DNA from: Nitratiruptor sp. YY09-18
Lineage (GTDB): Bacteria > Campylobacterota > Campylobacteria > Campylobacterales > Nitratiruptoraceae
NCBI RefSeq assembly: GCF_016593235.1
Contig: NZ_AP023065.1
Span: 1,240,001-1,304,000, forward strand
Direction: 5' to 3'
Length of the DNA: 64,000 nucleotides
A model generated the notes under the pieces. It made no database searches, was not told the DNA's origin, and saw only the letters and a list, made by a program, of their open reading frames with translations. The translations under genes and the position numbers were made by a program. How positions within the stretch are numbered: the first letter of the stretch is position 1; each line of letters begins with the position of its first letter. Shown piece by piece: positions 1 through 64,000 of this stretch.

Positions 1-429
1 AGCGGGCTTTTACCAAAAGCACCTGGCACTTGGGGGACACTCTTTGGCGCATTACTAGCATGGGTGATACTTCTCTTTTTGCCTCAATCTACTCTCTTCT
101 ATCTCGTCATTCTCACTACTATCATTGCTATCAAAGAGATCGATAAATTTGAGCAGCAAACAGGCATCCATGATGATCCATCAATCGTTATCGATGAGAT
201 TGCAGGTATTTGGCTAGCTATTTCTATCCTCCCATCTACAAATCCGATCTGGATAGCTCTTGCATTTTTCTTCTTTCGCTTTTTTGATATCAAAAAGCCT
301 TCATATATAGGCAAACTCGATAAGTTGCCAGGCGGATTTGGGGTGATGGCAGATGATCTATTGGCTGGAGTATTAGCTGGGCTTTGTGCAGGAGTTATCT
401 ATGTAGCTTTTATGCACTATGTTGTATAA
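1..429 (+). CDS. pgpA: phosphatidylglycerophosphatase A (5' truncated)
   Basis: This is the C-terminal part (142 residues visible) of PgpA, the membrane phosphatase that converts phosphatidylglycerophosphate to phosphatidylglycerol. The reading frame is open from base 1, so the gene starts outside the window; the GTG at 64 is internal, not the start. The first visible residues, PKAPGTWGTLFG, match the conserved PgpA entry motif. Family motifs follow: DDPSIVIDEIAG (acidic metal-binding residues), RFFDIKKP, and GGFGVMADD near the end. Three or four hydrophobic segments are consistent with an inner-membrane protein. The downstream secreted protein follows in the same direction after 17 bases. 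Confidence 0.93.
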   Translation, partial: SGLLPKAPGTWGTLFGALLAWVILLFLPQSTLFYLVILTTIIAIKEIDKFEQQTGIHDDPSIVIDEIAGIWLAISILPSTNPIWIALAFFFFRFFDIKKPSYIGKLDKLPGGFGVMADDLLAGVLAGLCAGVIYVAFMHYVV

Positions 430-446
430 TTGAAAAAAGGAGGTAT

Positions 447-1067
447 ATGATGAAAAAACTACTGATCATTTTCCTTAGTTCTCTCGCTCTTTTTGCAAGT
501 AGCTATACAGGCTTTATGAAACTATCAAAGGGCGATTGGGCCAAGTATGAGATCTATACAGATCAGGGTAAATTTGTAATGACAACAAAGTTTTTGGGAA
601 CTACAAAATATAAGGGACTCAAAGTCAATATAGTAGAGACGGAAGCCAATGGTGTAGTGACACAATATTGGAGTGCAGTGGGAAATGATAGAGCAATCCA
701 AAAGGTTATCACAAAAACTCCTCAAGGTATCATGTGCATGAGTGAAGAGATGATAGGTGCTATGCATGTAAACAAGGGCTCTGGGTACCACACAACTACT
801 CCAAAAGAGTATAGCCCCCAAAAACCAAATATAAAGTTTACTACATATACTCTCCCAAACGGGAAAAAGATCAAAGTAGCTATATTTAAAAATAGAGAGA
901 GTGAAGTGTGGGTAAGCTCAGAAGTACCTTTCGGCATTGTACTAGCAAAAGAGCATGGAAAAACTGTTATGAAGCTTATTGATTTTGGAAGTGGCGCAAA
1001 AGCTGCTATACCTTTGCGCGCTGCTCTTAGCTGCAGTGCTCCAGCATTTCCCCAATTACCAATGTAA
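447..1067 (+). CDS. secreted hypothetical protein
   Basis: A 206-residue protein of unknown function. An AAGGAGG ribosome binding site at 438-443 sits just before tandem ATGs at 447 and 450; an upstream in-frame ATG at 384 lies inside pgpA and has no such site. The N-terminus (MMKKLLIIFLSSLALFASS) is a clear Sec signal peptide, so the protein is probably periplasmic. The mature part is rich in Lys and Thr with alternating hydrophobics, suggesting a beta-rich fold. The C-terminal tail has one Cys (ALSCSAP). It meets a minus-strand gene convergently 10 bases downstream. I do not recognise the family. Confidence 0.8.
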   Translation: MMKKLLIIFLSSLALFASSYTGFMKLSKGDWAKYEIYTDQGKFVMTTKFLGTTKYKGLKVNIVETEANGVVTQYWSAVGNDRAIQKVITKTPQGIMCMSEEMIGAMHVNKGSGYHTTTPKEYSPQKPNIKFTTYTLPNGKKIKVAIFKNRESEVWVSSEVPFGIVLAKEHGKTVMKLIDFGSGAKAAIPLRAALSCSAPAFPQLPM

Positions 1068-1076
1068 ATGAGCAGG

Positions 1077-1541
1077 TCACTCCTGCTCTGCCTCTTCAAT
1101 ATCCTCTTTGATAGCGTTGAGAAGTTTTTTGAATTTTTCGTACTTTTTGATATTTGGCTCAAAAAATTCACAGCTTCTTAGAAATATCTCTTGGAGTTTT
1201 TCATAGACGCTTATCTTCTCTTGTGCTGTCATATCCACCGCATCGATGAACGCCTGAAAACTCTCTTTTCCTGTAATTGAGCGCAAAATATCGCGCAGCA
1301 TCCTCTTGCGCTCACGCACCATCACATCTTCACCCATGCGAAGACCAATCACTTTGATATCGAGCCTGCTAAAGTAGACGCCACACTTCACAGGAGCAAG
1401 CATATTTTTTTGGATCGACTCGATGAACCCTTCAGCTTCGGCTTCACTTTCACAAGCTATCTCGCACTGCTCCTCTTTTATCTCTTTGACAGCTTTGAGT
1501 GCATCAAAGTCTTTCTTGAGATCATCAAAATTTATATCCAT
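1077..1541 (-). CDS. hypothetical protein, last gene of the TorD/polyferredoxin cluster
   Basis: A 154-residue soluble protein, highly charged and predicted mainly helical, with no signal peptide or cysteine cluster for metal binding (three scattered Cys). It has a Glu/Lys-rich N-terminal helix, a middle part VYFSRLDIKVIGLRMGEDV that could form a strand, and an acidic C-terminus. It starts 3 bases after the stop of the 119-residue gene, so it is almost certainly cotranslated with the TorD-like chaperone and polyferredoxin. A role in biogenesis of the neighbouring molybdoenzyme is inferred from position only. Confidence 0.7.
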   Translation of the reverse strand: MDINFDDLKKDFDALKAVKEIKEEQCEIACESEAEAEGFIESIQKNMLAPVKCGVYFSRLDIKVIGLRMGEDVMVRERKRMLRDILRSITGKESFQAFIDAVDMTAQEKISVYEKLQEIFLRSCEFFEPNIKKYEKFKKLLNAIKEDIEEAEQE

Positions 1542-1544
1542 TCT

Positions 1545-1904
1545 CTACCCTTTTATATTTTGTGTCAGTTCTAGTAGTTTTATATCATCAATCGGAGTTA
1601 CATAAGAAGAGGTAATGAGCTCAAGAGTATCGTCATGTTTGATACTCATGAGCACCACACCCTCTTGATTGAAATGCTCTGCAGCCATCTTCTGATACTC
1701 TGGCATGAAAATGGTCACTTCTACTTTGGATTGAGGAAGGTTATTGATAAAAAATCCAAAATCCTCTTCATTGATGTTGATACCGATCATCATGAGATTG
1801 CGATCAGCTATCTCTTTGTTTACTGTACTGATAAACTGTTTCCCAAAGCAGTCTTTTCCTGCTACTGCGATGAGTTTTTTCCCATGAATATCACTTGGAT
1901 TCAT
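1545..1904 (-). CDS. hypothetical protein coupled to the polyferredoxin
   Basis: I place the start at the ATG at 1904, giving 119 residues (MNPSDIHGKKLIAVAGK). This ATG overlaps the TGA of the polyferredoxin gene in an ATGA junction and has a GGGGGA ribosome site. A longer reading to 1958 would lie deep inside the upstream gene. The sequence looks like an alpha/beta fold: a strand KKLIAVAG, a helix, a strand NLMMIGINI, a helix, then VEVTIFM. It has no metal motif or signal peptide. The function is unknown. Its fixed place in the chain torD-like, polyferredoxin, this gene, next gene suggests a maturation or electron-transfer accessory. Confidence 0.7.
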   Translation of the reverse strand: MNPSDIHGKKLIAVAGKDCFGKQFISTVNKEIADRNLMMIGININEEDFGFFINNLPQSKVEVTIFMPEYQKMAAEHFNQEGVVLMSIKHDDTLELITSSYVTPIDDIKLLELTQNIKG

Positions 1905-2965
1905 TCGATCCCCCATAAAGATTTTGCCTCTTCCTCTTCGATTTTGCAGCGAGGACAAACCTGCTCGCCACTAAAATAGGTAAATGGATTGCCACAATCG
2001 ATACAGCGAATCACTTTGAACTTTTTCAAAACCTTCTGCTCAGGTTCAAAGAACTCTTTTGTATCAAAATACTCTGTAATTTGAATACTACCCTTTTCAC
2101 ACACATCATGACACAAGTGACACTTGACACACAAAAGTGGATCAAAATAGATAGTAGAGAATCTCTTATCGCTACTGAGCGCCTGGGTAGGACACACTCT
2201 ATAGCAAATAGAGCAGTTATCGCAACTTTCATCAACCACTTTATCTGAAGTAAACGAGAGATATTCATTCTCTAAATATTTATACTCTGCAGGTTTTTCC
2301 ATCCGCTTGAGGATAGTAAAGAGAAGTTTGCGCTTGTTAGGTATATTTTTTTGACGTATTGCTTGAATGTGCGAAGAGCTCAGACCAATTTCTGGATTTT
2401 CAAGTGCTTCTATCTCCTCTTTGACCTGTTTATGGAGTGTAGCAGCACCTTTGAGGGTAAATATATTGAAAAACTCACGTCTGTTTGGCTGATCCTCTTT
2501 TGTAACGCCAATCTTTTGGGCTTGAATCTCTTTGTCACTGATAGTGCTAAGTACATAATTGGCTTCAGCAATATTTGATTCAATCTGTACAAAACATCGC
2601 TCTTTGATATCGCATGTAGCGCAATGTCCAATATCCAAAACAAAATCTTTCACAAGAGCCAAAGATAGAAGATGATCAACACTGAGTGCTGCAAGGCACA
2701 AGAAGTTGCTTTTGCATGAAATTACACTCTCGTCACTCTTGATAAAATCGAAGAAAAACTCGGTCACATCAAAATTATTGAGGCTCAGCGCTTCTGTAGG
2801 ACATACGCCCATACACGCACCACACTCTATACACTCATTTTGATAGATATTGACTGCGCTCTCGGCTACTTTAATAGCCTCAGTAGGACAGATAACTTCA
2901 CATTTGTTGCATTCGCTCGATTTAGCATAGTAGCGAACACAAGAGGCTGGATTGAGTTGTATCAC
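1901..2965 (-). CDS. multi-cluster ferredoxin-type iron-sulfur protein
   Basis: A 354-residue cytoplasmic polyferredoxin. Two N-terminal ferredoxin motifs (CNKCEVICP and CIECGACMGVCP) lie near residues 18-60. A middle region has CATCDIKERC. Two more 4Fe-4S motifs (CDNCSICYRVCP and CVKCHLCHDVC) sit in the last third, followed by a rubredoxin-like or zinc-ribbon pair (CIDCG ... CPRC). Four to five clusters are therefore likely. The gene overlaps the TorD-like gene by 4 bases (ATGA). Similar proteins accompany DMSO-reductase-family enzymes in Campylobacterota, where they may pass electrons or help assembly. The exact partner here is inferred to be the enzyme encoded at 4099-8973. Confidence 0.85.
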   Translation of the reverse strand: MIQLNPASCVRYYAKSSECNKCEVICPTEAIKVAESAVNIYQNECIECGACMGVCPTEALSLNNFDVTEFFFDFIKSDESVISCKSNFLCLAALSVDHLLSLALVKDFVLDIGHCATCDIKERCFVQIESNIAEANYVLSTISDKEIQAQKIGVTKEDQPNRREFFNIFTLKGAATLHKQVKEEIEALENPEIGLSSSHIQAIRQKNIPNKRKLLFTILKRMEKPAEYKYLENEYLSFTSDKVVDESCDNCSICYRVCPTQALSSDKRFSTIYFDPLLCVKCHLCHDVCEKGSIQITEYFDTKEFFEPEQKVLKKFKVIRCIDCGNPFTYFSGEQVCPRCKIEEEEAKSLWGIE

Positions 2966-3570
2966 ACCTGCTCCTGCACAAGATACTCATAATCTTCTAG
3001 CAAAAACTCTGTAGCTAGTGCTGCTGCATCTTTATAAAAAGGAGTTCTCGCCTGCTCAGCTACATTGATGAGGTACATTGGAGCAAACTGCAACAGATGC
3101 TCTTGCAAAAATCTCTTCTGCTCGACTTTGAGCCTAGTCGCTGCCTCTTCATCCCCCTCCTCTTCAGCGCGCTGCTGCGCATCAACTAAAAGCTTCATGA
3201 ATTCAAGCTCCACGCCGATATGATCAGGACTTACAACTCTTGCTTTTTCATAGTTGACGCGAAAACCATAGTCGTTATAGACTTGCAACACGGGATTTGC
3301 TCCACCACTCTCAATCATCCCCTCTTCTGTTGTATAGAAGGTCTCATATGGAATGAGATGCAATACTGCAATATCTGCAAAATCCACATTCAATATTTCA
3401 TTGATCAGTTTATAGCGACTTCGCTTTTGTCTCTCATCCCACTCAAAGTAGTTTGGAAAGAGCTCTTGGGCATTTGGGAGTTTTTCAAGGAGTGAGAGAG
3501 TATGCTCATCCATCTCTGCTATGAAGATTCTTGAAATCAGACCATACATGGCACTTCGCTGCTGGGTCAA
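2962..3570 (-). CDS. TorD/DmsD-family molybdoenzyme chaperone
   Basis: A 202-residue protein with the all-helical composition and length of TorD/DmsD chaperones, which bind twin-arginine signal peptides and guide cofactor loading before Tat export. The stretch LIPYETFYTTEEGMI resembles the family's conserved E/Y-rich core, followed by HIGVELEFMKLL (compare the Hxxx(E)LEFM pattern). The start codon is TTG at 3570, preceded by AAAGGA; an ATG seven codons in is an alternative. It heads a four-gene minus-strand cluster and is divergent from the cytochrome c gene. The likely client is the Tat-exported catalytic subunit at 4099-7395. Confidence 0.8.
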   Translation of the reverse strand: MTQQRSAMYGLISRIFIAEMDEHTLSLLEKLPNAQELFPNYFEWDERQKRSRYKLINEILNVDFADIAVLHLIPYETFYTTEEGMIESGGANPVLQVYNDYGFRVNYEKARVVSPDHIGVELEFMKLLVDAQQRAEEEGDEEAATRLKVEQKRFLQEHLLQFAPMYLINVAEQARTPFYKDAAALATEFLLEDYEYLVQEQV

Positions 3571-3704
3571 TACAAATCCTTTTTATAAAGTATTATTTAT
3601 CTTTATTTTTCTATCATTCAGTTTATGTAATCAAAATTATACTCCACCTCTTTTATTCTAGGCTTAATTATTTTATACTATCTATTATCTTAGGAGGTTT
3701 ATCG
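3571..3704. promoter_or_regulatory. divergent promoter region, TorD-like gene and cytochrome c
   Basis: A 134-base AT-rich gap between divergent genes must hold promoters for both. On the plus strand it ends with AGGAGG at 3692-3697, the ribosome site of the cytochrome. The interior has several TATA-like stretches (such as TTATTTATCTTTATT) but no symmetrical operator that I can defend. Confidence 0.5.
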
Positions 3705-4070
3705 ATGAAAAAGTTCATTCTTATTGGAATAATAACTGCATCTTTTCTCTATGCTCAAAACAACCTTGATGGTGCAGCTCTTTTTAGCAAATATGGCTGC
3801 TATGGATGCCATGGTGTCAATGCACAGGGTATGGGTGACTATCCTCCACTTGCAGGCAAACCTGAAGCCTACTTAAAAAACAGGCTCCTAGAATATAAAA
3901 AAGGAACAATCCACTCCAATAGAGCTGGAACCATGCAGCCATTTGCTCAAAAACTCAGCACTGAAGAGATAGAAGCAATTGCCAAATATCTCTCTACATT
4001 ATATAAAGATCATGAGAGTAGCGAGAGATATTTTCAAGAGTTTGAAATAGGAGATAGTAGCGGAAGTTAA
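3705..4070 (+). CDS. periplasmic class I cytochrome c
   Basis: A 121-residue monohaem cytochrome c. The start is the ATG at 3705 with AGGAGG 8 bases upstream; the longer frame from 3531 has no ribosome site. A signal peptide (MKKFILIGIITASFLYA) is followed by the haem motif CYGCH near residue 34 and PPLAGKPEAYLKNRL, typical of cytochrome c553-like proteins. The methionine ligand is probably in GTMQPFAQKL, followed by the terminal helix TEEIEAIAKYLSTL. It lies between the molybdoenzyme operon and its presumed chaperone cluster, so it may be an electron donor or acceptor for that periplasmic enzyme. That link is inferred. Confidence 0.93.
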   Translation: MKKFILIGIITASFLYAQNNLDGAALFSKYGCYGCHGVNAQGMGDYPPLAGKPEAYLKNRLLEYKKGTIHSNRAGTMQPFAQKLSTEEIEAIAKYLSTLYKDHESSERYFQEFEIGDSSGS

Positions 4071-4076
4071 AATATT

Positions 4077-4095
4077 GATGCGCCAAAGGCGCATC
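4077..4095. terminator. bidirectional hairpin between convergent genes
   Basis: GATGCGCC (4077-4084) and GGCGCATC (4088-4095) form a perfect 8-base-pair, GC-rich stem with an AAA loop. It lies exactly between the convergent ends of the cytochrome c and the molybdoenzyme catalytic gene. On the minus strand the stem is followed by AATATTTTA, a weak U-rich tail; the plus-strand side lacks one. It most likely terminates the molybdoenzyme operon. Confidence 0.75.
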
Positions 4096-4098
4096 TGA

Positions 4099-7000
4099 TT
4101 AAGCCTCTTCGCGATACATTGGATTTTTATATGCTCGTATTGTAAGAGGTGTTGCTGGTCTTTTGATCCAAGGTGGACGTCTAAACTTCATCTTCTCATT
4201 CACTGGACGAGTAAGTTTGTCTCTCCATGCTTGGTAAGTTTTGAAGTTGTTTTCATAGTTGACATAGACATCACCATATTTATCACCAGGTTTTGCTTTT
4301 TCGATGATAACTTTTTGATGCCATGCATGGTTACCAGCAATTGGATCTGGATGTACAGGAGCTACAGCATTTTGCCATGCACCTGTAAGCCCATCCCACC
4401 AGATATTATCAAGGTCTTTGTTGATATCTTTGAATTGCCAGCTATCTTCTCGCTTGATCATACCTTCTTTTATGCCCTCTTTTGCTCGCATCTTACCGAT
4501 CTTACCATCCATCTCCATTTTATAAAGAGGTGCACCAAGTCCCATAACACCAAGTTTATGTTCAAATCCTGGGATCTCTACCGCATTTTTGAGCTTCCAA
4601 CGACCAGCATGGTGAGAACATGCAAGAACACCTGGACGTGTCGCTTCAGTAGGCACTGCCATACCCACGAAATATCCACTCTCTAATCCACTCACAGTAT
4701 CTACGATACGTACACGGATCTTATCACCGCGCTTGATACCAAGGCGTTTCGCATCACTTGTATGGATCCAGATAGGGTTATGATTTTGACTGATCTCCAT
4801 CAAATGTTTAGAGTTCACACTTCTTGTATGGATATTGTATGGCAATCTGTAGATTGTATTGAGTGCGAACTCATTTTTCTTCGGATCGATATAGTCATGG
4901 TGCACTTGTGTAACAAGATGTACCATCTCTTTGCGCTCTTTTTCGTCTCTTGGATAGATAGGAATAGCATACTCTGGCCATTGATACTCTTTTGCTAGCC
5001 AATCAACATAGAAATCAAGTCTCTTATCTGGAGTATGGAATCCATGATATGCTTTTCCGTTTATCTCAATTCCAAACGGCTTTCCATCATGATAGAGCAC
5101 ATCATACTCATCTTTTTCTACTTCGCTTGCGTGAACTTTCTTACCATGAATTGTATAGTATTCACCATCAAATGGAATCTCTTCCTCTTGTGGTTTATAC
5201 ACATCAGTCTCTTCTGTCCATGCACCACGATCTCGCATAAACTCATAGCATGGATATTTGCTGTTTGGATATGCTGCCTTTGCCGCCTTTTTGAGTTTTG
5301 GCAAGTTAGCAAATGCTGCATCGTAAAGCTCAGCAATCGTAATAGGTCTGCTAGGATCCTCTTTACTTGCCCAGTACTTTTTGACTCCATATTTACCATC
5401 TGGATCAACATAGTGCACCATCAAGTTTGCCCAGAACTCATTCTCTTCCCACACTTCACCAAGGCCAGCTTTGATATGTGCCTCTAGAGTTGCTCTTGCC
5501 GGATCTTTTGGCTTCCATCCCATCTTCTCAAGTGCTACGCGAAGAGCTGGCTGACGGAAGGCTGTCCACTGCTCTGGTTTTGTTGGAGCTGATTGCTGGT
5601 CATGTCTTTCTCCTGATAGACCTGTTGGCAAGACATAATCACAATACCAGTTTGTCTCACTCCATGTTGGAGAGAGGTTGAATGTAAGCTCAAATTTATC
5701 TTCACGCTTCAATGCCTCAATCCATCTAAATCCATCTGGATTGATCCATACAGGATTGTACATACGTGGTACCCATACTGCTATGCGATCAGCGATTTTG
5801 AAACCACGCTTATTCCACTTCTCTCTCCACTCATCATCCATGATGAGGTGTGGAAGCAAGAAACTCATCTCATACGTCGAGAGCGGATATTCTGGTGGCC
5901 AAGAGTAGTCATTCCATGTATCTACTCTCTCAGGTTGTTTACCAGCTTCTGTTGCTTTGAAAAATTTACCATTGACACTTACTTCATGCCAGTGGTGCCA
6001 ACTCACTCCACCGATATCACCTTTGAGTGCACCTGTGAGAGCAAGGAGCAAGAAACCACTTCTTGTGTTCATCCATCCACCACGGTGACCGATAGTTCCA
6101 GCACGCCAGAGATATGTAGAGATTTTATCTCCTGCATCTTGGATCATCTCCCAAAGTTGATCGAGTTTATACTCTTGACCTTCCAACCTACACTCTTTGA
6201 CAACAAAGTCAAGGTCATAATGTTTGTACATATCTTTGAGAAGCTCTATGAAACTCTCATAACTCTCATCTTTTGGAAGCTGGCTGATATAGCCCTTGTC
6301 CTTGATATATTGGAGATACTCTTTATCTTTCATAAGTTTTTTCCAGTTGACCCAGTTTTTCACAAACTCGTGGTCAACCATATCCTCACCGTTTTTCTTC
6401 TTCTCATGAAGAACTCTGTTTGCTAGATAGAGATAGAGCGCAGCTTCTGTTCCAGGCCAAATCGGAAGCCATAAATCAGCCATACCAGCACTGTTTGAAA
6501 GGCGTGGGTCGATGACAACAAGTTTAGCTCCTCTCTTTCTCGCATCCGCAATCAAACCTGCACTTTGCTGGAAGTAGTGACCAGCATCTGCAGCATGAGA
6601 AGATTGCAAGAAGATGAGACGGCTGTTAGCCCAGTCTGGAGAGTTTCTATCGTCATTTGCCCATTGAATAGATCCTTGACGTGCACCAGCACTACAGATG
6701 TTTGTATGCGAATCAAAACCATCAAATCCAAGCGTATGGGGAACTTTACCGCTAAAGCCATTCTCATTTGGACGACCCACATGGTAGATGAACATCTTGC
6801 GGCTTACTTCGTCGCCCTTTTCAAGGAGCTCGGCAACTTTTTTGCCGATATCTTTCATCGCTTCATCCCATGTGACACGTACCCACTTACCTTCTCCTCT
6901 TTTACTACCTGGAGCTCTCTTGAGTGGGAATGGGATTCTGTCTGGATCATACATCTGTGACCATACAGCATACCCTTTCGCACAGTTGCGTCCGCGACTC

Positions 7001-7395
7001 CCTGTATGGAGAGGGTTTCCCATATATTTTTTGACAATCATACTTTTTTTGTCTACCCACGCAGTCAAACCACATCCAGCTTCACAGTTACTACATACTG
7101 TTGGAACGATAACAAAATCATTTACATAGATACCATCTGGGTTATCTTCGCTTTGTACCCCTTTTCTATTGATACCACCTCTTTTCCAGTCCTCTCCATC
7201 AAGTTCTTTGAAATCATCCCACTCTTCAAGTGGTGGATAGAAAGAGAGAGATTTTGGAGTATTTGTAAATTTTGTTGTCTCTTGTGTATTTGCTTGTGCA
7301 ATAGTCTCAAAGACACCCTTGCTTACAGCCAAACCTGCAACTGCTGCAGCTGCTGTGCCTTTGAGGAAATTTCTTCTGCTTTCGATAAAACTCAT
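4099..7395 (-). CDS. Tat-exported molybdopterin oxidoreductase, catalytic subunit (PsrA/PhsA/SoeA-like)
   Basis: A 1098-residue member of the DMSO-reductase superfamily that binds bis-MGD and one 4Fe-4S cluster. A twin-arginine signal (SRRNFLK, residues 6-12) directs folded export. The cluster motif is C101-x2-C104-x3-C108 ... C138. HTNICSAG places Cys234 where the metal ligand lies in polysulfide/thiosulfate reductase and formate dehydrogenase types. The C-terminal third carries the usual pterin-binding barrel (IWIHTSDAKRLGIKRGDKI). The length exceeds PsrA/PhsA (about 750) and is nearer SoeA, TtrA or ArrA types, so the substrate (polysulfide, thiosulfate, sulfite, tetrathionate or arsenical) cannot be fixed from sequence. 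It follows the NrfD-type subunit after 10 bases. Confidence 0.9.
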   Translation of the reverse strand: MSFIESRRNFLKGTAAAAVAGLAVSKGVFETIAQANTQETTKFTNTPKSLSFYPPLEEWDDFKELDGEDWKRGGINRKGVQSEDNPDGIYVNDFVIVPTVCSNCEAGCGLTAWVDKKSMIVKKYMGNPLHTGSRGRNCAKGYAVWSQMYDPDRIPFPLKRAPGSKRGEGKWVRVTWDEAMKDIGKKVAELLEKGDEVSRKMFIYHVGRPNENGFSGKVPHTLGFDGFDSHTNICSAGARQGSIQWANDDRNSPDWANSRLIFLQSSHAADAGHYFQQSAGLIADARKRGAKLVVIDPRLSNSAGMADLWLPIWPGTEAALYLYLANRVLHEKKKNGEDMVDHEFVKNWVNWKKLMKDKEYLQYIKDKGYISQLPKDESYESFIELLKDMYKHYDLDFVVKECRLEGQEYKLDQLWEMIQDAGDKISTYLWRAGTIGHRGGWMNTRSGFLLLALTGALKGDIGGVSWHHWHEVSVNGKFFKATEAGKQPERVDTWNDYSWPPEYPLSTYEMSFLLPHLIMDDEWREKWNKRGFKIADRIAVWVPRMYNPVWINPDGFRWIEALKREDKFELTFNLSPTWSETNWYCDYVLPTGLSGERHDQQSAPTKPEQWTAFRQPALRVALEKMGWKPKDPARATLEAHIKAGLGEVWEENEFWANLMVHYVDPDGKYGVKKYWASKEDPSRPITIAELYDAAFANLPKLKKAAKAAYPNSKYPCYEFMRDRGAWTEETDVYKPQEEEIPFDGEYYTIHGKKVHASEVEKDEYDVLYHDGKPFGIEINGKAYHGFHTPDKRLDFYVDWLAKEYQWPEYAIPIYPRDEKERKEMVHLVTQVHHDYIDPKKNEFALNTIYRLPYNIHTRSVNSKHLMEISQNHNPIWIHTSDAKRLGIKRGDKIRVRIVDTVSGLESGYFVGMAVPTEATRPGVLACSHHAGRWKLKNAVEIPGFEHKLGVMGLGAPLYKMEMDGKIGKMRAKEGIKEGMIKREDSWQFKDINKDLDNIWWDGLTGAWQNAVAPVHPDPIAGNHAWHQKVIIEKAKPGDKYGDVYVNYENNFKTYQAWRDKLTRPVNEKMKFRRPPWIKRPATPLTIRAYKNPMYREEA

Positions 7396-7405
7396 GCTTC
7401 GCTCC

Positions 7406-8329
7406 TTAGCTTAGAGGTAGTAGTTGTGGGATTATTAGCCACACATGTTTTGTAATATAGAGCCCAATAATCGCTGAGAGGCTTGCCAAATAGAGCAATG
7501 ACGCACTTCTACTTTTAAGGCTGAAGTAGACGAGAATCATTGGGATAATAAATGCTATCCATTGACCTGCCCAGAACATTACATGGTATGGACCGTTCTC
7601 TTTGACATATGCCAAGATTGCTGCAACCTCTTCAGCTTTCATATGTCCAAAGTAGTATTCACCCATATAGATTGTAAAACTCAAGAATGCACTCGATCCA
7701 AGAATAATAGCTAGATCTCTTTTTACTTCATAGCTCCACTCTCCACCAATAATGAGGAAAACTGCGCTACCACAAAGAAGAGCTGCTAAGAGCATTTGTG
7801 CAAGTTCAGTTGGAGTTTGCCAAAGTTCTCTTGCAGATGCCTCGCCCATGATAGTGGCAGTATAGAGAGTCACAGGGATTGCTAGTACGACTGCAACTTT
7901 AAGAAGTGGATCATAAAGATGCTCTAATTTACAAGGCTTTTTGAGCAGGTATTTTTTGATTGCAATAACTGCCATAATAAAAATAACACCTGTAAACACA
8001 GTAGCCATCCATGCACCCACTGTAATTGCGCTCGTCCAGTGAGGGTAGAAGAAGATATGCCACATTCTCAACGGTTGATGCAAATCTAAGAGTGTAAAGA
8101 GCAAGAAAATATTGAGGAAAATAAATGAGATAATTGGCATCCAAAGTTTTACTTTATCACCTACCTTATCTCCATAGCGAGCAAGCAAAAATGCTCCAAC
8201 CAAAACAACACCTGTGCCAATACTTTTTGCCCACATATTGAGCGTAATCATCCATCCCCAAATAACTTCAGGAATTGCTACATCTAGGGTAACAATAGCG
8301 TTTGTCGCTGCAACAGTATGCTCTACCAT
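7406..8329 (-). CDS. NrfD/PsrC-type membrane subunit
   Basis: A 307-residue integral membrane protein with about eight hydrophobic helices, the size and pattern of NrfD/PsrC quinone-reactive anchors. The first helix begins with VIWGWMITLNMWAKSIGTG, and LLDLHQPLRMWHIFFYP is the loop characteristic of this family. Its role is to exchange electrons between the quinone pool and the FeS subunit. Its ATG overlaps the stop of the FeS gene by one base (TAATG), showing translational coupling. It has no haem-binding pattern, so a b-type anchor is unlikely. Confidence 0.9.
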   Translation of the reverse strand: MVEHTVAATNAIVTLDVAIPEVIWGWMITLNMWAKSIGTGVVLVGAFLLARYGDKVGDKVKLWMPIISFIFLNIFLLFTLLDLHQPLRMWHIFFYPHWTSAITVGAWMATVFTGVIFIMAVIAIKKYLLKKPCKLEHLYDPLLKVAVVLAIPVTLYTATIMGEASARELWQTPTELAQMLLAALLCGSAVFLIIGGEWSYEVKRDLAIILGSSAFLSFTIYMGEYYFGHMKAEEVAAILAYVKENGPYHVMFWAGQWIAFIIPMILVYFSLKSRSASLLYLASLSAIIGLYITKHVWLIIPQLLPLS

Positions 8330-8973
8330 TAGTGACCTCCTATATGGTCTAAGTGAGTAATTTTGTTGAAGAGATTGTATCCCTCTTCACGTTTTGCAGC
8401 AAGAGGATTGAGCTGCACTTGACCACCACCAACATAGAAATGTTTTGGATGCGTATTTTTCTCTGGCTTTCTTACCTGTACGCCACCTTTTTTCTGATGT
8501 TCCATAATGTAGCGGCTGATATGGCTTGTAGGATCATCAAGATCACCGAAGATGTTCGCCTCTACAGGACATGCTACAACACATGATGGCATCATTTCAC
8601 TGGCAATTCTGTGCGCACAGTATGTACACTTATCTGCAGTATTTGTCTCAGGATCCATATAAATAGCACCATATGGACACGCCATCATACAGCCTGCACA
8701 CCCAATGCAGCGCTCTTTATCGATATTAACGATACCGTTTTCAAGATAGTGAAGCGCACTAACCGGACAGATTCTCTCGCACGGTGCATCTTCACAGTGG
8801 TTACAGCGCAGCGGTGTATATGTACGCTTTGTCTCTGGATAGACACCCACATCTACATATTTTACACGCAAGCGCCAACTATGAAGTGGAACTTTGTTTT
8901 CGACTTTACATGCCACTTCACAACCTTTACACCCCATACATAGGTCAAGGTCAACTAAAAAGCCTAGCTTCAT
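8329..8973 (-). CDS. 4Fe-4S electron-transfer subunit of the molybdoenzyme (DmsB/PsrB-like)
   Basis: A 214-residue protein with four ferredoxin-type clusters: CMGCKGCEVAC (residues about 12-22), CNHCEDAPCERICP, CIGCAGCMMACP, and CTYCAHRIA...SCVVACP. This four-motif plan is that of DmsB/PsrB/NrfC subunits that bridge the catalytic subunit and the membrane anchor. There is no signal peptide of its own, so it probably crosses the membrane together with the Tat-tagged catalytic subunit. It is the first gene of a three-gene operon (B-C-A order) with a 256-base upstream region containing a candidate operator. Confidence 0.93.
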   Translation of the reverse strand: MKLGFLVDLDLCMGCKGCEVACKVENKVPLHSWRLRVKYVDVGVYPETKRTYTPLRCNHCEDAPCERICPVSALHYLENGIVNIDKERCIGCAGCMMACPYGAIYMDPETNTADKCTYCAHRIASEMMPSCVVACPVEANIFGDLDDPTSHISRYIMEHQKKGGVQVRKPEKNTHPKHFYVGGGQVQLNPLAAKREEGYNLFNKITHLDHIGGH

Positions 8974-9229
8974 AACTACTCCTTTATAGACTGAGTAAAC
9001 GGTTCTATAAGCTTAACTTTTGATATACATAAGTCAAGCTAAATACCATAAAAGCGCTATTTCATAGCTATTTATAGTTTAACACTGCAAGCTTAACATT
9101 TACTAAAAAGTTCTCTATTTTTTTAAAAATGGTATCAATATTTGTATTTTTTTCATACTTTAACAAACATTTTTCCTCCAAGAGTTCAATCGTTCAAATA
9201 TATTGATTGTTATCCAAATTATTTTTTAA
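8974..9229 (-). promoter_or_regulatory. upstream region of the molybdoenzyme operon with inverted repeat
   Basis: This 256-base AT-rich gap is the longest protein-free stretch outside the CRISPR island. At 9011-9019 and 9031-9039 lies an imperfect inverted repeat, GCTTAACTT-N11-AAGTCAAGC (8 of 9 positions pair). A further GCTTAAC copy occurs at 9091-9097. Such spacing fits a dimeric regulator on two adjacent helical turns. The centre (TTTGATATACA) is not a clear FNR/CRP box. No ORF was seen in the gap. Confidence 0.45.
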
Positions 9230-9976
9230 TCAACTTATGATTTTATTTATAAAGTTAAGAGGAGTCACATCGAAGTAGAGGTTGATAGCTTCTATCTTGC
9301 CATCTATCTCGTCAGCTGGCTTGTGCGGCTGTGGTGGCAGAGTAAAATCTTTTGGCCAGATTTTAAATGGATTAACCAGAGCCACTACAGGAATCCTGGC
9401 CTCTTTGGCTGCCAAAGCCATGAGATAGCTACCAACTTTATGGACAAGTCCAAACTCACCTAAACCATCAGCTCCAAAAATAATAACATCAACCTTTTTG
9501 ATGAGAAGACCGACAGCTGCATCGATAATGAGTTTTACATCCACCCCGCTATCTTGCAATATATATGCAAGTTCTCTGCCTTCACATTTTGGACGAGACT
9601 CTGTGCAAATAATCTCTTTTGGATTTGCTTGGAGCAACGTCTTGCGCACCAGTGAGCTATGCGAGTGGGTTAAAACTCTTTTATCGCGGAGAAGATTTGC
9701 AGACTTTTTGATTATCTCTTCATCATATTCTTGAAATTTTCTCCACCATTCATCACACAGTTGAGGTGTAAAGAGTTCTCTGTTCTTATCAATAAATCGA
9801 CAAAAATTGTAAATCGAAGCCATATAGGGCTGAGCAGCTTTAAGAGGGGGTAAAATTTGAGACAACTCCTCTTTGTTGGCTTTTTTGACAAGTTCGATAC
9901 TTTCATACGTCAAATATGTTGCCCCATGGATTGAATCGGTTGCAATCTTTTGAATCTCACTATCCCACCAATGCAT
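9230..9976 (-). CDS. eIF-2B alpha/beta/delta-like protein (sugar-phosphate isomerase superfamily)
   Basis: A 248-residue protein of the eIF-2B/MtnA/ribose-1,5-bisphosphate isomerase superfamily. Diagnostic patches in the C-terminal Rossmann-like half are ICTESRPKCEGRELA, DAAVGLLIKKVDVIIFGADGL and VHKVGSYLMALAAKEARIPVVAL, the last matching the family pattern N/HKxGTxxxAxxA. The N-terminal half is helical as expected. Archaeal relatives act in nucleoside/RuBisCO salvage and bacterial MtnA in methionine salvage. This protein is shorter than MtnA and neighbours no salvage gene, so the substrate is unknown. It is a single-gene unit. Confidence 0.75.
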   Translation of the reverse strand: MHWWDSEIQKIATDSIHGATYLTYESIELVKKANKEELSQILPPLKAAQPYMASIYNFCRFIDKNRELFTPQLCDEWWRKFQEYDEEIIKKSANLLRDKRVLTHSHSSLVRKTLLQANPKEIICTESRPKCEGRELAYILQDSGVDVKLIIDAAVGLLIKKVDVIIFGADGLGEFGLVHKVGSYLMALAAKEARIPVVALVNPFKIWPKDFTLPPQPHKPADEIDGKIEAINLYFDVTPLNFINKIIS

Positions 9977-10064
9977 TATTTTCCTTGAAAAACAGACTAA
10001 CTAGTAAACTTATTGTAACTTTAAAATTTTTAAGATAGACTTGCACAAATAAATAGGAGAAATT

Positions 10065-10379
10065 ATGTCTGATATAAAGCGCTTTATGATCATGAACAAA
10101 ATTGAAGGAATATCGTATCTCATCTTGCTGTTTATTGCTATGCCACTTAAATATATTGCTGGCTTTGCAATTACTACGAAAATAGCAGGTATGATACATG
10201 GGATTTTGTTTATTCTCTTTTGCTACCAACTCTACAAAATTACTAGCAAATCATTTATCAGTAAGAAAGAATCAATCCTTTTCTTTATTCTTTCACTGAT
10301 ACCATTTGGAAGCTTCTATACAGAGAGGCTTTTCAAAAACCGTTTCGATTATGAGCCAATCAGTGTGAAAGATTTTTGA
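10065..10379 (+). CDS. small membrane protein, DUF3817-like
   Basis: A 104-residue protein with three hydrophobic segments. The N-terminal stretch NKIEGISYLILLFIAMPLKY is typical of DUF3817 integral membrane proteins, and GMIHGILFILFCY is the conserved second helix. Function is unknown across the family. The start has a GGAGAA ribosome site. The 3' end overlaps the convergent radical SAM gene by 20 bases. Confidence 0.8.
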   Translation: MSDIKRFMIMNKIEGISYLILLFIAMPLKYIAGFAITTKIAGMIHGILFILFCYQLYKITSKSFISKKESILFFILSLIPFGSFYTERLFKNRFDYEPISVKDF

Positions 10380-11592
10380 TTTTAGCTAGATAGCTGTACT
10401 TCATATCCAACTCAAAGCTCTCATTAGTAGGATACTCATACCCAAACACCTCCCTCCAAAGGGAGTGATCCTCCATGCACATATAAAAAAACACCTTCCC
10501 ATGCCATGGCTGCAATGATTCATAAGCAAAGTGAAAGAGCTCTCTTTTTATATTCATAGGATAGGAGAGCTTCCCAGCTGCATCAACAAGAGGCATCTGC
10601 AATATTTTAGATTTGAAAGTGCGCCTGCGAAGCTTCTTGATAACGGGTTTGATAAATGTGAGCGTTCCAAAAGAGACAAGAGCTACTCTTTGTGGGTCGA
10701 AATTTTCAAGAAGCTTTGCAAAAATCTCTCCATACTCTTGCTTCCAATTATCATAATAGATCATTGGATGGAAGTGAAATCCTACGAGCCGCCCTTTATC
10801 ATGAATCTTCTTGGCCGCTTCCAAGCGCTCTTGGAGAGATGCTGTGAGGCGCTCTTCAGACTGTACGATTGTTTGGGGATTGAGACTCCAGGTAGTTATG
10901 ATATTTGGCGGATACTCATTTTCTAAAAGGTAGCGGACATTATCACTTTTGGTTTTGAGCTCCAAAATAACGTTGTGATTTTTACGTGCAAATGCTATGA
11001 GCGCATCTAGCACTCCACCGCGATTACCCCACATGAGACTATCGCTGCTTTGCCCCGTTCCTATATGGTATATCTCATTGGGATCAAGTTCTATATTGAG
11101 AAGTTTCTCCTTGAGATTTGTATTGAACGTAATTGTATCTTCATTATAAAAACTTTGGATTGAGCAGTAGCTACAGTCATATCCGCAACTTTCTACCATA
11201 TCCAGTGTCCAAAGATTACAGCACCTTGTCTTCGGACTTGCTACCGGACACATACCAAAACCAAGCTTTTTATCAATTTGGGCAAAGCGGATTTTATGGG
11301 TATTCTCTTTATCGATCACAAACCCATCATAGCTTTTAGGTCTCCTCTTTATCTCTTCGTACCTCTTTTGTATATTTGAGAGAATCTCTTCTTTGCTCTC
11401 ACCCTCCCAAAGATTTGCGAGGCTTCCCTCACTCCACATATAAAGATCGATACCTATATCACACAGCTGCTTGAGCTGAGCTGCACTTAGACGCCACTTA
11501 TAGGCTTGGGTGCGCACAAACTCCTGCTCGCTTTTGGGGAGATTTGCAAAGAGAGTATGTGCAATTTTTTTCTCAAAGTCGTATATCTTCAT
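10360..11592 (-). CDS. SPL-family radical SAM protein
   Basis: A 410-residue radical SAM enzyme. The cluster motif is CGYDCSYCS (C-x3-C-x2-C), binding the 4Fe-4S that cleaves S-adenosylmethionine. The surrounding pattern MCPVASPKTRCCNLWTLD and later HIGTGQSSDSLMWG resemble spore photoproduct lyase-like proteins that occur widely in non-sporulating bacteria, where the function is not settled; DNA repair is possible but unproven. It lies immediately downstream of hisD with no gap, so the two are probably cotranscribed. Confidence 0.8.
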   Translation of the reverse strand: MKIYDFEKKIAHTLFANLPKSEQEFVRTQAYKWRLSAAQLKQLCDIGIDLYMWSEGSLANLWEGESKEEILSNIQKRYEEIKRRPKSYDGFVIDKENTHKIRFAQIDKKLGFGMCPVASPKTRCCNLWTLDMVESCGYDCSYCSIQSFYNEDTITFNTNLKEKLLNIELDPNEIYHIGTGQSSDSLMWGNRGGVLDALIAFARKNHNVILELKTKSDNVRYLLENEYPPNIITTWSLNPQTIVQSEERLTASLQERLEAAKKIHDKGRLVGFHFHPMIYYDNWKQEYGEIFAKLLENFDPQRVALVSFGTLTFIKPVIKKLRRRTFKSKILQMPLVDAAGKLSYPMNIKRELFHFAYESLQPWHGKVFFYMCMEDHSLWREVFGYEYPTNESFELDMKYSYLAKIKNLSH

Positions 11593-12885
11593 CTATTTTT
11601 TTAAGCGAATCTCTATCGATTTTGCATGGGCTTCCAGTCCCTCGGTATGCGCTAAGATCGCTGCAGCCTCTCCAATATTTTGCATAGCTTGACATGAAAA
11701 ATTTATAATCGAGCTTTTTTTAAGAAAATTTTCTACACTCAGCGGACTATAAAATCTTGCAGTTCCACCTGTTGGGAGTGTATGATTTGGCCCTGCGATA
11801 TAATCACCTATGGGCTCAGGAGTGTTTTCGCCCAAGAATATTGCACCAGCATGCTTGATTTTTGGCAAGAGTTCAAAGGGATTTGCAGTCATTATCTCTA
11901 GATGTTCTGGAGCGATTTTATTCATAATATCTACAGCTTCACTCATACATTCTGCTACAATAATTGCACCTCTTTCATGGATCGATTTGCTTGCAATATC
12001 TTTGCGCTTAAGTTCTTGCAAGAACTGTTCTACCTCTTTATCTACTTTTTGTGCAAGCTCTTGCGAGGTAGTGACCAAAATAGAGCTTGCCATCTCATCA
12101 TGCTCTGCTTGGCTAAGAAGATCTATCGCAATGTAACGTGGGTCTGCACTCTCATCTGCAATAATTCCAATCTCACTCGGTCCTGCAATCATATCGATAT
12201 TGACTTCACCATAAACTAGCTTTTTGGCAGTTGCTACAAAGATATTGCCAGGTCCTGTAATAACATCGACTTTTTCAATAGTCTGGGTACCATAAGCAAG
12301 TGCTGCAATTGCACTTGCTCCACCTACTTTATATACTTTTTCGATTCCGCATAGATGACAAGCAGCGAGTAAAAGCTCATTTGGCTCATTATCAGGTGTA
12401 GGAGTTGTTACTATGATATCTTCCACACCTGCAACAATTGCTGGAATAGCATTCATCAAAAGGCTGCTCGGATATGCAGCTTTACCGCCAGGGATGTAAA
12501 GACCCGCCTTTTCAACCGGAGTAACCTTTTGTCCTAGTATCGTACCATTATTCTCAAAATCGATCCAAGATTTTGGTAGTTGTTTCTCGTGATATGCTTT
12601 TATGCGATCATATGCCAAATGCAGTGCAGCTCGTAATTTTTCATCAAGATTTTCGTATGCTCTTTGCATCAACTCTGGGGCGATTTTCAAATCTTCACTG
12701 CTCTTTGGCTCCCAATTATCAAACTTTGCAATATGGCGAAAAAGCGCTGCATCACCTTCACTTTTGATCTCATCTATTATCGATTTGACAATTGGCGTGA
12801 CATTTTCGATATCCATATCTGCACGCGAGAGGATATGTGCAAACTCCTTTGCAAAAGAAGCATCTTGTGTATTGAGTATCTTCAT
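11593..12885 (-). CDS. hisD: histidinol dehydrogenase
   Basis: A 430-residue HisD, the NAD-dependent zinc enzyme that performs the last two oxidations of histidine synthesis (histidinol to histidine). Recognisable blocks are IPGGKAAYPSSLLMNAIPA, VGGASAIAALAYGT, VDVITGPGNIFVATAKK, GPSEIGIIAD, SQAEHDE (metal ligands in the QAEHD block) and GPNHTLPTGG near the C-terminus. The length is standard. Its start overlaps the end of the upstream PLP-enzyme gene by 4 bases, so the two are coupled. Confidence 0.97.
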   Translation of the reverse strand: MKILNTQDASFAKEFAHILSRADMDIENVTPIVKSIIDEIKSEGDAALFRHIAKFDNWEPKSSEDLKIAPELMQRAYENLDEKLRAALHLAYDRIKAYHEKQLPKSWIDFENNGTILGQKVTPVEKAGLYIPGGKAAYPSSLLMNAIPAIVAGVEDIIVTTPTPDNEPNELLLAACHLCGIEKVYKVGGASAIAALAYGTQTIEKVDVITGPGNIFVATAKKLVYGEVNIDMIAGPSEIGIIADESADPRYIAIDLLSQAEHDEMASSILVTTSQELAQKVDKEVEQFLQELKRKDIASKSIHERGAIIVAECMSEAVDIMNKIAPEHLEIMTANPFELLPKIKHAGAIFLGENTPEPIGDYIAGPNHTLPTGGTARFYSPLSVENFLKKSSIINFSCQAMQNIGEAAAILAHTEGLEAHAKSIEIRLKK

Positions 12886-13790
12886 AGCTCCCTCTTTTTT
12901 TCCTTGATTGTAGCAAACATTTTCTTGTATCTCTCTTCCATTGTAATGTTACCACTCCTTCCACCCTGATGGATGTAAAGAAGCTCTTTTGGAAGGTCAT
13001 TGCTTTTTTGTAGCGTAGCAAATGCGACAGGATCGTATAAAAGATCAAACTCTATACCACTCTTCTTTGCTTCTTGCCATAATTGATAAAGCTCTGGATA
13101 GAGATGTGCAAACCTATAGCGTTTTGGTGGCTCTATGATTTTGGGAATAGCTGAAACATCAGGCTCCATACACTCCATCTGCTCTTGAAGGTATTGCTTT
13201 TTGCCTACACATGGGAAAGTTATTACTTGCAAAAAAGAGCCAAGATTTTTGAGAGCTTTTTGCAAGAAAAGAGCAGTTGTCCCTGTGCCAGAAGGCAAAA
13301 ATATTGGAATATCTTTTTGATTTTTCTTGCTCCAATCTACTATCTCTTTGGCGAGTTGTTCTATTCCATAATATGCCTCTTTGCAGCGCACCCCCTCTGG
13401 GATTATAAGTGTATCATCAACTTTTATACTCTCACATAAGAGATTGCGATCTTGCTTAGAGTATGGCCAGGTAGAGATATCTTTGATCTGCATACCTTGC
13501 GAGAGTGCAAAGGCAAGATTTCCTTTTGGGCTATCCAGAAGCGCTTCATTGATGCGGGTATAGTAGACAAACTTCCACTCCTTTTGTTTTGCCAAATAGG
13601 CTAGCGCTGCCATGGCGTTTGACTGCATAGACCCATAGGAAACAACAGTTGAAATTTTGAGATCATTTTGTAAAAAATAAAAAAGTTTTCGCGCTTTATT
13701 GCCGCTAATAAATGGATGGAGGAGATCGTCTCGCTTGACATGCAAAGTGTAATCGAAAAGCGTGATAGTATGGAGTGGAGAGTCAATCAA
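12882..13790 (-). CDS. PLP-dependent enzyme, ACC deaminase/D-cysteine desulfhydrase family
   Basis: A 302-residue fold-type II pyridoxal phosphate protein. The early block KRDDLLHPFISGNKARKL contains the Schiff-base lysine (GNKxRKL pattern), followed by SYGSMQSNAMAALAYLA, the cofactor-binding segment. PSGTGTTALFLQ is the phosphate-binding loop, and YIHQGGRSG closes the protein. Family members act as D-cysteine desulfhydrases or ACC deaminases; sequence alone does not decide. It is coupled to hisD by a 4-base overlap and preceded by fba 18 bases upstream. Confidence 0.85.
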   Translation of the reverse strand: MIDSPLHTITLFDYTLHVKRDDLLHPFISGNKARKLFYFLQNDLKISTVVSYGSMQSNAMAALAYLAKQKEWKFVYYTRINEALLDSPKGNLAFALSQGMQIKDISTWPYSKQDRNLLCESIKVDDTLIIPEGVRCKEAYYGIEQLAKEIVDWSKKNQKDIPIFLPSGTGTTALFLQKALKNLGSFLQVITFPCVGKKQYLQEQMECMEPDVSAIPKIIEPPKRYRFAHLYPELYQLWQEAKKSGIEFDLLYDPVAFATLQKSNDLPKELLYIHQGGRSGNITMEERYKKMFATIKEKKREL

Positions 13791-13807
13791 AGAGCAAAGC
13801 CCTTTGA

Positions 13808-14884
13808 TTAGTTAATATTGAGACTGCGAAGATCTTCATAAGCTTTGATGACGCGAGCTTTCATACTTTTCTCACCTTCACGAAGCCATTTTCTAGGATC
13901 GTAATATTTTTTGTTTGGCTTATCCTCACCTTCAGGATTGCCGATCTGGCTTTGGAGGTAGTCATGATATTTTTCAATGTATCCTTTGACTCCGCTCCAA
14001 AAAGCCCACTGGGTATCGGTATCGATATTCATCTTCACAACACCATAGTCGATCGCTTCATGTATTTTGGAAAGTTCACTTCCGCTTCCACCATGAAATA
14101 CGAAACTCACAGGCTTCTCTTTGTCTATACCAAATTTTTGGCGGATATACTCTTGGGAATTTTTAAGAATTATTGGCTCTAATTTTACATGCCCAGGTTT
14201 ATATACACCATGCACGTTTCCAAAGCTTGCTGCGATAGTAAAGTATGGGCTAATGCGAGAGAGTCTCTCATAGGCTTCGGCTACCTCTTCAGGCTGTGTG
14301 TAGAGCTTGGCATTATCGATGCCTGTATTATCAACACCATCCTCTTCGCCACCTGTTACACCAAGCTCAATTTCAAGATGCATGCCGAGTGGCGCCATAC
14401 GACGCAGATACTCTTCACATGTTGCAAGATTTTGCTCAAGGGGCTCTTCTGAGAGATCAAGCATATGAGAGCTAAAGAGAGGTCTGCCATGGAGTTTATA
14501 GTACTCTTCCCCAGCTGCAAGGAGTCCATCGATCCAAGGAAGGAGCTTACGCGCTGCATGGTCAGTATGGAGCACTACACTAATACCATAGGCTTCTGCA
14601 AGAATATGCACATGTTTTGCAGCAGCAATTGCACCTAAGATTGCTGCTTTTTGTCCTTCATTGTCTAGACCCTTGCCAGCCCAAAAGTGCGCACCACCAT
14701 TGCTCAGTTGGATTATCACAGGAGAGTTTGCCTCTCTTGCTGCTTCCATAACTGCATTGATGGAGTTAGTACCTACCACATTGATAGCTGGCAATGCAAA
14801 ACTATGCTCTTTTGCATACTCATAGAGTCGCAAAAGATCATCACCCCACACCACACCCGGTTTCAAAAACTCTCTTACGCCCAT
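13808..14884 (-). CDS. fba: class II fructose-bisphosphate aldolase
   Basis: A 358-residue zinc-dependent aldolase that interconverts fructose 1,6-bisphosphate with dihydroxyacetone phosphate and glyceraldehyde 3-phosphate. VLHTDHAARK holds a zinc His and the catalytic Asp, LEIELGVTGGEEDGVDN gives the glutamate block, FGNVHGVYKPG a second zinc His, and FHGGSGS the phosphate loop. The length fits the long class IIA group (E. coli FbaA). In an autotroph using the reverse TCA cycle it would serve gluconeogenesis; that use is inferred. Confidence 0.96.
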   Translation of the reverse strand: MGVREFLKPGVVWGDDLLRLYEYAKEHSFALPAINVVGTNSINAVMEAAREANSPVIIQLSNGGAHFWAGKGLDNEGQKAAILGAIAAAKHVHILAEAYGISVVLHTDHAARKLLPWIDGLLAAGEEYYKLHGRPLFSSHMLDLSEEPLEQNLATCEEYLRRMAPLGMHLEIELGVTGGEEDGVDNTGIDNAKLYTQPEEVAEAYERLSRISPYFTIAASFGNVHGVYKPGHVKLEPIILKNSQEYIRQKFGIDKEKPVSFVFHGGSGSELSKIHEAIDYGVVKMNIDTDTQWAFWSGVKGYIEKYHDYLQSQIGNPEGEDKPNKKYYDPRKWLREGEKSMKARVIKAYEDLRSLNIN

Positions 14885-14901
14885 AGCAGTCCTTTAGATT
14901 C

Positions 14902-15720
14902 TTAGATGTTCTCTTTGATTGAAGCCGATTTTTTGAGCTTAGCAACCTCTTGCTTGATCATTTTTTGGAATTTTTCCATCTTGAGCTGCGATTTTATGCG
15001 ATCTTTTACTTTTGCAAACTCCACAGTAGTTTCAGGCTTTTTATCCTCTACATAGATCACATGGTAACCGAACTGCGATTTGACAGGTTTTGTAGTAAAT
15101 TGACCAGGTTTTAGCGCAAAGGCTGCGTCGCTAAATGGCTTGATCATCTGGCCTTTACTAAAATATCCAAGATCTCCACCTTTTTTGCCGCTAGGTCCCA
15201 CAGATTTGGTCTTAGCGAGTTCTATAAATTTTGCTTTGAGTTTGCTTTTTGGAGTCTTTTTGAGTTCATTAATAATCTCTTGCGCCTCTTTTTCGCTTCT
15301 TACAAGGATATGTCTAGCATGTACAAGTGCAGGTCTTTTGAATTTTTCGATATTCTTTTTGTAGTACGCTTTTGCTTCACTATCACTTACTTTGATTGAA
15401 TCATACTTTTTCTTCATCCATATTTCAAACGCAAGGTTGCCTTTGAGTTTTTCGAGTGCTTCTTTGTACTCTTTTGATTTTTGAATACCACTTTTGAGCG
15501 CTTTTTCTTTGAGAAGTTCTCTCTCGATTGCTTGCTCGACAACTTTTTTCTGGATATTTTTTGGAAGTTGATCGAAACTTCTTCCCGATTGTGCAATAAT
15601 AGGAGCGACATCTTCGGTCGTAATCTTTTTCCCATTAACTGTTGCTAAAACTTTTCCTGCTAATGCATTTGAGGTTAATAGGCCTAGAGCCACCATACCA
15701 CTTACTAAATACTTCTTCAT
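14902..15720 (-). CDS. periplasmic parvulin-type peptidyl-prolyl isomerase (PEB4-like)
   Basis: A 272-residue exported foldase. A signal peptide (KKYLVSGMVALGLLTSNALA) is followed by an N-terminal SurA-like helical domain and then a parvulin domain starting at VHARHILVRSEKEA and ending with FGYHVIYVEDKKP. GKKGGDLGYFSKGQM is the conserved parvulin core. It matches the Campylobacter PEB4/CBF2 plan, a chaperone for outer-membrane proteins. The C-terminal helix is Lys-rich. Confidence 0.92.
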   Translation of the reverse strand: MKKYLVSGMVALGLLTSNALAGKVLATVNGKKITTEDVAPIIAQSGRSFDQLPKNIQKKVVEQAIERELLKEKALKSGIQKSKEYKEALEKLKGNLAFEIWMKKKYDSIKVSDSEAKAYYKKNIEKFKRPALVHARHILVRSEKEAQEIINELKKTPKSKLKAKFIELAKTKSVGPSGKKGGDLGYFSKGQMIKPFSDAAFALKPGQFTTKPVKSQFGYHVIYVEDKKPETTVEFAKVKDRIKSQLKMEKFQKMIKQEVAKLKKSASIKENI

Positions 15721-15755
15721 TCCTATCCTTTACAATTTTTGATTTAACGCTATTA

Positions 15756-16469
15756 TTATTTCATATTATGGTAAACGTTTTGTACATCATCATTCTCTTC
15801 AAGCATATCAATGAGTTTTTCAACTTTTTCAGCTGTTGCATCATCTACATCTATTTCATTGTTTGCTACAAGCCCAACATTGCTTTCTAAAATATTTGCT
15901 CCAGCTTTCTCTACTGCCTCAAGCACTTGATTGAATTCACTTGGGTCAGCCTCTATGACAAGTACCTCATCAAACTCTAGAATATCATTTGCACCTGCTT
16001 CCAAAGCTGCCTCCATAACAGCCTCTTCATTCTCATCACGCTCTACGCTGATGACGCCTTTTTTGTCAAACATCCAAGCCACACTTCCGCTTGTACCCAA
16101 ACTTCCGCCACTCTTGCTAAAAGCGTGACGTACAGCTGCAACTGTCCTATTCTTGTTATCTGTAAGGCACTCTACCATTATAGCCACCCCACCTGGTCCA
16201 TACCCTTCATAAGTTACCTCTTCATATTTGACACCTGGAAGATTACCACTTGCTTTGTCAATCGCTCTTTTGATATTGTCTTGAGGCATGGAGACAGCTT
16301 TAGCGCGCTCAATTGCTAAACGCAATGCAGCATTAGTCTCAGGATTTGGACCGCCATCGCGCACTGCAGTCATGATATCCCGTACAGCTTTTGTAAAGAC
16401 TTTGCCTTTTTTAGCATCCTCTTTTGCTTTGATATGCTTAACTTTGGACCATTTATTGTGTCCTGCCAT
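15756..16469 (-). CDS. YebC/PmpR-family protein
   Basis: A 237-residue protein that begins [14 protein letters not shown], the family signature. I use the ATG at 16469, which has GAGGAG 7 bases upstream, rather than the TTG one codon before. Further signatures are [43 protein letters not shown] and [19 protein letters not shown]. YebC proteins bind DNA and act as regulators; recent work also links members to ribosome function at polyproline stretches. The acidic C-terminus is typical. Confidence 0.95.
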
Positions 16470-16524
16470 CAATACTCCTCAATATATTTTGGGTAAAATT
16501 ATAGCAAAAAGTCAAAGGCAAATT

Positions 16525-17175
16525 ATGGTTAGAAGAAAGCCTGAAGAGATACAAGAAATTAAAAAAAGACTTCTTGAGCACTACCCCCAAGCCCACACAG
16601 AGCTCAATTACAAAAATCTCTACCAACTCCTTGTTGCTGTCATGCTATCTGCCCAATGCACTGATAAAAGAGTAAACCTTATAACACCAGATCTTTTTAA
16701 GAAATATCCTAATGTCCATGCTCTAGCACAAGCAGATATAGACGAACTCAAAGAACTTATAAAATCATGCTCTTTCTTCAACAACAAAGCTAAAAATCTC
16801 ATAAAAATGGCACAAATGGTAGAAGAAAAGTACGGTGGCAAAATTCCAGAGGATGAAAAAGAGCTAGTCAAACTTCCAGGAGTCGGACAAAAAACTGCCC
16901 ATGTTGTCATGATCGAATATTTTGGCAAAAACCTCATGGCAGTCGATACACACGTCTTTCGCGTCGCTCACAGACTGCGCCTGAGTGATGCAAAAACACG
17001 AGAGGGGGTCGAAAAGGATTTGGTTCAAGCTTTCAAGACAGACTTAGCAGCAATTCATCAAGCGATGGTACTTTTTGGACGCTATATCTGCACCGCTAAA
17101 AATCCAAAATGTGATCAGTGTTTTTTGTATGATCTGTGTGACAGTGAAGATAAGCGCCCTCTTAAAGACTCCTAA
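16525..17175 (+). CDS. nth: endonuclease III
   Basis: A 216-residue base-excision repair DNA glycosylase/AP lyase for oxidised pyrimidines. I start at the ATG at 16525 (MVRRKPEEIQEI); the longer frame to 16288 runs antisense to the YebC-family gene. The helix-hairpin-helix LPGVGQKTAHVV carries the catalytic Lys, and MAVDTHVFRVAHRL the catalytic Asp. The C-terminal 4Fe-4S motif is C-x6-C-x2-C-x5-C (CTAKNPKCDQCFLYDLC). It is divergent from the YebC-family gene with a 55-base shared promoter region and overlaps the next minus-strand gene by 14 bases. Confidence 0.97.
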   Translation: MVRRKPEEIQEIKKRLLEHYPQAHTELNYKNLYQLLVAVMLSAQCTDKRVNLITPDLFKKYPNVHALAQADIDELKELIKSCSFFNNKAKNLIKMAQMVEEKYGGKIPEDEKELVKLPGVGQKTAHVVMIEYFGKNLMAVDTHVFRVAHRLRLSDAKTREGVEKDLVQAFKTDLAAIHQAMVLFGRYICTAKNPKCDQCFLYDLCDSEDKRPLKDS

Positions 17176-17563
17176 GTACCCATTTATTATATTTTTTCTC
17201 AAAAGTCGCTATATCACAGCGGCTTTTGATCTCATTTTTCTTAAAATCTCCAAATTTTCTACCCAAAAGTGCCACAAGTCCCAAATCAAACTTGGCAAAA
17301 TGGGAATTTGGATTCTTCTTGATATACGTAACTAACGCATGGTAATCTGTAAGAAAGCGAAACTGATAACACACTTTTGCTTGCGCTTTTTTACCACTCT
17401 TTTTTATCCAGAACACATCGATACTTTGTGGAACGAGTATATCCACAGATGAATATGGAGTATAGTAGTTGATGACCATATCAGCTACTACTCTTTTAGT
17501 TAGATCCTTTTGCGCACATCCGTGCAAAAAGAGCAGTATCACAATGAGTAAAAGGCTTCTCAT
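17162..17563 (-). CDS. putative lipoprotein
   Basis: A 133-residue protein with a lipoprotein signal: MRSLLLIVILLFLHGC ends in a lipobox (LHGC), so Cys16 would be lipidated. The mature part is basic and mixed alpha/beta with no recognised domain. It follows pepD directly (4-base overlap), so it is probably cotranscribed, and converges with nth. Confidence 0.7.
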   Translation of the reverse strand: MRSLLLIVILLFLHGCAQKDLTKRVVADMVINYYTPYSSVDILVPQSIDVFWIKKSGKKAQAKVCYQFRFLTDYHALVTYIKKNPNSHFAKFDLGLVALLGRKFGDFKKNEIKSRCDIATFEKKYNKWVLRSL

Positions 17564-18795
17564 AATATATCTCGCAGCAGGTTTAAAAGTGGAGCAATTG
17601 TATCGACTTTGACTCTTTCATGCACAGAATGTGGGTTGATAATGTCTGGACCGATAGATGCTATCTGCATTGATGGGAATTTTTGTGCAAATATCGCGCA
17701 CTCAAGTCCTGCATGAATCGCTTTGAAAGAGACAGGATGTTTGGTAATTCTTTCATATTCTCTTGCTATCTCTTTTGCCAAAGGTGTGATAGAAGGCTTC
17801 CAGGCTGGATATATATCCACTATTTCTCTATCAAAGCCATCAAAAAAGCAGAGAGTCTCTTGAATAATTCTCTCAAGACCCTTATCACTGTTTGCACGGA
17901 CACTTATCTCAATCCTCAAAAGATTATCAATAAGAGTAGTTTTTGCAAGGTTCACACTTACTTGCGGAATGGCAAACTCTCTTTCCCATGCACGTACACC
18001 ATGTGCAAATGCACAAAGCAACTTTACAATAGCAAAATCTGCAACTCTTTTTTCTTCTGTTCTTTCAATGAGAAAATATTCACTATTTTGTAAAGACTCT
18101 TGTGTACAAATAACTGCTTGCAGATGAACTGGAATTGAGTTACGACGCTCTCCAGCTTCTATAGCAGCTACCTTTGCATCGGTTGCAAAATATGCAAACT
18201 CCTTGATAGCACTTGGGATATTTTTGTCAATATCGACCCCACTATGGCCTCCTGGGAAGTTACGAGCAGTAACTCTATAGAAATTACCTTCACACTCTTG
18301 CAAATCTACCTCTCTTTGCGCAACAATATCTGCACCACCAGCACATCCTACATATATCTGTCCAAACTCCTCACTATCGAGATTGATCATCTTCGTGGCT
18401 TGGAGGCGAAGTTCAAGATTCTTTGCACCAATAAGCCCTATCTCCTCATCATTTGTAAAGAGATATTCAGCCTCTTTGCCTTCTTCCATCAAAGCTAACA
18501 TCATGGCTACACCTATGCCATTGTCTGCTCCGAGGCTTGAGTTTTTTGCTAAAAGATATCCATCTTTTTCATATATTTCAATGTGCGGGGCCTCACCCAC
18601 ACAAACCATATCATAGTGCGATTGCAAACAGATATCGCGTTTTGAGCGGTAGCAGAGTATGTTGCCAGCCCTATCTACTTCATAGTGGTAACCGCAGCGT
18701 GAAGTAAATGTAGTGATAAACTCACGAAGGGCTCCGGTGTTGCCGGAGCAGTGAGGGATCTGTGTAATCTTTTTGAAGAGTTCAAGGATGCGCAT
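17560..18795 (-). CDS. pepD: aminoacyl-histidine dipeptidase (M20 family)
   Basis: A 411-residue di-zinc metallopeptidase that hydrolyses dipeptides such as Xaa-His. Metal and catalytic blocks are LQSHYDMVCVGE (first His and Asp), SSLGADNGIGVAMMLAL (bridging Asp), FTNDEEIGLIGA (catalytic Glu pair), MINLDSE and NFPGGHSGVDI. The C-terminus has AIHAGLECAIF and GPDIINPHSVHERV. It is shorter than E. coli PepD (485). It sits one base after the host-attachment-like gene. Confidence 0.92.
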   Translation of the reverse strand: MRILELFKKITQIPHCSGNTGALREFITTFTSRCGYHYEVDRAGNILCYRSKRDICLQSHYDMVCVGEAPHIEIYEKDGYLLAKNSSLGADNGIGVAMMLALMEEGKEAEYLFTNDEEIGLIGAKNLELRLQATKMINLDSEEFGQIYVGCAGGADIVAQREVDLQECEGNFYRVTARNFPGGHSGVDIDKNIPSAIKEFAYFATDAKVAAIEAGERRNSIPVHLQAVICTQESLQNSEYFLIERTEEKRVADFAIVKLLCAFAHGVRAWEREFAIPQVSVNLAKTTLIDNLLRIEISVRANSDKGLERIIQETLCFFDGFDREIVDIYPAWKPSITPLAKEIAREYERITKHPVSFKAIHAGLECAIFAQKFPSMQIASIGPDIINPHSVHERVKVDTIAPLLNLLRDIL

Positions 18796-19277
18796 TAAAA
18801 ATGCTTACCCTTTTGTTGAAAAATGTCAGGAAGTTTATTCTTATCAGTCTTTGTCAAATCCTCTTCTACATAGCGAAAGAGTTTTTCTTTGGCTTCTGGC
18901 TTGACTCGCTCCCAGACTCTTGCAAAAATTGTTTGTGGAAGAGCAAGAAAATATTTTGGAGGATTAGTCTCAGTAACAATGTTGCTAATATCATTTGCTA
19001 GTACTTTTATCACATCTTCTTCCATCTTTTTTTCTAGTTCATGATGCTCACCGGCATTACCGCCCATTTTCCCTGCATCTGCTTTGAAGCGTCCAGCCTC
19101 ATCTGTAACGATATCTTTGAGTTTCCAGTGAGCTTCTACATAATCGATTGCATTGATTTGATCGAGTTTGATATTTTGTGGTTTGAGTCCAGCTTCTGCT
19201 TCTAAATCTCTTGGGTTTGCTTTGTAAACTTTCATTTCTCCCAAGTTTGCAACGATTACGATATCACCAACTTTCAT
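18795..19277 (-). CDS. host attachment-like protein (PF10116 type)
   Basis: A 160-residue soluble protein beginning MKVGDIVIVANLGEMKVYK, which resembles the Host_attach family (first described as the AtsE attachment protein of Agrobacterium). Conserved features are the early beta strands, the Gly-rich GRFKADAGKMGGNAGEHHELEKK stretch, and the late FLALPQTIFARVWERV helix. The real cellular role is unknown in most bacteria; the name should not be taken as evidence of host interaction here. Confidence 0.75.
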   Translation of the reverse strand: MKVGDIVIVANLGEMKVYKANPRDLEAEAGLKPQNIKLDQINAIDYVEAHWKLKDIVTDEAGRFKADAGKMGGNAGEHHELEKKMEEDVIKVLANDISNIVTETNPPKYFLALPQTIFARVWERVKPEAKEKLFRYVEEDLTKTDKNKLPDIFQQKGKHF

Positions 19278-19300
19278 GCACTATCCTTTTTTCTTTTATT

Positions 19301-19864
19301 CTATCTCTTTTTCTTTGAATTTTTACTAAATGAGCGAATAAAGAGGATAATAATAGCAATTTCTATAAAAAGCAAGAGGAAGTGTAGAGTATAAACCTGC
19401 TGCTCTTTGGGTGCTACATATATTTTATAAAAGACAAAACTAGCAACCATACCTGCAAGATAGCCTATCTGTTTGGCAATATCCACTTTTGTAAGAGCCA
19501 ATGCCTTTTTGACTATAAGCGTTTCAGCCCTCATCAAATATGCCCCAAACATAAAAGTAATTTGGTATCCTGCATAAACAAGAAGTGCTGTCATATATGT
19601 ATATGGCTTGATGAGAAAGAAAATAATGAGAAGAAGCATAATAAATTCAACCAAAAGGCCTATTTGAAAATAGCGCTTGATATTGAGAAGCACATCATAA
19701 AATTTTGCGATGACAAGCATACCAATTGCCAATAAAATACCTCCAAGTGAGTAGATAGAAGGCTCCAAAGGAGTGTAAATAACAAATATGGTACCGACCG
19801 AGAGGCCGGTGAAGAGGGAATTGAAAAATTTATAGGAGAGGTAGGTTTTGAGACGTAATCTCAA
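19301..19864 (-). CDS. hypothetical polytopic membrane protein
   Basis: A 187-residue protein with about five or six hydrophobic helices separated by short basic loops and a Lys/Arg-rich C-terminus (SKNSKKKR), implying a cytoplasmic tail. It overlaps the TonB-dependent receptor gene by 4 bases, so it belongs to the same operon as the receptor and cobO. A transport role linked to the receptor is possible but there is no diagnostic motif. Confidence 0.7.
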   Translation of the reverse strand: MRLRLKTYLSYKFFNSLFTGLSVGTIFVIYTPLEPSIYSLGGILLAIGMLVIAKFYDVLLNIKRYFQIGLLVEFIMLLLIIFFLIKPYTYMTALLVYAGYQITFMFGAYLMRAETLIVKKALALTKVDIAKQIGYLAGMVASFVFYKIYVAPKEQQVYTLHFLLLFIEIAIIILFIRSFSKNSKKKR

Positions 19865-21717
19865 AAGGTTCCTTTGATACCTATATAGAAGCTTTGTGGC
19901 TCGCTCCCATATCCATACACTTCTTGGTATCTTTTATCAAAGAGGTTGTGCACCAATATATAGCCTTTGAAATGTTGTGCAAATTGGTGAGAAAGAGACA
20001 AATTGACTACATTGTATTTGCCTGTCTGTTTTGTTTGTGCAGCATCATCATAGCGAGACCCTACATAGTAGCCATTGATGTTGATAGTATGCTCACTACT
20101 TGGATACCATGTAAGAGAGTAGTTGTAGCGATGTCTTGCTCTTCTTGGAAGTGGATTTTTGCCTGGATCTTTTGGGCTTAGGTATGTAGCACCAAGCTCT
20201 AGATAGAGGCTATTCCCAAGTGCTCTTTTGTAGCTTGCTTCTATTCCTTTGAATTTGCTCGTACCGCCATAGTTTTTATAGTACTCATCACCCCATGTAT
20301 TACTATCTGGATCGTACCAATTTATGAGATCTTTGACCCTCTCTTCAAAGTATACTAGCTTTGCGCCATATCCTTGCACACCAATATCGTAGCTGGTCGT
20401 TTTTTCTGGCTGGAGATTGAAATTGGAAACTCCCCAAGGATTGATCATCTTTATCTGATTTGGCACATTATAGGCTTTGCCAGCATTTGCGAAGAAGGAG
20501 AGGTTGGCAAGGTTATACTTTGCACCTATTTTTCCAGTTACTTGATTGTCAAATTTGTCATAACTATCGTAGCGGATATTCTCTTGCAAAATTAACTTAT
20601 CAAATCTATTGGAATTTGTAAGATAGATATATCTATCATCATAGTCTATCTGCCCACTGGTAGCGGTAGTTTGTGCGAAGCTACTCTTATATCTTTGCAG
20701 CCCTGCTCCAAACTGCATAGTACCACCATAGTTGAGAGTATCTCTTAACTCAATATTACCCGTTTTTCCTTCATAGCTGTTTACTCCCCAGGTAGCATCT
20801 GGAAATTCACGGTTGGTCGTGGTTGTATCAATATGAAGATCGAGCGTATGATTGTGCAAAGATTTTGTCGCATTTGTATAGAATGCATGGTAGCGATAGA
20901 TATCGTTGTAGCGAGAATTTGGATCTGGTGCATAGGTGGTAGGATTGTATCCATCAGCTTGATTGTATGCGCTGATTATATTCATACCACTCTCTACTAT
21001 TAAATTATCATCTTTGTATCCGACTTTTGCTCTTACATTTCTATTGATATAACCATCAGCTTCATAGTCTCGCGGATCTTTGTTATAAGGCGTAATTGCA
21101 GAAAATCCGTCAGTTTTATAAAAATCAAAATCTAATCCATAAAAGATTTTATCATGTTTCTTTACAATTGAAAGAGCACTTTGGACTGTATGAAAACTCC
21201 CATAATTTACATCTATACTTGTATGCTCTTTGTCATTTGTAATGATATTGACCACACCAGCTGCAGCGTCTGAACCCCAGATACCACTTTGTGCTCCTTT
21301 GATAATTTCAACTCTTTTGACATTGTTTAAAAGCAGATGTTCAGATGATGGGCCATTGAAATTTGATGGATCGTTAAATCTCACTCCATCGATAAGAATA
21401 AGGAGTTTGTCGTTTGAAAGACCACGAAGATAGATATTGTTAACTTTTCCTACTCCCCCATTTGCAGCCTGGGATGAGCCTGTGATGTAGTGCAGAAGTT
21501 GTGGAAGTGTGCGTATACCCTTCTCATCTAGTTCTTGTGCGTCAATTATCTCTATATCATCAGTAACATCCTCTACATCTTCTGCAATCTTTTGTGCACT
21601 GACAACAATTTTCTCGATCGACTCAACTCTAGCTGCTTGCGCATTGAGATTTACTACAGAGACTGTAGCAGCGATTGCAGCAAGAGAGAAGTATCTCTTT
21701 TTGAATCCTTTTGCCAT
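19861..21717 (-). CDS. TonB-dependent outer-membrane receptor, BtuB-like
   Basis: A 618-residue 22-strand barrel receptor. A signal peptide (LAAIAATVSVVNLNAQA) is followed by a TonB box (EKIVVSAQK), a plug domain with NNIYLRGLSNDKLLILIDGVRF and GAQSGIWGSDAAAGVVNIIT, and a barrel ending in YIGIKGTF with terminal Phe, as needed for BAM assembly. The size fits the vitamin B12 receptor BtuB. The gene immediately upstream encodes corrinoid adenosyltransferase, supporting a corrinoid substrate. The 36-base gap upstream is too short for a cobalamin riboswitch, so any control acts earlier in the operon. Confidence 0.87.
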   Translation of the reverse strand: MAKGFKKRYFSLAAIAATVSVVNLNAQAARVESIEKIVVSAQKIAEDVEDVTDDIEIIDAQELDEKGIRTLPQLLHYITGSSQAANGGVGKVNNIYLRGLSNDKLLILIDGVRFNDPSNFNGPSSEHLLLNNVKRVEIIKGAQSGIWGSDAAAGVVNIITNDKEHTSIDVNYGSFHTVQSALSIVKKHDKIFYGLDFDFYKTDGFSAITPYNKDPRDYEADGYINRNVRAKVGYKDDNLIVESGMNIISAYNQADGYNPTTYAPDPNSRYNDIYRYHAFYTNATKSLHNHTLDLHIDTTTTNREFPDATWGVNSYEGKTGNIELRDTLNYGGTMQFGAGLQRYKSSFAQTTATSGQIDYDDRYIYLTNSNRFDKLILQENIRYDSYDKFDNQVTGKIGAKYNLANLSFFANAGKAYNVPNQIKMINPWGVSNFNLQPEKTTSYDIGVQGYGAKLVYFEERVKDLINWYDPDSNTWGDEYYKNYGGTSKFKGIEASYKRALGNSLYLELGATYLSPKDPGKNPLPRRARHRYNYSLTWYPSSEHTININGYYVGSRYDDAAQTKQTGKYNVVNLSLSHQFAQHFKGYILVHNLFDKRYQEVYGYGSEPQSFYIGIKGTF

Positions 21718-21753
21718 TTTCTCTCCTTTTATGTATTTGAAGAGGCAATTATA

Positions 21754-22245
21754 CTAAAACTCAAATCCTTTGCGTGCCTGGACTCCCCTGTCAAAATAGT
21801 GCTTTATTTTCCTCATCTCTGTCACAAGGTCTGCTTTGTCTATAAGCTTTTGCGTAGCTCCGCGTCCTGTTAAAACAAGTTCACATTTCGCTTGCTCCAT
21901 AAGAGATAGAAGATCATCTTCACTCAACAATCCAAAATGCATCGCTACTATGATCTCGTCTAATACAATCAAATCATAATTTTTATGCAATGCTTCCTGA
22001 GCACGTGCATACTGTCTCTTTGCCATCGCAAGCTGCTCTTTGCTTGGTTTGTCAAAAATGAATTTCCCATCCCACTCTCTGTCTACCTCAATACCCAAAG
22101 AGGTGAGGATATCGATCTCACTGGTTTGCATTCCTTTCATAAACTGCATAAAAAGGAGATGTTTTCCCGCTCCTTTTGCTCTTATTGCAAGCCCAATGGC
22201 TGCAGTCGTTTTACCCTTACCATCACCTGTATAAATCTGAATCAT
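21754..22245 (-). CDS. cobO: cob(I)yrinic acid a,c-diamide adenosyltransferase
   Basis: A 163-residue CobO/BtuR/CobA-type ATP:corrinoid adenosyltransferase that attaches the adenosyl group to cobalt. The P-loop GDGKGKTTAA begins at residue 7, and LIVLDEIIVAMHFGLL is the Walker B-like block. GVQARKGFEF is the family's C-terminal signature. It precedes the BtuB-like receptor and overlaps the upstream secreted-protein gene by 4 bases. Cobalamin-dependent metH lies about 5 kb away. Confidence 0.95.
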   Translation of the reverse strand: MIQIYTGDGKGKTTAAIGLAIRAKGAGKHLLFMQFMKGMQTSEIDILTSLGIEVDREWDGKFIFDKPSKEQLAMAKRQYARAQEALHKNYDLIVLDEIIVAMHFGLLSEDDLLSLMEQAKCELVLTGRGATQKLIDKADLVTEMRKIKHYFDRGVQARKGFEF

Positions 22246-22853
22246 TGGACCACTTCAATGACAATATCATCATAGTAAGCTTGCGATTTTCCCGAAGATA
22301 TAACTCCCACGCCGCCTGGTCTTACTTTGAGATGGAAGAGTTTTGCCACTTCACGATTATCTAAAAAAATTGTTGCTTTGTCATTGCAAAAAGCAACTTT
22401 GAGCGAATGGGGATGGATATTATTTGGCAGTTTTTTTGATAAGAGGATTTTTGGCTCTTTATTTTTAATCTCTTCTACTATAAGCTTTCTGTTTTTAAAA
22501 TCGATACTTACTGCATAGTAGTTTTTACGATCTCTTGCTCGAAATATCACTCCTGCATTCTCTTTACTTGAGAGTATAGTCTGACAGCTACCATTTGTAA
22601 AATAGTATTGATTCGTAAAGAAGAGATTTTTTTGCTCGAATTTGCTCCCGCGTGGATATTTTACAAAAAGCTGTTTCTTACCGTTTACTTCCCAAATACC
22701 GGGAAAGGATTTCCCACTACAACTTACTATCCATCCAACAGGCAATTCACCTTTGGTTACATGTTTAAAATCAACCTTGATAACCTTTTTGGCATGTGTA
22801 CAATCTGCAAAGAGCATTAGTGTTGCTATAAGCATTCCTAGTATATATCGCAT
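22242..22853 (-). CDS. secreted beta-sandwich protein (DUF1080/LamG-like)
   Basis: A 203-residue exported protein with a signal peptide ending LFADCTHA. The body is beta-rich with the run NAGVIFRARDRKNYYAVSID and later VGVISSGKSQAYYDDIVIEV, a pattern of concanavalin-like lectin/glucanase sandwiches of the DUF1080 (3-keto-disaccharide hydrolase) type. Catalysis is not evident. It is the first gene of the unit with cobO and the receptor, which may be coincidental. Confidence 0.65.
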   Translation of the reverse strand: MRYILGMLIATLMLFADCTHAKKVIKVDFKHVTKGELPVGWIVSCSGKSFPGIWEVNGKKQLFVKYPRGSKFEQKNLFFTNQYYFTNGSCQTILSSKENAGVIFRARDRKNYYAVSIDFKNRKLIVEEIKNKEPKILLSKKLPNNIHPHSLKVAFCNDKATIFLDNREVAKLFHLKVRPGGVGVISSGKSQAYYDDIVIEVVQ

Positions 22854-22910
22854 CTCTTACTCCTTCTTTTTTGCTATTATAACTCTTTTGAGATCTATTG
22901 AAGGAAAAAA

Positions 22911-23600
22911 ATGCACATTCTCTTTGCTCCAAGCGAAGCCAAAATACAAGGTGGCTATGAATCCAAAATACAATTTTGCTTTGATATAGAGCGTAGGCCA
23001 ATACTGCAAAAATATGATGATGTTATCAAAAACGGTACACTTGAAGAGAAACTCAAACTTTTTGGTACAAAAGAGCCGGTGGAAGTAGATATATTCAACT
23101 CCCCTACCAAAAAAGCCATAGAACGCTATCATGGTGTAGCGTATGAATACTTAGACTACGCCTCTCTCCATCCTTTGCATCAAGAGTTTATCGACAATCA
23201 TCTCATAATCTTTTCTAATCTCTTTGGACCTTTGTGTGCAAGAGATCTTATTCCTTTCTATAAGCTCAAGCAAGGAGAAGCAGTAGGTGGTATAAAGCCA
23301 GAAAAGTTCTATGCACCACTTTGTAAAAATCTTCATCTAGATAGTGAAATATTGGATCTACGGGCAGGATACTATGAGAAATTTTATAAGCCTGCTTTTG
23401 CTGTAAAAATGAAATTTATAAAAAACGGCAAAGTAGTAAGCCACTGGGCAAAAGCTTATCGTGGAATGGTTTTGCGTCAAATTGCAATACATAATATTGA
23501 CAGCTTCAAAAAACTTCGTGATTTTACTTTTGAGGGACTAAGACTCAAAGAGATTATAAGTAAGAAAAATGAAGAGATTTGGGTTATGGAGATAATATAG
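22911..23600 (+). CDS. yaaA: YaaA-like peroxide stress protein (DUF328/UPF0246)
   Basis: A 229-residue protein of the YaaA family, which in E. coli lowers intracellular free iron and limits DNA damage under peroxide. Family blocks are HILFAPSEAK at the start, SPTKKAIERYHGVAYEYLDY, SNLFGPLCARDLIPFYKLKQG and LDLRAGYYEKFYKP. It is divergent from the secreted-protein gene and followed directly by a 53-residue membrane protein whose ATG abuts its stop. Confidence 0.85.
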   Translation: MHILFAPSEAKIQGGYESKIQFCFDIERRPILQKYDDVIKNGTLEEKLKLFGTKEPVEVDIFNSPTKKAIERYHGVAYEYLDYASLHPLHQEFIDNHLIIFSNLFGPLCARDLIPFYKLKQGEAVGGIKPEKFYAPLCKNLHLDSEILDLRAGYYEKFYKPAFAVKMKFIKNGKVVSHWAKAYRGMVLRQIAIHNIDSFKKLRDFTFEGLRLKEIISKKNEEIWVMEII

Positions 23601-23762
23601 ATGTGTTTGATAATTACACTTTTGTTTTTGGCTCTTGCAGTATGGTCAAGTCTGCATGCAGACTATATCGCAGCTTTGCTCTATGGTGCAATTGCCCTTG
23701 TTTTTGGTTTGCTCTTAGTATGGAACATCAAGAAAACATGGAAAGATCACCACAAAATTTGA
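23601..23762 (+). CDS. small two-helix membrane protein
   Basis: A 53-codon gene beginning with the ATG at 23601, immediately after the TAG of yaaA. The protein runs MCLIITLLFLALAVWSSL, a short HADY turn, a second helix ALLYGAIALVFGLLLVW, and a basic tail NIKKTWKDHHKI. This is two transmembrane helices with a positive C-terminus inside the cell. It overlaps the convergent mutY end by 35 bases. The compact helical-hairpin composition supports a real gene. Confidence 0.65.
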   Translation: MCLIITLLFLALAVWSSLHADYIAALLYGAIALVFGLLLVWNIKKTWKDHHKI

Positions 23763-24651
23763 GAGCCTTTTTGACAAGTGTCGGCAGATGAGCTGTTTTG
23801 GCTTCTTCTAGATCCATCCAGACTAGCTCTCCTTCAGCTTCCTCTTTGTAGCAATAAACTGTAATAGCAAACTTGGTGTAATTATGTTTAAATGATCCAA
23901 GGAGCAATTCTTTTCTTTTCGCTACAGGTAAGAGGAGCATACCCTTATACATGGAGCCTTTAGAAGGTGTGAGAGCGATTCTTTTATTTCTTACACAAAG
24001 GGCATAGTGAAGATCTAGCTTTTCATACTCTCTCTTGCCTTTGCTCCAAAACTTTAACGGATCATTTTTCCCTTCACACTCTTTTTGGAGTGGACATACC
24101 TCACAGAGTGGATTTGTAGCACACACAAGACTGCCAAGATCCATGAGAGCTAAGTTGTGCTCTTTAGGAGAGGCTTTATTTAAAAACTCGCTAGCTTTTT
24201 GCCATACCTCTTTTTGCGAGCCAGTAAGTGCAAAGAAGCGCCGCAAAACCCGCTCAATATTTACATCCACTACAGCAACAGGCTGGTTATATGCAAATGA
24301 AGCGATTGCATGAGCAGTATATTTGCCTATTCCAGGTAGCTTTTGTAACTCCTGTATACTTTGAGGTAAAGTTGCTACAAGATTGGCTACCTTCTTCATT
24401 GCAAGTGCTCTGCGATAATATCCAAGCCCGCTCCACTGAGCTAAGAGCTCCTCATCACTTGCCATGCGAAGGCTCTGAAGTGCAGGAAACTTTTGCAAAA
24501 ACGGCTCATACTTTTGCAAGACTCGCTCTACCTGCGTTTGTTGCAGCATTATTTCGCTTACATAGATCTCATAAGGATCAGAAGTCTTGCGCCATGGTAG
24601 TTCATGGCGCCCATACTGTTTGAACCACTCAAGCAGTGTTAACTTGTTCAT
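23728..24651 (-). CDS. mutY: A/G-specific adenine glycosylase
   Basis: A 307-residue MutY that removes adenine mispaired with 8-oxoguanine. LPWRKTSDPYEIYVSEIMLQQTQV holds the catalytic Glu, LPGIGKYTAHAIASFAYN the helix-hairpin-helix, and VVDVNIERVLRR the catalytic Asp. The 4Fe-4S loop is C-x6-C-x2-C-x5-C (CATNPLCEVCPLQKEC). The C-terminal NUDIX-like 8-oxoG recognition domain is shorter than in E. coli but present. Confidence 0.96.
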   Translation of the reverse strand: MNKLTLLEWFKQYGRHELPWRKTSDPYEIYVSEIMLQQTQVERVLQKYEPFLQKFPALQSLRMASDEELLAQWSGLGYYRRALAMKKVANLVATLPQSIQELQKLPGIGKYTAHAIASFAYNQPVAVVDVNIERVLRRFFALTGSQKEVWQKASEFLNKASPKEHNLALMDLGSLVCATNPLCEVCPLQKECEGKNDPLKFWSKGKREYEKLDLHYALCVRNKRIALTPSKGSMYKGMLLLPVAKRKELLLGSFKHNYTKFAITVYCYKEEAEGELVWMDLEEAKTAHLPTLVKKALKFCGDLSMFS

Positions 24652-24664
24652 GATTGCAATACAA

Positions 24665-26776
24665 TTATGGCTTGTTTACAACACCCATAAAAAGAGGTGT
24701 TGAAGTTTTATTATGTACTATCATAAATGCAAAAGGTCTATCGCAATAAAAAGTATAAACAGGTGGTACTCCTGCAATCTCTGTGACAACTGTAGCAGTA
24801 GCTGCTGCAGCTTCACTTCCCTCTTCTGTCACTTCTATGAAAGTTTTGTGAAAAAAACCTCCAACATAGAGATTGGCATTTGGATCGATAGGTCTGCCAA
24901 GCGATGAGAGATCAGCATGTACAGGATCAAAAATATCTTCAATTCCTAAAGCTTGTAAAGCTTCAGTGATATTCTTCGTTCCCCATGTAAGTTTAAATTT
25001 TGGTACCTTCAAACGTACATCAATCTCCTCTCTTTTTGCTCTTACAATCTGTTGCATAGAGGTTTTGGACAACTTTTCTAAAAGTTCCTCAATAGCAAAA
25101 TCTTCATTTGGCAAAAAGAACCACATGCTAAGCTCTTCATTTTTATACGGTAACTCCAGAGCCCGAAATCCCTGCATCTGGCTTACATTAAACTCCCCTT
25201 GTGCTTTCATCATATCCGCCTCAACACTCTCACCAAATGGAGCAATATAAAAAGGCTCTTTAGCTGTTTTTGATTTGTTAAACTCTCTTTGCCATTTTCC
25301 ATAAAAATAGAGAGCATTAACAAGCACCATTCTTGTCTTTGGTTTTACTGAACCTGGTGGTAAAAGGTCTTTGATCTTCTCTTGCGTCTTGTTTGTAACC
25401 CACTTATTTATCTCTTTGCGCATCTCTTCACTTTTTTCTAAGAAATTTGCACTATATATGGACGCATCAAAAAGATCTTCTATCAAATAGCGATAACTCT
25501 TATAAAGATGAAACTTTTGCTCTACCCATGCAGCATTGGCAGTAGCAAATGTTGCATTATGCACTTGCAGCTTCTTTTGCAATGCTGCATATGAAGCAGC
25601 CAGTGCAAAATCTGGAGGATAGCCAAAAGCTCTTGCTATTTGCACCCGACTCTCATTGCTGGCTCCAAAATAGAGCATATTCATGACTCCAGCAATACTC
25701 AAAGGGGATATGAAGAGATTTTGCCTGTGATAGAGCTGCTGCGATAGACGTAGACCAAATCGGTAGATAGATGCTGCTAATTTTGAAACATTGGTCTCTT
25801 TAACGATTTCACATGCTCCAATATGCAAAAAGCGCGCCTGGGAATCTGCTCGAAGAGCACAGTAGTTGGGATAAGTCTTTTCTCTTGGCTCACAAGGAGT
25901 TGTAATACACTCAACCTGTTTGAATCCACACACAGGAGCTTGCAGTTCATCTTCACAAGATACTATCTGCTGTAGCAATACAATATCTTGTGAATTACCA
26001 TAATCAAAAACCAACTTTTTCGTATCTTTGCTCACCGCAAATGCAGCTATGTAGTAGGCCATATCTGCAGTTCCAAATGCTGGCTTGATGATTTTTACTG
26101 GTATCTTGATTACACCATCAAAAAACTGTGGATCTTCAAAAACAATCCGGTTGGATCCGCTCGTTTGGACTATTTTATAAAGAACTAGTTTATAAGTTGA
26201 ATAATCTAGAAGATAATCAAAACCTGCTTCTTTGGCGTCTTGGAAATTTGTAAAAATCTGATATTGCGGAAGATCTTTATATTTGTGGTTTCGCTTGAAA
26301 TCTAGATATTTTATAGCTCCTTGAGAAAACTCAATTGCATTTTCTTCAATCTTATAGTTGAAAAAACCCAAATCTGCATAGCGAAAATACTCCCCAGGTT
26401 TAACAGGGAGCAGTTTATAGACTCTCTTTTTTTGTGCATTTGCTGAAACAGTAATAAAATCAAACCGTGTATCGCCATCGTTATCAAAATCTCCAATATA
26501 GTAAAAGAGCCATACTGCAGGCATATCACATGACCCATCTATCCTCTTCCATCCAAAAACGTTACCACGCGTTGGCGTGACACCAAATAGTTTATAACAG
26601 TTTCCTTGTGGTGTCTCATAGACCCAATTGGAAGCACTATTTTGTACCTTTTTTGGAGAGAGCGCATAGTATTTAAATTCTCCAGACAGATCAAATCTTT
26701 TGTCTTGCAAATGCAGAGCATTCACTGTAGCAAATAGTGAAGAGAAGATAAATAAAGAGAGCCATAGATATCTCAC
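24665..26776 (-). CDS. secreted Kazal-like plus serpin protease inhibitor
   Basis: A 703-residue exported protein with three parts. After a signal peptide (about 1-20), residues 21-270 form an unrecognised beta-rich region with a calcium-loop-like DFDNDGDTRFD near 97-107. Residues 274-322 are a Kazal-like domain with exactly six Cys (274, 283, 290, 295, 306, 322) and the PVCG ... TYPNYCAL signature. Residues 325-703 are a full serpin. The reactive loop has an inhibitory hinge (EEGSEAAAATATVV, 651-664); counting 14 from Gly653 places P1-P1' at Ile667-Ala668, suggesting an elastase-like target. The gene is a single unit beside mutY. Two inhibitor types in one polypeptide would protect the cell surface or periplasm from proteases. 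Confidence 0.88.
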   Translation of the reverse strand: MRYLWLSLFIFSSLFATVNALHLQDKRFDLSGEFKYYALSPKKVQNSASNWVYETPQGNCYKLFGVTPTRGNVFGWKRIDGSCDMPAVWLFYYIGDFDNDGDTRFDFITVSANAQKKRVYKLLPVKPGEYFRYADLGFFNYKIEENAIEFSQGAIKYLDFKRNHKYKDLPQYQIFTNFQDAKEAGFDYLLDYSTYKLVLYKIVQTSGSNRIVFEDPQFFDGVIKIPVKIIKPAFGTADMAYYIAAFAVSKDTKKLVFDYGNSQDIVLLQQIVSCEDELQAPVCGFKQVECITTPCEPREKTYPNYCALRADSQARFLHIGACEIVKETNVSKLAASIYRFGLRLSQQLYHRQNLFISPLSIAGVMNMLYFGASNESRVQIARAFGYPPDFALAASYAALQKKLQVHNATFATANAAWVEQKFHLYKSYRYLIEDLFDASIYSANFLEKSEEMRKEINKWVTNKTQEKIKDLLPPGSVKPKTRMVLVNALYFYGKWQREFNKSKTAKEPFYIAPFGESVEADMMKAQGEFNVSQMQGFRALELPYKNEELSMWFFLPNEDFAIEELLEKLSKTSMQQIVRAKREEIDVRLKVPKFKLTWGTKNITEALQALGIEDIFDPVHADLSSLGRPIDPNANLYVGGFFHKTFIEVTEEGSEAAAATATVVTEIAGVPPVYTFYCDRPFAFMIVHNKTSTPLFMGVVNKP

Positions 26777-26867
26777 AATTGATCCTTTGCAAGGGGATAT
26801 AGATCATTATACCTTACATTTGGAATCAAAAAATGGAGAAGTAGATGGGGAAAAATCCCAAAAAGAT

Positions 26868-29800
26868 TTATACATTAAAATATTTTGCCTCCGGGTGATG
26901 CACTACAATTGCACAAGTAGACTGCTCAGGATGGATCTGATATGTCTCACTCAATTCAATGCCAAACTCTTCTGGTTTTAAGAGATTGAAGATATGGCGG
27001 TTAAGCTCAAGATCGGGACAAGCCGGATAGCCAGGAGAGTATCTGGCTCCTTGATAACCTACCATTTTTACATCACGCAAATCCGGTTTTTCATTGCGTA
27101 AAATCCCAAGCTCTATGCGTATCTGCTTATGAGCAATCTCAGCCAATGCCTCGGCAAGCTCGACACTGAGACCATGTACCAAATGATACTCATGATACTT
27201 CCCAGCTTTAAAAAGCTCCCCTTCATACTCGCTAAACTTGCTTCCAGCACTCACACAAGTAAATGCACTCACATCCATTCGGTCACTATGAAAATAGTCT
27301 GCGATGCATCTATGAGGCGGTTTAGACTGCCTTGGAAAGGTGAAAATCTCTATCGCATCTCCGATGATATTTTCTATCGGTTCACGATTGGCATCCTCAT
27401 CTCTTTGCCAACCAAACTCCTCTCCAAATACATAGAGCTCATTATCCACAGCTCTTGCAGGCCAATATCCATAGAGAATGGTAGGCTCAAATATATCTTT
27501 TAGTTCACTTCTTAGTCTATTGAATGCTGGAATCACCTTTTCATCCAGCTGCTTTTGATACTCCTCTTTGCTCAGACCTTTTGATTTATAGCCCCAACGC
27601 TGTTTAAAAAGAAGCCTTTTGTTGATCCACTCATAGGCGATATCGGGGTCAATCTCAAGTATCTTTCTACCCCAAAATGGTGGGATAGGTACAGGGGCTG
27701 GTTTTGGCAAAATGATATTTGCCGGATCGATCTTTATCTCTTCTTTTGGTTTAACCTCAACAATCTCCTCTTCATCCTTGTCACTCCCAAGCTTTGTATC
27801 AAAGTTTCCCTCTTCGATTCTACTCATCGCCACTATTCCATCAAAAGCATCACGGCAATAAAAGATAGGTCCATCATAGGCCGGACGACAAAACTCATCC
27901 ACAAACTTCTTTGTCAGCGCAGCCCCGCCTAAAAGCACAGGCGTATCAATTCCTTTTTGCTTCATCTCTTTGAGATTTTCCAACATCACTTGAGTAGATT
28001 TAACCAATAACCCACTCATACCAATTGCTTGGGCATTATGCTCTTTATAGGCTTTGATAAACTCTTCAAGTTCTACTTTAATACCAAGATTGACAACTTT
28101 AAAGCCGTTGTTGGTGAGCAAAATATCTACAAGGTTTTTGCCAACATCATGCACATCACCCTTCACTGTTCCCAAAATAAGAGTGGTTTGCAATTGTTTC
28201 TCTTTTTTTGGCAAAAACTGATTAAGATAATCTACTGCTGCTTTCATCACCTCTGCACTTTGCAGCACAAAAGGTAGCTGCATCTGCCCGCTGCCAAAAA
28301 GATCTCCTACCTCTTTCATAGCTCCGATCAAAATTTCATTGATAATCTTTTCTGGATTAATGCGATCTTTGGCTTTTTCAAGCAGTGGCATCATCCGCTC
28401 TTTGTCCCCATCGATAAGAAGCTTGTGGATTTGCTCTTGGAGTGGGAGTTTGCTCAGTTCATCATCACTTGCAGCCTCTTTTTTTTCTGCTTTGCTGAAG
28501 TGCTCAATGAAAGCAAAGAGTGGATCGCCATTTTCGCGCCTGTTAAAGAGCAGATCCTCACAAACTTTGCGATCCTCTTCGCTGATTTTGTGGTAAGGGA
28601 TGAGATTTTTGACATTGACGATCGCCATAGTAAGACCGGCTTCGACACAATGATGCAAAAAGACACTGTTGAGGTACTCCCTTGCATGTTTCTCAAGACC
28701 AAAGCTGATATTGGATACTCCTAAAACGGCTCCAACTTCTGGATGACGTTTTCTAAGCTCCCTGATCGCTTCAATAGTTTCAATAGCTGCTGTTTGATAC
28801 TCCTCATCCCCACTTCCAACGGTAAAGGTTAAAAGATCAAAAACAAGATCACCAGGATTGAGGCCATGGAGATTTACGGCCCTTTCATACATACGCTCAG
28901 CAACTGCTAACTTTTTCTCTTTTGTCTTTGCCATTCCCTCTTCATCGATTGCCAACAGTACCAATGCCGCACCATAGCGCTTTGCCAATGAACAGATTTT
29001 GTCAAACTTCTCTATCCCATCTTCAAGGTTGGCTGAGTTGATAATCGGACGTCCGCCAATGTGCTTGAGAGCTGTCTCAATAGCTGGAACTTGCGTGGAG
29101 TCCGGCATGAGAGGAATCGGGATCTTTTCATTGTAGAGTTTGATGACTTCTTTCATATCTTTTGTCTCATCGCGCCCTGCAAACCCGACACTTACATCAA
29201 TACCATGGGCTCCACTGCGCACTTGTTGCTGCGCAACACTGAGTGTCCCTTCATAATCGCTTTTTAAAAGAAGCTCTCTAAAAGCTTTACTTCCTGTCGC
29301 GTTGCTTCGCTCACCCATCAAAAAGGGAGGAGGATTTTGATGAAGGGTCCTTGATTCAAAGAGGCTTGCAATGCTTCTAGGCTGTTTTCCTTTTGGAGGG
29401 AGGGGCTTTTTGCCTTCAACTGCATCAACTAAAGCCTTGATATGTTGCGGTGTAGTTCCACAGCATCCGCCAAGCAGCGCCACACCATCAATGGAAGTAA
29501 ATTTTGCTTCAAGCTCTGTAAACTCTTTTGGGCCCATAGGATAGTAGGTATAACCGCCTCTGTTTTGTGGTAGCCCAGCATTGGCATGGATACTGATAGG
29601 TCTATCCCACACTTCGCTCAGCACCCTTACATGTTTTTCCACCATATCTGGACCGGTTCCGCAATTAAATCCAAGTGAAATTATGTCAAACGGCTCTAAA
29701 ATAGTAGCAATCGTTGCCGCATCAGTTCCAATAAGCATCGTACCATTTTGCTCAATGGTAACACTTACCATCACTGGAATCTCAGGGGCTGTATCTTGAC

Positions 29801-30314
29801 AAGCATGGATTGCCGCTTTGATCTGCAAAGGATCTTGACAGGTCTCAAGCAAGAAAAGATCTGCACCACCATCTTTAGCTCCCCGTGCAGCTTCACAGTA
29901 TCCTGCATACATTGCATCATAATCGATATGCCCAAGACTTGGCAGTTTTGTTCCTGGACCCAAAGAGCAAGCAGTAAAACGAGGTTTCTCAGAAGTACTA
30001 TATTTTTGGCAAATCTCTTTGACCAGCTCACACCCTCTTTTTGTCAAATCATACGCTTCACTAGCCAAATCATACTCTTCCAAAACCCAGGGCATTGAGC
30101 CAAATGTATTTGTTTTAATGATGTCGGCACCAACTTTGGCATAGGCTTCATGAATAGATTTTATAATCTCAGGAGCAGTTCTATTTAAAAGCTCATTACA
30201 CCCCTCTTTGCCTTCCCAAGCTTTTGGTGGTATCTCTTTTGCTTTTGCTTGAAGCTGGGTACCCATCGCGCCATCAATGACTAAAATCCGCTTTTTTAGC
30301 AGCTCTTTAATCAA
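26868..30314 (-). CDS. metH: cobalamin-dependent methionine synthase
   Basis: A 1148-residue modular MetH that transfers the methyl group of methyltetrahydrofolate to homocysteine. The order is a homocysteine domain (ILVIDGAMGTQLQ; zinc site VALLGGCCGTT), pterin domain (MGERSNATGSKAFRE), cap, B12 domain with base-off motif DVHDVGKNL and GMSGLLVKS, and a SAM-dependent reactivation domain with RYSPGYPACPD near the end. The length is near normal (E. coli 1227). The upstream gap is only 57 bases to a divergent gene, so no cobalamin riboswitch fits. The nearby cobO and receptor would supply its cofactor. Confidence 0.97.
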   Translation of the reverse strand: MIKELLKKRILVIDGAMGTQLQAKAKEIPPKAWEGKEGCNELLNRTAPEIIKSIHEAYAKVGADIIKTNTFGSMPWVLEEYDLASEAYDLTKRGCELVKEICQKYSTSEKPRFTACSLGPGTKLPSLGHIDYDAMYAGYCEAARGAKDGGADLFLLETCQDPLQIKAAIHACQDTAPEIPVMVSVTIEQNGTMLIGTDAATIATILEPFDIISLGFNCGTGPDMVEKHVRVLSEVWDRPISIHANAGLPQNRGGYTYYPMGPKEFTELEAKFTSIDGVALLGGCCGTTPQHIKALVDAVEGKKPLPPKGKQPRSIASLFESRTLHQNPPPFLMGERSNATGSKAFRELLLKSDYEGTLSVAQQQVRSGAHGIDVSVGFAGRDETKDMKEVIKLYNEKIPIPLMPDSTQVPAIETALKHIGGRPIINSANLEDGIEKFDKICSLAKRYGAALVLLAIDEEGMAKTKEKKLAVAERMYERAVNLHGLNPGDLVFDLLTFTVGSGDEEYQTAAIETIEAIRELRKRHPEVGAVLGVSNISFGLEKHAREYLNSVFLHHCVEAGLTMAIVNVKNLIPYHKISEEDRKVCEDLLFNRRENGDPLFAFIEHFSKAEKKEAASDDELSKLPLQEQIHKLLIDGDKERMMPLLEKAKDRINPEKIINEILIGAMKEVGDLFGSGQMQLPFVLQSAEVMKAAVDYLNQFLPKKEKQLQTTLILGTVKGDVHDVGKNLVDILLTNNGFKVVNLGIKVELEEFIKAYKEHNAQAIGMSGLLVKSTQVMLENLKEMKQKGIDTPVLLGGAALTKKFVDEFCRPAYDGPIFYCRDAFDGIVAMSRIEEGNFDTKLGSDKDEEEIVEVKPKEEIKIDPANIILPKPAPVPIPPFWGRKILEIDPDIAYEWINKRLLFKQRWGYKSKGLSKEEYQKQLDEKVIPAFNRLRSELKDIFEPTILYGYWPARAVDNELYVFGEEFGWQRDEDANREPIENIIGDAIEIFTFPRQSKPPHRCIADYFHSDRMDVSAFTCVSAGSKFSEYEGELFKAGKYHEYHLVHGLSVELAEALAEIAHKQIRIELGILRNEKPDLRDVKMVGYQGARYSPGYPACPDLELNRHIFNLLKPEEFGIELSETYQIHPEQSTCAIVVHHPEAKYFNV

Positions 30315-30371
30315 TCTGCACCTCTTTAAATTTTTTTGCCATTATACTATTATATTTAAAAGGAGTTTACA

Positions 30372-30827
30372 ATGTTTATCAACCGCTTTCCAAAAATGGC
30401 AGCACTGCAAAAGTTTCGCGCAATTGCTCTAGGATTTGATGAAGAGATAGCCGAAGCAATTGGCATCGCAGAAGCTACAAAATATGCAATATTTAAAAAC
30501 CTCTCTTACAAAAGGCGCAAGGAAAAAGAGCAAGAATTTGTCACTAAAAAGCTTAAAATCACACCAGAAAATCTCGATGAAGAGACATTTGCCATCTTTA
30601 AACTTCAAGCGCTCAATGGACTGCCTTTCGTCGGAGAAAAGACATATACTCGTGAAGATTACAAGAGAGCAGTCTTTATGAAATTTGGCAAGGAGACAGG
30701 CAAAAAAATTGAAGAGTGGGCTAAAAATATAATAGATTCATGTGATAAAGCGCTCTTAGAAAATGAGCAAAAGTTTTTCAACGAGTGTTGGAAACCACAT
30801 CGGGATGAGAATCCTTTGGCTATCTAA
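30372..30827 (+). CDS. hypothetical protein
   Basis: A 151-residue basic, helical soluble protein, preceded by AAGGAG 9 bases upstream. It contains a helix-turn-like EEIAEAIGIAEATKYAIFKNL, a charged KRRKEKEQEF segment and KITPENLDEETFAIFKLQALNGLPFVGEKTY. It has a single Cys near the end and no signal peptide. It is divergent from metH and overlaps the end of the tsaC-like gene by 8 bases. I do not recognise the family; the first helices could be DNA-binding but this is speculative. Confidence 0.65.
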   Translation: MFINRFPKMAALQKFRAIALGFDEEIAEAIGIAEATKYAIFKNLSYKRRKEKEQEFVTKKLKITPENLDEETFAIFKLQALNGLPFVGEKTYTREDYKRAVFMKFGKETGKKIEEWAKNIIDSCDKALLENEQKFFNECWKPHRDENPLAI

Positions 30828-31260
30828 TCTTTTGCATTCTTTTTTTGCCAAGTTTATAAAGTCTTGAGGGTGTGCTCTCATAAAGTCCTCTCCAATCCTC
30901 TACAACAATATCAGCCTGCTTCATTGCCCACTCTCTCTCAAATCTCTTACCACTCGCATTAGCACTTGTAGAGTAGCACCAGCCAAACTTTCTTAAAAAC
31001 TTGTAATGCTCTCCCCAGTTTATAACACGCAAAGCTTTGCCATTTGGATAGATAAATGTAGTTTTTTTTGCTCGCCTCACGAGGTTTTTGTGCTTTTTGG
31101 GAACTCTTACAAACTTTTGTAAATTTTTCAATGAAGATACTGCTATAAGAAATGGTTTCGAAGGAGGACGTTTTTTAATTCGTGCTAGTTTTTCACTATC
31201 TTGGCTCAAAAAACCAACAGTGGTGTCGGTTTGAGCAAGATAGACTTTTTTTGGATCCAT
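30820..31260 (-). CDS. short TsaC/YrdC-family protein (threonylcarbamoyl-AMP synthase type)
   Basis: A 146-residue member of the Sua5/YciO/YrdC family, whose enzymes make threonylcarbamoyl-AMP for the t6A37 tRNA modification. VYLAQTDTTVGFLSQD is the entry motif, RIKKRPPSKPFLIAVSS the substrate loop (KxR..xKP pattern), and STSANASGKRFE the S-x-N motif. It is shorter than E. coli TsaC (190), as often seen in Campylobacterota. It begins directly after carB (1-base overlap). Confidence 0.85.
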   Translation of the reverse strand: MDPKKVYLAQTDTTVGFLSQDSEKLARIKKRPPSKPFLIAVSSLKNLQKFVRVPKKHKNLVRRAKKTTFIYPNGKALRVINWGEHYKFLRKFGWCYSTSANASGKRFEREWAMKQADIVVEDWRGLYESTPSRLYKLGKKRMQKIR

Positions 31261-34200
31261 TATTCACTGAGGTAGTCTTGCAGTGCTTTTGGCGTAAGTT
31301 CTTTAGCTCTGAGACTCCTAATCGCTTCAGCTGCTACTTTTGCTGCTGAAATAGTTGTAAAGTATGGTATCTGATGGCGCAATACCTGCTCGCGTATCTT
31401 TCTTGCATCACTTTTACTTGCTTTATTATCACTTGTATTGATTGCCATTGCAATCTCGCCATTTTTAATCATATCCTCAATATTTGGACGCCCTTCACTA
31501 ATTTTTAGTACCAATGTACTCTCAATTCCAGCATCCTCTAAAATTTTATGCGTTCCTCGCGTAGCAACAATCTCAAATCCTAAATCTCTATAGAGTTTGG
31601 CAATCTCTGGAGCGTAGGGCTTATCATAGTCAGTGAGTGATAAAAAGAGCTTTCCAGCAGTTGCCAGGCGGTTACCTGCTGCAAACTGCGCTTTTGCAAA
31701 GCTCTCTCCAAAACCTTCACTAATTCCCATCACTTCTCCCGTACTCTTCATCTCAGGCCCTAGCAGGAGATCTGCCCCTGGAAGTTTATTGAATGGAAAT
31801 ACCGCCTCTTTAACAGCGATATGGTTTTTGAGTTTTGGCTTGAGAATTTCAGTACTAAAATCTACAACACCATACTCATCATAAAATTGTAAAGCCTCTA
31901 CGAGATCGCCTTTAATCATCACACGCGTTGCCACTTTTGCCATTGGTACACCTGTAGCTTTGCTCACAAATGGCACAGTGCGTGAAGCTCGTGGATTTAC
32001 TTCAATCAAATAGACCTCATCTTTATAGATTGCATACTGAATATTGAGTAGTCCCTTTACACCAAGTCCTAAAGCAATCTTTTTTGTTTGCTCTTCAACT
32101 TCTTGTAAAATCTTCTCATCAATCGTCACAGTTGGCAAAGAGCAGGCACTATCGCCAGAGTGGATCCCAGCCTCTTCAATATGCTGCATAATTCCGCCAA
32201 TATAGACACGTTTTCCATCACTTATAGCATCTACATCCAGCTCTATTGCGTGATCGAGAAACTTATCTATTAAAACAGGAGATTCATGACTGACACTCAC
32301 CGCCTCATCCATATACTCTTTGAGCTCATTTTCATTATAGACAATACGCATCGCCCGCCCACCAAGCACGTAGCTTGGCCGCACTAATACAGGATAGCCA
32401 ATCTCTTCAGCAATTTTCAAAGCATCTTCTTTTGTAAAAGCTGTTCCGTTTGGAGGCTGTTTGAGGCCATTTTTGGCTATAAATTCACTAAATTTCTCCC
32501 TATCTTCAGCTAGATCTATCACTTTTGCACTCGTTCCTACAATTTTAGCACCAATTGCAGTAAGAGGCTTAGCAAGTTTAAGTGGAGTCTGCCCCCCAAA
32601 ATGCACTATCACACCAGTTGGATTCTCTTCTTTGATGACACTGCGCACATGCTCAAAATCGATAGGCTCAAAATAGAGAATATCACTTGTATCATAATCA
32701 GTAGAGACTGTTTCAGGGTTACAGTTATACATAATTGATTTTATACCCATATCTTTGAGGGCAAAGGCAGCATGCACACAGCAGTAATCAAACTCAATTC
32801 CCTGTCCTATGCGGTTTGGACCACCCCCAATGATGAGTACTTTCTCTTCATTTGACTCTTTTTGTACTTTTGGAAGCTTCGTAATATTTGTTGAGCTATA
32901 AAGATAAGGAGTAAGAGCTGGAAACTCTGCTGCACAGGTATCTACTTCATTGTACTCAAGCTCAATTCCCAAAGCGGTGCGCGCACTAAAGACATCGTTT
33001 TCAGTAAGCTCTGTGTGCTCTTTTTCATTGATAAGCTTTGCAATCATCTTATCACTAAAGCCATATGTCTTGGCTCTTCGCAAAAGCTCTTCATTTTGTA
33101 AGATATCAAGATCTATTTTTGCTTCAAACTGCACTATCTCTTCTATCTGATACAAAAACCAAGGATCGATTTGCGAGAGCTCATAAATCTCTTCTACGCT
33201 AAGACCTTCACGAAAACCTTGTGCAATATAGAGGAGGCGCTTCTCATTTGGACGACGAATCTCGTGCTTAATTGTCTCAATATCAGCTTCAATTTTTTCA
33301 AATCCAACTAATCCAGTCTCTAGTGAGCAAAGCCCCTTTTGGACTGACTCTTTAAAGGTGCGTCCTATCGCCATTACTTCGCCAACACTTTTCATAGATG
33401 TTGTGAGCGTAGAGTCAGCTTGCGGAAACTTTTCAAAAGTAAAGCGAGGAATTTTTGTGACAATATAGTCAATTGTTGGCTCAAAACTTGCAGCAGTCCC
33501 TGTAATATCATTTTCAATCTCATCAAGCGTATAGCCCACAGCTAGCAGTGTTGCGACTTTAGCTATCGGATAGCCTGTTGCTTTACTCGCAAGGGCACTA
33601 GAACGGCTCACTCTTGGATTCATCTCAATAACAATCATGCGCCCCGTTTTAGGATTCACAGCAAACTGCACATTACTTCCACCAGTATCTACACCAATTT
33701 CACGCAAAATTGCAAAAGAGGCATCACGCATGCGCTGATACTCTTTGTCTGTGAGGGTGAGGGCTGGAGCTACAGTGATAGAGTCTCCTGTATGTACTCC
33801 CATAGGATCGAGGTTTTCGATGGAGCAGACAATAATACAGTTATCTTCTCTGTCCCTTATTACCTCCATCTCATACTCTTTCCATCCAAGGAGCGACTCT
33901 TCAATGAGAATCTCACTGATTGGACTTGCTTCAAGTCCCTTTGCTGCAAGAGTTTTAAATTCATCTATATTATATGCAACACCACTTCCGCCACCAGCTA
34001 GTGTATAAGAAGCGCGAATTATAAGAGGAAAACCTATTTCACGGGCAGCTTCCATTGCCTCTTCGAGGCTATAAGCATAGCGGCTTTTTGGCAAATCCAT
34101 GCCAAGTTTGAGCATAGCCTCTTTAAAAGCCTGCCTATCTTCGCCCTTTTTAATAGCTTCTGGATTTGCTCCAAGGAATTTGATACCTTCAAGCATCCCT

Positions 34201-34514
34201 TTTTCATACATACTCATTGCTACATTTAAAGCGGTCTGTCCACCCATGGTAGGCAAAATAGCATCAACTTTTTCTTTTTGAATAATTTTATAAATGATAT
34301 CTTCTGTAATTGGCTCAATATAGGTACGATCTGCAAAACCTGGATCAGTCATAATAGTTGCGGGATTGGAATTTACAAGAACTACACGATAACCCAAAGA
34401 TTTGAGAGTCTTTACTGCTTGAGTTCCAGAATAGTCAAATTCACATGCTTGGCCGATGACGATGGGACCCGAGCCTATGAGGAGAATCGTGTGGATATCA
34501 TCTCTTTTTGGCAT
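31260..34514 (-). CDS. carB: carbamoyl-phosphate synthase large subunit
   Basis: A 1084-residue CarB that makes carbamoyl phosphate for arginine and pyrimidines. I choose the ATG at 34514 ([17 protein letters not shown]), preceded by AAGGG; the longer frame to 34577 adds 21 residues that overlap mreC and do not match the family. Two homologous ATP-grasp halves are visible: the first with [21 protein letters not shown], the second with [20 protein letters not shown]. Paired blocks [12 protein letters not shown] and [12 protein letters not shown] mark the two active sites. The C-terminal allosteric domain ([17 protein letters not shown]) is present. Confidence 0.97.
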
Positions 34515-34558
34515 TATTACCCTTGTGATTTTAGTTTTTGATTTTACCCTAAAGTTCT

Positions 34559-35311
34559 TTATAACTTCATTAGCCAAAAAAATCTGGGATAGGAGAGATC
34601 TGCATATGTACGCACACGAGCTACCTTATAGCTTCCCTCCTGCCACACTTTTATGACTTCACCAACACCTACACCGTAGATAAAAATACCATCAAGGCCA
34701 CTTGTAATAACCTTGTCACCCACTTTTACTGTGGCATAATTTGGAATATATTTGACATTGATAAACCTATTATCACCACTTCCTACCGCTATCCCACTCA
34801 CACTATTTGCTACCAATACTCCATAGCTACACTTCTTATTGCCGTTAAGAAGTGCTAACGCTTTGCTGTCTTTGCGCAGAGCCACACCTGCAACATTTTC
34901 CCCTTTGAGTAGACCATAGACTTTATTTTTATCTAGATCTGCCTCCAGCCAAAGTGAAGTAAAATCACCAAAACTTACATATGAAAGAGCCTTGGTATAC
35001 AATAAATGGACACTGTTTGCAGCAAAAGTAATATTGCAGTCTCTTTGAAAATTTTGTAAAGTGCTCAAAAGATTTTTATAAGCTATTTTATATTGAAGAA
35101 GCTGACGGTTTTGTTGGATGAGAGTCTCGATTTTTTCTATTTGTTTGAAGTGGTTATTGATCTTTTGCAAGAGGGAATATTCAAGATCAAGATAAATACT
35201 TTTTAGTGTATTTGTAAAATTTAATACATAGCCCCTCACTGCCTCATTACCCTTGTATAGACCTACAAGGGCAAGAGTAATGAGGAGAATAAAAATGAGT
35301 CTCTTATTCAT
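34559..35311 (-). CDS. mreC: rod shape-determining protein MreC
   Basis: A 250-residue MreC with one N-terminal membrane helix ([15 protein letters not shown]), a coiled coil (about 40-85), then the periplasmic beta domain: [24 protein letters not shown] and [25 protein letters not shown]. It organises the elongation machinery with MreB, RodA and PBP2. It overlaps mreB by 8 bases, the usual gene order. Confidence 0.95.
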
Positions 35312-36338
35312 CAGCCAATTGTTGCAAAATCTCTATCTCTTCTAAAACCTTTCCTGTCCCTGTGGCAACTGCAAGAAGGGGCTCTTCAGCTATAAAGACT
35401 GGAATTTTGACAGCTTCAGAGAGATAGCGATCAAGATTGCGTATCAAGGCACCACCACCAGTTAGGACAATACCATTTTCTATAATATCACCTGCAAGCT
35501 CTGGAGGAGTCTGTTCAAGCACATCTTTGAGAGCCTCTGCAATAGCTTTAATTGGCTCTTTCATCGCTTCATAGATATCTTCACTGGTTACTGTGATAGA
35601 ATTGAGCAGTCCACCGACCTGATCACGCCCAGTGATAGTCATTTTCAATGGTTCATCAAGAGGCATGGCTGTACCTACTTCAATTTTAACCTCTTCAGCT
35701 ACTCTATCACCAATTATTAAGTTATATTTTCGCTTGATATAATCGATAATAGATGCATCTATTTTGTCACCTGCTACGCGAATTGACTTGCTCACTACTA
35801 AGCCACCCAAAGATATTACACCAATCTCCGTGGTCCCACCGCCAATATCCACCACAAGACTTCCTTGCGGCTCTTTGACTGGAAGTCCAGCTCCTATTGC
35901 AGCAGCCATAGGCTCTTCAATTAGATATACTTCCCTCGCCCCAGCACTCAGGGCCGACTCTTTGACAGCTTTTCTCTCAACTTGCGTCAAACCATAAGGC
36001 ACACAGATGATAATACGTGGGCGGATGAAGGCCTTACGCTTATGGGCTTTTTCAATAAAGTAGCGTATCATCTTCTCAGTCACATCAAAATCGGCAATAA
36101 CGCCATCTTTCATAGGGCGAATTGCTTTTATATCGCCAGGCGTTTTTCCTACCATCTCCTTGGCTTCACGTCCGACTGCTAAAATATTTTGACGTCCTAG
36201 CTTATCACGCTTGATTGCCACAACAGAGGGCTCATTGATTATAATACCTTCTCCCTTACTAAGAACTAAGGTGTTTGCAGTTCCCAGATCTATTCCCATA
36301 TCATTTGAAAAAAAACCTATAAGATTATCAAAAATCAT
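35304..36338 (-). CDS. mreB: rod shape-determining protein MreB
   Basis: A 344-residue bacterial actin that forms membrane filaments guiding cell-wall elongation. The nucleotide-binding blocks are DLGTANTLV (phosphate 1), VVDIGGGTTEIGVISLGG (phosphate 2) and NGIVLTGGGALIRNLD (adenosine). IIICVPYGLTQVERKAVKESA and YLIEEPMAAAIGAGLPV are typical. An N-terminal amphipathic segment (MIFDNLIGFF) is seen. It starts 9 bases after clpX. Confidence 0.97.
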   Translation of the reverse strand: MIFDNLIGFFSNDMGIDLGTANTLVLSKGEGIIINEPSVVAIKRDKLGRQNILAVGREAKEMVGKTPGDIKAIRPMKDGVIADFDVTEKMIRYFIEKAHKRKAFIRPRIIICVPYGLTQVERKAVKESALSAGAREVYLIEEPMAAAIGAGLPVKEPQGSLVVDIGGGTTEIGVISLGGLVVSKSIRVAGDKIDASIIDYIKRKYNLIIGDRVAEEVKIEVGTAMPLDEPLKMTITGRDQVGGLLNSITVTSEDIYEAMKEPIKAIAEALKDVLEQTPPELAGDIIENGIVLTGGGALIRNLDRYLSEAVKIPVFIAEEPLLAVATGTGKVLEEIEILQQLADE

Positions 36339-36347
36339 GCCCCATCC

Positions 36348-37583
36348 TTATGCACTTTTTTTCTCTTTTTTGACTAGAAGTGGCTCAGTTTTGTTCTCTA
36401 CTACATCTTTTGTTATAACTACTTCATAACCTTTATATTCTGGAAGATTGAACATTATATCTACCATAATCTCTTCCATTATACTGCGTAGACCCCTTGC
36501 ACCGGTTTTGCGTTTTATTGCTAGATCTGCGATAGCTTCAAGTGCCTCTTTTTCAAATGTAAGTTCCACTCCATCAAGGGCAAAAAGCTTCTTATACTGC
36601 TTCACAAGAGCATTTTTTGGTTCAGTCAAGATGCGCACCATATCATCACGCGAAAGTTCATTGAGAGTTGCAATCATATGGAGGCGCCCTATGAGCTCAG
36701 GTATAAGTCCATAATGCACAAGATCATCAGGCTCTACATAGTTGAGCAAATCACTCTCATCACGTTTAGAGCGTTTTTCTTGTCCAAATCCAAGCACATT
36801 GCCACCAAGACGACGTTTGATTATATCTGTGAGACCATCAAATGCTCCACCACAAATAAAGAGAATATTGGAAGTATCGATCTGAATGAACTCTTGATTT
36901 GGGTGCTTGCGCCCACCCTTGGCACTGATATTGACCACACTTCCCTCTATCAATTTCAACAGAGCTTGCTGCACACCCTCACCACTTACATCACGCGTAA
37001 TACTGCGATTTTCTCCGAGGCGCGCTATCTTGTCTATCTCATCGATAAAAACTATCCCTTTTTCTGCTTTTTTCACATCCTCACCGGCTGCATGGTAGAG
37101 TCTTGTAAGGATGTTTTCTACATCCTCACCTACATACCCAGCTTCTGTGAGACTCGTGGCATCTGCGATAGCTAACGGCACATCGAGTACTCTCGCCATT
37201 GTCTGTGCCATGAGAGTTTTACCGCTTCCTGTAGGACCAATAAAAAGAACATTTGATTTTGCAATCTCCGTATCATCCTCATCAAGCTCGTTTTGTTTAA
37301 AGATGCGTTTGTAATGGTTATAGACTGCAACGCTAAAGACTTTCTTAGCCTTCTCCTGTCCTATTACATACTCATCCAAGATCGCTTTGAGCTCTTTTGG
37401 AGTTGGAAGATAGTCGAGTTTGAGATCATCTGCACTTCCCTCTTCTTCTACATCACCAAACAAAATCTTATACGCTGATTCTATACAGTTTTTGCAGATA
37501 TAGACATCTGCATTTTCTGGACCTGCAATAAGTGGGTTTTCTCTACTTTCAAAACTTCCGCAAAAACTACATTTTCTAAGCAT
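36348..37583 (-). CDS. clpX: ATP-dependent Clp protease unfoldase ClpX
   Basis: A 411-residue AAA+ unfoldase that feeds substrates to ClpP. The N-terminal zinc domain has CSFCGS ... CKNC. Walker A is GPTGSGKT, Walker B is [10 protein letters not shown], and the pore loop is within [15 protein letters not shown] lies where the IGF loop that docks to ClpP should be; here the visible tripeptide is LGF. The sensor 2 [15 protein letters not shown] closes the module. It lies directly after lpxA, whose stop abuts its start. Confidence 0.97.
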
Positions 37584-38353
37584 TATTCACCTCTAAATGG
37601 TATTCCTCTTTTAGTTTCTAGTACAAATTGTGCTAGTTTTCTTATGTGTTCATCTTCGCTTTTTGCTAGCTTTTGGGCAACCTCTTTGAGAGGCTTTCCA
37701 CTCATAAAGAGCTCTTTATAAGCACTCTTGAGCGTATCTATCGCCTCTCTTCCAAGACGCCTGCGAAGACCAGTGATATTGAGGCCTCGAAGCACTGCTC
37801 TATTACCCTCAGCCAAGCAGTATGGAGGGATATCCTGGCTTACTGCACTCGCTCCTGCTATCATAGCATAATCACCTATACGTACAAACTGATGTATTGG
37901 AGTCATTCCACCAATAACAACAAAGTCTCCAAGCTCTACATGTCCTGCTAAAGTTGCAGCATTTGCCAAGATACAATTATTGCCAATCTTGCAATCATGT
38001 GCTACATGCACATACCCCATCAATAAATTATTATCACCTATTACTGTCTTGCCCCCGCCACCTTCTGTACCAGGGTTGATGAGGGTAAATTCTCGAATGA
38101 GATTGTTCTGACCAATAATCAGCTCACTCTCTTCACCTTTGTATTTGAGGTCTTGTGGTATTGAGCCTATAACTGCATTATAAAAAATTTTTGTACCGCG
38201 ACCTATGAAGGTCTTGCCATCAATGATAGCTCCTTGCATGATGGTGCAATCATCCTCGATAACTGCATTTTTACTCACATATACATTAGCACCAATTGTG
38301 ACATTGTCACCAATCTTTGCACCCTCTTCGATTATAGCACTTGGATGTATCAT
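37583..38353 (-). CDS. lpxA: acyl-ACP--UDP-N-acetylglucosamine O-acyltransferase
   Basis: A 256-residue left-handed beta-helix enzyme, the first committed step of lipid A synthesis. Hexapeptide repeats run from [20 protein letters not shown] through about residue 180. The catalytic His is in [14 protein letters not shown] (compare E. coli His125 in AHDC). The C-terminal helices begin at [11 protein letters not shown]. The ATG at 38353 overlaps the fabZ stop (TGATG); a GTG one codon earlier is possible. Confidence 0.96.
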
Positions 38354-38799
38354 CACCTATCCACTATCATTGCTTTGAGTTCGGCTTCTGCTACAAGATT
38401 GTCATCTACATAAGCTTTACCATTAAGCACCCATATATTGCCGCGGTGTTTGATCACTTCCAGGTGGTATTCGAGCCTATCACCCGGACGTACGGGACTA
38501 CGGAATTTGCACTTATCAATACTCATAAAGTAAACCACTTTATTCTTAGCAGCCTCTTGCTCAGACTCACTTGCACTCTTAAATGCCAAAACTCCGCCAG
38601 CTTGCGCCATACCTTCAACTATCATTACACCAGGATATATTGGGTGTCCAGGAAAGTGCCCCTCAAATACGGGCTCAGAAATACTTACATTTTTATAGGC
38701 TTTTATACTTTTGCCCTCATCTATTTCTGTAACTCTATCTACAAGCAAAAAGGGATATCTGTGAGGTAAAATCTTCTGTATCGCAACCACATCAAGCAT
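38353..38799 (-). CDS. fabZ: 3-hydroxyacyl-ACP dehydratase FabZ
   Basis: A 148-residue hotdog-fold dehydratase of fatty-acid elongation. [13 protein letters not shown] is the entry motif; [25 protein letters not shown] holds the active-site His and Glu. It is coupled to lpxA and overlaps queH by 8 bases, the classic lipid A/fatty-acid gene pairing. Confidence 0.97.
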
Positions 38800-39871
38800 T
38801 GCTATCCTTTATCTTAAGTTCTTCTTTGACATCTTTATAACTTACTGCATCTATCGCAATAGTAAATCTATCTGGAATTTTATCTAAAACAACTATCGGT
38901 GACAAACTATACGCTCCATCGATATCGAAGCGCACCTGCATCTCTAACTCTGGATCGAGCCCCTTAAAATAGAGCTCTTTGAGTGAATTAAACTTTTGGT
39001 AGCGGTTAATAAACTCAAGTGTTACTACCCGTATCTCATCTCTATTTGCATAGCCTACACCATCGATGATCTCTTCAATGCGAGCCTTTGCAAAATTGCG
39101 ACGAAGATGTGAATAGCTCAATATATAGCTAGGCACCACTTCATTATCAATCGATACAAATCCTCGGAGTAATCTATAATTCAAAAATCTCTTGCGCACG
39201 ATCGTATACTCTAACCCCCCATCTTCTAGTTCCATACGTTTTGTATATAGTGCCAAACGCTCCTCAATTGAAGCTGGCAAAATCTGTTTGGTTATAGGGC
39301 AGAGCATCTCATCCATGATCACTTCTTGCTTGGCTCGCTGTTGCGAAAGTCCAAAGAGGCAGCCGCAATAGTCTTGACGATAGAGCTTTTGCTCTTTCGT
39401 TACTCTGCTTTGCAATTGTGTCCCACCAAAGGAGCGAAAATCTTCGAAGACAAATTCTGTACCAAGCTCATTATCTACTTTGTTCGCGCTTTCTTTGAGT
39501 TGCTCTTGCGATTTGAGAGGGCTTACTAAGAGTGTGGTCGTATAGCGCTTGTGTCCTAACTCTTTAGCCTTTTTGGCAGCCACTTCTAACCTTCTATCGA
39601 AGCAAACCCTACAGCGCTCCCCTTTTTCTGGCTCATTTTCTAAGCCTCTCACAGCATTGAGCCACTCCTCATAATCATACTCACCCTCAATCAGGTCTAT
39701 ACCAAGCCTTTTGCAGCTGCGCATCACATCGAGGTAGCGTAAGCGGTACTCGCTATAAGGATGGATATTGGGATCATAAAAAAATCCGACAAGTTTCTCA
39801 TCAGGATATTTTTCTCGCAGTTTTTCCAAAAAGAAGTGACTATCTACACTGCAGCATATATGCACTAACAT
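38792..39871 (-). CDS. queH: epoxyqueuosine reductase QueH with C-terminal extension
   Basis: A 359-residue protein; the first 190 residues are QueH (DUF208), which reduces epoxyqueuosine to queuosine in tRNA. Ligand cysteines are in VHICCSVDS (two adjacent Cys), [11 protein letters not shown] and QDYCGCLFG. The remaining 170 residues form an extension without recognised motifs, seen as an extra domain in some Campylobacterota; its purpose is unknown. It begins one base after nadE ends and overlaps fabZ. Confidence 0.88.
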
Positions 39872-41739
39872 TACTCTTCCAACTCCTTAAGCCACATTTG
39901 CACCGTTGCATCACTTGGCATACGCCAATCTCCACGAGGACTGAGCGCAATTGTCCCCACCTTTACTCCATCTGGCATAGGATCACGTTTGAACTGATAA
40001 ACAAAGAAGCGCTTAATAAAAACTCTTAGCCACTTTCTAATAGTTGCTTCATCATATTGCTCTTTAAAAGCTCTTTTGGCCATGAAGAGAATACGTTTTG
40101 GAGTTGCACCATACTTGACAAAGTTGTAGAGGAAAAAGTCATGAAGCTCGTATGGTCCGATTATCTCTTCGGTTCTTTGCACCATCTCATCATCTTTTGC
40201 AGGCAGAAGCTCTGGAGAGATGGGCTGGTTGATAATCTGATCTAAGGTCTCTTGCAGATCGCTATTTTTGCTTGCAACCCAAGCAATCACATAGCGTACG
40301 AGGGTTTTTGGCACACCAGCATTTACATTATACATCGCCATCTGATCTCCATTGTAGGTAGAAAACCCAAGAGCAATCTCGCTCATATCTCCCGTACCAA
40401 CCACAATCCCGCCCACCATATTTGCTTCATCCATCAATATCTGCGTTCGCTCTCTTGCTTGTGCATTTTCAAAGGTTACATCACTTTGTCCACTGTGCCC
40501 AATATTTTCAAGGTGTTTTGCCACGCTCTCTTTGATTGATATCTCTTTAAATGTTACGCCAAGTTTTACTGCAAGAGTTTGTGCAGCATTTTTTGTACCT
40601 TTTGTCGTACCAAATCCAGGCATAGAGATAGCAACGATATCTTCCAAAGACTTATCTAAACGCTTACACGCCTCTACGCACACCAAAAGAGCAAGTGTAC
40701 TATCAAGTCCCCCACTAACTCCAATGACAAGCTTTGTCTCTTTTCCGATATGCAAGATGCGTCTTGCTAGCGCACTAGACTGAATTGCGAATATCTCTTC
40801 GCAGCGCTCATCACGCAAACTGCGTGATTTTGGCACAAAGGGGTGTGGATCGAAGGAGCGATTGATAGGTGTCTTTGGAAGTTGAGCAAGTATAACTTTG
40901 CGAAAATCCTTTTGCTCAGCATCTTTAAAAGATGTCTCAGCAAGACGAATATGACGAAGCTTTTCTACATCGATATCTGCTTTTGTAATCACGCTATCAA
41001 AACTGAAGCGCTCACCCTCAGCCAGGAGAATTCCATTTTCAGCGATAAGCGTACTCCCTCCAAAAAGCAGATCTTGCGAACTCTCTCCTATACCGCTACT
41101 TGCATAGACATATCCACACACTCCTCGTGCACTCTGGCTTACTACAAGCTCTTTGCGATAGGCGTGTTTGCCAACTATCTCGTCACTGGCTGAGAGATTA
41201 AAAATTATATGCGCACCAGCAGCTGCTTGGTAGAGTGAAGGAGGAGTAACACTCCAAAGATCTTCACAAATCTCAATCCCAAAAACAACTCCATCACTCT
41301 CAAATAAAAGATCAACACCAAAAGGAATGTCATCTATATAGCTGCTGATATGTTTGCCACTACTAAACCAGCGCTTCTCATAAAATTCACGATATGCAGG
41401 CAGATAACTCTTTGGCACGACTCCACGGATCTTGCCATCTTGCAAGACCACAGCACAGTTATAGAGCCTGTCATTGTGCCACAAAGGTGCCCCAATGATG
41501 AGGATGCGATCAAGAGCCACTTTTGCAAGCTCTTTCAACCCCTCCCACACCTTTTTTTTGAGAATTTGTGAATAGAAGAGATCTTGGAGAGTATATCCAG
41601 TGATGCTAAGCTCTGGAAAGAGAAAAATTGCTACATCACTATGCTCTTTGACAATAGTAGTGATCTCTTGCACATTTGCTTCAATGTCTCCTAGATGCAG
41701 CTTTGGACTAACTGCAGCAACTTTGACAAATCCGAACAA
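39871..41739 (-). CDS. nadE: glutamine-dependent NAD synthetase
   Basis: A 622-residue two-domain enzyme for the last step of NAD synthesis. The N-terminal nitrilase-type glutaminase has its catalytic triad in FPELSITGY (Glu), VPKSYLPAYREFYEKRWF (Lys) and GIEICEDLW (Cys). The C-terminal synthetase has the P-loop GVSGGLDSTLALLV and GTGDMSEIALGFSTYNGD. The length fits the fused form. It follows the cyclophilin by 1 base. Confidence 0.95.
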   Translation of the reverse strand: MFGFVKVAAVSPKLHLGDIEANVQEITTIVKEHSDVAIFLFPELSITGYTLQDLFYSQILKKKVWEGLKELAKVALDRILIIGAPLWHNDRLYNCAVVLQDGKIRGVVPKSYLPAYREFYEKRWFSSGKHISSYIDDIPFGVDLLFESDGVVFGIEICEDLWSVTPPSLYQAAAGAHIIFNLSASDEIVGKHAYRKELVVSQSARGVCGYVYASSGIGESSQDLLFGGSTLIAENGILLAEGERFSFDSVITKADIDVEKLRHIRLAETSFKDAEQKDFRKVILAQLPKTPINRSFDPHPFVPKSRSLRDERCEEIFAIQSSALARRILHIGKETKLVIGVSGGLDSTLALLVCVEACKRLDKSLEDIVAISMPGFGTTKGTKNAAQTLAVKLGVTFKEISIKESVAKHLENIGHSGQSDVTFENAQARERTQILMDEANMVGGIVVGTGDMSEIALGFSTYNGDQMAMYNVNAGVPKTLVRYVIAWVASKNSDLQETLDQIINQPISPELLPAKDDEMVQRTEEIIGPYELHDFFLYNFVKYGATPKRILFMAKRAFKEQYDEATIRKWLRVFIKRFFVYQFKRDPMPDGVKVGTIALSPRGDWRMPSDATVQMWLKELEE

Positions 41740-41740
41740 A

Positions 41741-42256
41741 TTAATCCCTTTGCTCTACTACTCTCACCTCTTCCATCACATCACCCTGATCGATCATATC
41801 AAGGGTCATGAAAGATGTAGCATCATCTTCAGGAATCTGGCCAAAGACAGTATGTACCCCATCAAGATGTGGACAATCTACAAAGCAGATAAAAAATTGG
41901 CTTCCACCTGTATCTTTGCCAGCATGTGCCATGGAGATTGCCCCTCTTTTGTGTTTATGGATATTTTTGTCACACTCACATTTTATAGCCCAGCCTGGAC
42001 CCCCGCGACCACTTCCTTCAGGGCATCCACCCTGTGCCATAAAGCCTTTGATAACTCTATGAAAATTGAGTCCATCATAAAAGCAGCTATTTGCCAGATG
42101 TGCAAAGTTGGCTACTGTATTCGGCACCTCTTCTGGAAAGAGCTTGATCCAGATATCTCCTTTATTTTTTACTTTGATATGCGCCCATTGGTATTTATTT
42201 ACATCACTTAAATCATACTCTTTAAGTTTTTTGCCAAAGATGTTTATCATTTTCAC
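41741..42256 (-). CDS. cyclophilin-type peptidyl-prolyl isomerase
   Basis: A 171-residue cytoplasmic cyclophilin without signal peptide. [25 protein letters not shown] carries the catalytic Arg and Phe/Gln set, [35 protein letters not shown] the rest of the active site. It is divergent from the FadL-like gene and heads the minus-strand run cyclophilin-nadE-queH-fabZ-lpxA-clpX-mreBC. Confidence 0.95.
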
Positions 42257-42351
42257 ATTCCCCTTATTATTTAATTTTTGAATATTACATTTTAATATAT
42301 TTTATCGTAACCTTTGTTACAATCATATAAATTCTGATTAAAGGATAGAAA
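42257..42351. promoter_or_regulatory. divergent promoter region with a palindrome before the fadL-like operon
   Basis: A 95-base AT-rich gap. At 42307-42320 lies a perfect inverted repeat GTAAC-CTTT-GTTAC, placed about 30 bases upstream of the FadL-like ATG, followed by CATATAAAT, a plausible -10. A repressor bound here could control the lipid uptake/activation genes. The ribosome site is AAAGGATAG just before the ATG at 42352. Confidence 0.45.
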
Positions 42352-43593
42352 ATGAAGAAAACTCTGCTTCTCTCGCTAGCAACTACTATAACACTCTTTG
42401 GCGCTGCATATAAGATCCCAGAGCAATCAGCCAGAAGTATCGCTTTGGCAGGTGCTTATGTAGCTGCTCCAAAAGATGCAGATGCAGCATATTTCAACCC
42501 TGCAAATATGAGTTTCATGCATGATGGAAACTTTTTGGAACTAAGTTTCACCGGAGCATATTTGCCAAAAGTCAAATATGATGGTAAGCAGATAATCGCT
42601 CCAGGTTTTCCACCGACATATATGGATGCGTTCGCAAAGAGTGAGAGCCAAAAGTATCTCATCCCTCATTTTCACTATGTGAGCCCAAAATTTGGTAAAT
42701 TTCGCTTTGGTCTTAGTCTCACAACACCAGCTGGATTTGCCAAAAAATGGACGAAGATGCCTCAAACTTGGAGTGCAAGAGAATTTACCCTCCGCACAGC
42801 TGAGCTCAATCCAGCAGTGAGCTATCAAGTAAATGAAAACTTTAGCATTGGTGCTGGTGGACGCGTCGTTTTTACTGATGGAGTTTTGCGCTTTACTCCG
42901 CCTCATCCAGCTGATCACACAAAATATGTCAACTATGATCTTGATGGTGATATCCAAACACGCTATGGATTTAACCTTGCAGCTTCATATAAGATCAAAG
43001 AGCTCACACTCGCAGCAACATACCGTTCAAAAGTTGATCTCAAAGAAAAAGGCACAGCTACAATATATGACTCTTTGCGCAATCAAACTATCACTTCAAA
43101 AGGTCGCACAAAAGTTCCTCTCCCAGCAACGCTTGCACTAGCTGCAGCATTAGATATAAGTGAACGTGCCACTGTAGAGGTGGAGTATGAGAGAACCTTT
43201 TGGAGTTCATACGATAGACTCATAATCACATTTGACCAGGCAGCACCTTATAATATCGATCTTCCAAAAAATTGGGATGATACCAATACGATCCGCATAG
43301 GTCTTACATATAAAAATAGTGATCGTTTAACGACTATGTACGGCTTGGCGTATGACGAGTCACCTGTTCCAGATAAATATCTTGGATATGAACTTCCTGA
43401 TACTGACGCATTCATCTTTGCACTTGGTGCAATCTATAAAGCAACACAAAATATAGATCTAGGTGTTTCATATCTCTATGACTACAAACTTGGTCGCACA
43501 CTCTCACTAGGAGATAATAACAATGGAATTGTAGGATCCATTAAAGCTGGAGGAGCGCATCTACTCAATTTATCGCTCAACTTTAGGTTCTAG
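42352..43593 (+). CDS. FadL/TodX-type outer-membrane transporter
   Basis: A 413-residue barrel protein with a signal peptide (KKTLLLSLATTITLFGAAY). The mature start KIPEQSARSIALAGAYVAAPKDADAAYFNPANMSF matches the FadL family (NPAxM motif and N-terminal hatch). The C-terminal strand LLNLSLNFRF ends in Phe. Such proteins take up long-chain fatty acids or hydrophobic compounds. It is followed 2 bases later by an acyl-CoA synthetase gene, supporting fatty-acid uptake. Confidence 0.92.
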   Translation: MKKTLLLSLATTITLFGAAYKIPEQSARSIALAGAYVAAPKDADAAYFNPANMSFMHDGNFLELSFTGAYLPKVKYDGKQIIAPGFPPTYMDAFAKSESQKYLIPHFHYVSPKFGKFRFGLSLTTPAGFAKKWTKMPQTWSAREFTLRTAELNPAVSYQVNENFSIGAGGRVVFTDGVLRFTPPHPADHTKYVNYDLDGDIQTRYGFNLAASYKIKELTLAATYRSKVDLKEKGTATIYDSLRNQTITSKGRTKVPLPATLALAAALDISERATVEVEYERTFWSSYDRLIITFDQAAPYNIDLPKNWDDTNTIRIGLTYKNSDRLTTMYGLAYDESPVPDKYLGYELPDTDAFIFALGAIYKATQNIDLGVSYLYDYKLGRTLSLGDNNNGIVGSIKAGGAHLLNLSLNFRF

Positions 43594-43595
43594 GC

Positions 43596-45140
43596 ATGTT
43601 TGAGTATCGCTACAATACTTTCTATGAAGTACTTAAAGAGCATGCAAAAAAGCGCCCGAAAGCCACTGCCTACTTCGTAAATGATCGCAAAATCAGCTTT
43701 GGGCGGATGCTGCTCAAAGTCGATACATTTGCTAGATTTCTAGAGTTTATCGGCGTGCGGCGCGGAGACAAAGTCGGGCTCTACTTGGCTAACTCTGTAG
43801 AATTTATCGTAGCCTTCCTTGCAGCACAAAAGCTTGGAGCTGTGCCAGTACCTATCAACAACTTCCTTAAAGAAGAAGAGGTTGCCTATATCCTCAATGA
43901 TGCTGAAGCAAAACTGCTTGTAGCAAGTGCAGACTTTTCAAAAGAGTTGCAAAATATATTCAGTCGCACGGGAGTACAAAAGATCATCTGGGAGGGTGAA
44001 TATAATGGACTGGATGAGAATAACATATCATTTAATGAGATTCTTGCCAATCTCGAATCGCATGAAAAAATTACGCAAGATGTCGATATCGATGATACAG
44101 CAGTAATCATCTATACATCTGGAACTACTGGGAAGCCAAAAGGTGCAATGCTAAGCTACCGTAATATTTTTTCTAATATTTTGGGCATTGAAAAACTTCT
44201 CAAAGTCACATCCAAAGAGCGCTTCATTGTTTACCTACCGATGTTTCACTCTTTTACACTCACTGTTACAGTACTTATGCCTCTCTATTTTGGCTCACCT
44301 GTAGTCATTATACGCTCCATTATGCCTTTTTCCAACATTATCAAACAGGTACTACTCAAAAGAGTTACGGTCTTTGTAGGTGTCCCCGATGTCTACAATG
44401 CTCTGTCAAAAGCAAAACTCCCCTGGTATTTTCACTGGTTTAATAGAGTCAAATACTATGTGAGTGGTGCAGCAGCTTTACCAGAGGATACCCTCAAGCG
44501 CTTTCGTACAAAATTTAAAAAAGGAGTGCTCTTAGAAGGATATGGCCTCAGTGAAGCTAGCCCGGTAGTGGCAGTCAACCTCCCGCACAAACAAAAGCCA
44601 AAGTCTGTAGGTCCTGCAATACCTGGTGTAACTGTCAAAATCGTCGATGATGATATGGTCGAACTTCCATCAGAAGAGATTGGTGAAATTATTGTCAAAG
44701 GCGATAATGTGATGCAAGGATACTGGAAACGGCCGGAAGCCACAGCTGAGACTATCGTCAATGGCTGGCTTAAAACGGGTGATCTTGGCTATATGGATGA
44801 TGAGGGATTTATCTATATCGTAGATAGAAAAAAAGATCTCATCATCTCCAAAGGGATCAATATTTACCCTAGAGAAATTGAAGAGATACTTGTCTCTCAT
44901 CCGCTCATCAAAGCAGCTGCAGTTATCGGCGTCAAGGATGAAAGAAGTGGAGAAGTCCCTGTAGCATATATAGAGCTAGAAGATGGAGCAAGCATCTCAG
45001 AATCACATATCAAGAAGTATCTGCGAGAACACCTTGCCAATTATAAAATTCCAAAATCGATATATATAGTGGATGAACTCCCTAAAAATGCAACAGGAAA
45101 AGTACTCAAAAGAGTACTCAAGCAAAGGCTTTCGCAATGA
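43596..45140 (+). CDS. AMP-forming acyl-CoA synthetase (long-chain fatty acid type)
   Basis: A 514-residue ANL-superfamily ligase. The P-loop is IIYTSGTTGKPKGAMLSYRN; LLEGYGLSEASPV is the A5 motif, LKTGDLGYMDDEGFIYIVDRKKDLIISKG the A7-A8 hinge with the conserved Asp, and LPKNATGKVLKR the A10 catalytic lysine. The hydrophobic N-terminus lacks a signal peptide. With the FadL-like protein upstream it would activate imported fatty acids to CoA thioesters. It overlaps panE by 4 bases (ATGA). Confidence 0.93.
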   Translation: MFEYRYNTFYEVLKEHAKKRPKATAYFVNDRKISFGRMLLKVDTFARFLEFIGVRRGDKVGLYLANSVEFIVAFLAAQKLGAVPVPINNFLKEEEVAYILNDAEAKLLVASADFSKELQNIFSRTGVQKIIWEGEYNGLDENNISFNEILANLESHEKITQDVDIDDTAVIIYTSGTTGKPKGAMLSYRNIFSNILGIEKLLKVTSKERFIVYLPMFHSFTLTVTVLMPLYFGSPVVIIRSIMPFSNIIKQVLLKRVTVFVGVPDVYNALSKAKLPWYFHWFNRVKYYVSGAAALPEDTLKRFRTKFKKGVLLEGYGLSEASPVVAVNLPHKQKPKSVGPAIPGVTVKIVDDDMVELPSEEIGEIIVKGDNVMQGYWKRPEATAETIVNGWLKTGDLGYMDDEGFIYIVDRKKDLIISKGINIYPREIEEILVSHPLIKAAAVIGVKDERSGEVPVAYIELEDGASISESHIKKYLREHLANYKIPKSIYIVDELPKNATGKVLKRVLKQRLSQ

Positions 45141-45985
45141 ATATAGCAGTAGTTGGCGGAGGCGGAGTAGGTGCATACATTGCTGCTAAACTTTCACAAG
45201 TATGCGATGTGGATCTCATCAGTGATTCGACCAAAGAGATAGTCATCAAAGAGCAAGGAGAAGTTAAGCGCTACTCCTTGCCAATCTTTTCTCATCCACC
45301 AAAAAATAGACACTATGATCTCGTCATAGTCGCTACAAAAAGCAATGTATTAAAAGAGAAACTACAAAAAATTGCTAAAAATATTGATAAAAATAGTATC
45401 GTTTTGCCCCTACTCAATGGCATACAACCCTACTATACTCTCAAGCAACTCACCGATGCCCGCGTAATCCATGGCGCTATCTATATCATCTCCAATAGAC
45501 AAAAAGATAGCACTATTGAAGTTAAAGGCAAGGGGGCAATGGTAGTTTTTGAGGATATCAATGAGACCACGCAAAAATTAAAAAGATACTTTGAAAAAGC
45601 TGGCATCAAATCTAAAACACCGCCCAACATCACAAAAGCAATATGGCAAAAGTATCTTTTCATCGCAGCAACTGCAGCTCTGACTACCTACTACAATAAA
45701 ACATTTGGCCAGATTGCCGCTGAACATCTCGATGAATTTGCAAAACTTTTGCAAGATATCGTTGCAATTGCAAACAAGAAGGGAGTTAATTTAGATCAAA
45801 CTGATGTAGAGCATGCAATGAAACTTTTGCAAAAGTCTCCTGCACATGCCAAGACCTCTATGCAGCTAGATTTTGAACAAGGCAAAGAGAGCGAACTTGA
45901 CAATCTCATTGGATTTTTAGCAAGTGAATCAGAAAAGTTTGCCAAAATCTACAATGAATTGGATGCTCGTAGAGCCTCTGTGTAG
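45137..45985 (+). CDS. panE: 2-dehydropantoate 2-reductase family protein
   Basis: A 282-residue ketopantoate reductase-like enzyme that makes pantoate for CoA. The NADP motif GGGGVGAYIAA starts at residue 7. LPLLNGIQPYYTLKQL and NITKAIWQKYLFIAATAALTTYYNKTFG (catalytic Lys) are characteristic, and the C-terminal KTSMQLDFEQGKESELDNL holds the Ser/Asp pair. Its place after a CoA ligase is reasonable. Its 3' end overlaps the convergent EAL/HDOD gene by 37 bases. Confidence 0.9.
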   Translation: MNIAVVGGGGVGAYIAAKLSQVCDVDLISDSTKEIVIKEQGEVKRYSLPIFSHPPKNRHYDLVIVATKSNVLKEKLQKIAKNIDKNSIVLPLLNGIQPYYTLKQLTDARVIHGAIYIISNRQKDSTIEVKGKGAMVVFEDINETTQKLKRYFEKAGIKSKTPPNITKAIWQKYLFIAATAALTTYYNKTFGQIAAEHLDEFAKLLQDIVAIANKKGVNLDQTDVEHAMKLLQKSPAHAKTSMQLDFEQGKESELDNLIGFLASESEKFAKIYNELDARRASV

Positions 45986-47157
45986 CAGCTGGCTATCTTT
46001 TGCACCTCCATCCCAAACTGTGATACTTCATCTTGCCAACTTGTAAAATCACCCTTCTCTATTTTTTTTGCAATTTGAAGTAATTTTCCATAGGGATTGT
46101 CCATTGAGACAATTGCATCTACAATCTCTTTATCGAGGCTTGGAAGCTCTCGTGCAATCTTGGAACCCTCTTGCTCCATGATCTCACCAAAAACTGAGAG
46201 AATCCCAACCAAAGATGCTTTATCCATATCAAGACCAAAAGCTGATGCTGCTTGCACCATAAAATGCCCTCTTCCTATAGCTATATCCAACCATGGATTT
46301 GTCTCTATGTCATCTCCATCTTGTGAATAGAGCATGAGGAGCAGCCACTTTTTAAAATTGCGAATGCCTAAATATGCGAGAGCTTGAGAAATAGATGATA
46401 CCTCTTTTTGCAGATTAAAATATGAAGAGTTGAGAAGTTTGAGTATATTGATAGAGAGTTTTGGATCTTCTGCGAGCTTTTTGACAATTACATCAAAATC
46501 ATCTTCACCAAGAGACCATAGCTCCAAAATAGATCGCTTTTGTGGTAGCATCATTTTTTGTGATGCAATCTCTGGCTTCATAAAATAGTAGCCCTGGAAA
46601 TACTCAAACCCTAAATCTTTATACTTTTCATACTCCTCTTTTGTCTCCACTTTTTCAGCCAAGAGTTTGAGGCCGAAATTTCTGAGACTCTCTACAATCT
46701 GGACCAATTTCTCCTCATCGATCTTCTTTGCTTTGGTATCAAATTTCACAACATCAAAGAGGTAGAAAAATTCCAAGTAGCGATCAAATTCATCCATATT
46801 GGCTATAAAATCATCAAGAACGAGCGTATAGCCATCTTTTTTGTATTTTTCTAATCTATCAACAACGTGGAGGATTTCTACAGTCTCTAGTATCTCAATG
46901 GCAAAGTTATCTTTTGGGATAAGGTCCACTGCTCCGCTTTTGATGAGCATCTCATCCATATTGACATACCCTTTTTTATCTTGAAGCACCGACTGATAGT
47001 CGTTAGATAAAAACCCTGTAAGGAGCGAGCTTGTCATTCTCATGCTTTTTAAGTTATCCTCTTTGCTCTCTCCACGAAAGAGAAGTTCATAAGCTACAAG
47101 CTGCTCATTTCTATCTAGAATTGGTTGTCTAGCAAAAACTATCTCTTTTTGCATCAT
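45949..47157 (-). CDS. EAL and HDOD domain signalling protein
   Basis: A 402-residue protein. I start at the ATG at 47157 (MMQKEIVFARQPILDRNEQLVAYELLFRG), which overlaps the stop of the M3 peptidase. The N-terminal half is an EAL-like c-di-GMP domain with YELLFRGE in place of a canonical EAL triplet, so catalysis is doubtful and a binding role more likely. The C-terminal half is an HDOD domain (LNILKLLNSSYF, SISQALAYLGIRNFKKWLLLM). Such EAL-HDOD proteins affect motility or chemotaxis in related bacteria. Confidence 0.88.
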   Translation of the reverse strand: MMQKEIVFARQPILDRNEQLVAYELLFRGESKEDNLKSMRMTSSLLTGFLSNDYQSVLQDKKGYVNMDEMLIKSGAVDLIPKDNFAIEILETVEILHVVDRLEKYKKDGYTLVLDDFIANMDEFDRYLEFFYLFDVVKFDTKAKKIDEEKLVQIVESLRNFGLKLLAEKVETKEEYEKYKDLGFEYFQGYYFMKPEIASQKMMLPQKRSILELWSLGEDDFDVIVKKLAEDPKLSINILKLLNSSYFNLQKEVSSISQALAYLGIRNFKKWLLLMLYSQDGDDIETNPWLDIAIGRGHFMVQAASAFGLDMDKASLVGILSVFGEIMEQEGSKIARELPSLDKEIVDAIVSMDNPYGKLLQIAKKIEKGDFTSWQDEVSQFGMEVQKIASCYTEALRASNSL

Positions 47158-49097
47158 GTGATCCCACATAGTTTTAATAGTGCTTCATTTTGTGGTTCTC
47201 TCCCAGCAAATGCTTTGAAGCTCTCAATTGCTGGCCTGCTTCCACCTTTGCAAAGAATCTCTTGGAGATAACTTTGGGCTATCTCATCATTATATATACC
47301 ATTATCGACAAACATGAAAAATGCATCAGCACTGAGTACCTCTGCCCACTTATAGCTATAGTATCCTGCTGCATAACCACCTGCAAAAATATGGCTAAAT
47401 CCCCATTGAAATTTGTTGTATGGTGGAGTCGATACTACGCTCACCTCCTCTCGCACCTCATTGAGCACCCTTTGCACATCTACCGGCCACTCCATATGCA
47501 CAAGCATGTCAAAAAGACCAAATTCAAGCTGGCGCACCATCGCCATGGCACTTTGGAAATTTTTAGCTTCTTTAAGGCGTTTAATCATTTCAGCTGGAAG
47601 AGGCTCACCTGTTTTGTAGTGTTTTGCAAAGAGTCTCAGTACCTCCTCTTCATAGGCGAAATTTTCCAAAAATTGGCTTGGAAACTCCACAGCATCCCAC
47701 TCAACACCAGCGATCCCACTCACTGCCGGCTCTTTTACTTCACTTAGCAGATGATGGAGGGCATGCCCCATCTCATGGAAAAGTGTCACTACATCATCAG
47801 GTCGCAATAGACTTGGTGTAGTAGCGGTTGATGGAGCAAAATTTGCTACGATATAAGCAACTGGATAGACGATTTCTCCCTCTTCATCCTCATGGTGCGT
47901 CACCCATTCATCCATCCAGGCTCCGCCCCGTTTGCCTTCTCTTGCTTCCAAATCCACATAGAGTCTACCAACAAGTCTCTTTGGCAAGGATATCTCATAG
48001 CACTTCACACTCTCATGCCACACAGGAGTATCTATCTCTTTAAACTCTAGCTTAAAGAGCTTATGCAAGAATGCAAAAAGTCCATTGACAGTAGCATCTT
48101 TTTCAAAATATGGCTTGTATTCCTCATCATCGATATCATATTTTGCCTTTTTGAGCCTCTCACTCCAATAAGCTATATCAAATGCTTCGAGAGGATAATC
48201 AGCCCCCTGTTCTTTTGCAAAAGACTGCAGTGCCTCGAACTCTCTTTTTGCCTGTGGTTTGCTCTTTTGCGCCAAATCTCTCAAAAACGATACTACCTGC
48301 TCTGGAGATGCAGCCATTTTGGTCTCAAGACTTAGCTCAGCATAGTTATCAAACCCTAAAAGCCTTGCTTTTTTATGACGAAGTGCCAAAATCTCATCTA
48401 TAAGCGCTTCATTTTCTGGTGCTCTTGTCACATAGGCTCTATATAATTGTTCTCTTTTTTCTCTATTTGGTCCATATGTCATGTAGGCGATATAGCTTGG
48501 CTGCTTGAGGGTAAATCGGTATCCCTCTTCACATTTGGCTGCCTCTTTGAGAGATTCCGGCATCCCCTCTACATCACTCTCATCGACAATCATCTCATAT
48601 GCATCTGTTGCTTTGAGCAGATTCTGACCAAATGCACTTGTAAGTTCACTCAGCTTAATATTGATATCTTTGAGCTCCTCTTTGGCCTTTTTACCAAGAG
48701 CTACTCCGCTTAACTCAAACTCAATGAGCATATCTTCGACAACTTTTCTTTGCGCTGGCTCAAGCTCTTGCTCCAAGATATCTTTGAGCGCTTCATAGAT
48801 CTTCTCATTTTGCCCTAGCTCAGTATGGTAGCGGCTAAGCTCTGGTAAGAGGGTGTTGTAGACCTCTTCTGTTTTTGGAGAATTTTTGACGTAATTAAGA
48901 TGCGAAATGGGACTAAAATAAAACCCTAATTTCTCTTCCATCCACTGCAATGGCCGTACGAAATTTTCATAAGTTTTATTACTTTGTGCTAAAAGTTCGT
49001 CAATTTTCTTTTTATTATCTTCAATAGTTTGCAGTACAAGCTCTTTTTGTTTGTCAATATTTTCATCAGTTATAGTAAATTCTGGAAATTTAGGCAC
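47154..49097 (-). CDS. M3-family oligopeptidase (oligopeptidase A-like)
   Basis: A 647-residue zinc metallopeptidase. The HExxH site is in TLFHEMGHALHHLLSE, with the third ligand expected in GVEWDAVEFPSQFLENF. Additional M3 blocks are FHIFAGGY-like GFSHIFAGGYAAGYYSYKW near the C-terminus. Cytoplasmic, it degrades peptides up to about 20 residues released by other proteases. The start is ATG with AGGAGG-like CCTCC complement directly upstream (TAAGGAGGCAG). Confidence 0.95.
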   Translation of the reverse strand: MPKFPEFTITDENIDKQKELVLQTIEDNKKKIDELLAQSNKTYENFVRPLQWMEEKLGFYFSPISHLNYVKNSPKTEEVYNTLLPELSRYHTELGQNEKIYEALKDILEQELEPAQRKVVEDMLIEFELSGVALGKKAKEELKDINIKLSELTSAFGQNLLKATDAYEMIVDESDVEGMPESLKEAAKCEEGYRFTLKQPSYIAYMTYGPNREKREQLYRAYVTRAPENEALIDEILALRHKKARLLGFDNYAELSLETKMAASPEQVVSFLRDLAQKSKPQAKREFEALQSFAKEQGADYPLEAFDIAYWSERLKKAKYDIDDEEYKPYFEKDATVNGLFAFLHKLFKLEFKEIDTPVWHESVKCYEISLPKRLVGRLYVDLEAREGKRGGAWMDEWVTHHEDEEGEIVYPVAYIVANFAPSTATTPSLLRPDDVVTLFHEMGHALHHLLSEVKEPAVSGIAGVEWDAVEFPSQFLENFAYEEEVLRLFAKHYKTGEPLPAEMIKRLKEAKNFQSAMAMVRQLEFGLFDMLVHMEWPVDVQRVLNEVREEVSVVSTPPYNKFQWGFSHIFAGGYAAGYYSYKWAEVLSADAFFMFVDNGIYNDEIAQSYLQEILCKGGSRPAIESFKAFAGREPQNEALLKLCGIT

Positions 49098-49224
49098 ACT
49101 GCCTCCTTAAAATTTTTCTTTCATTTTATCCAAAAATCTTGAAGTTTGAAGCAACATCTATCATGAAAATGAGTGTGACACTGCTCTTCATCCATTCTTT
49201 TAAAAACTATGAAAAATGTTATTT

Positions 49225-49857
49225 TTAAACTTCTAAGATATATTTGACGGGCTTTCCATACAACCGTGCCATATCCCCCTCTTGCTTTATATTCTGTACA
49301 AAAGGAAGCAAATTACCATGGATATCAAAAACAAATAGACTCCCATCTCCGTGGCGATAGAGATATCTTCGGATTTTTCCCCAAATCTCAAGCTCTCCTT
49401 TATGTTTTTCGTAATGCTCCCGAATGATTTTGTCCACCATGTTTAACACTTCATCCAAAGATCTGCTATAAATCGCCTCTTTGTCGATACGAAGACGGCG
49501 CTGACCTTCCAACATTGCCAATGTTCGGCTCGAGCAACAAGGACGAGGCGTATCAATGAGTATGTAGGGCTGTTTCATCTTCAAAAGGGTGAGATCTTTC
49601 TCATCGATTCTTGTAAGCTCTTTTTCCAAAGGCTGCAATGGCAAAGAGAGGACTTCGAAAAGTTTTCGTAAAAACTCTTTGCCGCTGTAGTGAAAATCGA
49701 AGCTGCTTCTTTTGAGCCAGCTTTCGATATCGGGAGCTTCCAGCAGACTTAGCAGCCGTTTTTTTGCGCGCTTGGGGTTTGGATAACCCATCTTTCGAAA
49801 CACAATATCCGGATTGTTTTGTGCCAATTTCTCTTTAACATTGTCGATGAGTGTCAA
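49225..49857 (-). CDS. hypothetical protein bordering the CRISPR island
   Basis: A 210-residue charged protein of unknown function with an AGGAGG ribosome site. Notable patches are ILIDTPRPCCSSRTLAML (two adjacent Cys), a helical DKEAIYSRSLDEVLNMVDKIIREHYEKH, and a C-terminal strand-like GSLFVFDIHGNLLPFV. It has no signal peptide and no motif I can name. It is isolated by over 100 bases on each side and marks the boundary between the housekeeping run and the accessory island. Confidence 0.65.
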   Translation of the reverse strand: MTLIDNVKEKLAQNNPDIVFRKMGYPNPKRAKKRLLSLLEAPDIESWLKRSSFDFHYSGKEFLRKLFEVLSLPLQPLEKELTRIDEKDLTLLKMKQPYILIDTPRPCCSSRTLAMLEGQRRLRIDKEAIYSRSLDEVLNMVDKIIREHYEKHKGELEIWGKIRRYLYRHGDGSLFVFDIHGNLLPFVQNIKQEGDMARLYGKPVKYILEV

Positions 49858-49932
49858 GATTTACCTCCTGTGTAGAGGCAACAAAACAATTGCAGTTAAA
49901 AGCGAAGGTTTTATTGTCCTAAGTTTTTAGCT

Positions 49933-49961
49933 TCTGCCGACGACACATTTTTTTCGGCAGA
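49933..49961. repeat. 8-bp inverted repeat in the 49858-50084 gap
   Basis: TCTGCCGA (49933-49940) and TCGGCAGA (49954-49961) are perfect arms around a 13-base loop rich in T. The surrounding 227-base gap between the unknown gene and the MazF-like gene has no ORF that I can support. The hairpin could be a terminator for the mazF-like transcript coming from the right, although no U-tract follows. Confidence 0.4.
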
Positions 49962-50084
49962 GCAGATCTATTATAGCATATTTTCTTGGCTACAATTGTG
50001 ATAGGGGCTCTTTTAATCATAAGCGCTATTTTTAAAATGAAACAATGAACTTCTATGCGAAAAGAAAATCAATTATTACAGATT

Positions 50085-50387
50085 TTATAAACCCAAAATC
50101 ATTTTTAAGCCATAATCAACTTTTGCAACCTCTTTTATTGTAAGTGTAGCTATTTTTTCATATATTCTATCTTTTGCAACTACTCGTATTTGCTCTACCA
50201 TAAAATCGCTTTCTTTTTTGAGAGTATCCCTTTTTGTTATTCTTATATGAAGAGGTTCAACATTATCGATGAGGTTTGTAGTCAAAGCAACAACTATTAT
50301 AAGATCTAAAATTTTATTTAAATCAGTATCAGAAACAATGGCAGCCGGTCGTACTTTTCCTACTTCAACAGCGCAGCAAATCTTCAT
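50085..50387 (-). CDS. MazF/PemK-like toxin, apparently N-terminally short
   Basis: A 100-residue protein from the ATG at 50387. GKVRPAAIVSD, LIIVVALTTN, LHIRITKRD, SDFMVEQIRVVAKDRIYEKIATLT follow the MazF/PemK endoribonuclease pattern in order (RPxxIVS, central strands, QIRxxxKxR). The usual first strand with RGDI(Y/W) before the RP motif is replaced by MKICCAVEV, so about ten residues seem missing or divergent. Activity is therefore uncertain. It lies downstream of the CRISPR array trailer in the same direction. Confidence 0.6.
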   Translation of the reverse strand: MKICCAVEVGKVRPAAIVSDTDLNKILDLIIVVALTTNLIDNVEPLHIRITKRDTLKKESDFMVEQIRVVAKDRIYEKIATLTIKEVAKVDYGLKMILGL

Positions 50388-50538
50388 TATGCAATAATGC
50401 AAGATTTGTGGTTATCTTTAAGATCCCCTTGAAGTAAGCTAACCAAAAATCTTCATTCGCTTTGCTCATTTGATTTTTTTTCAAGGTAAACCAGCCGTTC
50501 GTATGTTCGTCACTAAAATTTTTGATTTTAGGACTCAC
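50365..50538 (-). CDS. possible small ORF upstream of the MazF-like gene
   Basis: A 57-codon open frame from a GTG at 50538 to a TGA at 50365, overlapping the MazF-like start by 23 bases, the position expected for an antitoxin. The predicted protein is basic and has SKANEDFWLAYFKGILKI followed by TTNLALLHNED. I recognise no antitoxin family, and there is no strong ribosome site, so this may be non-coding trailer DNA. Confidence 0.25.
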   Translation of the reverse strand: MSPKIKNFSDEHTNGWFTLKKNQMSKANEDFWLAYFKGILKITTNLALLHNEDLLRC

Positions 50539-50565
50539 ATATACTCACAGCTTTCGCTTCGGGAC

Positions 50566-50587
50566 GCAAGCAAAGCAGTTTGCTTGC
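50566..50587. terminator. hairpin downstream of the CRISPR array trailer
   Basis: GCAAGCAAA (50566-50574), loop GCAG, and TTTGCTTGC (50579-50587) make a perfect 9-base-pair stem. In the direction of array transcription (minus strand) it is met 15 bases after the last degenerate repeat. No U-run follows, so termination or processing is a suggestion only. Confidence 0.45.
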
Positions 50588-50602
50588 TCAAAGCTACACG
50601 TT

Positions 50603-51163
50603 GCCCTCGCTCACTTAAAATCGGGTCATGGTTGTAATTTTCATTGGGATTCGACAAAAAAGACGGCAACGGAGTGCGGTCTCAATCCCCTTAAAATCGG
50701 GTCATGGTTGTAATCTTCGTGGCCATTGCAAGCCAAAGCTTGTTACGGCGTCTCAATCCCCTTAAAATCGGGTCATGGTTGTAATGTTCACAATGGTAAA
50801 AGAAGGCTTATTTAGAAGAGATGGAAGTCTCAATCCCCTTAAAATCGGGTCATGGTTGTAATAGCTCAACCCGTACAGTGAAAAACACCTTAAAGTCGAT
50901 GAGTCTCAATCCCCTTAAAATCGGGTCATGGTTGTAATAGCTCAACCCGTACAGTGAAAAACACCTTAAAGTCGATGAGTCTCAATCCCCTTAAAATCGG
51001 GTCATGGTTGTAATATATGATCATTGCGTACTGCGCAAAGATTGCGGTCTCAATCCCCTTAAAATCGGGTCATAGTTGTAATATGGTCTATGAAGGAGGT
51101 AAATATATGGGGAATGTAAGTGTTCGCGTCTCAATCCCCTTAAAATCGGGTCATGGTTGTAAT
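50603..51163 (-). CRISPR. CRISPR array, 8 repeats of 36 bp and 7 spacers
   Basis: Repeats start at 50603 (degenerate), 50679, 50750, 50827, 50903, 50979, 51047 and 51128. Read on the minus strand a repeat begins ATTACAACCATGACCC and ends GGGGATTGAGAC; ATTGAGAC fits the 8-nt 5' handle of type III crRNAs, so transcription is right to left. Spacers are 40, 35, 41, 40, 40, 32 and 45 bases from left to right. The fourth and fifth spacers (50863-50902, 50939-50978) are identical. The repeat at 51047 has one change at 51074. The first 12 plus-strand bases of the leftmost repeat are degenerate, as expected for the trailer end. Confidence 0.97.
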
Positions 51164-51334
51164 AGCAACAATAAGTTTTCAAATACCCATAAAACCAATA
51201 ATCTAGTGTAACAATAGATTTCTTAAAGTTTGCTTTTGTACCCATATTTCGCTTCTACTAAAATATTAAAGCCCCTAAAAATGGCCACTTTAAGTTTCAT
51301 TTTATACTTAAATGTAACTTTAATAAAATGAGAT
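51164..51334 (-). promoter_or_regulatory. CRISPR leader
   Basis: The 171-base AT-rich region between the last cas2 gene and the first repeat is the leader by position, because cas genes and array read leftward. It contains perfect 9-bp inverted arms TCATTTTAT (51297-51305) and ATAAAATGA (51323-51331) next to the cas2 stop. On the minus strand TTTAAGTATAAAATG offers a possible -10. No ORF of note. Confidence 0.75.
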
Positions 51335-51607
51335 TTATCGAATAACAAATATTTCATCTAAATCAAAAGCTACTCCCATTGCTATCCCTTTATCTTTGAT
51401 TTTATAGATTCTCACATCATCCTCTTTCGAATCTATAAGTTCATTTAATCGATCTGCAATGGTATAGATTCTCTCTTTTGTCACACTTTTTGCAATAAAT
51501 ACAGAGTACTGGATCCTTATACACTCCCCTTCCAAATATCTTGCAACTCTTCTTAATCTTTTTGGATCGCTTATATCGTAGCAAACAAGATAATCATTTT
51601 TTTGCAT
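51335..51607 (-). CDS. cas2: Cas2 (second copy, leader-proximal)
   Basis: A 90-residue Cas2. YLVCYDISDPKRLRRVARYL is the family's first strand and helix with the conserved Asp, and GECIRIQYSVFIAKSVTKERI the second block (QxSVF). DVRIYKIKDKG gives the later strand. Cas2 forms the dimer core of the Cas1-Cas2 integrase. The ATG overlaps the end of the Cas1-N ORF by 14 bases; there is only a weak ribosome site (GAGTAG), which suggests translational coupling. Confidence 0.92.
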   Translation of the reverse strand: MQKNDYLVCYDISDPKRLRRVARYLEGECIRIQYSVFIAKSVTKERIYTIADRLNELIDSKEDDVRIYKIKDKGIAMGVAFDLDEIFVIR

Positions 51608-51831
51608 AGTTTACTACTCTACCTAATATATATCCATGAACATCGATAAGATAGACTCTAAAAAAATTTGTAAGATAAAATAGATCATGCAAAGAGATAG
51701 TAATATTGGTTCCAAGATATAAGGCATAAATCTTTTTAAATGATATAACAAATTCACCATCACTTTTTTTTATAATTATATAACCATCACCAACTTCTAT
51801 TTTTGCATTTGATTTGATGATGAGTTTTTTT
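51594..51831 (-). CDS. free-standing Cas1 N-terminal beta domain, in -1 frame after cas1
   Basis: An open frame of about 79 codons after a seven-A run. The sequence KKLIIKSNAKIEVGDGYIII, then FKKIYALYLGTNITIS and VYLIDVHGYILGRVV matches the Cas1 N-terminal beta-sandwich and aligns with the N-terminus of the full Cas1 upstream, but no C-terminal nuclease domain follows. There is no ATG, GTG or TTG in this part; the nearest ATG is at 51911, 115 bases inside cas1. The cas1 frame passes through A_AAA_AAC (plus-strand 51824-51830), a canonical -1 slippery heptamer leading into this frame. It may be made as a Cas1 extension, from the internal ATG, or be a remnant of a second cas1. Confidence 0.7.
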
Positions 51832-52693
51832 CGATAATATCTCTCATTTTTGCAATTTTCTGTTTGATGAGAGACTCTTCGCTTTCTATGAAAATTTTGA
51901 GACTTGGCCATAATTTTTTCCTTCCATTTTGTGTAAGAAAGACTCCATTTTTATTTTTGGTAAAGTCATTAACAATTATATTTTTGTCCAGAAACTGATA
52001 TGCAACAAACCGATCTATATCTGCTCTAAAAAATTCTAAAATATCTGAACTCAAAGCCATATGATCCCGAAAAGAGGTATGCAAATACCCTATAAGAGGC
52101 TCAAAACCATAAAAATGCAACCATGTAGCTATCTCAAAATAAAAGATAGTATAGATATAAGATAGGAGAGCATTTACAGGATCAAGTGGTGGATTTTTGC
52201 TCCTTTGTCCTTTTGCTAATATTTTTGGGAAAAGTGAAAAGTAGTGCTTAAAATACTCTTTTGCTAAACTCCCCTCTATACCTAAAAGCATCTCAATACT
52301 TTTTGCATTTTTTACATCTTTTAAAATCTTATTTTTTTCAAAACCAAGTTTAAAGTGGTGCAGCGTCTCATACGACTTTTTTATCTTTACTGAAAGTATA
52401 TATTTTGCAATTTCCACTCTATTTCTTAATGCATGGTATTGAGCCTCTTTGATATGGGCATTTTTGATATATCTCTTTTGTATATGGATAAACTCTTTTG
52501 GATTGGTAGTTACAACTAATATTGCAATACTGTTTTTTGCTAATTTAGCAATGTCTTTAAGTGAAATATCCACTTTGCTATAAATAATAAGATAATCTAT
52601 AGCTTTAAGAGTAATTTTAATTTCATTATCTACTATCAAAATATTGTGCTTGACCTGCAAAGATGAGGACTTATCTATAATTACTCTATTCAC
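51797..52693 (-). CDS. cas1: Cas1 integrase
   Basis: A 298-residue Cas1 that inserts new spacers together with Cas2. The N-terminal beta domain is residues 1-75. The metal site is present: Glu140 (LLGIEGSLAKEYF), His205 (LIGYLHTSF) and Asp217 (SSDILEFFR). NPPLDPVNALLSYIYTIFYFEIA is the family core. The last residues (EKNSSSNQMQK) follow a slippery A-run. It overlaps the upstream cas2 by 4 bases and the Cas1-N frame downstream. Confidence 0.95.
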   Translation of the reverse strand: MNRVIIDKSSSLQVKHNILIVDNEIKITLKAIDYLIIYSKVDISLKDIAKLAKNSIAILVVTTNPKEFIHIQKRYIKNAHIKEAQYHALRNRVEIAKYILSVKIKKSYETLHHFKLGFEKNKILKDVKNAKSIEMLLGIEGSLAKEYFKHYFSLFPKILAKGQRSKNPPLDPVNALLSYIYTIFYFEIATWLHFYGFEPLIGYLHTSFRDHMALSSDILEFFRADIDRFVAYQFLDKNIIVNDFTKNKNGVFLTQNGRKKLWPSLKIFIESEESLIKQKIAKMRDIIEKNSSSNQMQK

Positions 52694-52965
52694 AATACTA
52701 TTGTTCCTTTATCAAAAGGTAACTGCTTTGCCTTTCCGAGCAAAATCGCATTTTTTTCAATTTCAATTATGTTTATTTTGTCTTCATCACTATTCATTCT
52801 AAAAAACAGCCTTTTTGCTAGAATTTCGAGCTCTTTTTGAGAAAGATAACTCTCAATCGCACTCTTTTGCCCACCAAAAGCAAAAGAGTAAGCGATTTTT
52901 CGTACTCTATAGAGGCGCTTTTTGTCTGCAATATCGTAGCAGATAAGATAAAGCCTACTCTTCAT
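52690..52965 (-). CDS. cas2: Cas2 (first copy, upstream of cas1)
   Basis: A 91-residue Cas2-family protein: YLICYDIADKKRLYRVRKIAY with the conserved early Asp, then GGQKSAIESYLSQKELEIL (QKSxxE block) and DKINIIEIEKNAILLGK. It differs clearly from the copy at 51335-51607, so the two are paralogues and not a recent duplication. It starts inside the end of the lipoprotein gene (11-base overlap) and is coupled to cas1 by a 4-base overlap. Confidence 0.9.
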   Translation of the reverse strand: MKSRLYLICYDIADKKRLYRVRKIAYSFAFGGQKSAIESYLSQKELEILAKRLFFRMNSDEDKINIIEIEKNAILLGKAKQLPFDKGTIVL

Positions 52966-53338
52966 CTGCTTTATTTCTCAAAGATGCAATAAAACTGCAA
53001 TTTTTTTGTATCGCAGATTGCTGCAGTGCCTCATACTCTCCTTTTAATCTACTTAACTCTTCAGCCTTATCACCACTTGCTAAGAAAAAAAGAGCAGGCC
53101 AAAAAACAACTAAACCTACAGTAGTAGCTACTACATCTCGTTTATGAGCTTTATCTTGAGCACCTGCCACTTCAGCAACTTTTGCTGAAACTCTAGCCAT
53201 TTCATCTTGAAGCTGCTCACAAGAGTAGTGTTGATACTGCAGCGGTGAGACATATGCAGCACTGATATCTTCCGCCTTTTTGGCACATCCAGTAAATAAT
53301 ACTCCCAACACAAGAGATAAAGAAACTATTTTTCTCAT
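52955..53338 (-). CDS. putative lipoprotein within the cas cluster
   Basis: A 127-residue protein with a lipoprotein signal (MRKIVSLSLVLGVLFTGC; lipobox FTGC, Cys18). The body has a helical heptad-like stretch (CEQLQDEMARVSAKVAEVAGAQDKAHKR), one hydrophobic segment VVATTVGLVVFWPALFFL, and a final helix with a Cys. Similar small lipoproteins occur outside CRISPR loci, so its tight overlap with cas2 may be an accident of insertion or may indicate recruitment. The function is unknown. Confidence 0.75.
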   Translation of the reverse strand: MRKIVSLSLVLGVLFTGCAKKAEDISAAYVSPLQYQHYSCEQLQDEMARVSAKVAEVAGAQDKAHKRDVVATTVGLVVFWPALFFLASGDKAEELSRLKGEYEALQQSAIQKNCSFIASLRNKADEE

Positions 53339-53380
53339 AACAACCTCCAGTTTTTTAGGAGATTGTAGTATGTAAAAACG

Positions 53381-54304
53381 TCAATTATCGTCGCTAAGAA
53401 ACTTTATGAGGAGATTTTCCAACTCTTTTTGTAAATATTGTGGAGAGATAATTTTCATATGAGGCAGCCATCTTTTAGCTAAAAGAAGTATTTCGTTATC
53501 ATTATTTATTGCATACTCAATAAGCAATGAACCATCATCATTTTCTTGCACAATCTTTTGAGATTTTAAAAATTTTTTTACCTTGAAATGTCTTGCAACC
53601 TCTGCATCAACTTTTACAGTTACAGGAAAAAATGGCTCATTATAACTTGTAAAGAGAGATTGGAAGTTTTTGAAAAAGTAGTCCACCTCTACTGGTGTTT
53701 TAAATGTATTTGAGTATTGCATTATTTCTTGAATAAAATTAATTCTTAAAAATTTAAATCCATTATTTATAGGATCTTTGCTCAAAATTGCTAAATACCA
53801 GTTATTCTCAGCAAAAACAATTTTAAGAGGTTTTACTTTATTAAAATAATACGTCTCATCAGATTTATAGACTATATCAACATATTTTTTAAAATAGATT
53901 GCACTTTTGAGAATTTGCAAATGTTTTGTGGCTATTAACTCTTCAAACGGAGGTTCTTTAAGAAAAAATATTTTATTGTCTTTTTTCATTAAACTATCTG
54001 GCGAAAAACCAAGGTATTGCAAAAATGGACTATTTGTTAAAATCAAAATATCTATAAATTTTTCATACTCTTCAAAATATCTTTTTGTGGGCAAAAGAGC
54101 TTCTAAATCCAGCTTTTGTGGGAGTGCATAGCAGCCTTTTGCAGTGGGGATAAATGTGATTTGAAAAAACTCTTCAATCTCAGTTTTTAGCCTCTGCACA
54201 TTGCGCACAGAAGTTTGGAGGATTTGTGATAGATTTTTGGTACAAAATTTTTTATGTTTTTGGATATAGATCAAAAACGCTAGAAGTTTTTTGCTTTTAG
54301 TCAC
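53381..54304 (-). CDS. WYL-domain transcriptional regulator
   Basis: A 307-residue regulator. The first 60 residues form a winged helix-turn-helix (LLAFLIYIQKHKKFCTKNLSQILQTSVRNVQRLKTEI). Residues about 130-210 are a WYL-like domain (VDIVYKSDETYYFNKVKPLKIVFAENNWYLAILSKD), whose WYL tripeptide is present as NWYL. The C-terminal WCX-like part ends the protein. WYL proteins sense nucleic-acid or nucleotide ligands and often regulate CRISPR loci. Position between effector and adaptation genes supports local control. Confidence 0.88.
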   Translation of the reverse strand: MTKSKKLLAFLIYIQKHKKFCTKNLSQILQTSVRNVQRLKTEIEEFFQITFIPTAKGCYALPQKLDLEALLPTKRYFEEYEKFIDILILTNSPFLQYLGFSPDSLMKKDNKIFFLKEPPFEELIATKHLQILKSAIYFKKYVDIVYKSDETYYFNKVKPLKIVFAENNWYLAILSKDPINNGFKFLRINFIQEIMQYSNTFKTPVEVDYFFKNFQSLFTSYNEPFFPVTVKVDAEVARHFKVKKFLKSQKIVQENDDGSLLIEYAINNDNEILLLAKRWLPHMKIISPQYLQKELENLLIKFLSDDN

Positions 54305-54384
54305 ACCTACTCCATCATGTAAGTCATCTCAACAGCCATTTTGTTATCAAAAGTTTAAAATCATACAATTAATCTTCTATTTGT

Positions 54385-54810
54385 CTATATTACAAACTGC
54401 TTAGCTTCTTCTTTACTCATTGTAATTACAAACTCTTTCTCTTTTCCCGTTTGCGTCTTTTGAAGAGTCTTTAACATATTTTTATCTTGAAAAAATGATA
54501 ATCTATATCTTGTATTTTGATCTTTTTGAATCATTCCCAATATTCCCATCAGTTCACTTCTTGTAAAGTTCTTTCTCAAAAGTGCCAAGCCTGTTTCGAC
54601 TCTTTTTCCATCGATTTCAAAAATGATCTTTACAGGCTGCTCACTTCTTATAAACTCTATATAACCCCAGCCAGCTAATATTGCCAAAGCAACAGCACTC
54701 GCTGTATCCAAGATCCCAAATATTTCCCACAAATAAGAATCAAAAAGCTTTGCAATGATTCCACTAATGATTATAATTATAAATATAATAAAAGGAATAT
54801 ATCGCTTCAC
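54385..54810 (-). CDS. two-helix membrane protein coupled to csx20 and csx1
   Basis: A 141-residue protein with two N-terminal transmembrane helices (about 5-22, PFIIFIIIIISGIIAKLF; about 30-55, IFGILDTASAVALAILAGWG) and a soluble C-terminal domain of about 85 residues (VKIIFEIDGKRVETGLALL ... KEFVITMSKEEAKQFVI), predicted to face the cytoplasm. Its ATG overlaps the csx20 stop by 4 bases, and csx20 overlaps csx1 in the same way, so the three are one translational unit. I recognise no domain. By context it could be a membrane effector or anchor of cyclic oligoadenylate signalling. Confidence 0.75.
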   Translation of the reverse strand: MKRYIPFIIFIIIIISGIIAKLFDSYLWEIFGILDTASAVALAILAGWGYIEFIRSEQPVKIIFEIDGKRVETGLALLRKNFTRSELMGILGMIQKDQNTRYRLSFFQDKNMLKTLQKTQTGKEKEFVITMSKEEAKQFVI

Positions 54811-55187
54811 TCATATCTCCTAAATCTCACGAATTGAAACTCAGAGTATTTTGCAACTTTACCATCGATGTTTCTTTCTTTTACAATACGTTTCGTGGTA
54901 GCATAAACTGGCACTACTCCCAGCTTTTTAGCTTCATTTACAAGAATGCAACAAAGTCCAAAATCTCCTTGAATGAGAGCAAAATCTCCCTTTTTGGTAT
55001 TCTCTTGCAAAAAATCGACTAGAGGCTTCGCATAATTTCTCAGACTTCCAAGATCAGGCGGCACATTAGAAAAAAGCGTTTGAAGATCTGGCGGAAGATA
55101 GACAAACTCTTCTATTCCTATCTCTTTTGCGGCTTTAATCTGCTCAGGTATCAGTTTGTGGGAAAAAAAGAGAAGTAATTTTTTCAT
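54807..55187 (-). CDS. csx20: Csx20-like predicted ring nuclease
   Basis: A 126-residue protein with the Csx20 pattern: LLLFFSHKLIPEQIKAAKEIGIEEFVYLPPDLQ at the start, FSNVPPDL, then KGDFALIQGDFGLCCILVNEAKKLGVVPVYATTKR and a C-terminal EFQFVRFRRYE. Csx20 is a small CARF-type family associated with type III CRISPR and proposed or shown to degrade cyclic oligoadenylates, switching off Csx1-type effectors. Recognition is from memory of the family, not a search. The 4-base overlaps on both sides tie it to csx1 and to the membrane protein. Confidence 0.8.
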   Translation of the reverse strand: MKKLLLFFSHKLIPEQIKAAKEIGIEEFVYLPPDLQTLFSNVPPDLGSLRNYAKPLVDFLQENTKKGDFALIQGDFGLCCILVNEAKKLGVVPVYATTKRIVKERNIDGKVAKYSEFQFVRFRRYE

Positions 55188-56407
55188 TTGTGATACTTTC
55201 TCTTTTTTTCCAGTTCATTTAAAAGAAATAGCTTTAAATTACTTTTATCTCTAATAGGAGCTTCTTGTAAAACTTTATTTGCTTGATTGATGTAATTTTG
55301 AAGGTGTTCAATGCTTTTCTTTAGACTTTTTTTACCACCTTTTTCTCCAATGAATGCGTGATTGGCCAAATTCCTCAAATCTTTAATTTGTTCAACAAGC
55401 TTGATAAACTCTTTTTTAAAAAAATGCTGTTGATATTTCAATATGTATCCTATTGATGCATCAATATCTCGGATTTTATAACCTTGTGCCAATAAATTAA
55501 GTTCTTCAATAATGTAATAATGAAGCGTTTCACGTAAAATAGTAAGAGCCTGAGCATATCTGTTTTTATGAAACAAAACATTGGAGATGGTGAGATAGAG
55601 TTGCCACTTTGGTAAATTGAAATCAAAGTTTTTAGTTTCTTTTTTCAATTCATCGATTATAAATGAAAACGATTTTATATCATTAGGAACATTTCCGATT
55701 TTTTCTAGTTTCTCTTCAATTTCCTTAATTGTTTCTAAATAGATATCAGCAGCGGCAAAACCTACGCTTTTTGTATAGATATCAAATTTATTCGCCAATG
55801 TACTGATTGGATGATATTCTTCATCTCCTTTATGTTCTCTTACTTTTTTAGAAATCAATTGAGCTATTTCTCTTCCATCGCCATATTTTTTGAAAATATT
55901 TGCAGACTCTATCCATTGATTCAGTTCGATAAATGGAAGCATATTGACAATAGGTGTTATATCTCCTTCTTTGGCTTCAAATATACCGTAATACACTCCT
56001 TTTATTTCAGTATTTTTGAAATTTTTAAAAAATTGCAATATAGTAGATATAAAAAGAGGCAAGGAGCGAAATCCATGAGTAATATCGAAATATATCTCAC
56101 TATTATCAACATCTAAACTTATTAAAACTTCAAATACTTTCCAAAACTCTTCACTATTTTTTCCAAACGGGATAATTACCTTTTCATAGTCTCTTATATA
56201 TTCATCAGCTAAATTCCACAAGGATTCTACAGTTCCTACAATAAAAATTTTATCAGGATTATATAATCTCCTTAAAGCATCACCGACCAATTTACTTTGA
56301 ATTATCTTGTCTTCTATTTTATAGGATGTCAAACTATAATCATATTTTTTGTTTTCTTTTTGATATAGCCCTTTCCCCAATAAACTAATAAGAATTTTGT
56401 CTTTCAT
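55184..56407 (-). CDS. csx1: Csx1-family CARF-HEPN ribonuclease (TM1812 type)
   Basis: A 407-residue effector. The CARF domain (about 1-180) begins ILISLLGKGLYQ and includes FIVGTVESLWN and YFDITHGFRSLPLF, signatures of the TM1812/Csx2 group. The C-terminal HEPN domain has the catalytic R-x4-H, Arg345 to His350 (LRNLANH). In type III immunity Cas10 makes cyclic oligoadenylate, which binds CARF and activates non-specific RNA cutting by HEPN. It opens a three-gene coupled unit with csx20 and the membrane protein. Confidence 0.92.
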   Translation of the reverse strand: MKDKILISLLGKGLYQKENKKYDYSLTSYKIEDKIIQSKLVGDALRRLYNPDKIFIVGTVESLWNLADEYIRDYEKVIIPFGKNSEEFWKVFEVLISLDVDNSEIYFDITHGFRSLPLFISTILQFFKNFKNTEIKGVYYGIFEAKEGDITPIVNMLPFIELNQWIESANIFKKYGDGREIAQLISKKVREHKGDEEYHPISTLANKFDIYTKSVGFAAADIYLETIKEIEEKLEKIGNVPNDIKSFSFIIDELKKETKNFDFNLPKWQLYLTISNVLFHKNRYAQALTILRETLHYYIIEELNLLAQGYKIRDIDASIGYILKYQQHFFKKEFIKLVEQIKDLRNLANHAFIGEKGGKKSLKKSIEHLQNYINQANKVLQEAPIRDKSNLKLFLLNELEKKRKYHK

Positions 56408-56517
56408 TTTTCTACCTTAAATGTCTTATTTACATTGTCAGTCTATTTATATCTTCCTACATTTTTATACTAGTTCCAATAGATGAAATCAAAATTTTCG
56501 CCATTATTCAAACTACC

Positions 56518-56886
56518 TTATTTTTTCACCACACATTTTTGCAGTTTTTTATCAAATGTTTTAATCATATAATCTTGTGACATTGAGCAAAGTAATGCAT
56601 CCACAAAATCTAAATTCTTTATTGTATATAATCTAAGGGCATCTATAATGTAATACTTCTTTGGTAAAAGAGTGATATTTGGATATTCAAAAAGTAACTG
56701 CAACGAATTGACGATCTCTTTTTTATCAATACTATATACCCCTTTTAAAACATAGACTACTTCAGCTACCACTTCACCTAAAATTAGTATCTCTTGATTT
56801 TCGATAATATCCTTCACCTCTTCAAACATTTTTGTATCATCTTGCAGCAAATAACGCAAAATAATATTAGTATCAATTACTATCAT
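56518..56886 (-). CDS. PIN-domain toxin (VapC-like)
   Basis: A 122-residue PIN ribonuclease. Acidic residues of the active site are Asp5 (VIDTNIILRYLL), Glu39-type (GEVVAEVVYVL), Asp93-type (LDFVDALLCSM) and a late Asp (FDKKL). It follows the antitoxin gene with a 4-base overlap, the standard arrangement. It sits in the middle of the type III CRISPR island. Confidence 0.9.
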   Translation of the reverse strand: MIVIDTNIILRYLLQDDTKMFEEVKDIIENQEILILGEVVAEVVYVLKGVYSIDKKEIVNSLQLLFEYPNITLLPKKYYIIDALRLYTIKNLDFVDALLCSMSQDYMIKTFDKKLQKCVVKK

Positions 56887-57164
56887 TTATCCACTTTTTG
56901 ATATTTTTTTATAACATACTCTTGCCAAGCACTCTCTTCTTTTTTTCTTAAAGCTGGATTTGCATACTTTTTCAACATCCCTGCCGCTCTATTTTTTTTA
57001 ATTTGTACTATTTTTTTTTCGATTTCATTTACCAAATCTGCATATTTCGCTTGAATATAAAATCCTTTTACTACATTTTTTTTCTTATCGATAATCTCGA
57101 TAATTTCATACTCATCCAATTTGTGTAAATTCCTTTGAATTTCAGAAATAGATAATCGATGCAT
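56883..57164 (-). CDS. antitoxin of the PIN toxin
   Basis: A 93-residue protein from the ATG at 57164 (MHRLSISEIQRNLHKL), chosen because AGAAGGA lies 5 bases upstream; the longer start at 57191 falls inside the palindromic operator. The N-terminus looks like a Phd/YefM-type DNA-binding fold (SISEIQRNLHKLDEYEIIEIIDKKKNVVKGFYI), and the Lys/Arg-rich C-terminus (AGMLKKYANPALRKKEESAWQEYV) would wrap the toxin. Confidence 0.8.
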   Translation of the reverse strand: MHRLSISEIQRNLHKLDEYEIIEIIDKKKNVVKGFYIQAKYADLVNEIEKKIVQIKKNRAAGMLKKYANPALRKKEESAWQEYVIKKYQKVDK

Positions 57165-57177
57165 AACTTTCCTTCTC

Positions 57178-57199
57178 ATATATGTTTTCATATATTATA
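57178..57199 (-). promoter_or_regulatory. toxin-antitoxin promoter with palindromic operator
   Basis: ATATATG (57178-57184), TTTT, CATATAT (57189-57195) is a perfect palindrome next to TATAAT on the minus strand (57194-57199), a consensus -10. TTGATG 19 bases upstream may be the -35. Overlap of palindrome and -10 is what autoregulation by the antitoxin complex would use. Confidence 0.65.
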
Positions 57200-57204
57200 G
57201 CAAA

Positions 57205-57605
57205 CTATTTCAAATGGTCATCAATTTTTTCCAAAACTATTTTATTGTCTTTTTCGTTCCAATAAACTCTTCTGCTATCATCTCCATCAAATGGATAAAA
57301 CCCATGAGAATATTTTTTTGAAATTTCTCCCTGTAATGAATGATGCCTAAGAGATTTTAGATTTTTACCGGTCACTCTATATTTTTCTAAATCATCTATT
57401 GATTTATTTAATTGATAAAGCTCCCTTGAATTTAAAGTTTTTACATCTTTTACAAACTCTTTTGACTATTTAATTTTTTGGAAACGAGTTGTACCAGATG
57501 TATTTGATAATATTCATTTTTATCTTTTTCACCTTTAGCATATGCCTCCCTGTTCCAAGAAGCATAATCAAAACCCTCGATATCTATTTTCCTTGGTCTA
57601 TCACT
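57205..57605 (-). pseudogene. broken unknown gene between csm5 and the toxin-antitoxin pair
   Basis: Two open segments in different frames follow csm5. The first (from 57605 to the stop at 57450) reads RKIDIEGFDYASWNREAYAK then KNEYYQIHLVQLVSKKLN. The second (57465 to the TAG at 57205) reads KEFVKDVKTLNSRELYQLNK, later SLRHHSLQGEISKKYSHGF and RRVYWNEKDNKIVLEKIDDH. Restoring one A in the four-A run at 57460-57463 joins them into about 130 residues. No start codon is seen in the first part, so the 5' end may also be damaged. The second half has a faint RelE/HigB-like ending, too weak to name. Confidence 0.6.
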
Positions 57606-58717
57606 TCACACAATACCCAACCAAATGGTAATAAATTTTGATTGCTTCTTTCGCTAACTCCAAACATCCAAGTTGTAGTTTCTTGATCGAGTGTTTCCCA
57701 TTTATTTGGTTTTCTTCTTGGTCCTCCGCCACTAACTTTTACTCTTATTTTTCTCATACCATCTATAGTTACCGCTCTTGCTTGGGAGTATTTGCCAACT
57801 CTAATTAAAAATTGATTCTCTTTTGGTTTGAAATTTTTATATTTTTCATAAAAAGCATCGCTATAGTATTCGTTTGTAAAGTCATCTACTTTTTTACCTT
57901 TAAAAGTTGCATACGGTTTAAACATTTGTTCAAATATTGGTAGATAGTGCTCATTACAAGCTTTTTGTATCTCTTTAATATCTACTTCTTTATCTAAATC
58001 ATAAAAATCTTTTATAGTCAAATCTGTTTCAAAAATGCTTTGCTGTTTTTCATTTGAAAAGATTGTTTCAAGTTTAATAGTTGGTCCTTGGTCATCTTCT
58101 TCAAATCTCTCTTTATTTAGGGCATATCCTATAATAGAATATGCTTTTAAAGGAATAGCATCTGCAATACTTAATTCTTTAAAAAGATTTTGAGATGGAT
58201 TGCTATTTTTAAACCATTTCTCCCATTTTTTTTTATCTTTTTTATAAATATACTCTTGATAAGCAGTTGAAATAGAACCCTTTAGAGAACTTCCGGGTAT
58301 GTATACATTGTTTGGTCTATTGTTGAATCTAATAGTTTTTTCTATCTCAAATCTATTAAAAACTTTTCGAGGATCTATTCTTCTTCCACCCTCGTTTTGA
58401 TCAGCTCTTCCTATTTTCTTTTCATAATCTTTTGCAAAGCTCTTGGTTACTTGAACTTTTTTAATATATGCTTTTTTTGCATACTCTTTTCTTGATTTTA
58501 TAAATTTATGAAGCTCAAAAAGTGATTCATATCCACTTTTTGATACTACTTTTTTAAATTGCTCTTTATCTTGCTGTGGTAAATTTTTGTAAAATTTAAT
58601 TTCATCAAACTCATAAAGATATCCATCATCAATTATAAAATTTGTAGGTTCGTATACTTCGCCTGTTCCTATATGTATAGGTGTTAGAGCAGTTAATTTA
58701 AGTCTATACTTCTTCAT
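57584..58717 (-). CDS. csm5: Csm5, type III-A RAMP subunit
   Basis: A 377-residue RAMP protein capping the top of the Csm complex. The N-terminus LKLTALTPIHIGTGEVYEPTNFIID and VYIPGSSLKGSISTAYQEYI are RAMP hallmarks (Gly-rich loop IPGSSLKG). The C-terminal FLIRVGKYSQARAVTIDG is typical of Csm5. The gene overlaps csm4 by 14 bases. It is uninterrupted. Confidence 0.92.
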   Translation of the reverse strand: MKKYRLKLTALTPIHIGTGEVYEPTNFIIDDGYLYEFDEIKFYKNLPQQDKEQFKKVVSKSGYESLFELHKFIKSRKEYAKKAYIKKVQVTKSFAKDYEKKIGRADQNEGGRRIDPRKVFNRFEIEKTIRFNNRPNNVYIPGSSLKGSISTAYQEYIYKKDKKKWEKWFKNSNPSQNLFKELSIADAIPLKAYSIIGYALNKERFEEDDQGPTIKLETIFSNEKQQSIFETDLTIKDFYDLDKEVDIKEIQKACNEHYLPIFEQMFKPYATFKGKKVDDFTNEYYSDAFYEKYKNFKPKENQFLIRVGKYSQARAVTIDGMRKIRVKVSGGGPRRKPNKWETLDQETTTWMFGVSERSNQNLLPFGWVLCEVIDQGK

Positions 58718-59582
58718 TTTTTACTCCGATCGGAATTGTAATAGCATAACCTTGATGAACTATATCTTCGAAAGTGGAAATTTTTTTTATAGCTTTACCC
58801 ATATATTTTTTTGTTGTCTCTTTCTCAAACTCAATCACAGCCGCAGTATCAGCTAAAATAAGCGGTTTTTTAAATGGATTTGTTCTTGCTCTGTCTCCTC
58901 CAAGTTTTCCAAATCGGTTAAAAATTTCATAAAAAATATTTTTTGCCTCTTGTCCTGTTATATATGCTGGAGAGAGTGTCATAAAATATTTAGATTGAAA
59001 ATCAAAATTTACTGTTTCAAAACTCTCTACTGTAAATCTTCCTTTGCCAATAGTTGCATCTTTTCCAAATCCAACTGCTCCGATTTCATTTAAAATTATC
59101 TCTAAATCTTTGGCAAAACTTTTATCAGTTAAAAAATATAGATCAAGCCTATTATAAGAAATCTCCTGAACCCCATATGGAGCAAATGCACCACTGTCAG
59201 TGGTAAATTTTAGATAATTGATAGAGTTTCTAACTACATCTACCAACTCTTTACTACTATCTTTAATTGCATTTTCGTATTGTGCATTTTGTAAATCTTT
59301 TAGAGTTACCCAAACCTTTTTTCTATTCTCTTTTTTCTTTTCCATATCTTCGCCAAGCATAAATGAAGGCAGTTTTGGCTTTGGCAAAAAACCGCTTTGA
59401 AAACCATCTGAACATATTAAAAAAGGATTTTTATCATAATTTTCAAGTAGTTTTTTTAGTCTATTTTCATCACGGTATGCTATGTGCCAACATATTTGAC
59501 CAAAAAGTGTATCACCTTTAAGAGGTGTAGCAAAATTAGTTAACGGTTTAATAGTCGCTTTATAGAGTAAATATTTATCCAT
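58704..59582 (-). CDS. csm4: Csm4, type III-A crRNA-5'-handle RAMP subunit
   Basis: A 292-residue Cas5-like RAMP protein that holds the crRNA 5' tag and contacts Cas10. PLKGDTLFGQICWHIAY is the conserved early motif (xSDTLFGxI), and GAVGFGKDATIGKGRFTVE the Gly-rich loop. It starts 2 bases after csm3. Intact. Confidence 0.92.
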   Translation of the reverse strand: MDKYLLYKATIKPLTNFATPLKGDTLFGQICWHIAYRDENRLKKLLENYDKNPFLICSDGFQSGFLPKPKLPSFMLGEDMEKKKENRKKVWVTLKDLQNAQYENAIKDSSKELVDVVRNSINYLKFTTDSGAFAPYGVQEISYNRLDLYFLTDKSFAKDLEIILNEIGAVGFGKDATIGKGRFTVESFETVNFDFQSKYFMTLSPAYITGQEAKNIFYEIFNRFGKLGGDRARTNPFKKPLILADTAAVIEFEKETTKKYMGKAIKKISTFEDIVHQGYAITIPIGVKNEEV

Positions 59583-59584
59583 AA

Positions 59585-60235
59585 CTATTCCTTAATAAAC
59601 TTTACTCTACCATATCCTCTACTTCCATTCCCTCCAAGATAATCATCTTCTATAAGTTTTAATGCAGTCTCTACAATATTGATAAACTCTTCTTTATCAT
59701 CTGTTGGTAATACTTTAATTCTTATATCATAATTAAATTCAACCCCCGCAACAACCCTTTCTGTTTGTCTTGGATGTTTAGCAGTTCCTGTTGCTCTATC
59801 TATTACATTTTCATACTTAGCTTCGGTAAGTTTTATCTCATCTTTATCAGTTTTTTGCTCAAACTCTTCTGTTAAAAAGCAATCACCTACACTTATTCTT
59901 GTAATCCCTATTTTTCCATCTTCATCATCTTTATCGCCAAAAAGTTTAAGAAGGTTTATTGCATTTTTCCTATCTTCTTCGCTTTGAAACTTAGGATCGT
60001 TTAAATATTTAGAACTAAAAGGTTCTCCATTACTTATACCAACTAATCCAAAGTGCCACTCTAAAAGACTTCTCATCTTCCCTTTTAGTGAACTACCGGG
60101 AATGTAAGGTCTATCTGTATTGACATCTTTTATAACACCATTATCAATACCACCAATTTTCATAACATCATCACCGCCACCAATATGAAGTCCTGTAACT
60201 ACTTTTATTTTTCCTTTAAGTTTAACTATTTCCAT
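59585..60235 (-). CDS. csm3: Csm3, backbone RNase of the type III-A complex
   Basis: A 216-residue Cas7-like RAMP protein forming the helical backbone and cutting target RNA every six nucleotides. TGLHIGGGDDVMKIGGIDN contains the catalytic Asp31 (equivalent to Asp33 of Streptococcus thermophilus Csm3), so RNA cleavage should be intact. PYIPGSSLKGKMRSLLEW is the Gly-rich loop and GGNGSRGYGRVKF the C-terminal loop. It lies between csm2 and csm4 with gaps of 1-2 bases. Confidence 0.95.
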   Translation of the reverse strand: MEIVKLKGKIKVVTGLHIGGGDDVMKIGGIDNGVIKDVNTDRPYIPGSSLKGKMRSLLEWHFGLVGISNGEPFSSKYLNDPKFQSEEDRKNAINLLKLFGDKDDEDGKIGITRISVGDCFLTEEFEQKTDKDEIKLTEAKYENVIDRATGTAKHPRQTERVVAGVEFNYDIRIKVLPTDDKEEFINIVETALKLIEDDYLGGNGSRGYGRVKFIKE

Positions 60236-60236
60236 T

Positions 60237-60575
60237 TTACTCTCCTTTATAAAATCCGATTACTGCTTCGAAAAAAAGTTTGAATGTATTAAATTTCTCT
60301 TTTGTATCTATCTGCTTTATACAACTTTCAATCATCTCTTGAAATTCTCTGCTTGCTACTCTTCTATTTACCGCATAGGCAACTTTGGAATTTAGCATCT
60401 TAATAAATGGCAATACATCATCAAAATCCTCTTTTTTTATTTTCTCTTCCAGCTCAAGCACTTTGTCATAAAAGTTTCTAACTTGCGTTTTTTTTGTTCT
60501 TTTTATTTTTTCTGCCCACTCTTTAGCCGTTTCGTTTAATAACTCTTTATCTTCTTTTAAATTTAACACAATCAT
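60237..60575 (-). CDS. csm2: Csm2, small subunit of the type III-A complex
   Basis: A 112-residue helical Cas11-type subunit that lines the target RNA. Characteristic segments are TKKTQVRNFYDKVLELE, NSKVAYAVNRRVASREFQEM and FKLFFEAVIGFYKG. It starts 2 bases downstream of the cas10 stop. Its presence with Csm3-5 fixes the subtype as III-A. Confidence 0.92.
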   Translation of the reverse strand: MIVLNLKEDKELLNETAKEWAEKIKRTKKTQVRNFYDKVLELEEKIKKEDFDDVLPFIKMLNSKVAYAVNRRVASREFQEMIESCIKQIDTKEKFNTFKLFFEAVIGFYKGE

Positions 60576-60577
60576 AA

Positions 60578-62944
60578 CTAACTCCTTCTTTGTTTGTATA
60601 TAAATTTACTTAAAACAATTTTTGTCTCACTTGGATATTTTTCTATCATTTCATCGATAGTTGCTAAAAAATCTTTTTCTAACTCTTTGGATAATTTATT
60701 TTCCAAATTTCTTCTATAAGAATAAGCTAATTTAGATTTCCAGATGGTAGATTTAACATCACCATCTTGTTTAACTTTTTTGCTCATTTCACAAAACTCT
60801 AACAATCTATATAAAAATGCCGTAGGAATGCCATCTTTTAGTGAGTTTTCCATATCTTGTAAAGTATCATATAAACCTAAATCATCAAGATAGTCACTCC
60901 ATTTAACTCTCTCTTTGAATATAGTAAGAGCATCTTTACCTTCAAGCTCTTTAGAATATTCTAAAAATTCTTCAGCAATATGAGCTATAAACTTAACAGG
61001 TTTATTTGGTTTTGTCATAGATAAACCAACACTAAAGCTAAGAGGAGAACCTTTTGCAAACTTCATAAATTTTTCTCTTACTTCAGTACTTAAATCCAAT
61101 ACTTCATCCCATGCACCAAGAATAAACAAATCATCTCCTCCGGCAAAAACAGTATAGGTGTTGGGATATCTATTTTCCATCAGATACGGAACATAGACGC
61201 TAAAAAAGTAATCTACCATTCTTGAAAAAAAGTTGTACTTTGCAAAAGATTCTGTTACACCACTATGGCGAATAAATTGTCCCATATTATCTACATCACC
61301 CTTAAGTGCCATAAGGGCTTCTACACCAAATTCTCTTTTTTTATTGGTAATCCCGTCTTTGACACTCAATGAAGCCAGATTCTCAAATGTTAAAATATCT
61401 GGTATCTCTTCATTTTGACTTTCAAGAAATTCGATCTCTTGCTTACTTAAATTTTTTTTCAAAGCAACATAAGAGCTTATCTCCCACTTTGCAAAACCGC
61501 TAAAATCATCACTTTTAGAAATATCAAAAATTGCAACTGTATTTTTAAGACTTTTTGGATCATTATCTACAAATTTCAAATAAAAATTATTAAATATATT
61601 GATGGAAGTTTCATCTTTTGTAATAATGAGATATTTTTTCTTGGTAAGCTCTTTACCAATATCTATAAATCTTTGACAACTTTTACATACTCTTTTTTTT
61701 TAAAATATTATTTTCTTTACCTACTCTATGTTTACAGATAAAACATTGATTTTCATTTGTAATGTTTTTATCCCACTTTAAATCATAATCTTTTTTTAAA
61801 AGATCAAATTTTTTTAGCTTTGTTTTTTCAACTTCAATTCCCAAATCTTTTCTTAATCTATTTTGGTATCTTCCTTTTTCTATAAAATCAAAAAGTCCAC
61901 ACTCTACAAACGATATGCCTACACCTGTTTGACCAAAAAATTCTTTAGCAAAAAATTCATTGAGTCTTGATTGAATATTTATAAGCTCATTTTTTATTTC
62001 ATTACTATTTGGTGCAAGAATTTCAAATTTTCCTGCACTATCATTAATAATTGATAATTTGCTAAGTTGTAACTCTTCTACTACATATAAAGCAATTACT
62101 TTTGTCAAGATTTGCACATATGCAGACTTTCCACGCAACACTTTTGTAGCAGCTTTTGCCTCTACTTCGTTAAAAATAAAGTCTTGAATACCAAAAAAAT
62201 CTCCATTTATTAAAATAAATTCATTTTCTTCTTTATAAGATTTGGTTTTTCTGTAGTAATTGATAATATTTTCTCTTTTTTCTAAATCGAGTTTACTTAT
62301 AGCAGCGGCAAAAACAGCTGTTGTTTTTAAGTGGTCATAAAGAGGAATATTTGCCTTTGTTACAGGAAAATCCCTATTTTTAAAAGATGTCGCAGATGGT
62401 ATAAATGTGGTATATTTTTTTAGCAGATATTCTAAACCTATAAAATCTGTTGTTTGATTACCATTAGTTTTTGTAGAGTTTTTAAATCTTTTTCAAAATA
62501 TTCCCAAAGCTCTATATACTCATTTTTATCGCTTTTCTCTTCAGCATAAAAAATAGAATGGGGAGAGAGCTTATCTATTTTATACTCTTTTGTTTCATCA
62601 AAAAGCCCTTTGAGTCTTTGTTTTTTAAAATCTTTAAACTCAACACTTTTATTGTAATTTTCAAAAGTCTCTCGTTCAAATCCACTTGCCATTCTATCTG
62701 CAGCCGCTATTATCCATGAATTTTCATCCGAGTTTTCATTTACAATATGGTGTTCATAAGCATACTGATGATAGTTTTGCAAATCATTAAAATAATCTTG
62801 CAAAATCTGAGCCGTATACGCACTATGTTTATATCCATAATTTTTACTTTTAAAAGGCTCTCTTAATGGTATCTCTGCCCTCTGCCCAAACTTCCCAATA
62901 TCATGCAACAGTCCCGCAAGTGCCATCAAGTCAATATCTCTCAT
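60578..62944 (-). pseudogene. csm1: Cas10/Csm1 signature subunit, broken by two frameshifts
   Basis: The 2367-base locus corresponds to a normal Csm1 of about 788 residues but lies in three frames. Part 1 (62944-62438) is the HD nuclease domain (LLHDIGKFGQR; His14, Asp15). Part 2 (62492-61683) continues with LYDHLKTTAVFAA and the zinc-type NQCFICKHR. Part 3 (about 61700-60578) has CKSCQRF and the cyclase palm motif FAGGDDLFILG (GGDD). Adding one base at the five-A run 62479-62483 and removing one at the nine-A run 61693-61701 restores a single frame. As given, no full Cas10 is made without slippage. Confidence 0.88.
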
Positions 62945-63748
62945 CGCAAATCCTCTACTTCAATTTTCCCAAGCCCAAAGCTTCCAAGTTTGCCAACCCC
63001 TACGATCTCACCATATTTTAAAAGTTCATACGTTTGTTTATCAAGCCCATCAACAACTATTTCTCCCACTATGCCTCCAACTTTCATTTTTGTTTTTTGT
63101 CTATTTGAATATCTTGAAAAATCCATAAATTTTAAATCTTTTTTTACAACTTTTGGAAACTTTTCAATTTTTTCATCAATTCCATCAAAAAAAAGCCTCT
63201 TCTTATAAATTGAAACTAAAATATCCTTTATATCAAGGTCGCAAAAATTTTCCCTCCCTCTTTATCCTGAGAGGCGTTACAAATCTTATCTTTACTTTTG
63301 GACAAAATTCGTCGCATTTAAAATTTTTTGGCTCTGTTTTTAGATTCTTAAACTCATTTTCAAACACAACCTCACCACCTAGATAAATCTTTTCTATCTC
63401 ATACTTTTTTCTATTTACCCCAAGTCCTTTTTGTGTTAGCATCCTATAAAGAGCACTTAATACATACGGATACTTTTGGCACGCTTCATTAAAAAGATAC
63501 AAGGAAAAATCAAGTTTTTTTGGCTTTAGTGTAAAATCGAACCTAAACTTGTGAAATCTATTTTTCTCTTCATAAAACTCATAATAGATACAGTTATCTT
63601 TTGCAAAGCAAGTTGAACATTCAAAAGAGGGATTTATGCAGACTACATCTTTGAGATTCACTCCAAAAGCACCACGTAGCATGGAGCCTATAAAGGGAGG
63701 TAATTGTGAAAAATTTCTTGCTAACACATTTATTTTAAAATATTTCAA
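62941..63748 (-). pseudogene. cas6: Cas6 pre-crRNA endoribonuclease, broken by one frameshift
   Basis: Part 1 (63748-63233) starts with TTG (KYFKINVLARNFSQLPPFIGSMLRGAFG) behind AAAGG. It includes a Cys set (CINPSFECSTCFAKDNC) and RFVTPLRIKREGKF. Part 2 (about 63247-62941) continues DLDIKDILVSIYKKRLFFDG and ends with the Gly-rich loop EIVGVGKLGSFGLGKIEV of Cas6. Removing one base in the A4T5 run (63243-63251) joins them into about 268 residues. The end overlaps the cas10 start by 4 bases (ATGA). A working Cas6 may be encoded elsewhere. Confidence 0.85.
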
Positions 63749-63813
63749 AAAATTACCTTTAAATTTACAATTAATTTATTTTACATTCAAAAAATTTACA
63801 ATAAACTTAAATT
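63749..63813. promoter_or_regulatory. divergent promoter region between cas6 and the third cas2
   Basis: This 65-base gap is nearly all A and T and separates divergent genes, so it should contain both promoters. The minus-strand cas6 ribosome site AAAGGT is at its left side. No clear operator symmetry was seen. Confidence 0.45.
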
Positions 63814-64000
63814 ATGGAAGTTTTCATCATGTATGATATAAGCTGTGACAAAAAAAGAAATAGAGTAGAAAAGCTCCTTTCTTCTTATGGGTACAGAGTA
63901 AACTATTCAGTATTTGAGATTTCAATTTCAAAAGCCAAATACAAAAAACTCATACAAAATCTCAAAGATCTTACTTCAAAAAAAGATAATGTAAGAGTCT
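63814..64000 (+). CDS. cas2: Cas2 (third copy, 3' truncated by the window)
   Basis: The first 62 residues of a Cas2 open to the window end. MEVFIMYDISCDKKRNRVEK has the conserved Asp-containing strand, YGYRVNYSVFEISISKAKY the SVFE block, and KKDNVRV the following strand. It reads away from the rest of the cas genes. The sequence differs from both other Cas2 copies. It suggests a second adaptation module or array just right of this window. Confidence 0.88.
   Translation, partial: MEVFIMYDISCDKKRNRVEKLLSSYGYRVNYSVFEISISKAKYKKLIQNLKDLTSKKDNVRV

Follow-up and report, generated by a model that had tools for sequence, protein, structure and literature searches.

The leader-proximal spacer of a CRISPR array in Nitratiruptor sp. 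YY09-18 raises the question of whether type III systems preferentially retain a memory of the sites at which translation of invader genes begins. The array, here designated array A, lies in a 64,000-nucleotide stretch of this genome (the window; Table 1), and the spacer in question, spacer 7, is a 45-nt segment between repeats at 51047-51082 and 51128-51163. Its plus strand reads AAGGAGG, 7 nt, and then ATG GGG AAT GTA AGT GTT CGC, and the sequence-only reading, which had pointed to this combination of a ribosome-binding site and a start codon, was exact in both coordinates and letters. In random 45-nt stretches from the remainder of the window, the probability of AAGGAGG-N4-10-ATG is 0.0002 per strand and that of AGGAG-N4-9-ATG is 0.007, and in base-shuffled copies of spacer 7 the former occurs with a probability of 0.002. 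The reading frame of the ATG stays open 5' of this codon as well (MVYEGGKYMGNVSVR), so that the start of a protein beginning with MGNVSVR is not its sole reading.

Array A and the adjoining III-A locus

Table 1. Features of array A and the adjoining genes, in window coordinates
Feature	Position	Strand	Basis or remark
CRISPR array A	50603..51163	-	8 repeats of 36 nt (leftmost degenerate), 7 spacers
Spacer 7, leader-proximal	51083..51127	-	plus strand taken as target sense strand, AAGGAGG-N7-ATG
Presumed leader	51164..51334	-	between array A and cas2; position, repeat orientation
cas2	51335..51607	-	TIGR01573 1e-13
cas1 without reverse transcriptase	51797..52693	-	TIGR00287 1.1e-44
Second cas2	52690..52965	-	TIGR01573 1.2e-6
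WYL regulator	53381..54304	-	PADLOC WYL 2.2e-19; Pfam WCX; Pfam WYL just below cut-off
Csx23, Csx20, Csx1 (CARF-HEPN) ancillary genes	54385..56407	-	
csm5, csm4, csm3, csm2	57584..60575	-	
cas10/csm1, three pieces (palm2, domain B, HD), different frames	60578..62944	-	Pfam
cas6, two pieces, different frames	62941..63748	-	Pfam for C-terminal piece
cas2 start, RT-Cas1 module	63814..64000	+	RT-Cas1 fusion and array B further on in L002

Array A is most likely transcribed leftward, with the crRNAs coming from the minus strand, because its repeat, read on the minus strand, ends with ATTGAGAC, the leftmost repeat (50603-50638) is degenerate, with 8 mismatches, and cas2 and cas1 are located at the right; the direction assumed in the sequence-only reading thus holds. 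A repeat end of the ATTGAGAC kind is the part that forms the 5' tag of the crRNA. The two matches of a promoter scan both fall on the plus strand, which argues weakly against the leftward reading, but their number does not exceed that in shuffled sequences, and there was no promoter match on the minus strand of the presumed leader. The spacers are 32-45 nt long; spacers 4 and 5 are identical, a 76-nt repeat-spacer unit being exactly duplicated at 50826-50977, and the 32-nt core of the repeat has no other copy in the genome at up to 3 mismatches. The degenerate end repeat starts with the word GCCCTCGCTCAC, which is found inverted at L002:6970-7005 (see below for this numbering), where it directly adjoins a fragment of a CRISPR repeat on the far side of array B, close to repeated genomic DNA. 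A gene for a PemK/MazF-like toxin (50085-50402, Pfam) adjoins the trailer end of array A. The spacer at 50786-50826 does have the open frame noted earlier, but such openness is uninformative: in the six distinct spacers of array A, 12 of 18 plus-strand frames are open, as are 11 of 18 minus-strand frames (a stop as the final codon counted as closed), and the idea that open plus-strand frames constitute evidence was discarded since the minus strand is equally open.

Rightward from array A, the minus strand carries, in this order, cas2, cas1, cas2, a small ORF, the genes for the WYL regulator, Csx23, Csx20 and Csx1, those for a PIN-domain protein and its partner (56518-57191, within the csm operon), csm5 to csm2, the cas10 pieces and the cas6 pieces. 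The two cas2 genes flank cas1 (51335-52965), and the RT-Cas1 module has a third cas2. In plasmid pACLO of Arcobacter cloacae, a PIN gene is likewise placed after csm5 and before a Csx1-type gene (L210:16730-18607). Together in a single operon, csm2, csm3, csm4 and csm5 identify the locus as type III-A. The cas10/csm1 gene is not intact, the HD domain, domain B and palm2 falling into three ORFs of different frames; in a species of the same genus (G015), the corresponding place is occupied by an intact ORF of 817 aa, and both cas6 pieces match a single intact ORF of 271 aa of that species. Elsewhere in the YY09-18 genome, the Cas10 palm has weak matches, one of them barely above the curated cut-off (28.4 vs 27 bits), and there is no second PF10040-type Cas6, the split cas6 being the only PF10040 match. 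The frame breaks reflect either decay of the effector or indel errors in the assembly. Since neither the one clear cas10 nor the one PF10040-type cas6 has an unbroken frame, the III-A system of YY09-18 may not work, and because a sequencing error is possible at cas10, we speak of a III-A locus rather than a proven working system.

Past the window end, in overlapping DNA (L002; window position = 60000 + L002 position), positions 3814-6879 of L002 encompass cas2, a 717-aa RT-Cas1 fusion and the three-spacer array B, that is, an adaptation module in which a reverse transcriptase (RT) is fused to Cas1 beside cas2 and an array; the matching profiles are RVT_1 (1.8e-38), Cas1 (7.6e-61) and Cas2 (3.3e-18). 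This module lies outside the window, and the cas1 that adjoins array A lacks an RT. In pACLO, RT and Cas1 are annotated as two ORFs beside cas2 and the III-A operon (L210:20443-22570). The array B repeat is related to that of array A (GACCCGATYTTAAGGGGATTGAGAC core). Read on the strand opposite to the crRNA, spacer 2 of array B includes an ATG whose frame is open, and spacer 3 has AAGGAGG-N5-ATG, an observation that prompted a wider test on relatives.

The target of spacer 7 had been proposed to be a mobile-element gene encoding MGNVSVR. A search in phage, plasmid, viral-contig and genome collections returned no protospacer and no source for the spacer: none of the blastn matches among phages and plasmids extends over more than 67% of the query (best E 0.2), neither an exact nor a codon-degenerate part of the spacer has a match in viral_contigs, the codon-degenerate part has none in genome_contigs either, and at up to 3 mismatches the own genome and the family contain the spacer itself alone (1 of 22 genomes). 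For the small contig of the YY09-18 genome, no near phage match was detected with half of the contig compared.

Start motifs in type III and type I arrays

The strict motif, AGGAG-N4-9-ATG, was fixed after two examples had been seen, namely, spacer 7 and array B spacer 3. Relatives of RT-Cas1 were collected from the class, where 39 of 397 genomes matched (in some cases through the Cas1 part alone), and from genome_contigs (80 of 90 loci kept). Control arrays came from loci with cas1 in 178 of the 397 genomes of this class. Arrays were detected by script and oriented via the repeat end, and the spacers were made unique. Arrays with repeats of about 30 nt were classified as type I-like and those without RT but with 36-nt GGGGATTGA-type repeats as type III-like; types were thus assigned mostly by repeat (RT loci by RT-Cas1), and tblastn detected csm or cas10 genes in 18 of the 56 type III stretches. 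The final sets comprise 831 unique type III spacers from 59 arrays and 1641 type I-like spacers. Owing to the degenerate repeat on its left, the first spacer of array A is not part of the automatic sets. Left out of the second RT set, as not CRISPR-like or not orientable, were the arrays of L060, L067, L104 (second), L109, L116, L120 (first), L121, L132 and L140 (two). In the control set, the L202 array was excluded, L193 and L194 were separated as another type, and L183 was kept off the oriented type I count; the final table omits L039 and L042 (repeat not type III) and the arrays of L230, L234, L236, L237 and L254, with L237 counted apart.

In the discovery set of RT relatives, the strict motif is present on the target strand in 14 of 295 spacers and on the crRNA strand in none, and among the newly found spacers of the second RT set the counts are 8 and 1 of 331. 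Across all type III-like arrays of Campylobacterota, 29 of 831 spacers contain the strict motif on the target strand vs 1 on the crRNA strand (binomial P 6e-8; 27 vs 1 of 829 once the two seed spacers are removed), and for the broad motif the corresponding counts are 47 and 2. Type I-like arrays of the same class show 5 vs 2 strict and 8 vs 11 broad matches in 1641 spacers, so that the ratio of type III to type I rates is approximately 8 (3.8-24 by bootstrap over loci). The broad matches are distributed over 27 of the 59 type III arrays. Subdivision by RT gives 21 vs 1 of 540 spacers for type III arrays with RT (37 arrays, 35 RT loci; Fisher test against type I, P 8e-9), 7 vs 0 of 246 for genomes without a match to the RT part (18 arrays; P 0.0009), and 1 vs 0 of 45 for type III arrays without RT in genomes that have an RT elsewhere, array A included (4 arrays; P 0.19). 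The strict motif does not differ in frequency between arrays with and without RT (P 0.54); for the broad motif, the frequencies are 6.7% and 3.7%, respectively (P 0.07). Bacteroidota hosts are not known to use this signal; their RT arrays have 1 vs 0 strict matches in 197 spacers.

The motif behaves in several respects like a real initiation signal. The spacing between AGGAG and ATG peaks at 5-8 nt, with a mode of 6 nt, as in genuine ribosome-binding sites; reordered A2G3 pentamers give 2-5 matches vs 28 for AGGAG, with the exception of GGAGA (15), which overlaps AGGAGA; and the frame 3' of the ATG is open in 19 of the 20 strict matches with at least 12 nt remaining.

Plasmid records with oriented type III-A arrays provided a replication outside Campylobacterota; arrays that could not be oriented, from Thermocaproicibacter, Pseudanabaena (three), T. 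brockianus and one Rhodothermus, were omitted. Among 147 spacers, there are 5 vs 0 strict and 6 vs 0 broad matches, against backgrounds of 0.64% and 1.77%, respectively; with its orientation taken as given, the Thermocaproicibacter array has 2 vs 0 broad matches in 26 spacers. In the III-A array of Limosilactobacillus fermentum DR9, two of the 20 spacers have credible matches to phage phiPYB5 (E ~1e-11, 94-95%), a further one matching at chance level (E 0.027), and these two are exactly its two start-type spacers, both in the sense orientation. One protospacer spans the annotated start of a DnaC-like gene (phiPYB5 31039), and the other lies at the start of an unannotated 55-codon ORF (28076); for both spacers, the motif coincides with the start of an ORF, and the coding strand is the one to which the crRNA is antisense. 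Altogether, 7 start-type spacers besides spacer 7 were searched, each in one or two collections, and matches were obtained for the two L. fermentum spacers alone. Three have no source in viral_contigs by exact parts of 23-24 nt, one of these matching only its own array among 48 genomes of the genus; one further spacer and a Thermus spacer have none among phages, and a further search with an L. fermentum spacer matched its own plasmid alone.

Orientation, background and rival explanations

Base composition points to an orientation antisense to mRNA in nearly all type III spacers and in about half of the type I spacers. By purine skew, calibrated against long ORFs, type III target strands are ~100% sense (estimates 1.00-1.27, capped) and type I strands 0.51; a 4-mer classifier gives sense fractions of 1.08 and 1.18 for the type III groups, 0.50 for type I and ~0.9 for the Bacteroidota RT arrays. 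The proposal that the crRNA of spacer 7 would be antisense to mRNA is supported statistically at the level of the class and by the two protospacers of the DR9 array; for array A itself no protospacer was found, spacer 7 having been compared with the collections and spacers 1-6 with the local sequence set.

The strict motif, counted on both strands, is found in 3.6% of type III spacers (30/831; 3.5% on the target strand) and 0.43% of type I spacers (7/1641). In spacer-length windows, also on both strands, its frequency is 0.85% in host flanks, 0.25-1.04% in four phage records and 1.0-1.4% in the small YY09-18 contig. At these rates, type III spacers carry the strict motif about 8 times as often as type I spacers, 4 times as often as host flanks and 2.5 to 14 times as often as the remaining DNA sampled, and even with an assumed baseline of 2% the excess has a Poisson P of 0.002. 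The contrast is smaller for the broad motif, at 5.9% (49/831) vs 2.0-3.4% of windows and 1.2% of type I spacers. If the spacers came from mobile elements far richer in strong ribosome-binding sites than the phage, replicon and host DNA measured, part of the excess would vanish.

We consider it probable that spacer 7 yields a crRNA antisense to an invader mRNA at its ribosome-binding site and start codon and that this is a general type III pattern. A chance match, or derivation from within a coding region, would accord with the frame of spacer 7 being open throughout 5' of the ATG, but is very improbable in view of the random frequency of its full motif (0.0002 per 45-nt window and strand) and the single crRNA-strand occurrence of the strict motif among the 831 type III spacers. 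Another explanation is that mRNAs are sampled with a sense bias but otherwise evenly, from mobile elements with short genes and strong ribosome-binding sites, the starts themselves not being preferred. The sense bias is indeed near complete by itself and is known for type III (in the accessible part of PMC8482600), and the sources of type III spacers, those of RT-linked ones in particular, are described as enigmatic in what is accessible of PMC5513706. We nevertheless regard such even sampling as unlikely, given that the measured backgrounds of 0.25-1.4% stand against 3.5% on the target strand and that the type I-like arrays of six genomes with a type III-like locus or RT-Cas1 contain no strict match in 361 spacers (broad, 2 and 2), those of a seventh such genome containing 1 in 49.

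The starting hypothesis was that RT-Cas1 is the cause of the pattern, capturing the 5' ends of mRNAs or ribosome-protected start fragments, so that the spacers would be copies of initiation-region RNA. The RT-Cas1 fusion, cas2 and array B adjoin the window, the 35 RT loci show the excess, and spacers with the broad motif extend farther 3' of the ATG than would follow from even placement (KS P 0.004); this last, weak signal came from an unplanned comparison and is not relied on, and the strict motif gave no sign of the constant ATG-to-end spacing that a ribosome footprint would leave (KS P 0.20). The hypothesis is weakened by the excess in genomes without an RT match, as well as in the L. fermentum and Thermus III-A stretches, where tblastn detected no RT part, and the RT-Cas1 of Marinomonas mediterranea orients spacers weakly, according to the accessible text of PMC5576922; accordingly, we rate it as improbable. 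An acquisition bias independent of RT, with Cas1-Cas2 taking the displaced coding strand near gene starts, is a more tenable but still doubtful account. It agrees with the enrichment of new Streptococcus thermophilus III-A spacers 3' of start codons (PMC9048733, accessible part) and with the lean of broad start-type spacers to the leader side (17, 10, 11 and 6 of 44 by array quarter from the leader, in arrays of at least 5 spacers); against it, the motif in Campylobacterota is the ribosome-binding site itself, and the near-total sense orientation exceeds the 65% coding-strand average given for type III in the part of PMC8482600 at hand.

Under the antisense reading of spacer 7 and its counterparts, spacers would enter arrays with little or moderate strand preference, and those able to pair with invader mRNA would be retained. 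Start regions, being weakly structured, accessible to binding and present in every mRNA copy, could be captured more easily, make better guides, or both, and this advantage would lead to their over-representation relative to even sampling of genes. On balance, we lean toward retention by selection as the largest contributor, and an acquisition bias toward gene starts is our tentative candidate for the next one. Capture by reverse transcription may add to the effect and seems not to be required, given the excess in genomes without an RT-Cas1 match. With similar leaning, we propose that type III systems preferentially remember translation-initiation regions, their arrays being enriched several-fold, across phyla, in spacers whose crRNA covers the Shine-Dalgarno sequence and start codon of invader mRNA.

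Significance and relation to known systems

Zhang et al. (2021), as cited in a review, reportedly observed naive III-A acquisition near start codons in S. thermophilus. A strand bias of type III spacers is already known, and what seems to be new, judging by the literature searched, which included few subscription papers, is that natural type III arrays are enriched in start sites: no passage describing an excess of Shine-Dalgarno sequences or start codons in such arrays was found there. The terms "start codon" and "gene start" are absent from PMC8482600, and "translation initiation" appears in it once, in the title of a reference. Start-site signals suggest that the spacers derive from genuinely translated genes, and which strand is targeted, even when no genome is matched. 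If true, the preference would give a clue to the way in which guides of type III systems are captured or selected; immunity would begin by occupying or cutting the ribosome-binding site of the invader, and enigmatic spacer repertoires would become decodable as gene starts without a reference genome. Guides directed at ribosome-binding sites are predicted to protect better, or to be captured more often, than guides directed at gene bodies.

The YY09-18 locus resembles type III-A (Csm) systems in its csm2-csm5 genes, cas10 and cas6 pieces, Csx1 and a 36-nt repeat ending in ATTGAGAC, and differs from them in the broken frames of cas10 and cas6 and in the two cas2 genes that flank an RT-less cas1. 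With the RT-Cas1 type III systems of M. mediterranea and Arthrospira, as far as the accessible parts of the sources describe them, YY09-18 shares the fusion with an adjoining cas2 and an array of its own. The spacers of those systems show a weak orientation bias and are mostly untraceable, with enigmatic sources (PMC5576922, PMC5513706, accessible text); unlike them, the Campylobacterota arrays are, by composition, almost wholly antisense, with readable start signals, whether or not an RT is present. Like the type III set of PMC8482600, so far as its text is accessible, the Campylobacterota spacers target mRNA; the coding-strand share of 65% there comes from mapped spacers, whereas the ~100% estimated here comes from composition and is accompanied by the start-site excess. 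A further parallel is III-A acquisition in S. thermophilus, which likewise involves the coding strand near gene starts and proceeds without RT. There, according to the accessible part of PMC9048733, spacers freshly acquired in the laboratory are enriched ~10-50 bp downstream of start codons, whereas in the natural arrays of Campylobacterota it is the ribosome-binding site itself that is represented.

Follow-up and report, generated by a model that had tools for sequence, protein, structure and literature searches.

A stand-alone gene for the Cas1 N-terminal domain in two-Cas2 CRISPR cassettes of Campylobacterota

The cas1N locus and its product

The window, a 64,000-nucleotide stretch of the Nitratiruptor sp. 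YY09-18 genome, carries on its minus strand a set of type III-A-like effector genes (with matches to HD, Csm1 domain B and the Cas10 palm, and RAMPs). Next come a protein that weakly matches the Csx1 CARF, a WYL/WCX protein, a small open reading frame resembling a lipoprotein, and cas2a. From cas2a the minus-strand order continues with cas1, a short frame that we call cas1N, cas2b and a CRISPR array. The features of this cassette are as follows.

52690–52965, minus strand: cas2a, a divergent Cas2 upstream of cas1, with a GGQKSA motif (PF09827, E 3.4e-9)
51797–52693, minus strand: cas1, 298 aa, full length, with E140, H205, D217 and E220 present (PF01867, E 2.3e-50)
51919–51923, minus strand: Shine-Dalgarno sequence AAGGA, 7 nt before ATG 51911–51909, spelled by the cas1 codons G-R-K-K-L-W
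51594–51911, minus strand: cas1N, the stand-alone Cas1 N-terminal-domain gene, 105 aa from ATG 51911, comprising a 25-residue lead and then the domain
51597–51836, minus strand: the Cas1 beta-sandwich domain proper of cas1N, 80 aa modelled
51824–51830, minus strand: A_AAA_AAC heptamer in cas1 phase, proposed as a slip site and judged incidental
51335–51607, minus strand: cas2b, an ordinary Cas2 downstream of cas1N, overlapping it by 14 nt (PF09827, E 1.5e-20)
50614–51163, plus strand: CRISPR array beyond cas2b, 8 repeats (repeat search)

Two features of the surroundings may be recorded separately. Two adjacent repeat-spacer units at 50826–50977 are identical over 76 nt and represent a duplicated spacer. 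The csm1 (Cas10) gene is broken into three frames, one shift lying near 62450 and another, caused by an A run, near 61690. A break near 63240 also interrupts the Cas6-like open reading frame that precedes csm1, the broken csm1/Cas6-like region spanning 60578–62959 and 62944–63775 on the minus strand. csm1 is intact in the relative G013 (L011), and the breaks represent either real decay or homopolymer sequencing errors.

The preliminary description of this DNA had read the frame after cas1 as a Cas1 beta-sandwich domain without a nuclease domain, and profile comparison, hhalign, structure prediction and PDB matches all bear this out. cas1N aligned with the PADLOC Cas1 profile over positions 2–76 (E 5.7e-5) and with the Cas1 of the same cassettes by hhalign (E 5e-5). 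An AF2 model of the 80 domain residues, built from a 31-member alignment, had a pLDDT of 94 and a pTM of 0.81. The top Foldseek matches of this model were Cas1 proteins (best E 3e-6, TM 0.84 by query), and a second structural alignment placed all of it on Cas1 residues about 1–84 (best Z 12.2), the best 50 PDB entries listed all being Cas1 with Z between 8.2 and 12.2. Pfam and NCBIfam scans of the window protein gave no Cas1 match, and 2 of 12 homologues matched Pfam Cas1 weakly (best E 0.046). The helical catalytic domain that carries the E/H/D residues of PF01867 is absent; the protein ends after its N-terminal domain. Since the profile, the AF2 model and the Foldseek and PDB alignments all lead to Cas1, the cas1N product is, by its predicted fold, the Cas1 N-terminal beta-sandwich and nothing more.

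Conservation and translation start of cas1N

A profile search of 397 Campylobacteria genomes returned 12 true members of the cas1N family, and 85,000 genomes searched with the Cas1 of the cassette as query yielded further loci, giving homologues at 36 distinct Campylobacterota loci in total. The gene order cas2a-cas1-cas1N-cas2b holds in every locus with whole genes, as far as the contig extends. The cas1N frame is intact at all 36 loci, with identities to the window copy of only 11–63%. The same-genus relative G013 is 65% identical. Against this relative, dN/dS of cas1N outside the cas1 overlap is 0.15, and the synonymous change of cas1, 0.66 over the whole gene, drops to 0.41 where it overlaps cas1N, as expected for a doubly used stretch. 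Judged from its sequence record, cas1N is a real conserved gene under purifying selection and no chance frame.

cas1N is nevertheless no universal requirement of the cassette. About ten related loci are without it, cas1 there abutting cas2b, and its presence changes at least six times on a quick Cas1 tree, which includes a poorly extracted outgroup sequence (L084) and serves for a rough loss count only. Because the gene has been repeatedly lost, it is dispensable in some lineages. Searches of viral contigs and plasmids found no relative of the cas1N protein, nor of the full-length second Cas1 described below. Two irregular loci were seen during these searches. At L010/L019 (G055), cas1 is without its normal N-terminal part beside an opposite-strand IstA-like transposase open reading frame, with cas1N and cas2b intact. 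The cassette of L065 (WFMP01000118.1), labelled Candidatus Gracilibacteria, is nearly identical to that of the Campylobacteraceae MAG L060, and its contig is probably misbinned.

As the preliminary description had pointed out, cas1N has no ordinary start codon outside cas1; its first in-frame start is ATG 51911–51909, inside that gene. We compared the start regions of the 36 loci. In 26 the domain begins at a local ATG, GTG or TTG, which in many of them overlaps the stop codon of cas1, and in the remaining 10, the window included, there is no local start and the frame is open back to an ATG inside cas1. In those ten loci the ATG is formed by conserved Cas1 Leu/Ile-Trp codons (xxA TGG), and AAGGA, AAGGAG or AGGAG stands 6–7 nt before it, likewise spelled in Cas1 codons. 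The script located the Trp motif in nine of the ten, the motif finder having missed it in several loci, of which L047 is one without a local start, and L047 was settled from its sequence. The combination of Shine-Dalgarno sequence and Trp-codon ATG occurs in none of the 26 loci that have a local start. Fisher's test gives 1e-7 for this association with kinship uncorrected, a value that overstates independence because the ten loci fall in about three Cas1 groups. Initiation at 51911, listed in the preliminary description as an alternative, is thereby favoured, and the simplest reading of the comparison is that cas1N is very probably translated from its own Shine-Dalgarno sequence and ATG 51911. 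Sequence conservation of the 25-residue lead is low, so that the exact start could differ.

A full-length second Cas1 in Nitrospirota and Desulfobacterota

Three loci from the cassette-Cas1 scan, two of them from Nitrospirota and a third with the label Proteobacteria, show the order cas2a-cas1a-cas1b-cas2b, in which the cas1b product is a second Cas1, about 270 aa long. A profile search found cas1b in roughly 27 of 246 Nitrospirota genomes (L142–L168) and in 10 of 297 genomes of Desulfobacterota, the phylum of Desulfoluna (L169–L178); most of these loci have cas1a and two cas2 genes alongside. Cas1b is homologous to Cas1a along its length (hhalign E 4e-17). The catalytic residues E, H, D and E are retained in all 29 Cas1a proteins, and in 5, 12, 28 and 1 of 29 Cas1b proteins, respectively, by counts that depend on the alignment: Cas1b has lost the GxEG glutamate in 24, the histidine in 17 and the second acidic residue in 28, whereas one aspartate stays in 28. 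An AF2 model of full-length Cas1b, from a three-sequence input, was poor (pLDDT 58) and was set aside.

A complete, catalytically degenerate second cas1 is thus found in related cassettes at the position that cas1N occupies. Like cas1b, cas1N lies between cas1 and cas2b with a cas2a of the same clade upstream, the Cas2a proteins of Campylobacterota and Nitrospirota grouping in a single clade that excludes every other Cas2 of the tree (support 100/96). Its domain is, however, of ~80 aa where Cas1b has about 270 aa, and the 397 Campylobacteria genomes contained no full-length Cas1b. By hhalign, cas1N matched the 29 Cas1b proteins over residues 1–78 with E 2.5e-4, Campylobacterota Cas1 with 2e-4 and Nitrospirota Cas1a with 0.02.

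These comparisons make it likely that cas1N is an inactive second Cas1 (cas1b) reduced to its N-terminal domain. As the simplest history we infer a shared four-gene cassette, the inactive Cas1 of which was trimmed in Campylobacterota to its N-terminal domain and afterwards disappeared from several lines. Because hhalign links cas1N modestly to Cas1b and Campylobacterota Cas1 is equally close to cas1N, it is also possible on this sequence evidence that the neighbouring cas1 was duplicated and then truncated.

Proposed role of cas1N and relation to known systems

Cas1 protomers pair largely via their N-terminal domains. In published structures, the C-terminal strand of Cas2 extends a sheet in the N-terminal domain of a Cas1 (PMC6620040), and active and inactive Cas1 subunits occur together in each integrase (PMC12259127). 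The cas1N product would retain just the pairing and docking surface of Cas1 and, because the N-terminal domain provides both the protomer contact and the site of the Cas2 strand, it could couple the catalytic Cas1 to Cas2a/Cas2b as a dedicated non-catalytic partner. An integrase that joins it with Cas1, Cas2a and Cas2b would be heteromeric and possibly asymmetric. By this reasoning from known integrases, we give about even odds to cas1N being such a partner, with its pairing with Cas1 and its effect on integration both inferred. The existence of the gene suggests a memory-making complex of unequal parts. For the whole explanation, that cas1N is a gene with its own start, a reduced second Cas1 and a non-catalytic partner, we estimate a probability of roughly 0.6.

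The main rival is that cas1N is an inhibitor or regulator that would hold acquisition back by competing with Cas1 for the surface at which Cas1 dimerises or for the tail of Cas2. An isolated pairing and docking domain could be dominant-negative, and the dispensability of cas1N in some lineages would fit such a role, whereas its Nitrospirota counterpart is a whole protein in a fixed two-Cas2 cassette and so resembles a structural subunit. On balance we consider an inhibitor unlikely.

Less probable still is a decaying remnant of a second cas1 without present function. The homology of position with full-length cas1b and the repeated losses would agree with decay; against it stand a frame kept intact in 36 distinct loci despite low identity, the dN/dS of 0.15 and start sites upheld within cas1 codons. 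Of the suggestion in the preliminary description that the frame is a second-cas1 remnant, the derivation therefore survives, given the complete degenerate cas1 of Nitrospirota and Desulfobacterota, but the decay does not, as cas1N is selected and conserved.

The preliminary description had favoured −1 slippage at the heptamer, by which the cell would make, alongside normal Cas1, a longer Cas1 carrying a second N-terminal domain. Programmed −1 frameshifting of the dnaX type uses an A-run slippery heptamer in phase, and the sequence elements are indeed present in cas1: GAA AAA AAC in its frame places A_AAA_AAC at 51830–51824, and a −1 slip there leads into the cas1N frame, continuing with CTC 51824–51822. 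The heptamer is phase-correct in the window and in G013, within an almost unchanged stretch, and the RNA downstream of it folds slightly better than shuffles (MFE −12.1 kcal/mol, z −1.6). Unlike a dnaX-type signal, however, it is not conserved, the phase-correct heptamer with a −1 relation being limited to these two among 34 testable loci. The next-closest relative, L041, whose Cas1 is 74% identical, reads the non-slippery GAA AAA AGT and yet retains the Shine-Dalgarno sequence and ATG. Moreover, in five loci of the Sulfurimonas type (L060, L061, L065, L069 and L074) cas1N overlaps cas1 in the +1 frame, beyond the reach of a −1 slip. Nor would a frameshift product need an open upstream frame, yet each of the ten loci lacking a local start keeps this frame open as far as the ATG, where cas1N has a good initiation site of its own. 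In-frame A_AAA_AAN sites are also common in the A-rich window, with 56 per 20,903 codons of long open frames. Since the heptamer is limited to two loci, the initiation site is kept and +1 loci exist, slippage is neither needed nor conserved, and a programmed frameshift is very unlikely, although a minor slip product is possible. The comparison of start sites across loci can thus settle a suspected frameshift. A sequencing error in the A7 run was rejected, as G013 and L041 share this relation between the two frames.

A second, diverged Cas1 is already known at the level of profiles, because the PADLOC model PDLC01185 ('Cas1, diverged variant, second in the loci') exists and Cas1b matches it (L081 and L149, E 3e-7 and 4e-6). 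cas1N resembles this model in that there are two Cas1 per locus, but differs in giving no match to it and in being without the C-terminal two thirds. Searches of the open-access literature, several of them dominated by papers on Cas12 and Cas13, gave no paper that describes a Cas1 N-terminal domain standing alone and none that studied a catalytic and degenerate Cas1 pair with two Cas2 as a system, an absence that carries little weight. The Cas1 of N-terminal domain only and its start inside cas1 were likewise absent from the libraries and papers searched.

Known Cas1-Cas2 integrases are built from identical protomers that must assume catalytic and non-catalytic roles, and a recurring question is how a symmetric Cas1-Cas2 complex inserts spacers in one direction. 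We tentatively propose, as a reading that we hold somewhat short of even, a widespread class of integrase that is heteromeric by design, with a catalytic Cas1, a dedicated non-catalytic Cas1 and two different Cas2, in which the non-catalytic Cas1 would be whole in Nitrospirota and Desulfobacterota and of N-terminal domain only in Campylobacterota. If this is true, built-in asymmetry could set spacer orientation or prespacer choice, and a separate non-catalytic Cas1 of 80 residues with two kinds of Cas2 would let the roles be dissected genetically.

In comparison with the Cas1 integrase family (PF01867), the whole 80-residue cas1N domain superposes on Cas1 residues about 1–84, but it comes without the helical catalytic domain and as a separate gene beside a complete cas1. 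Like the type II-A and I-F Cas1-Cas2 integrases (PMC6620040, PMC12259127), the cassette would have a protomer in a non-catalytic role and a Cas1 N-terminal domain on which the Cas2 tail docks. In those systems, however, one Cas1 gene gives both protomers and Cas2 is a homodimer, whereas here these parts are encoded by separate genes.
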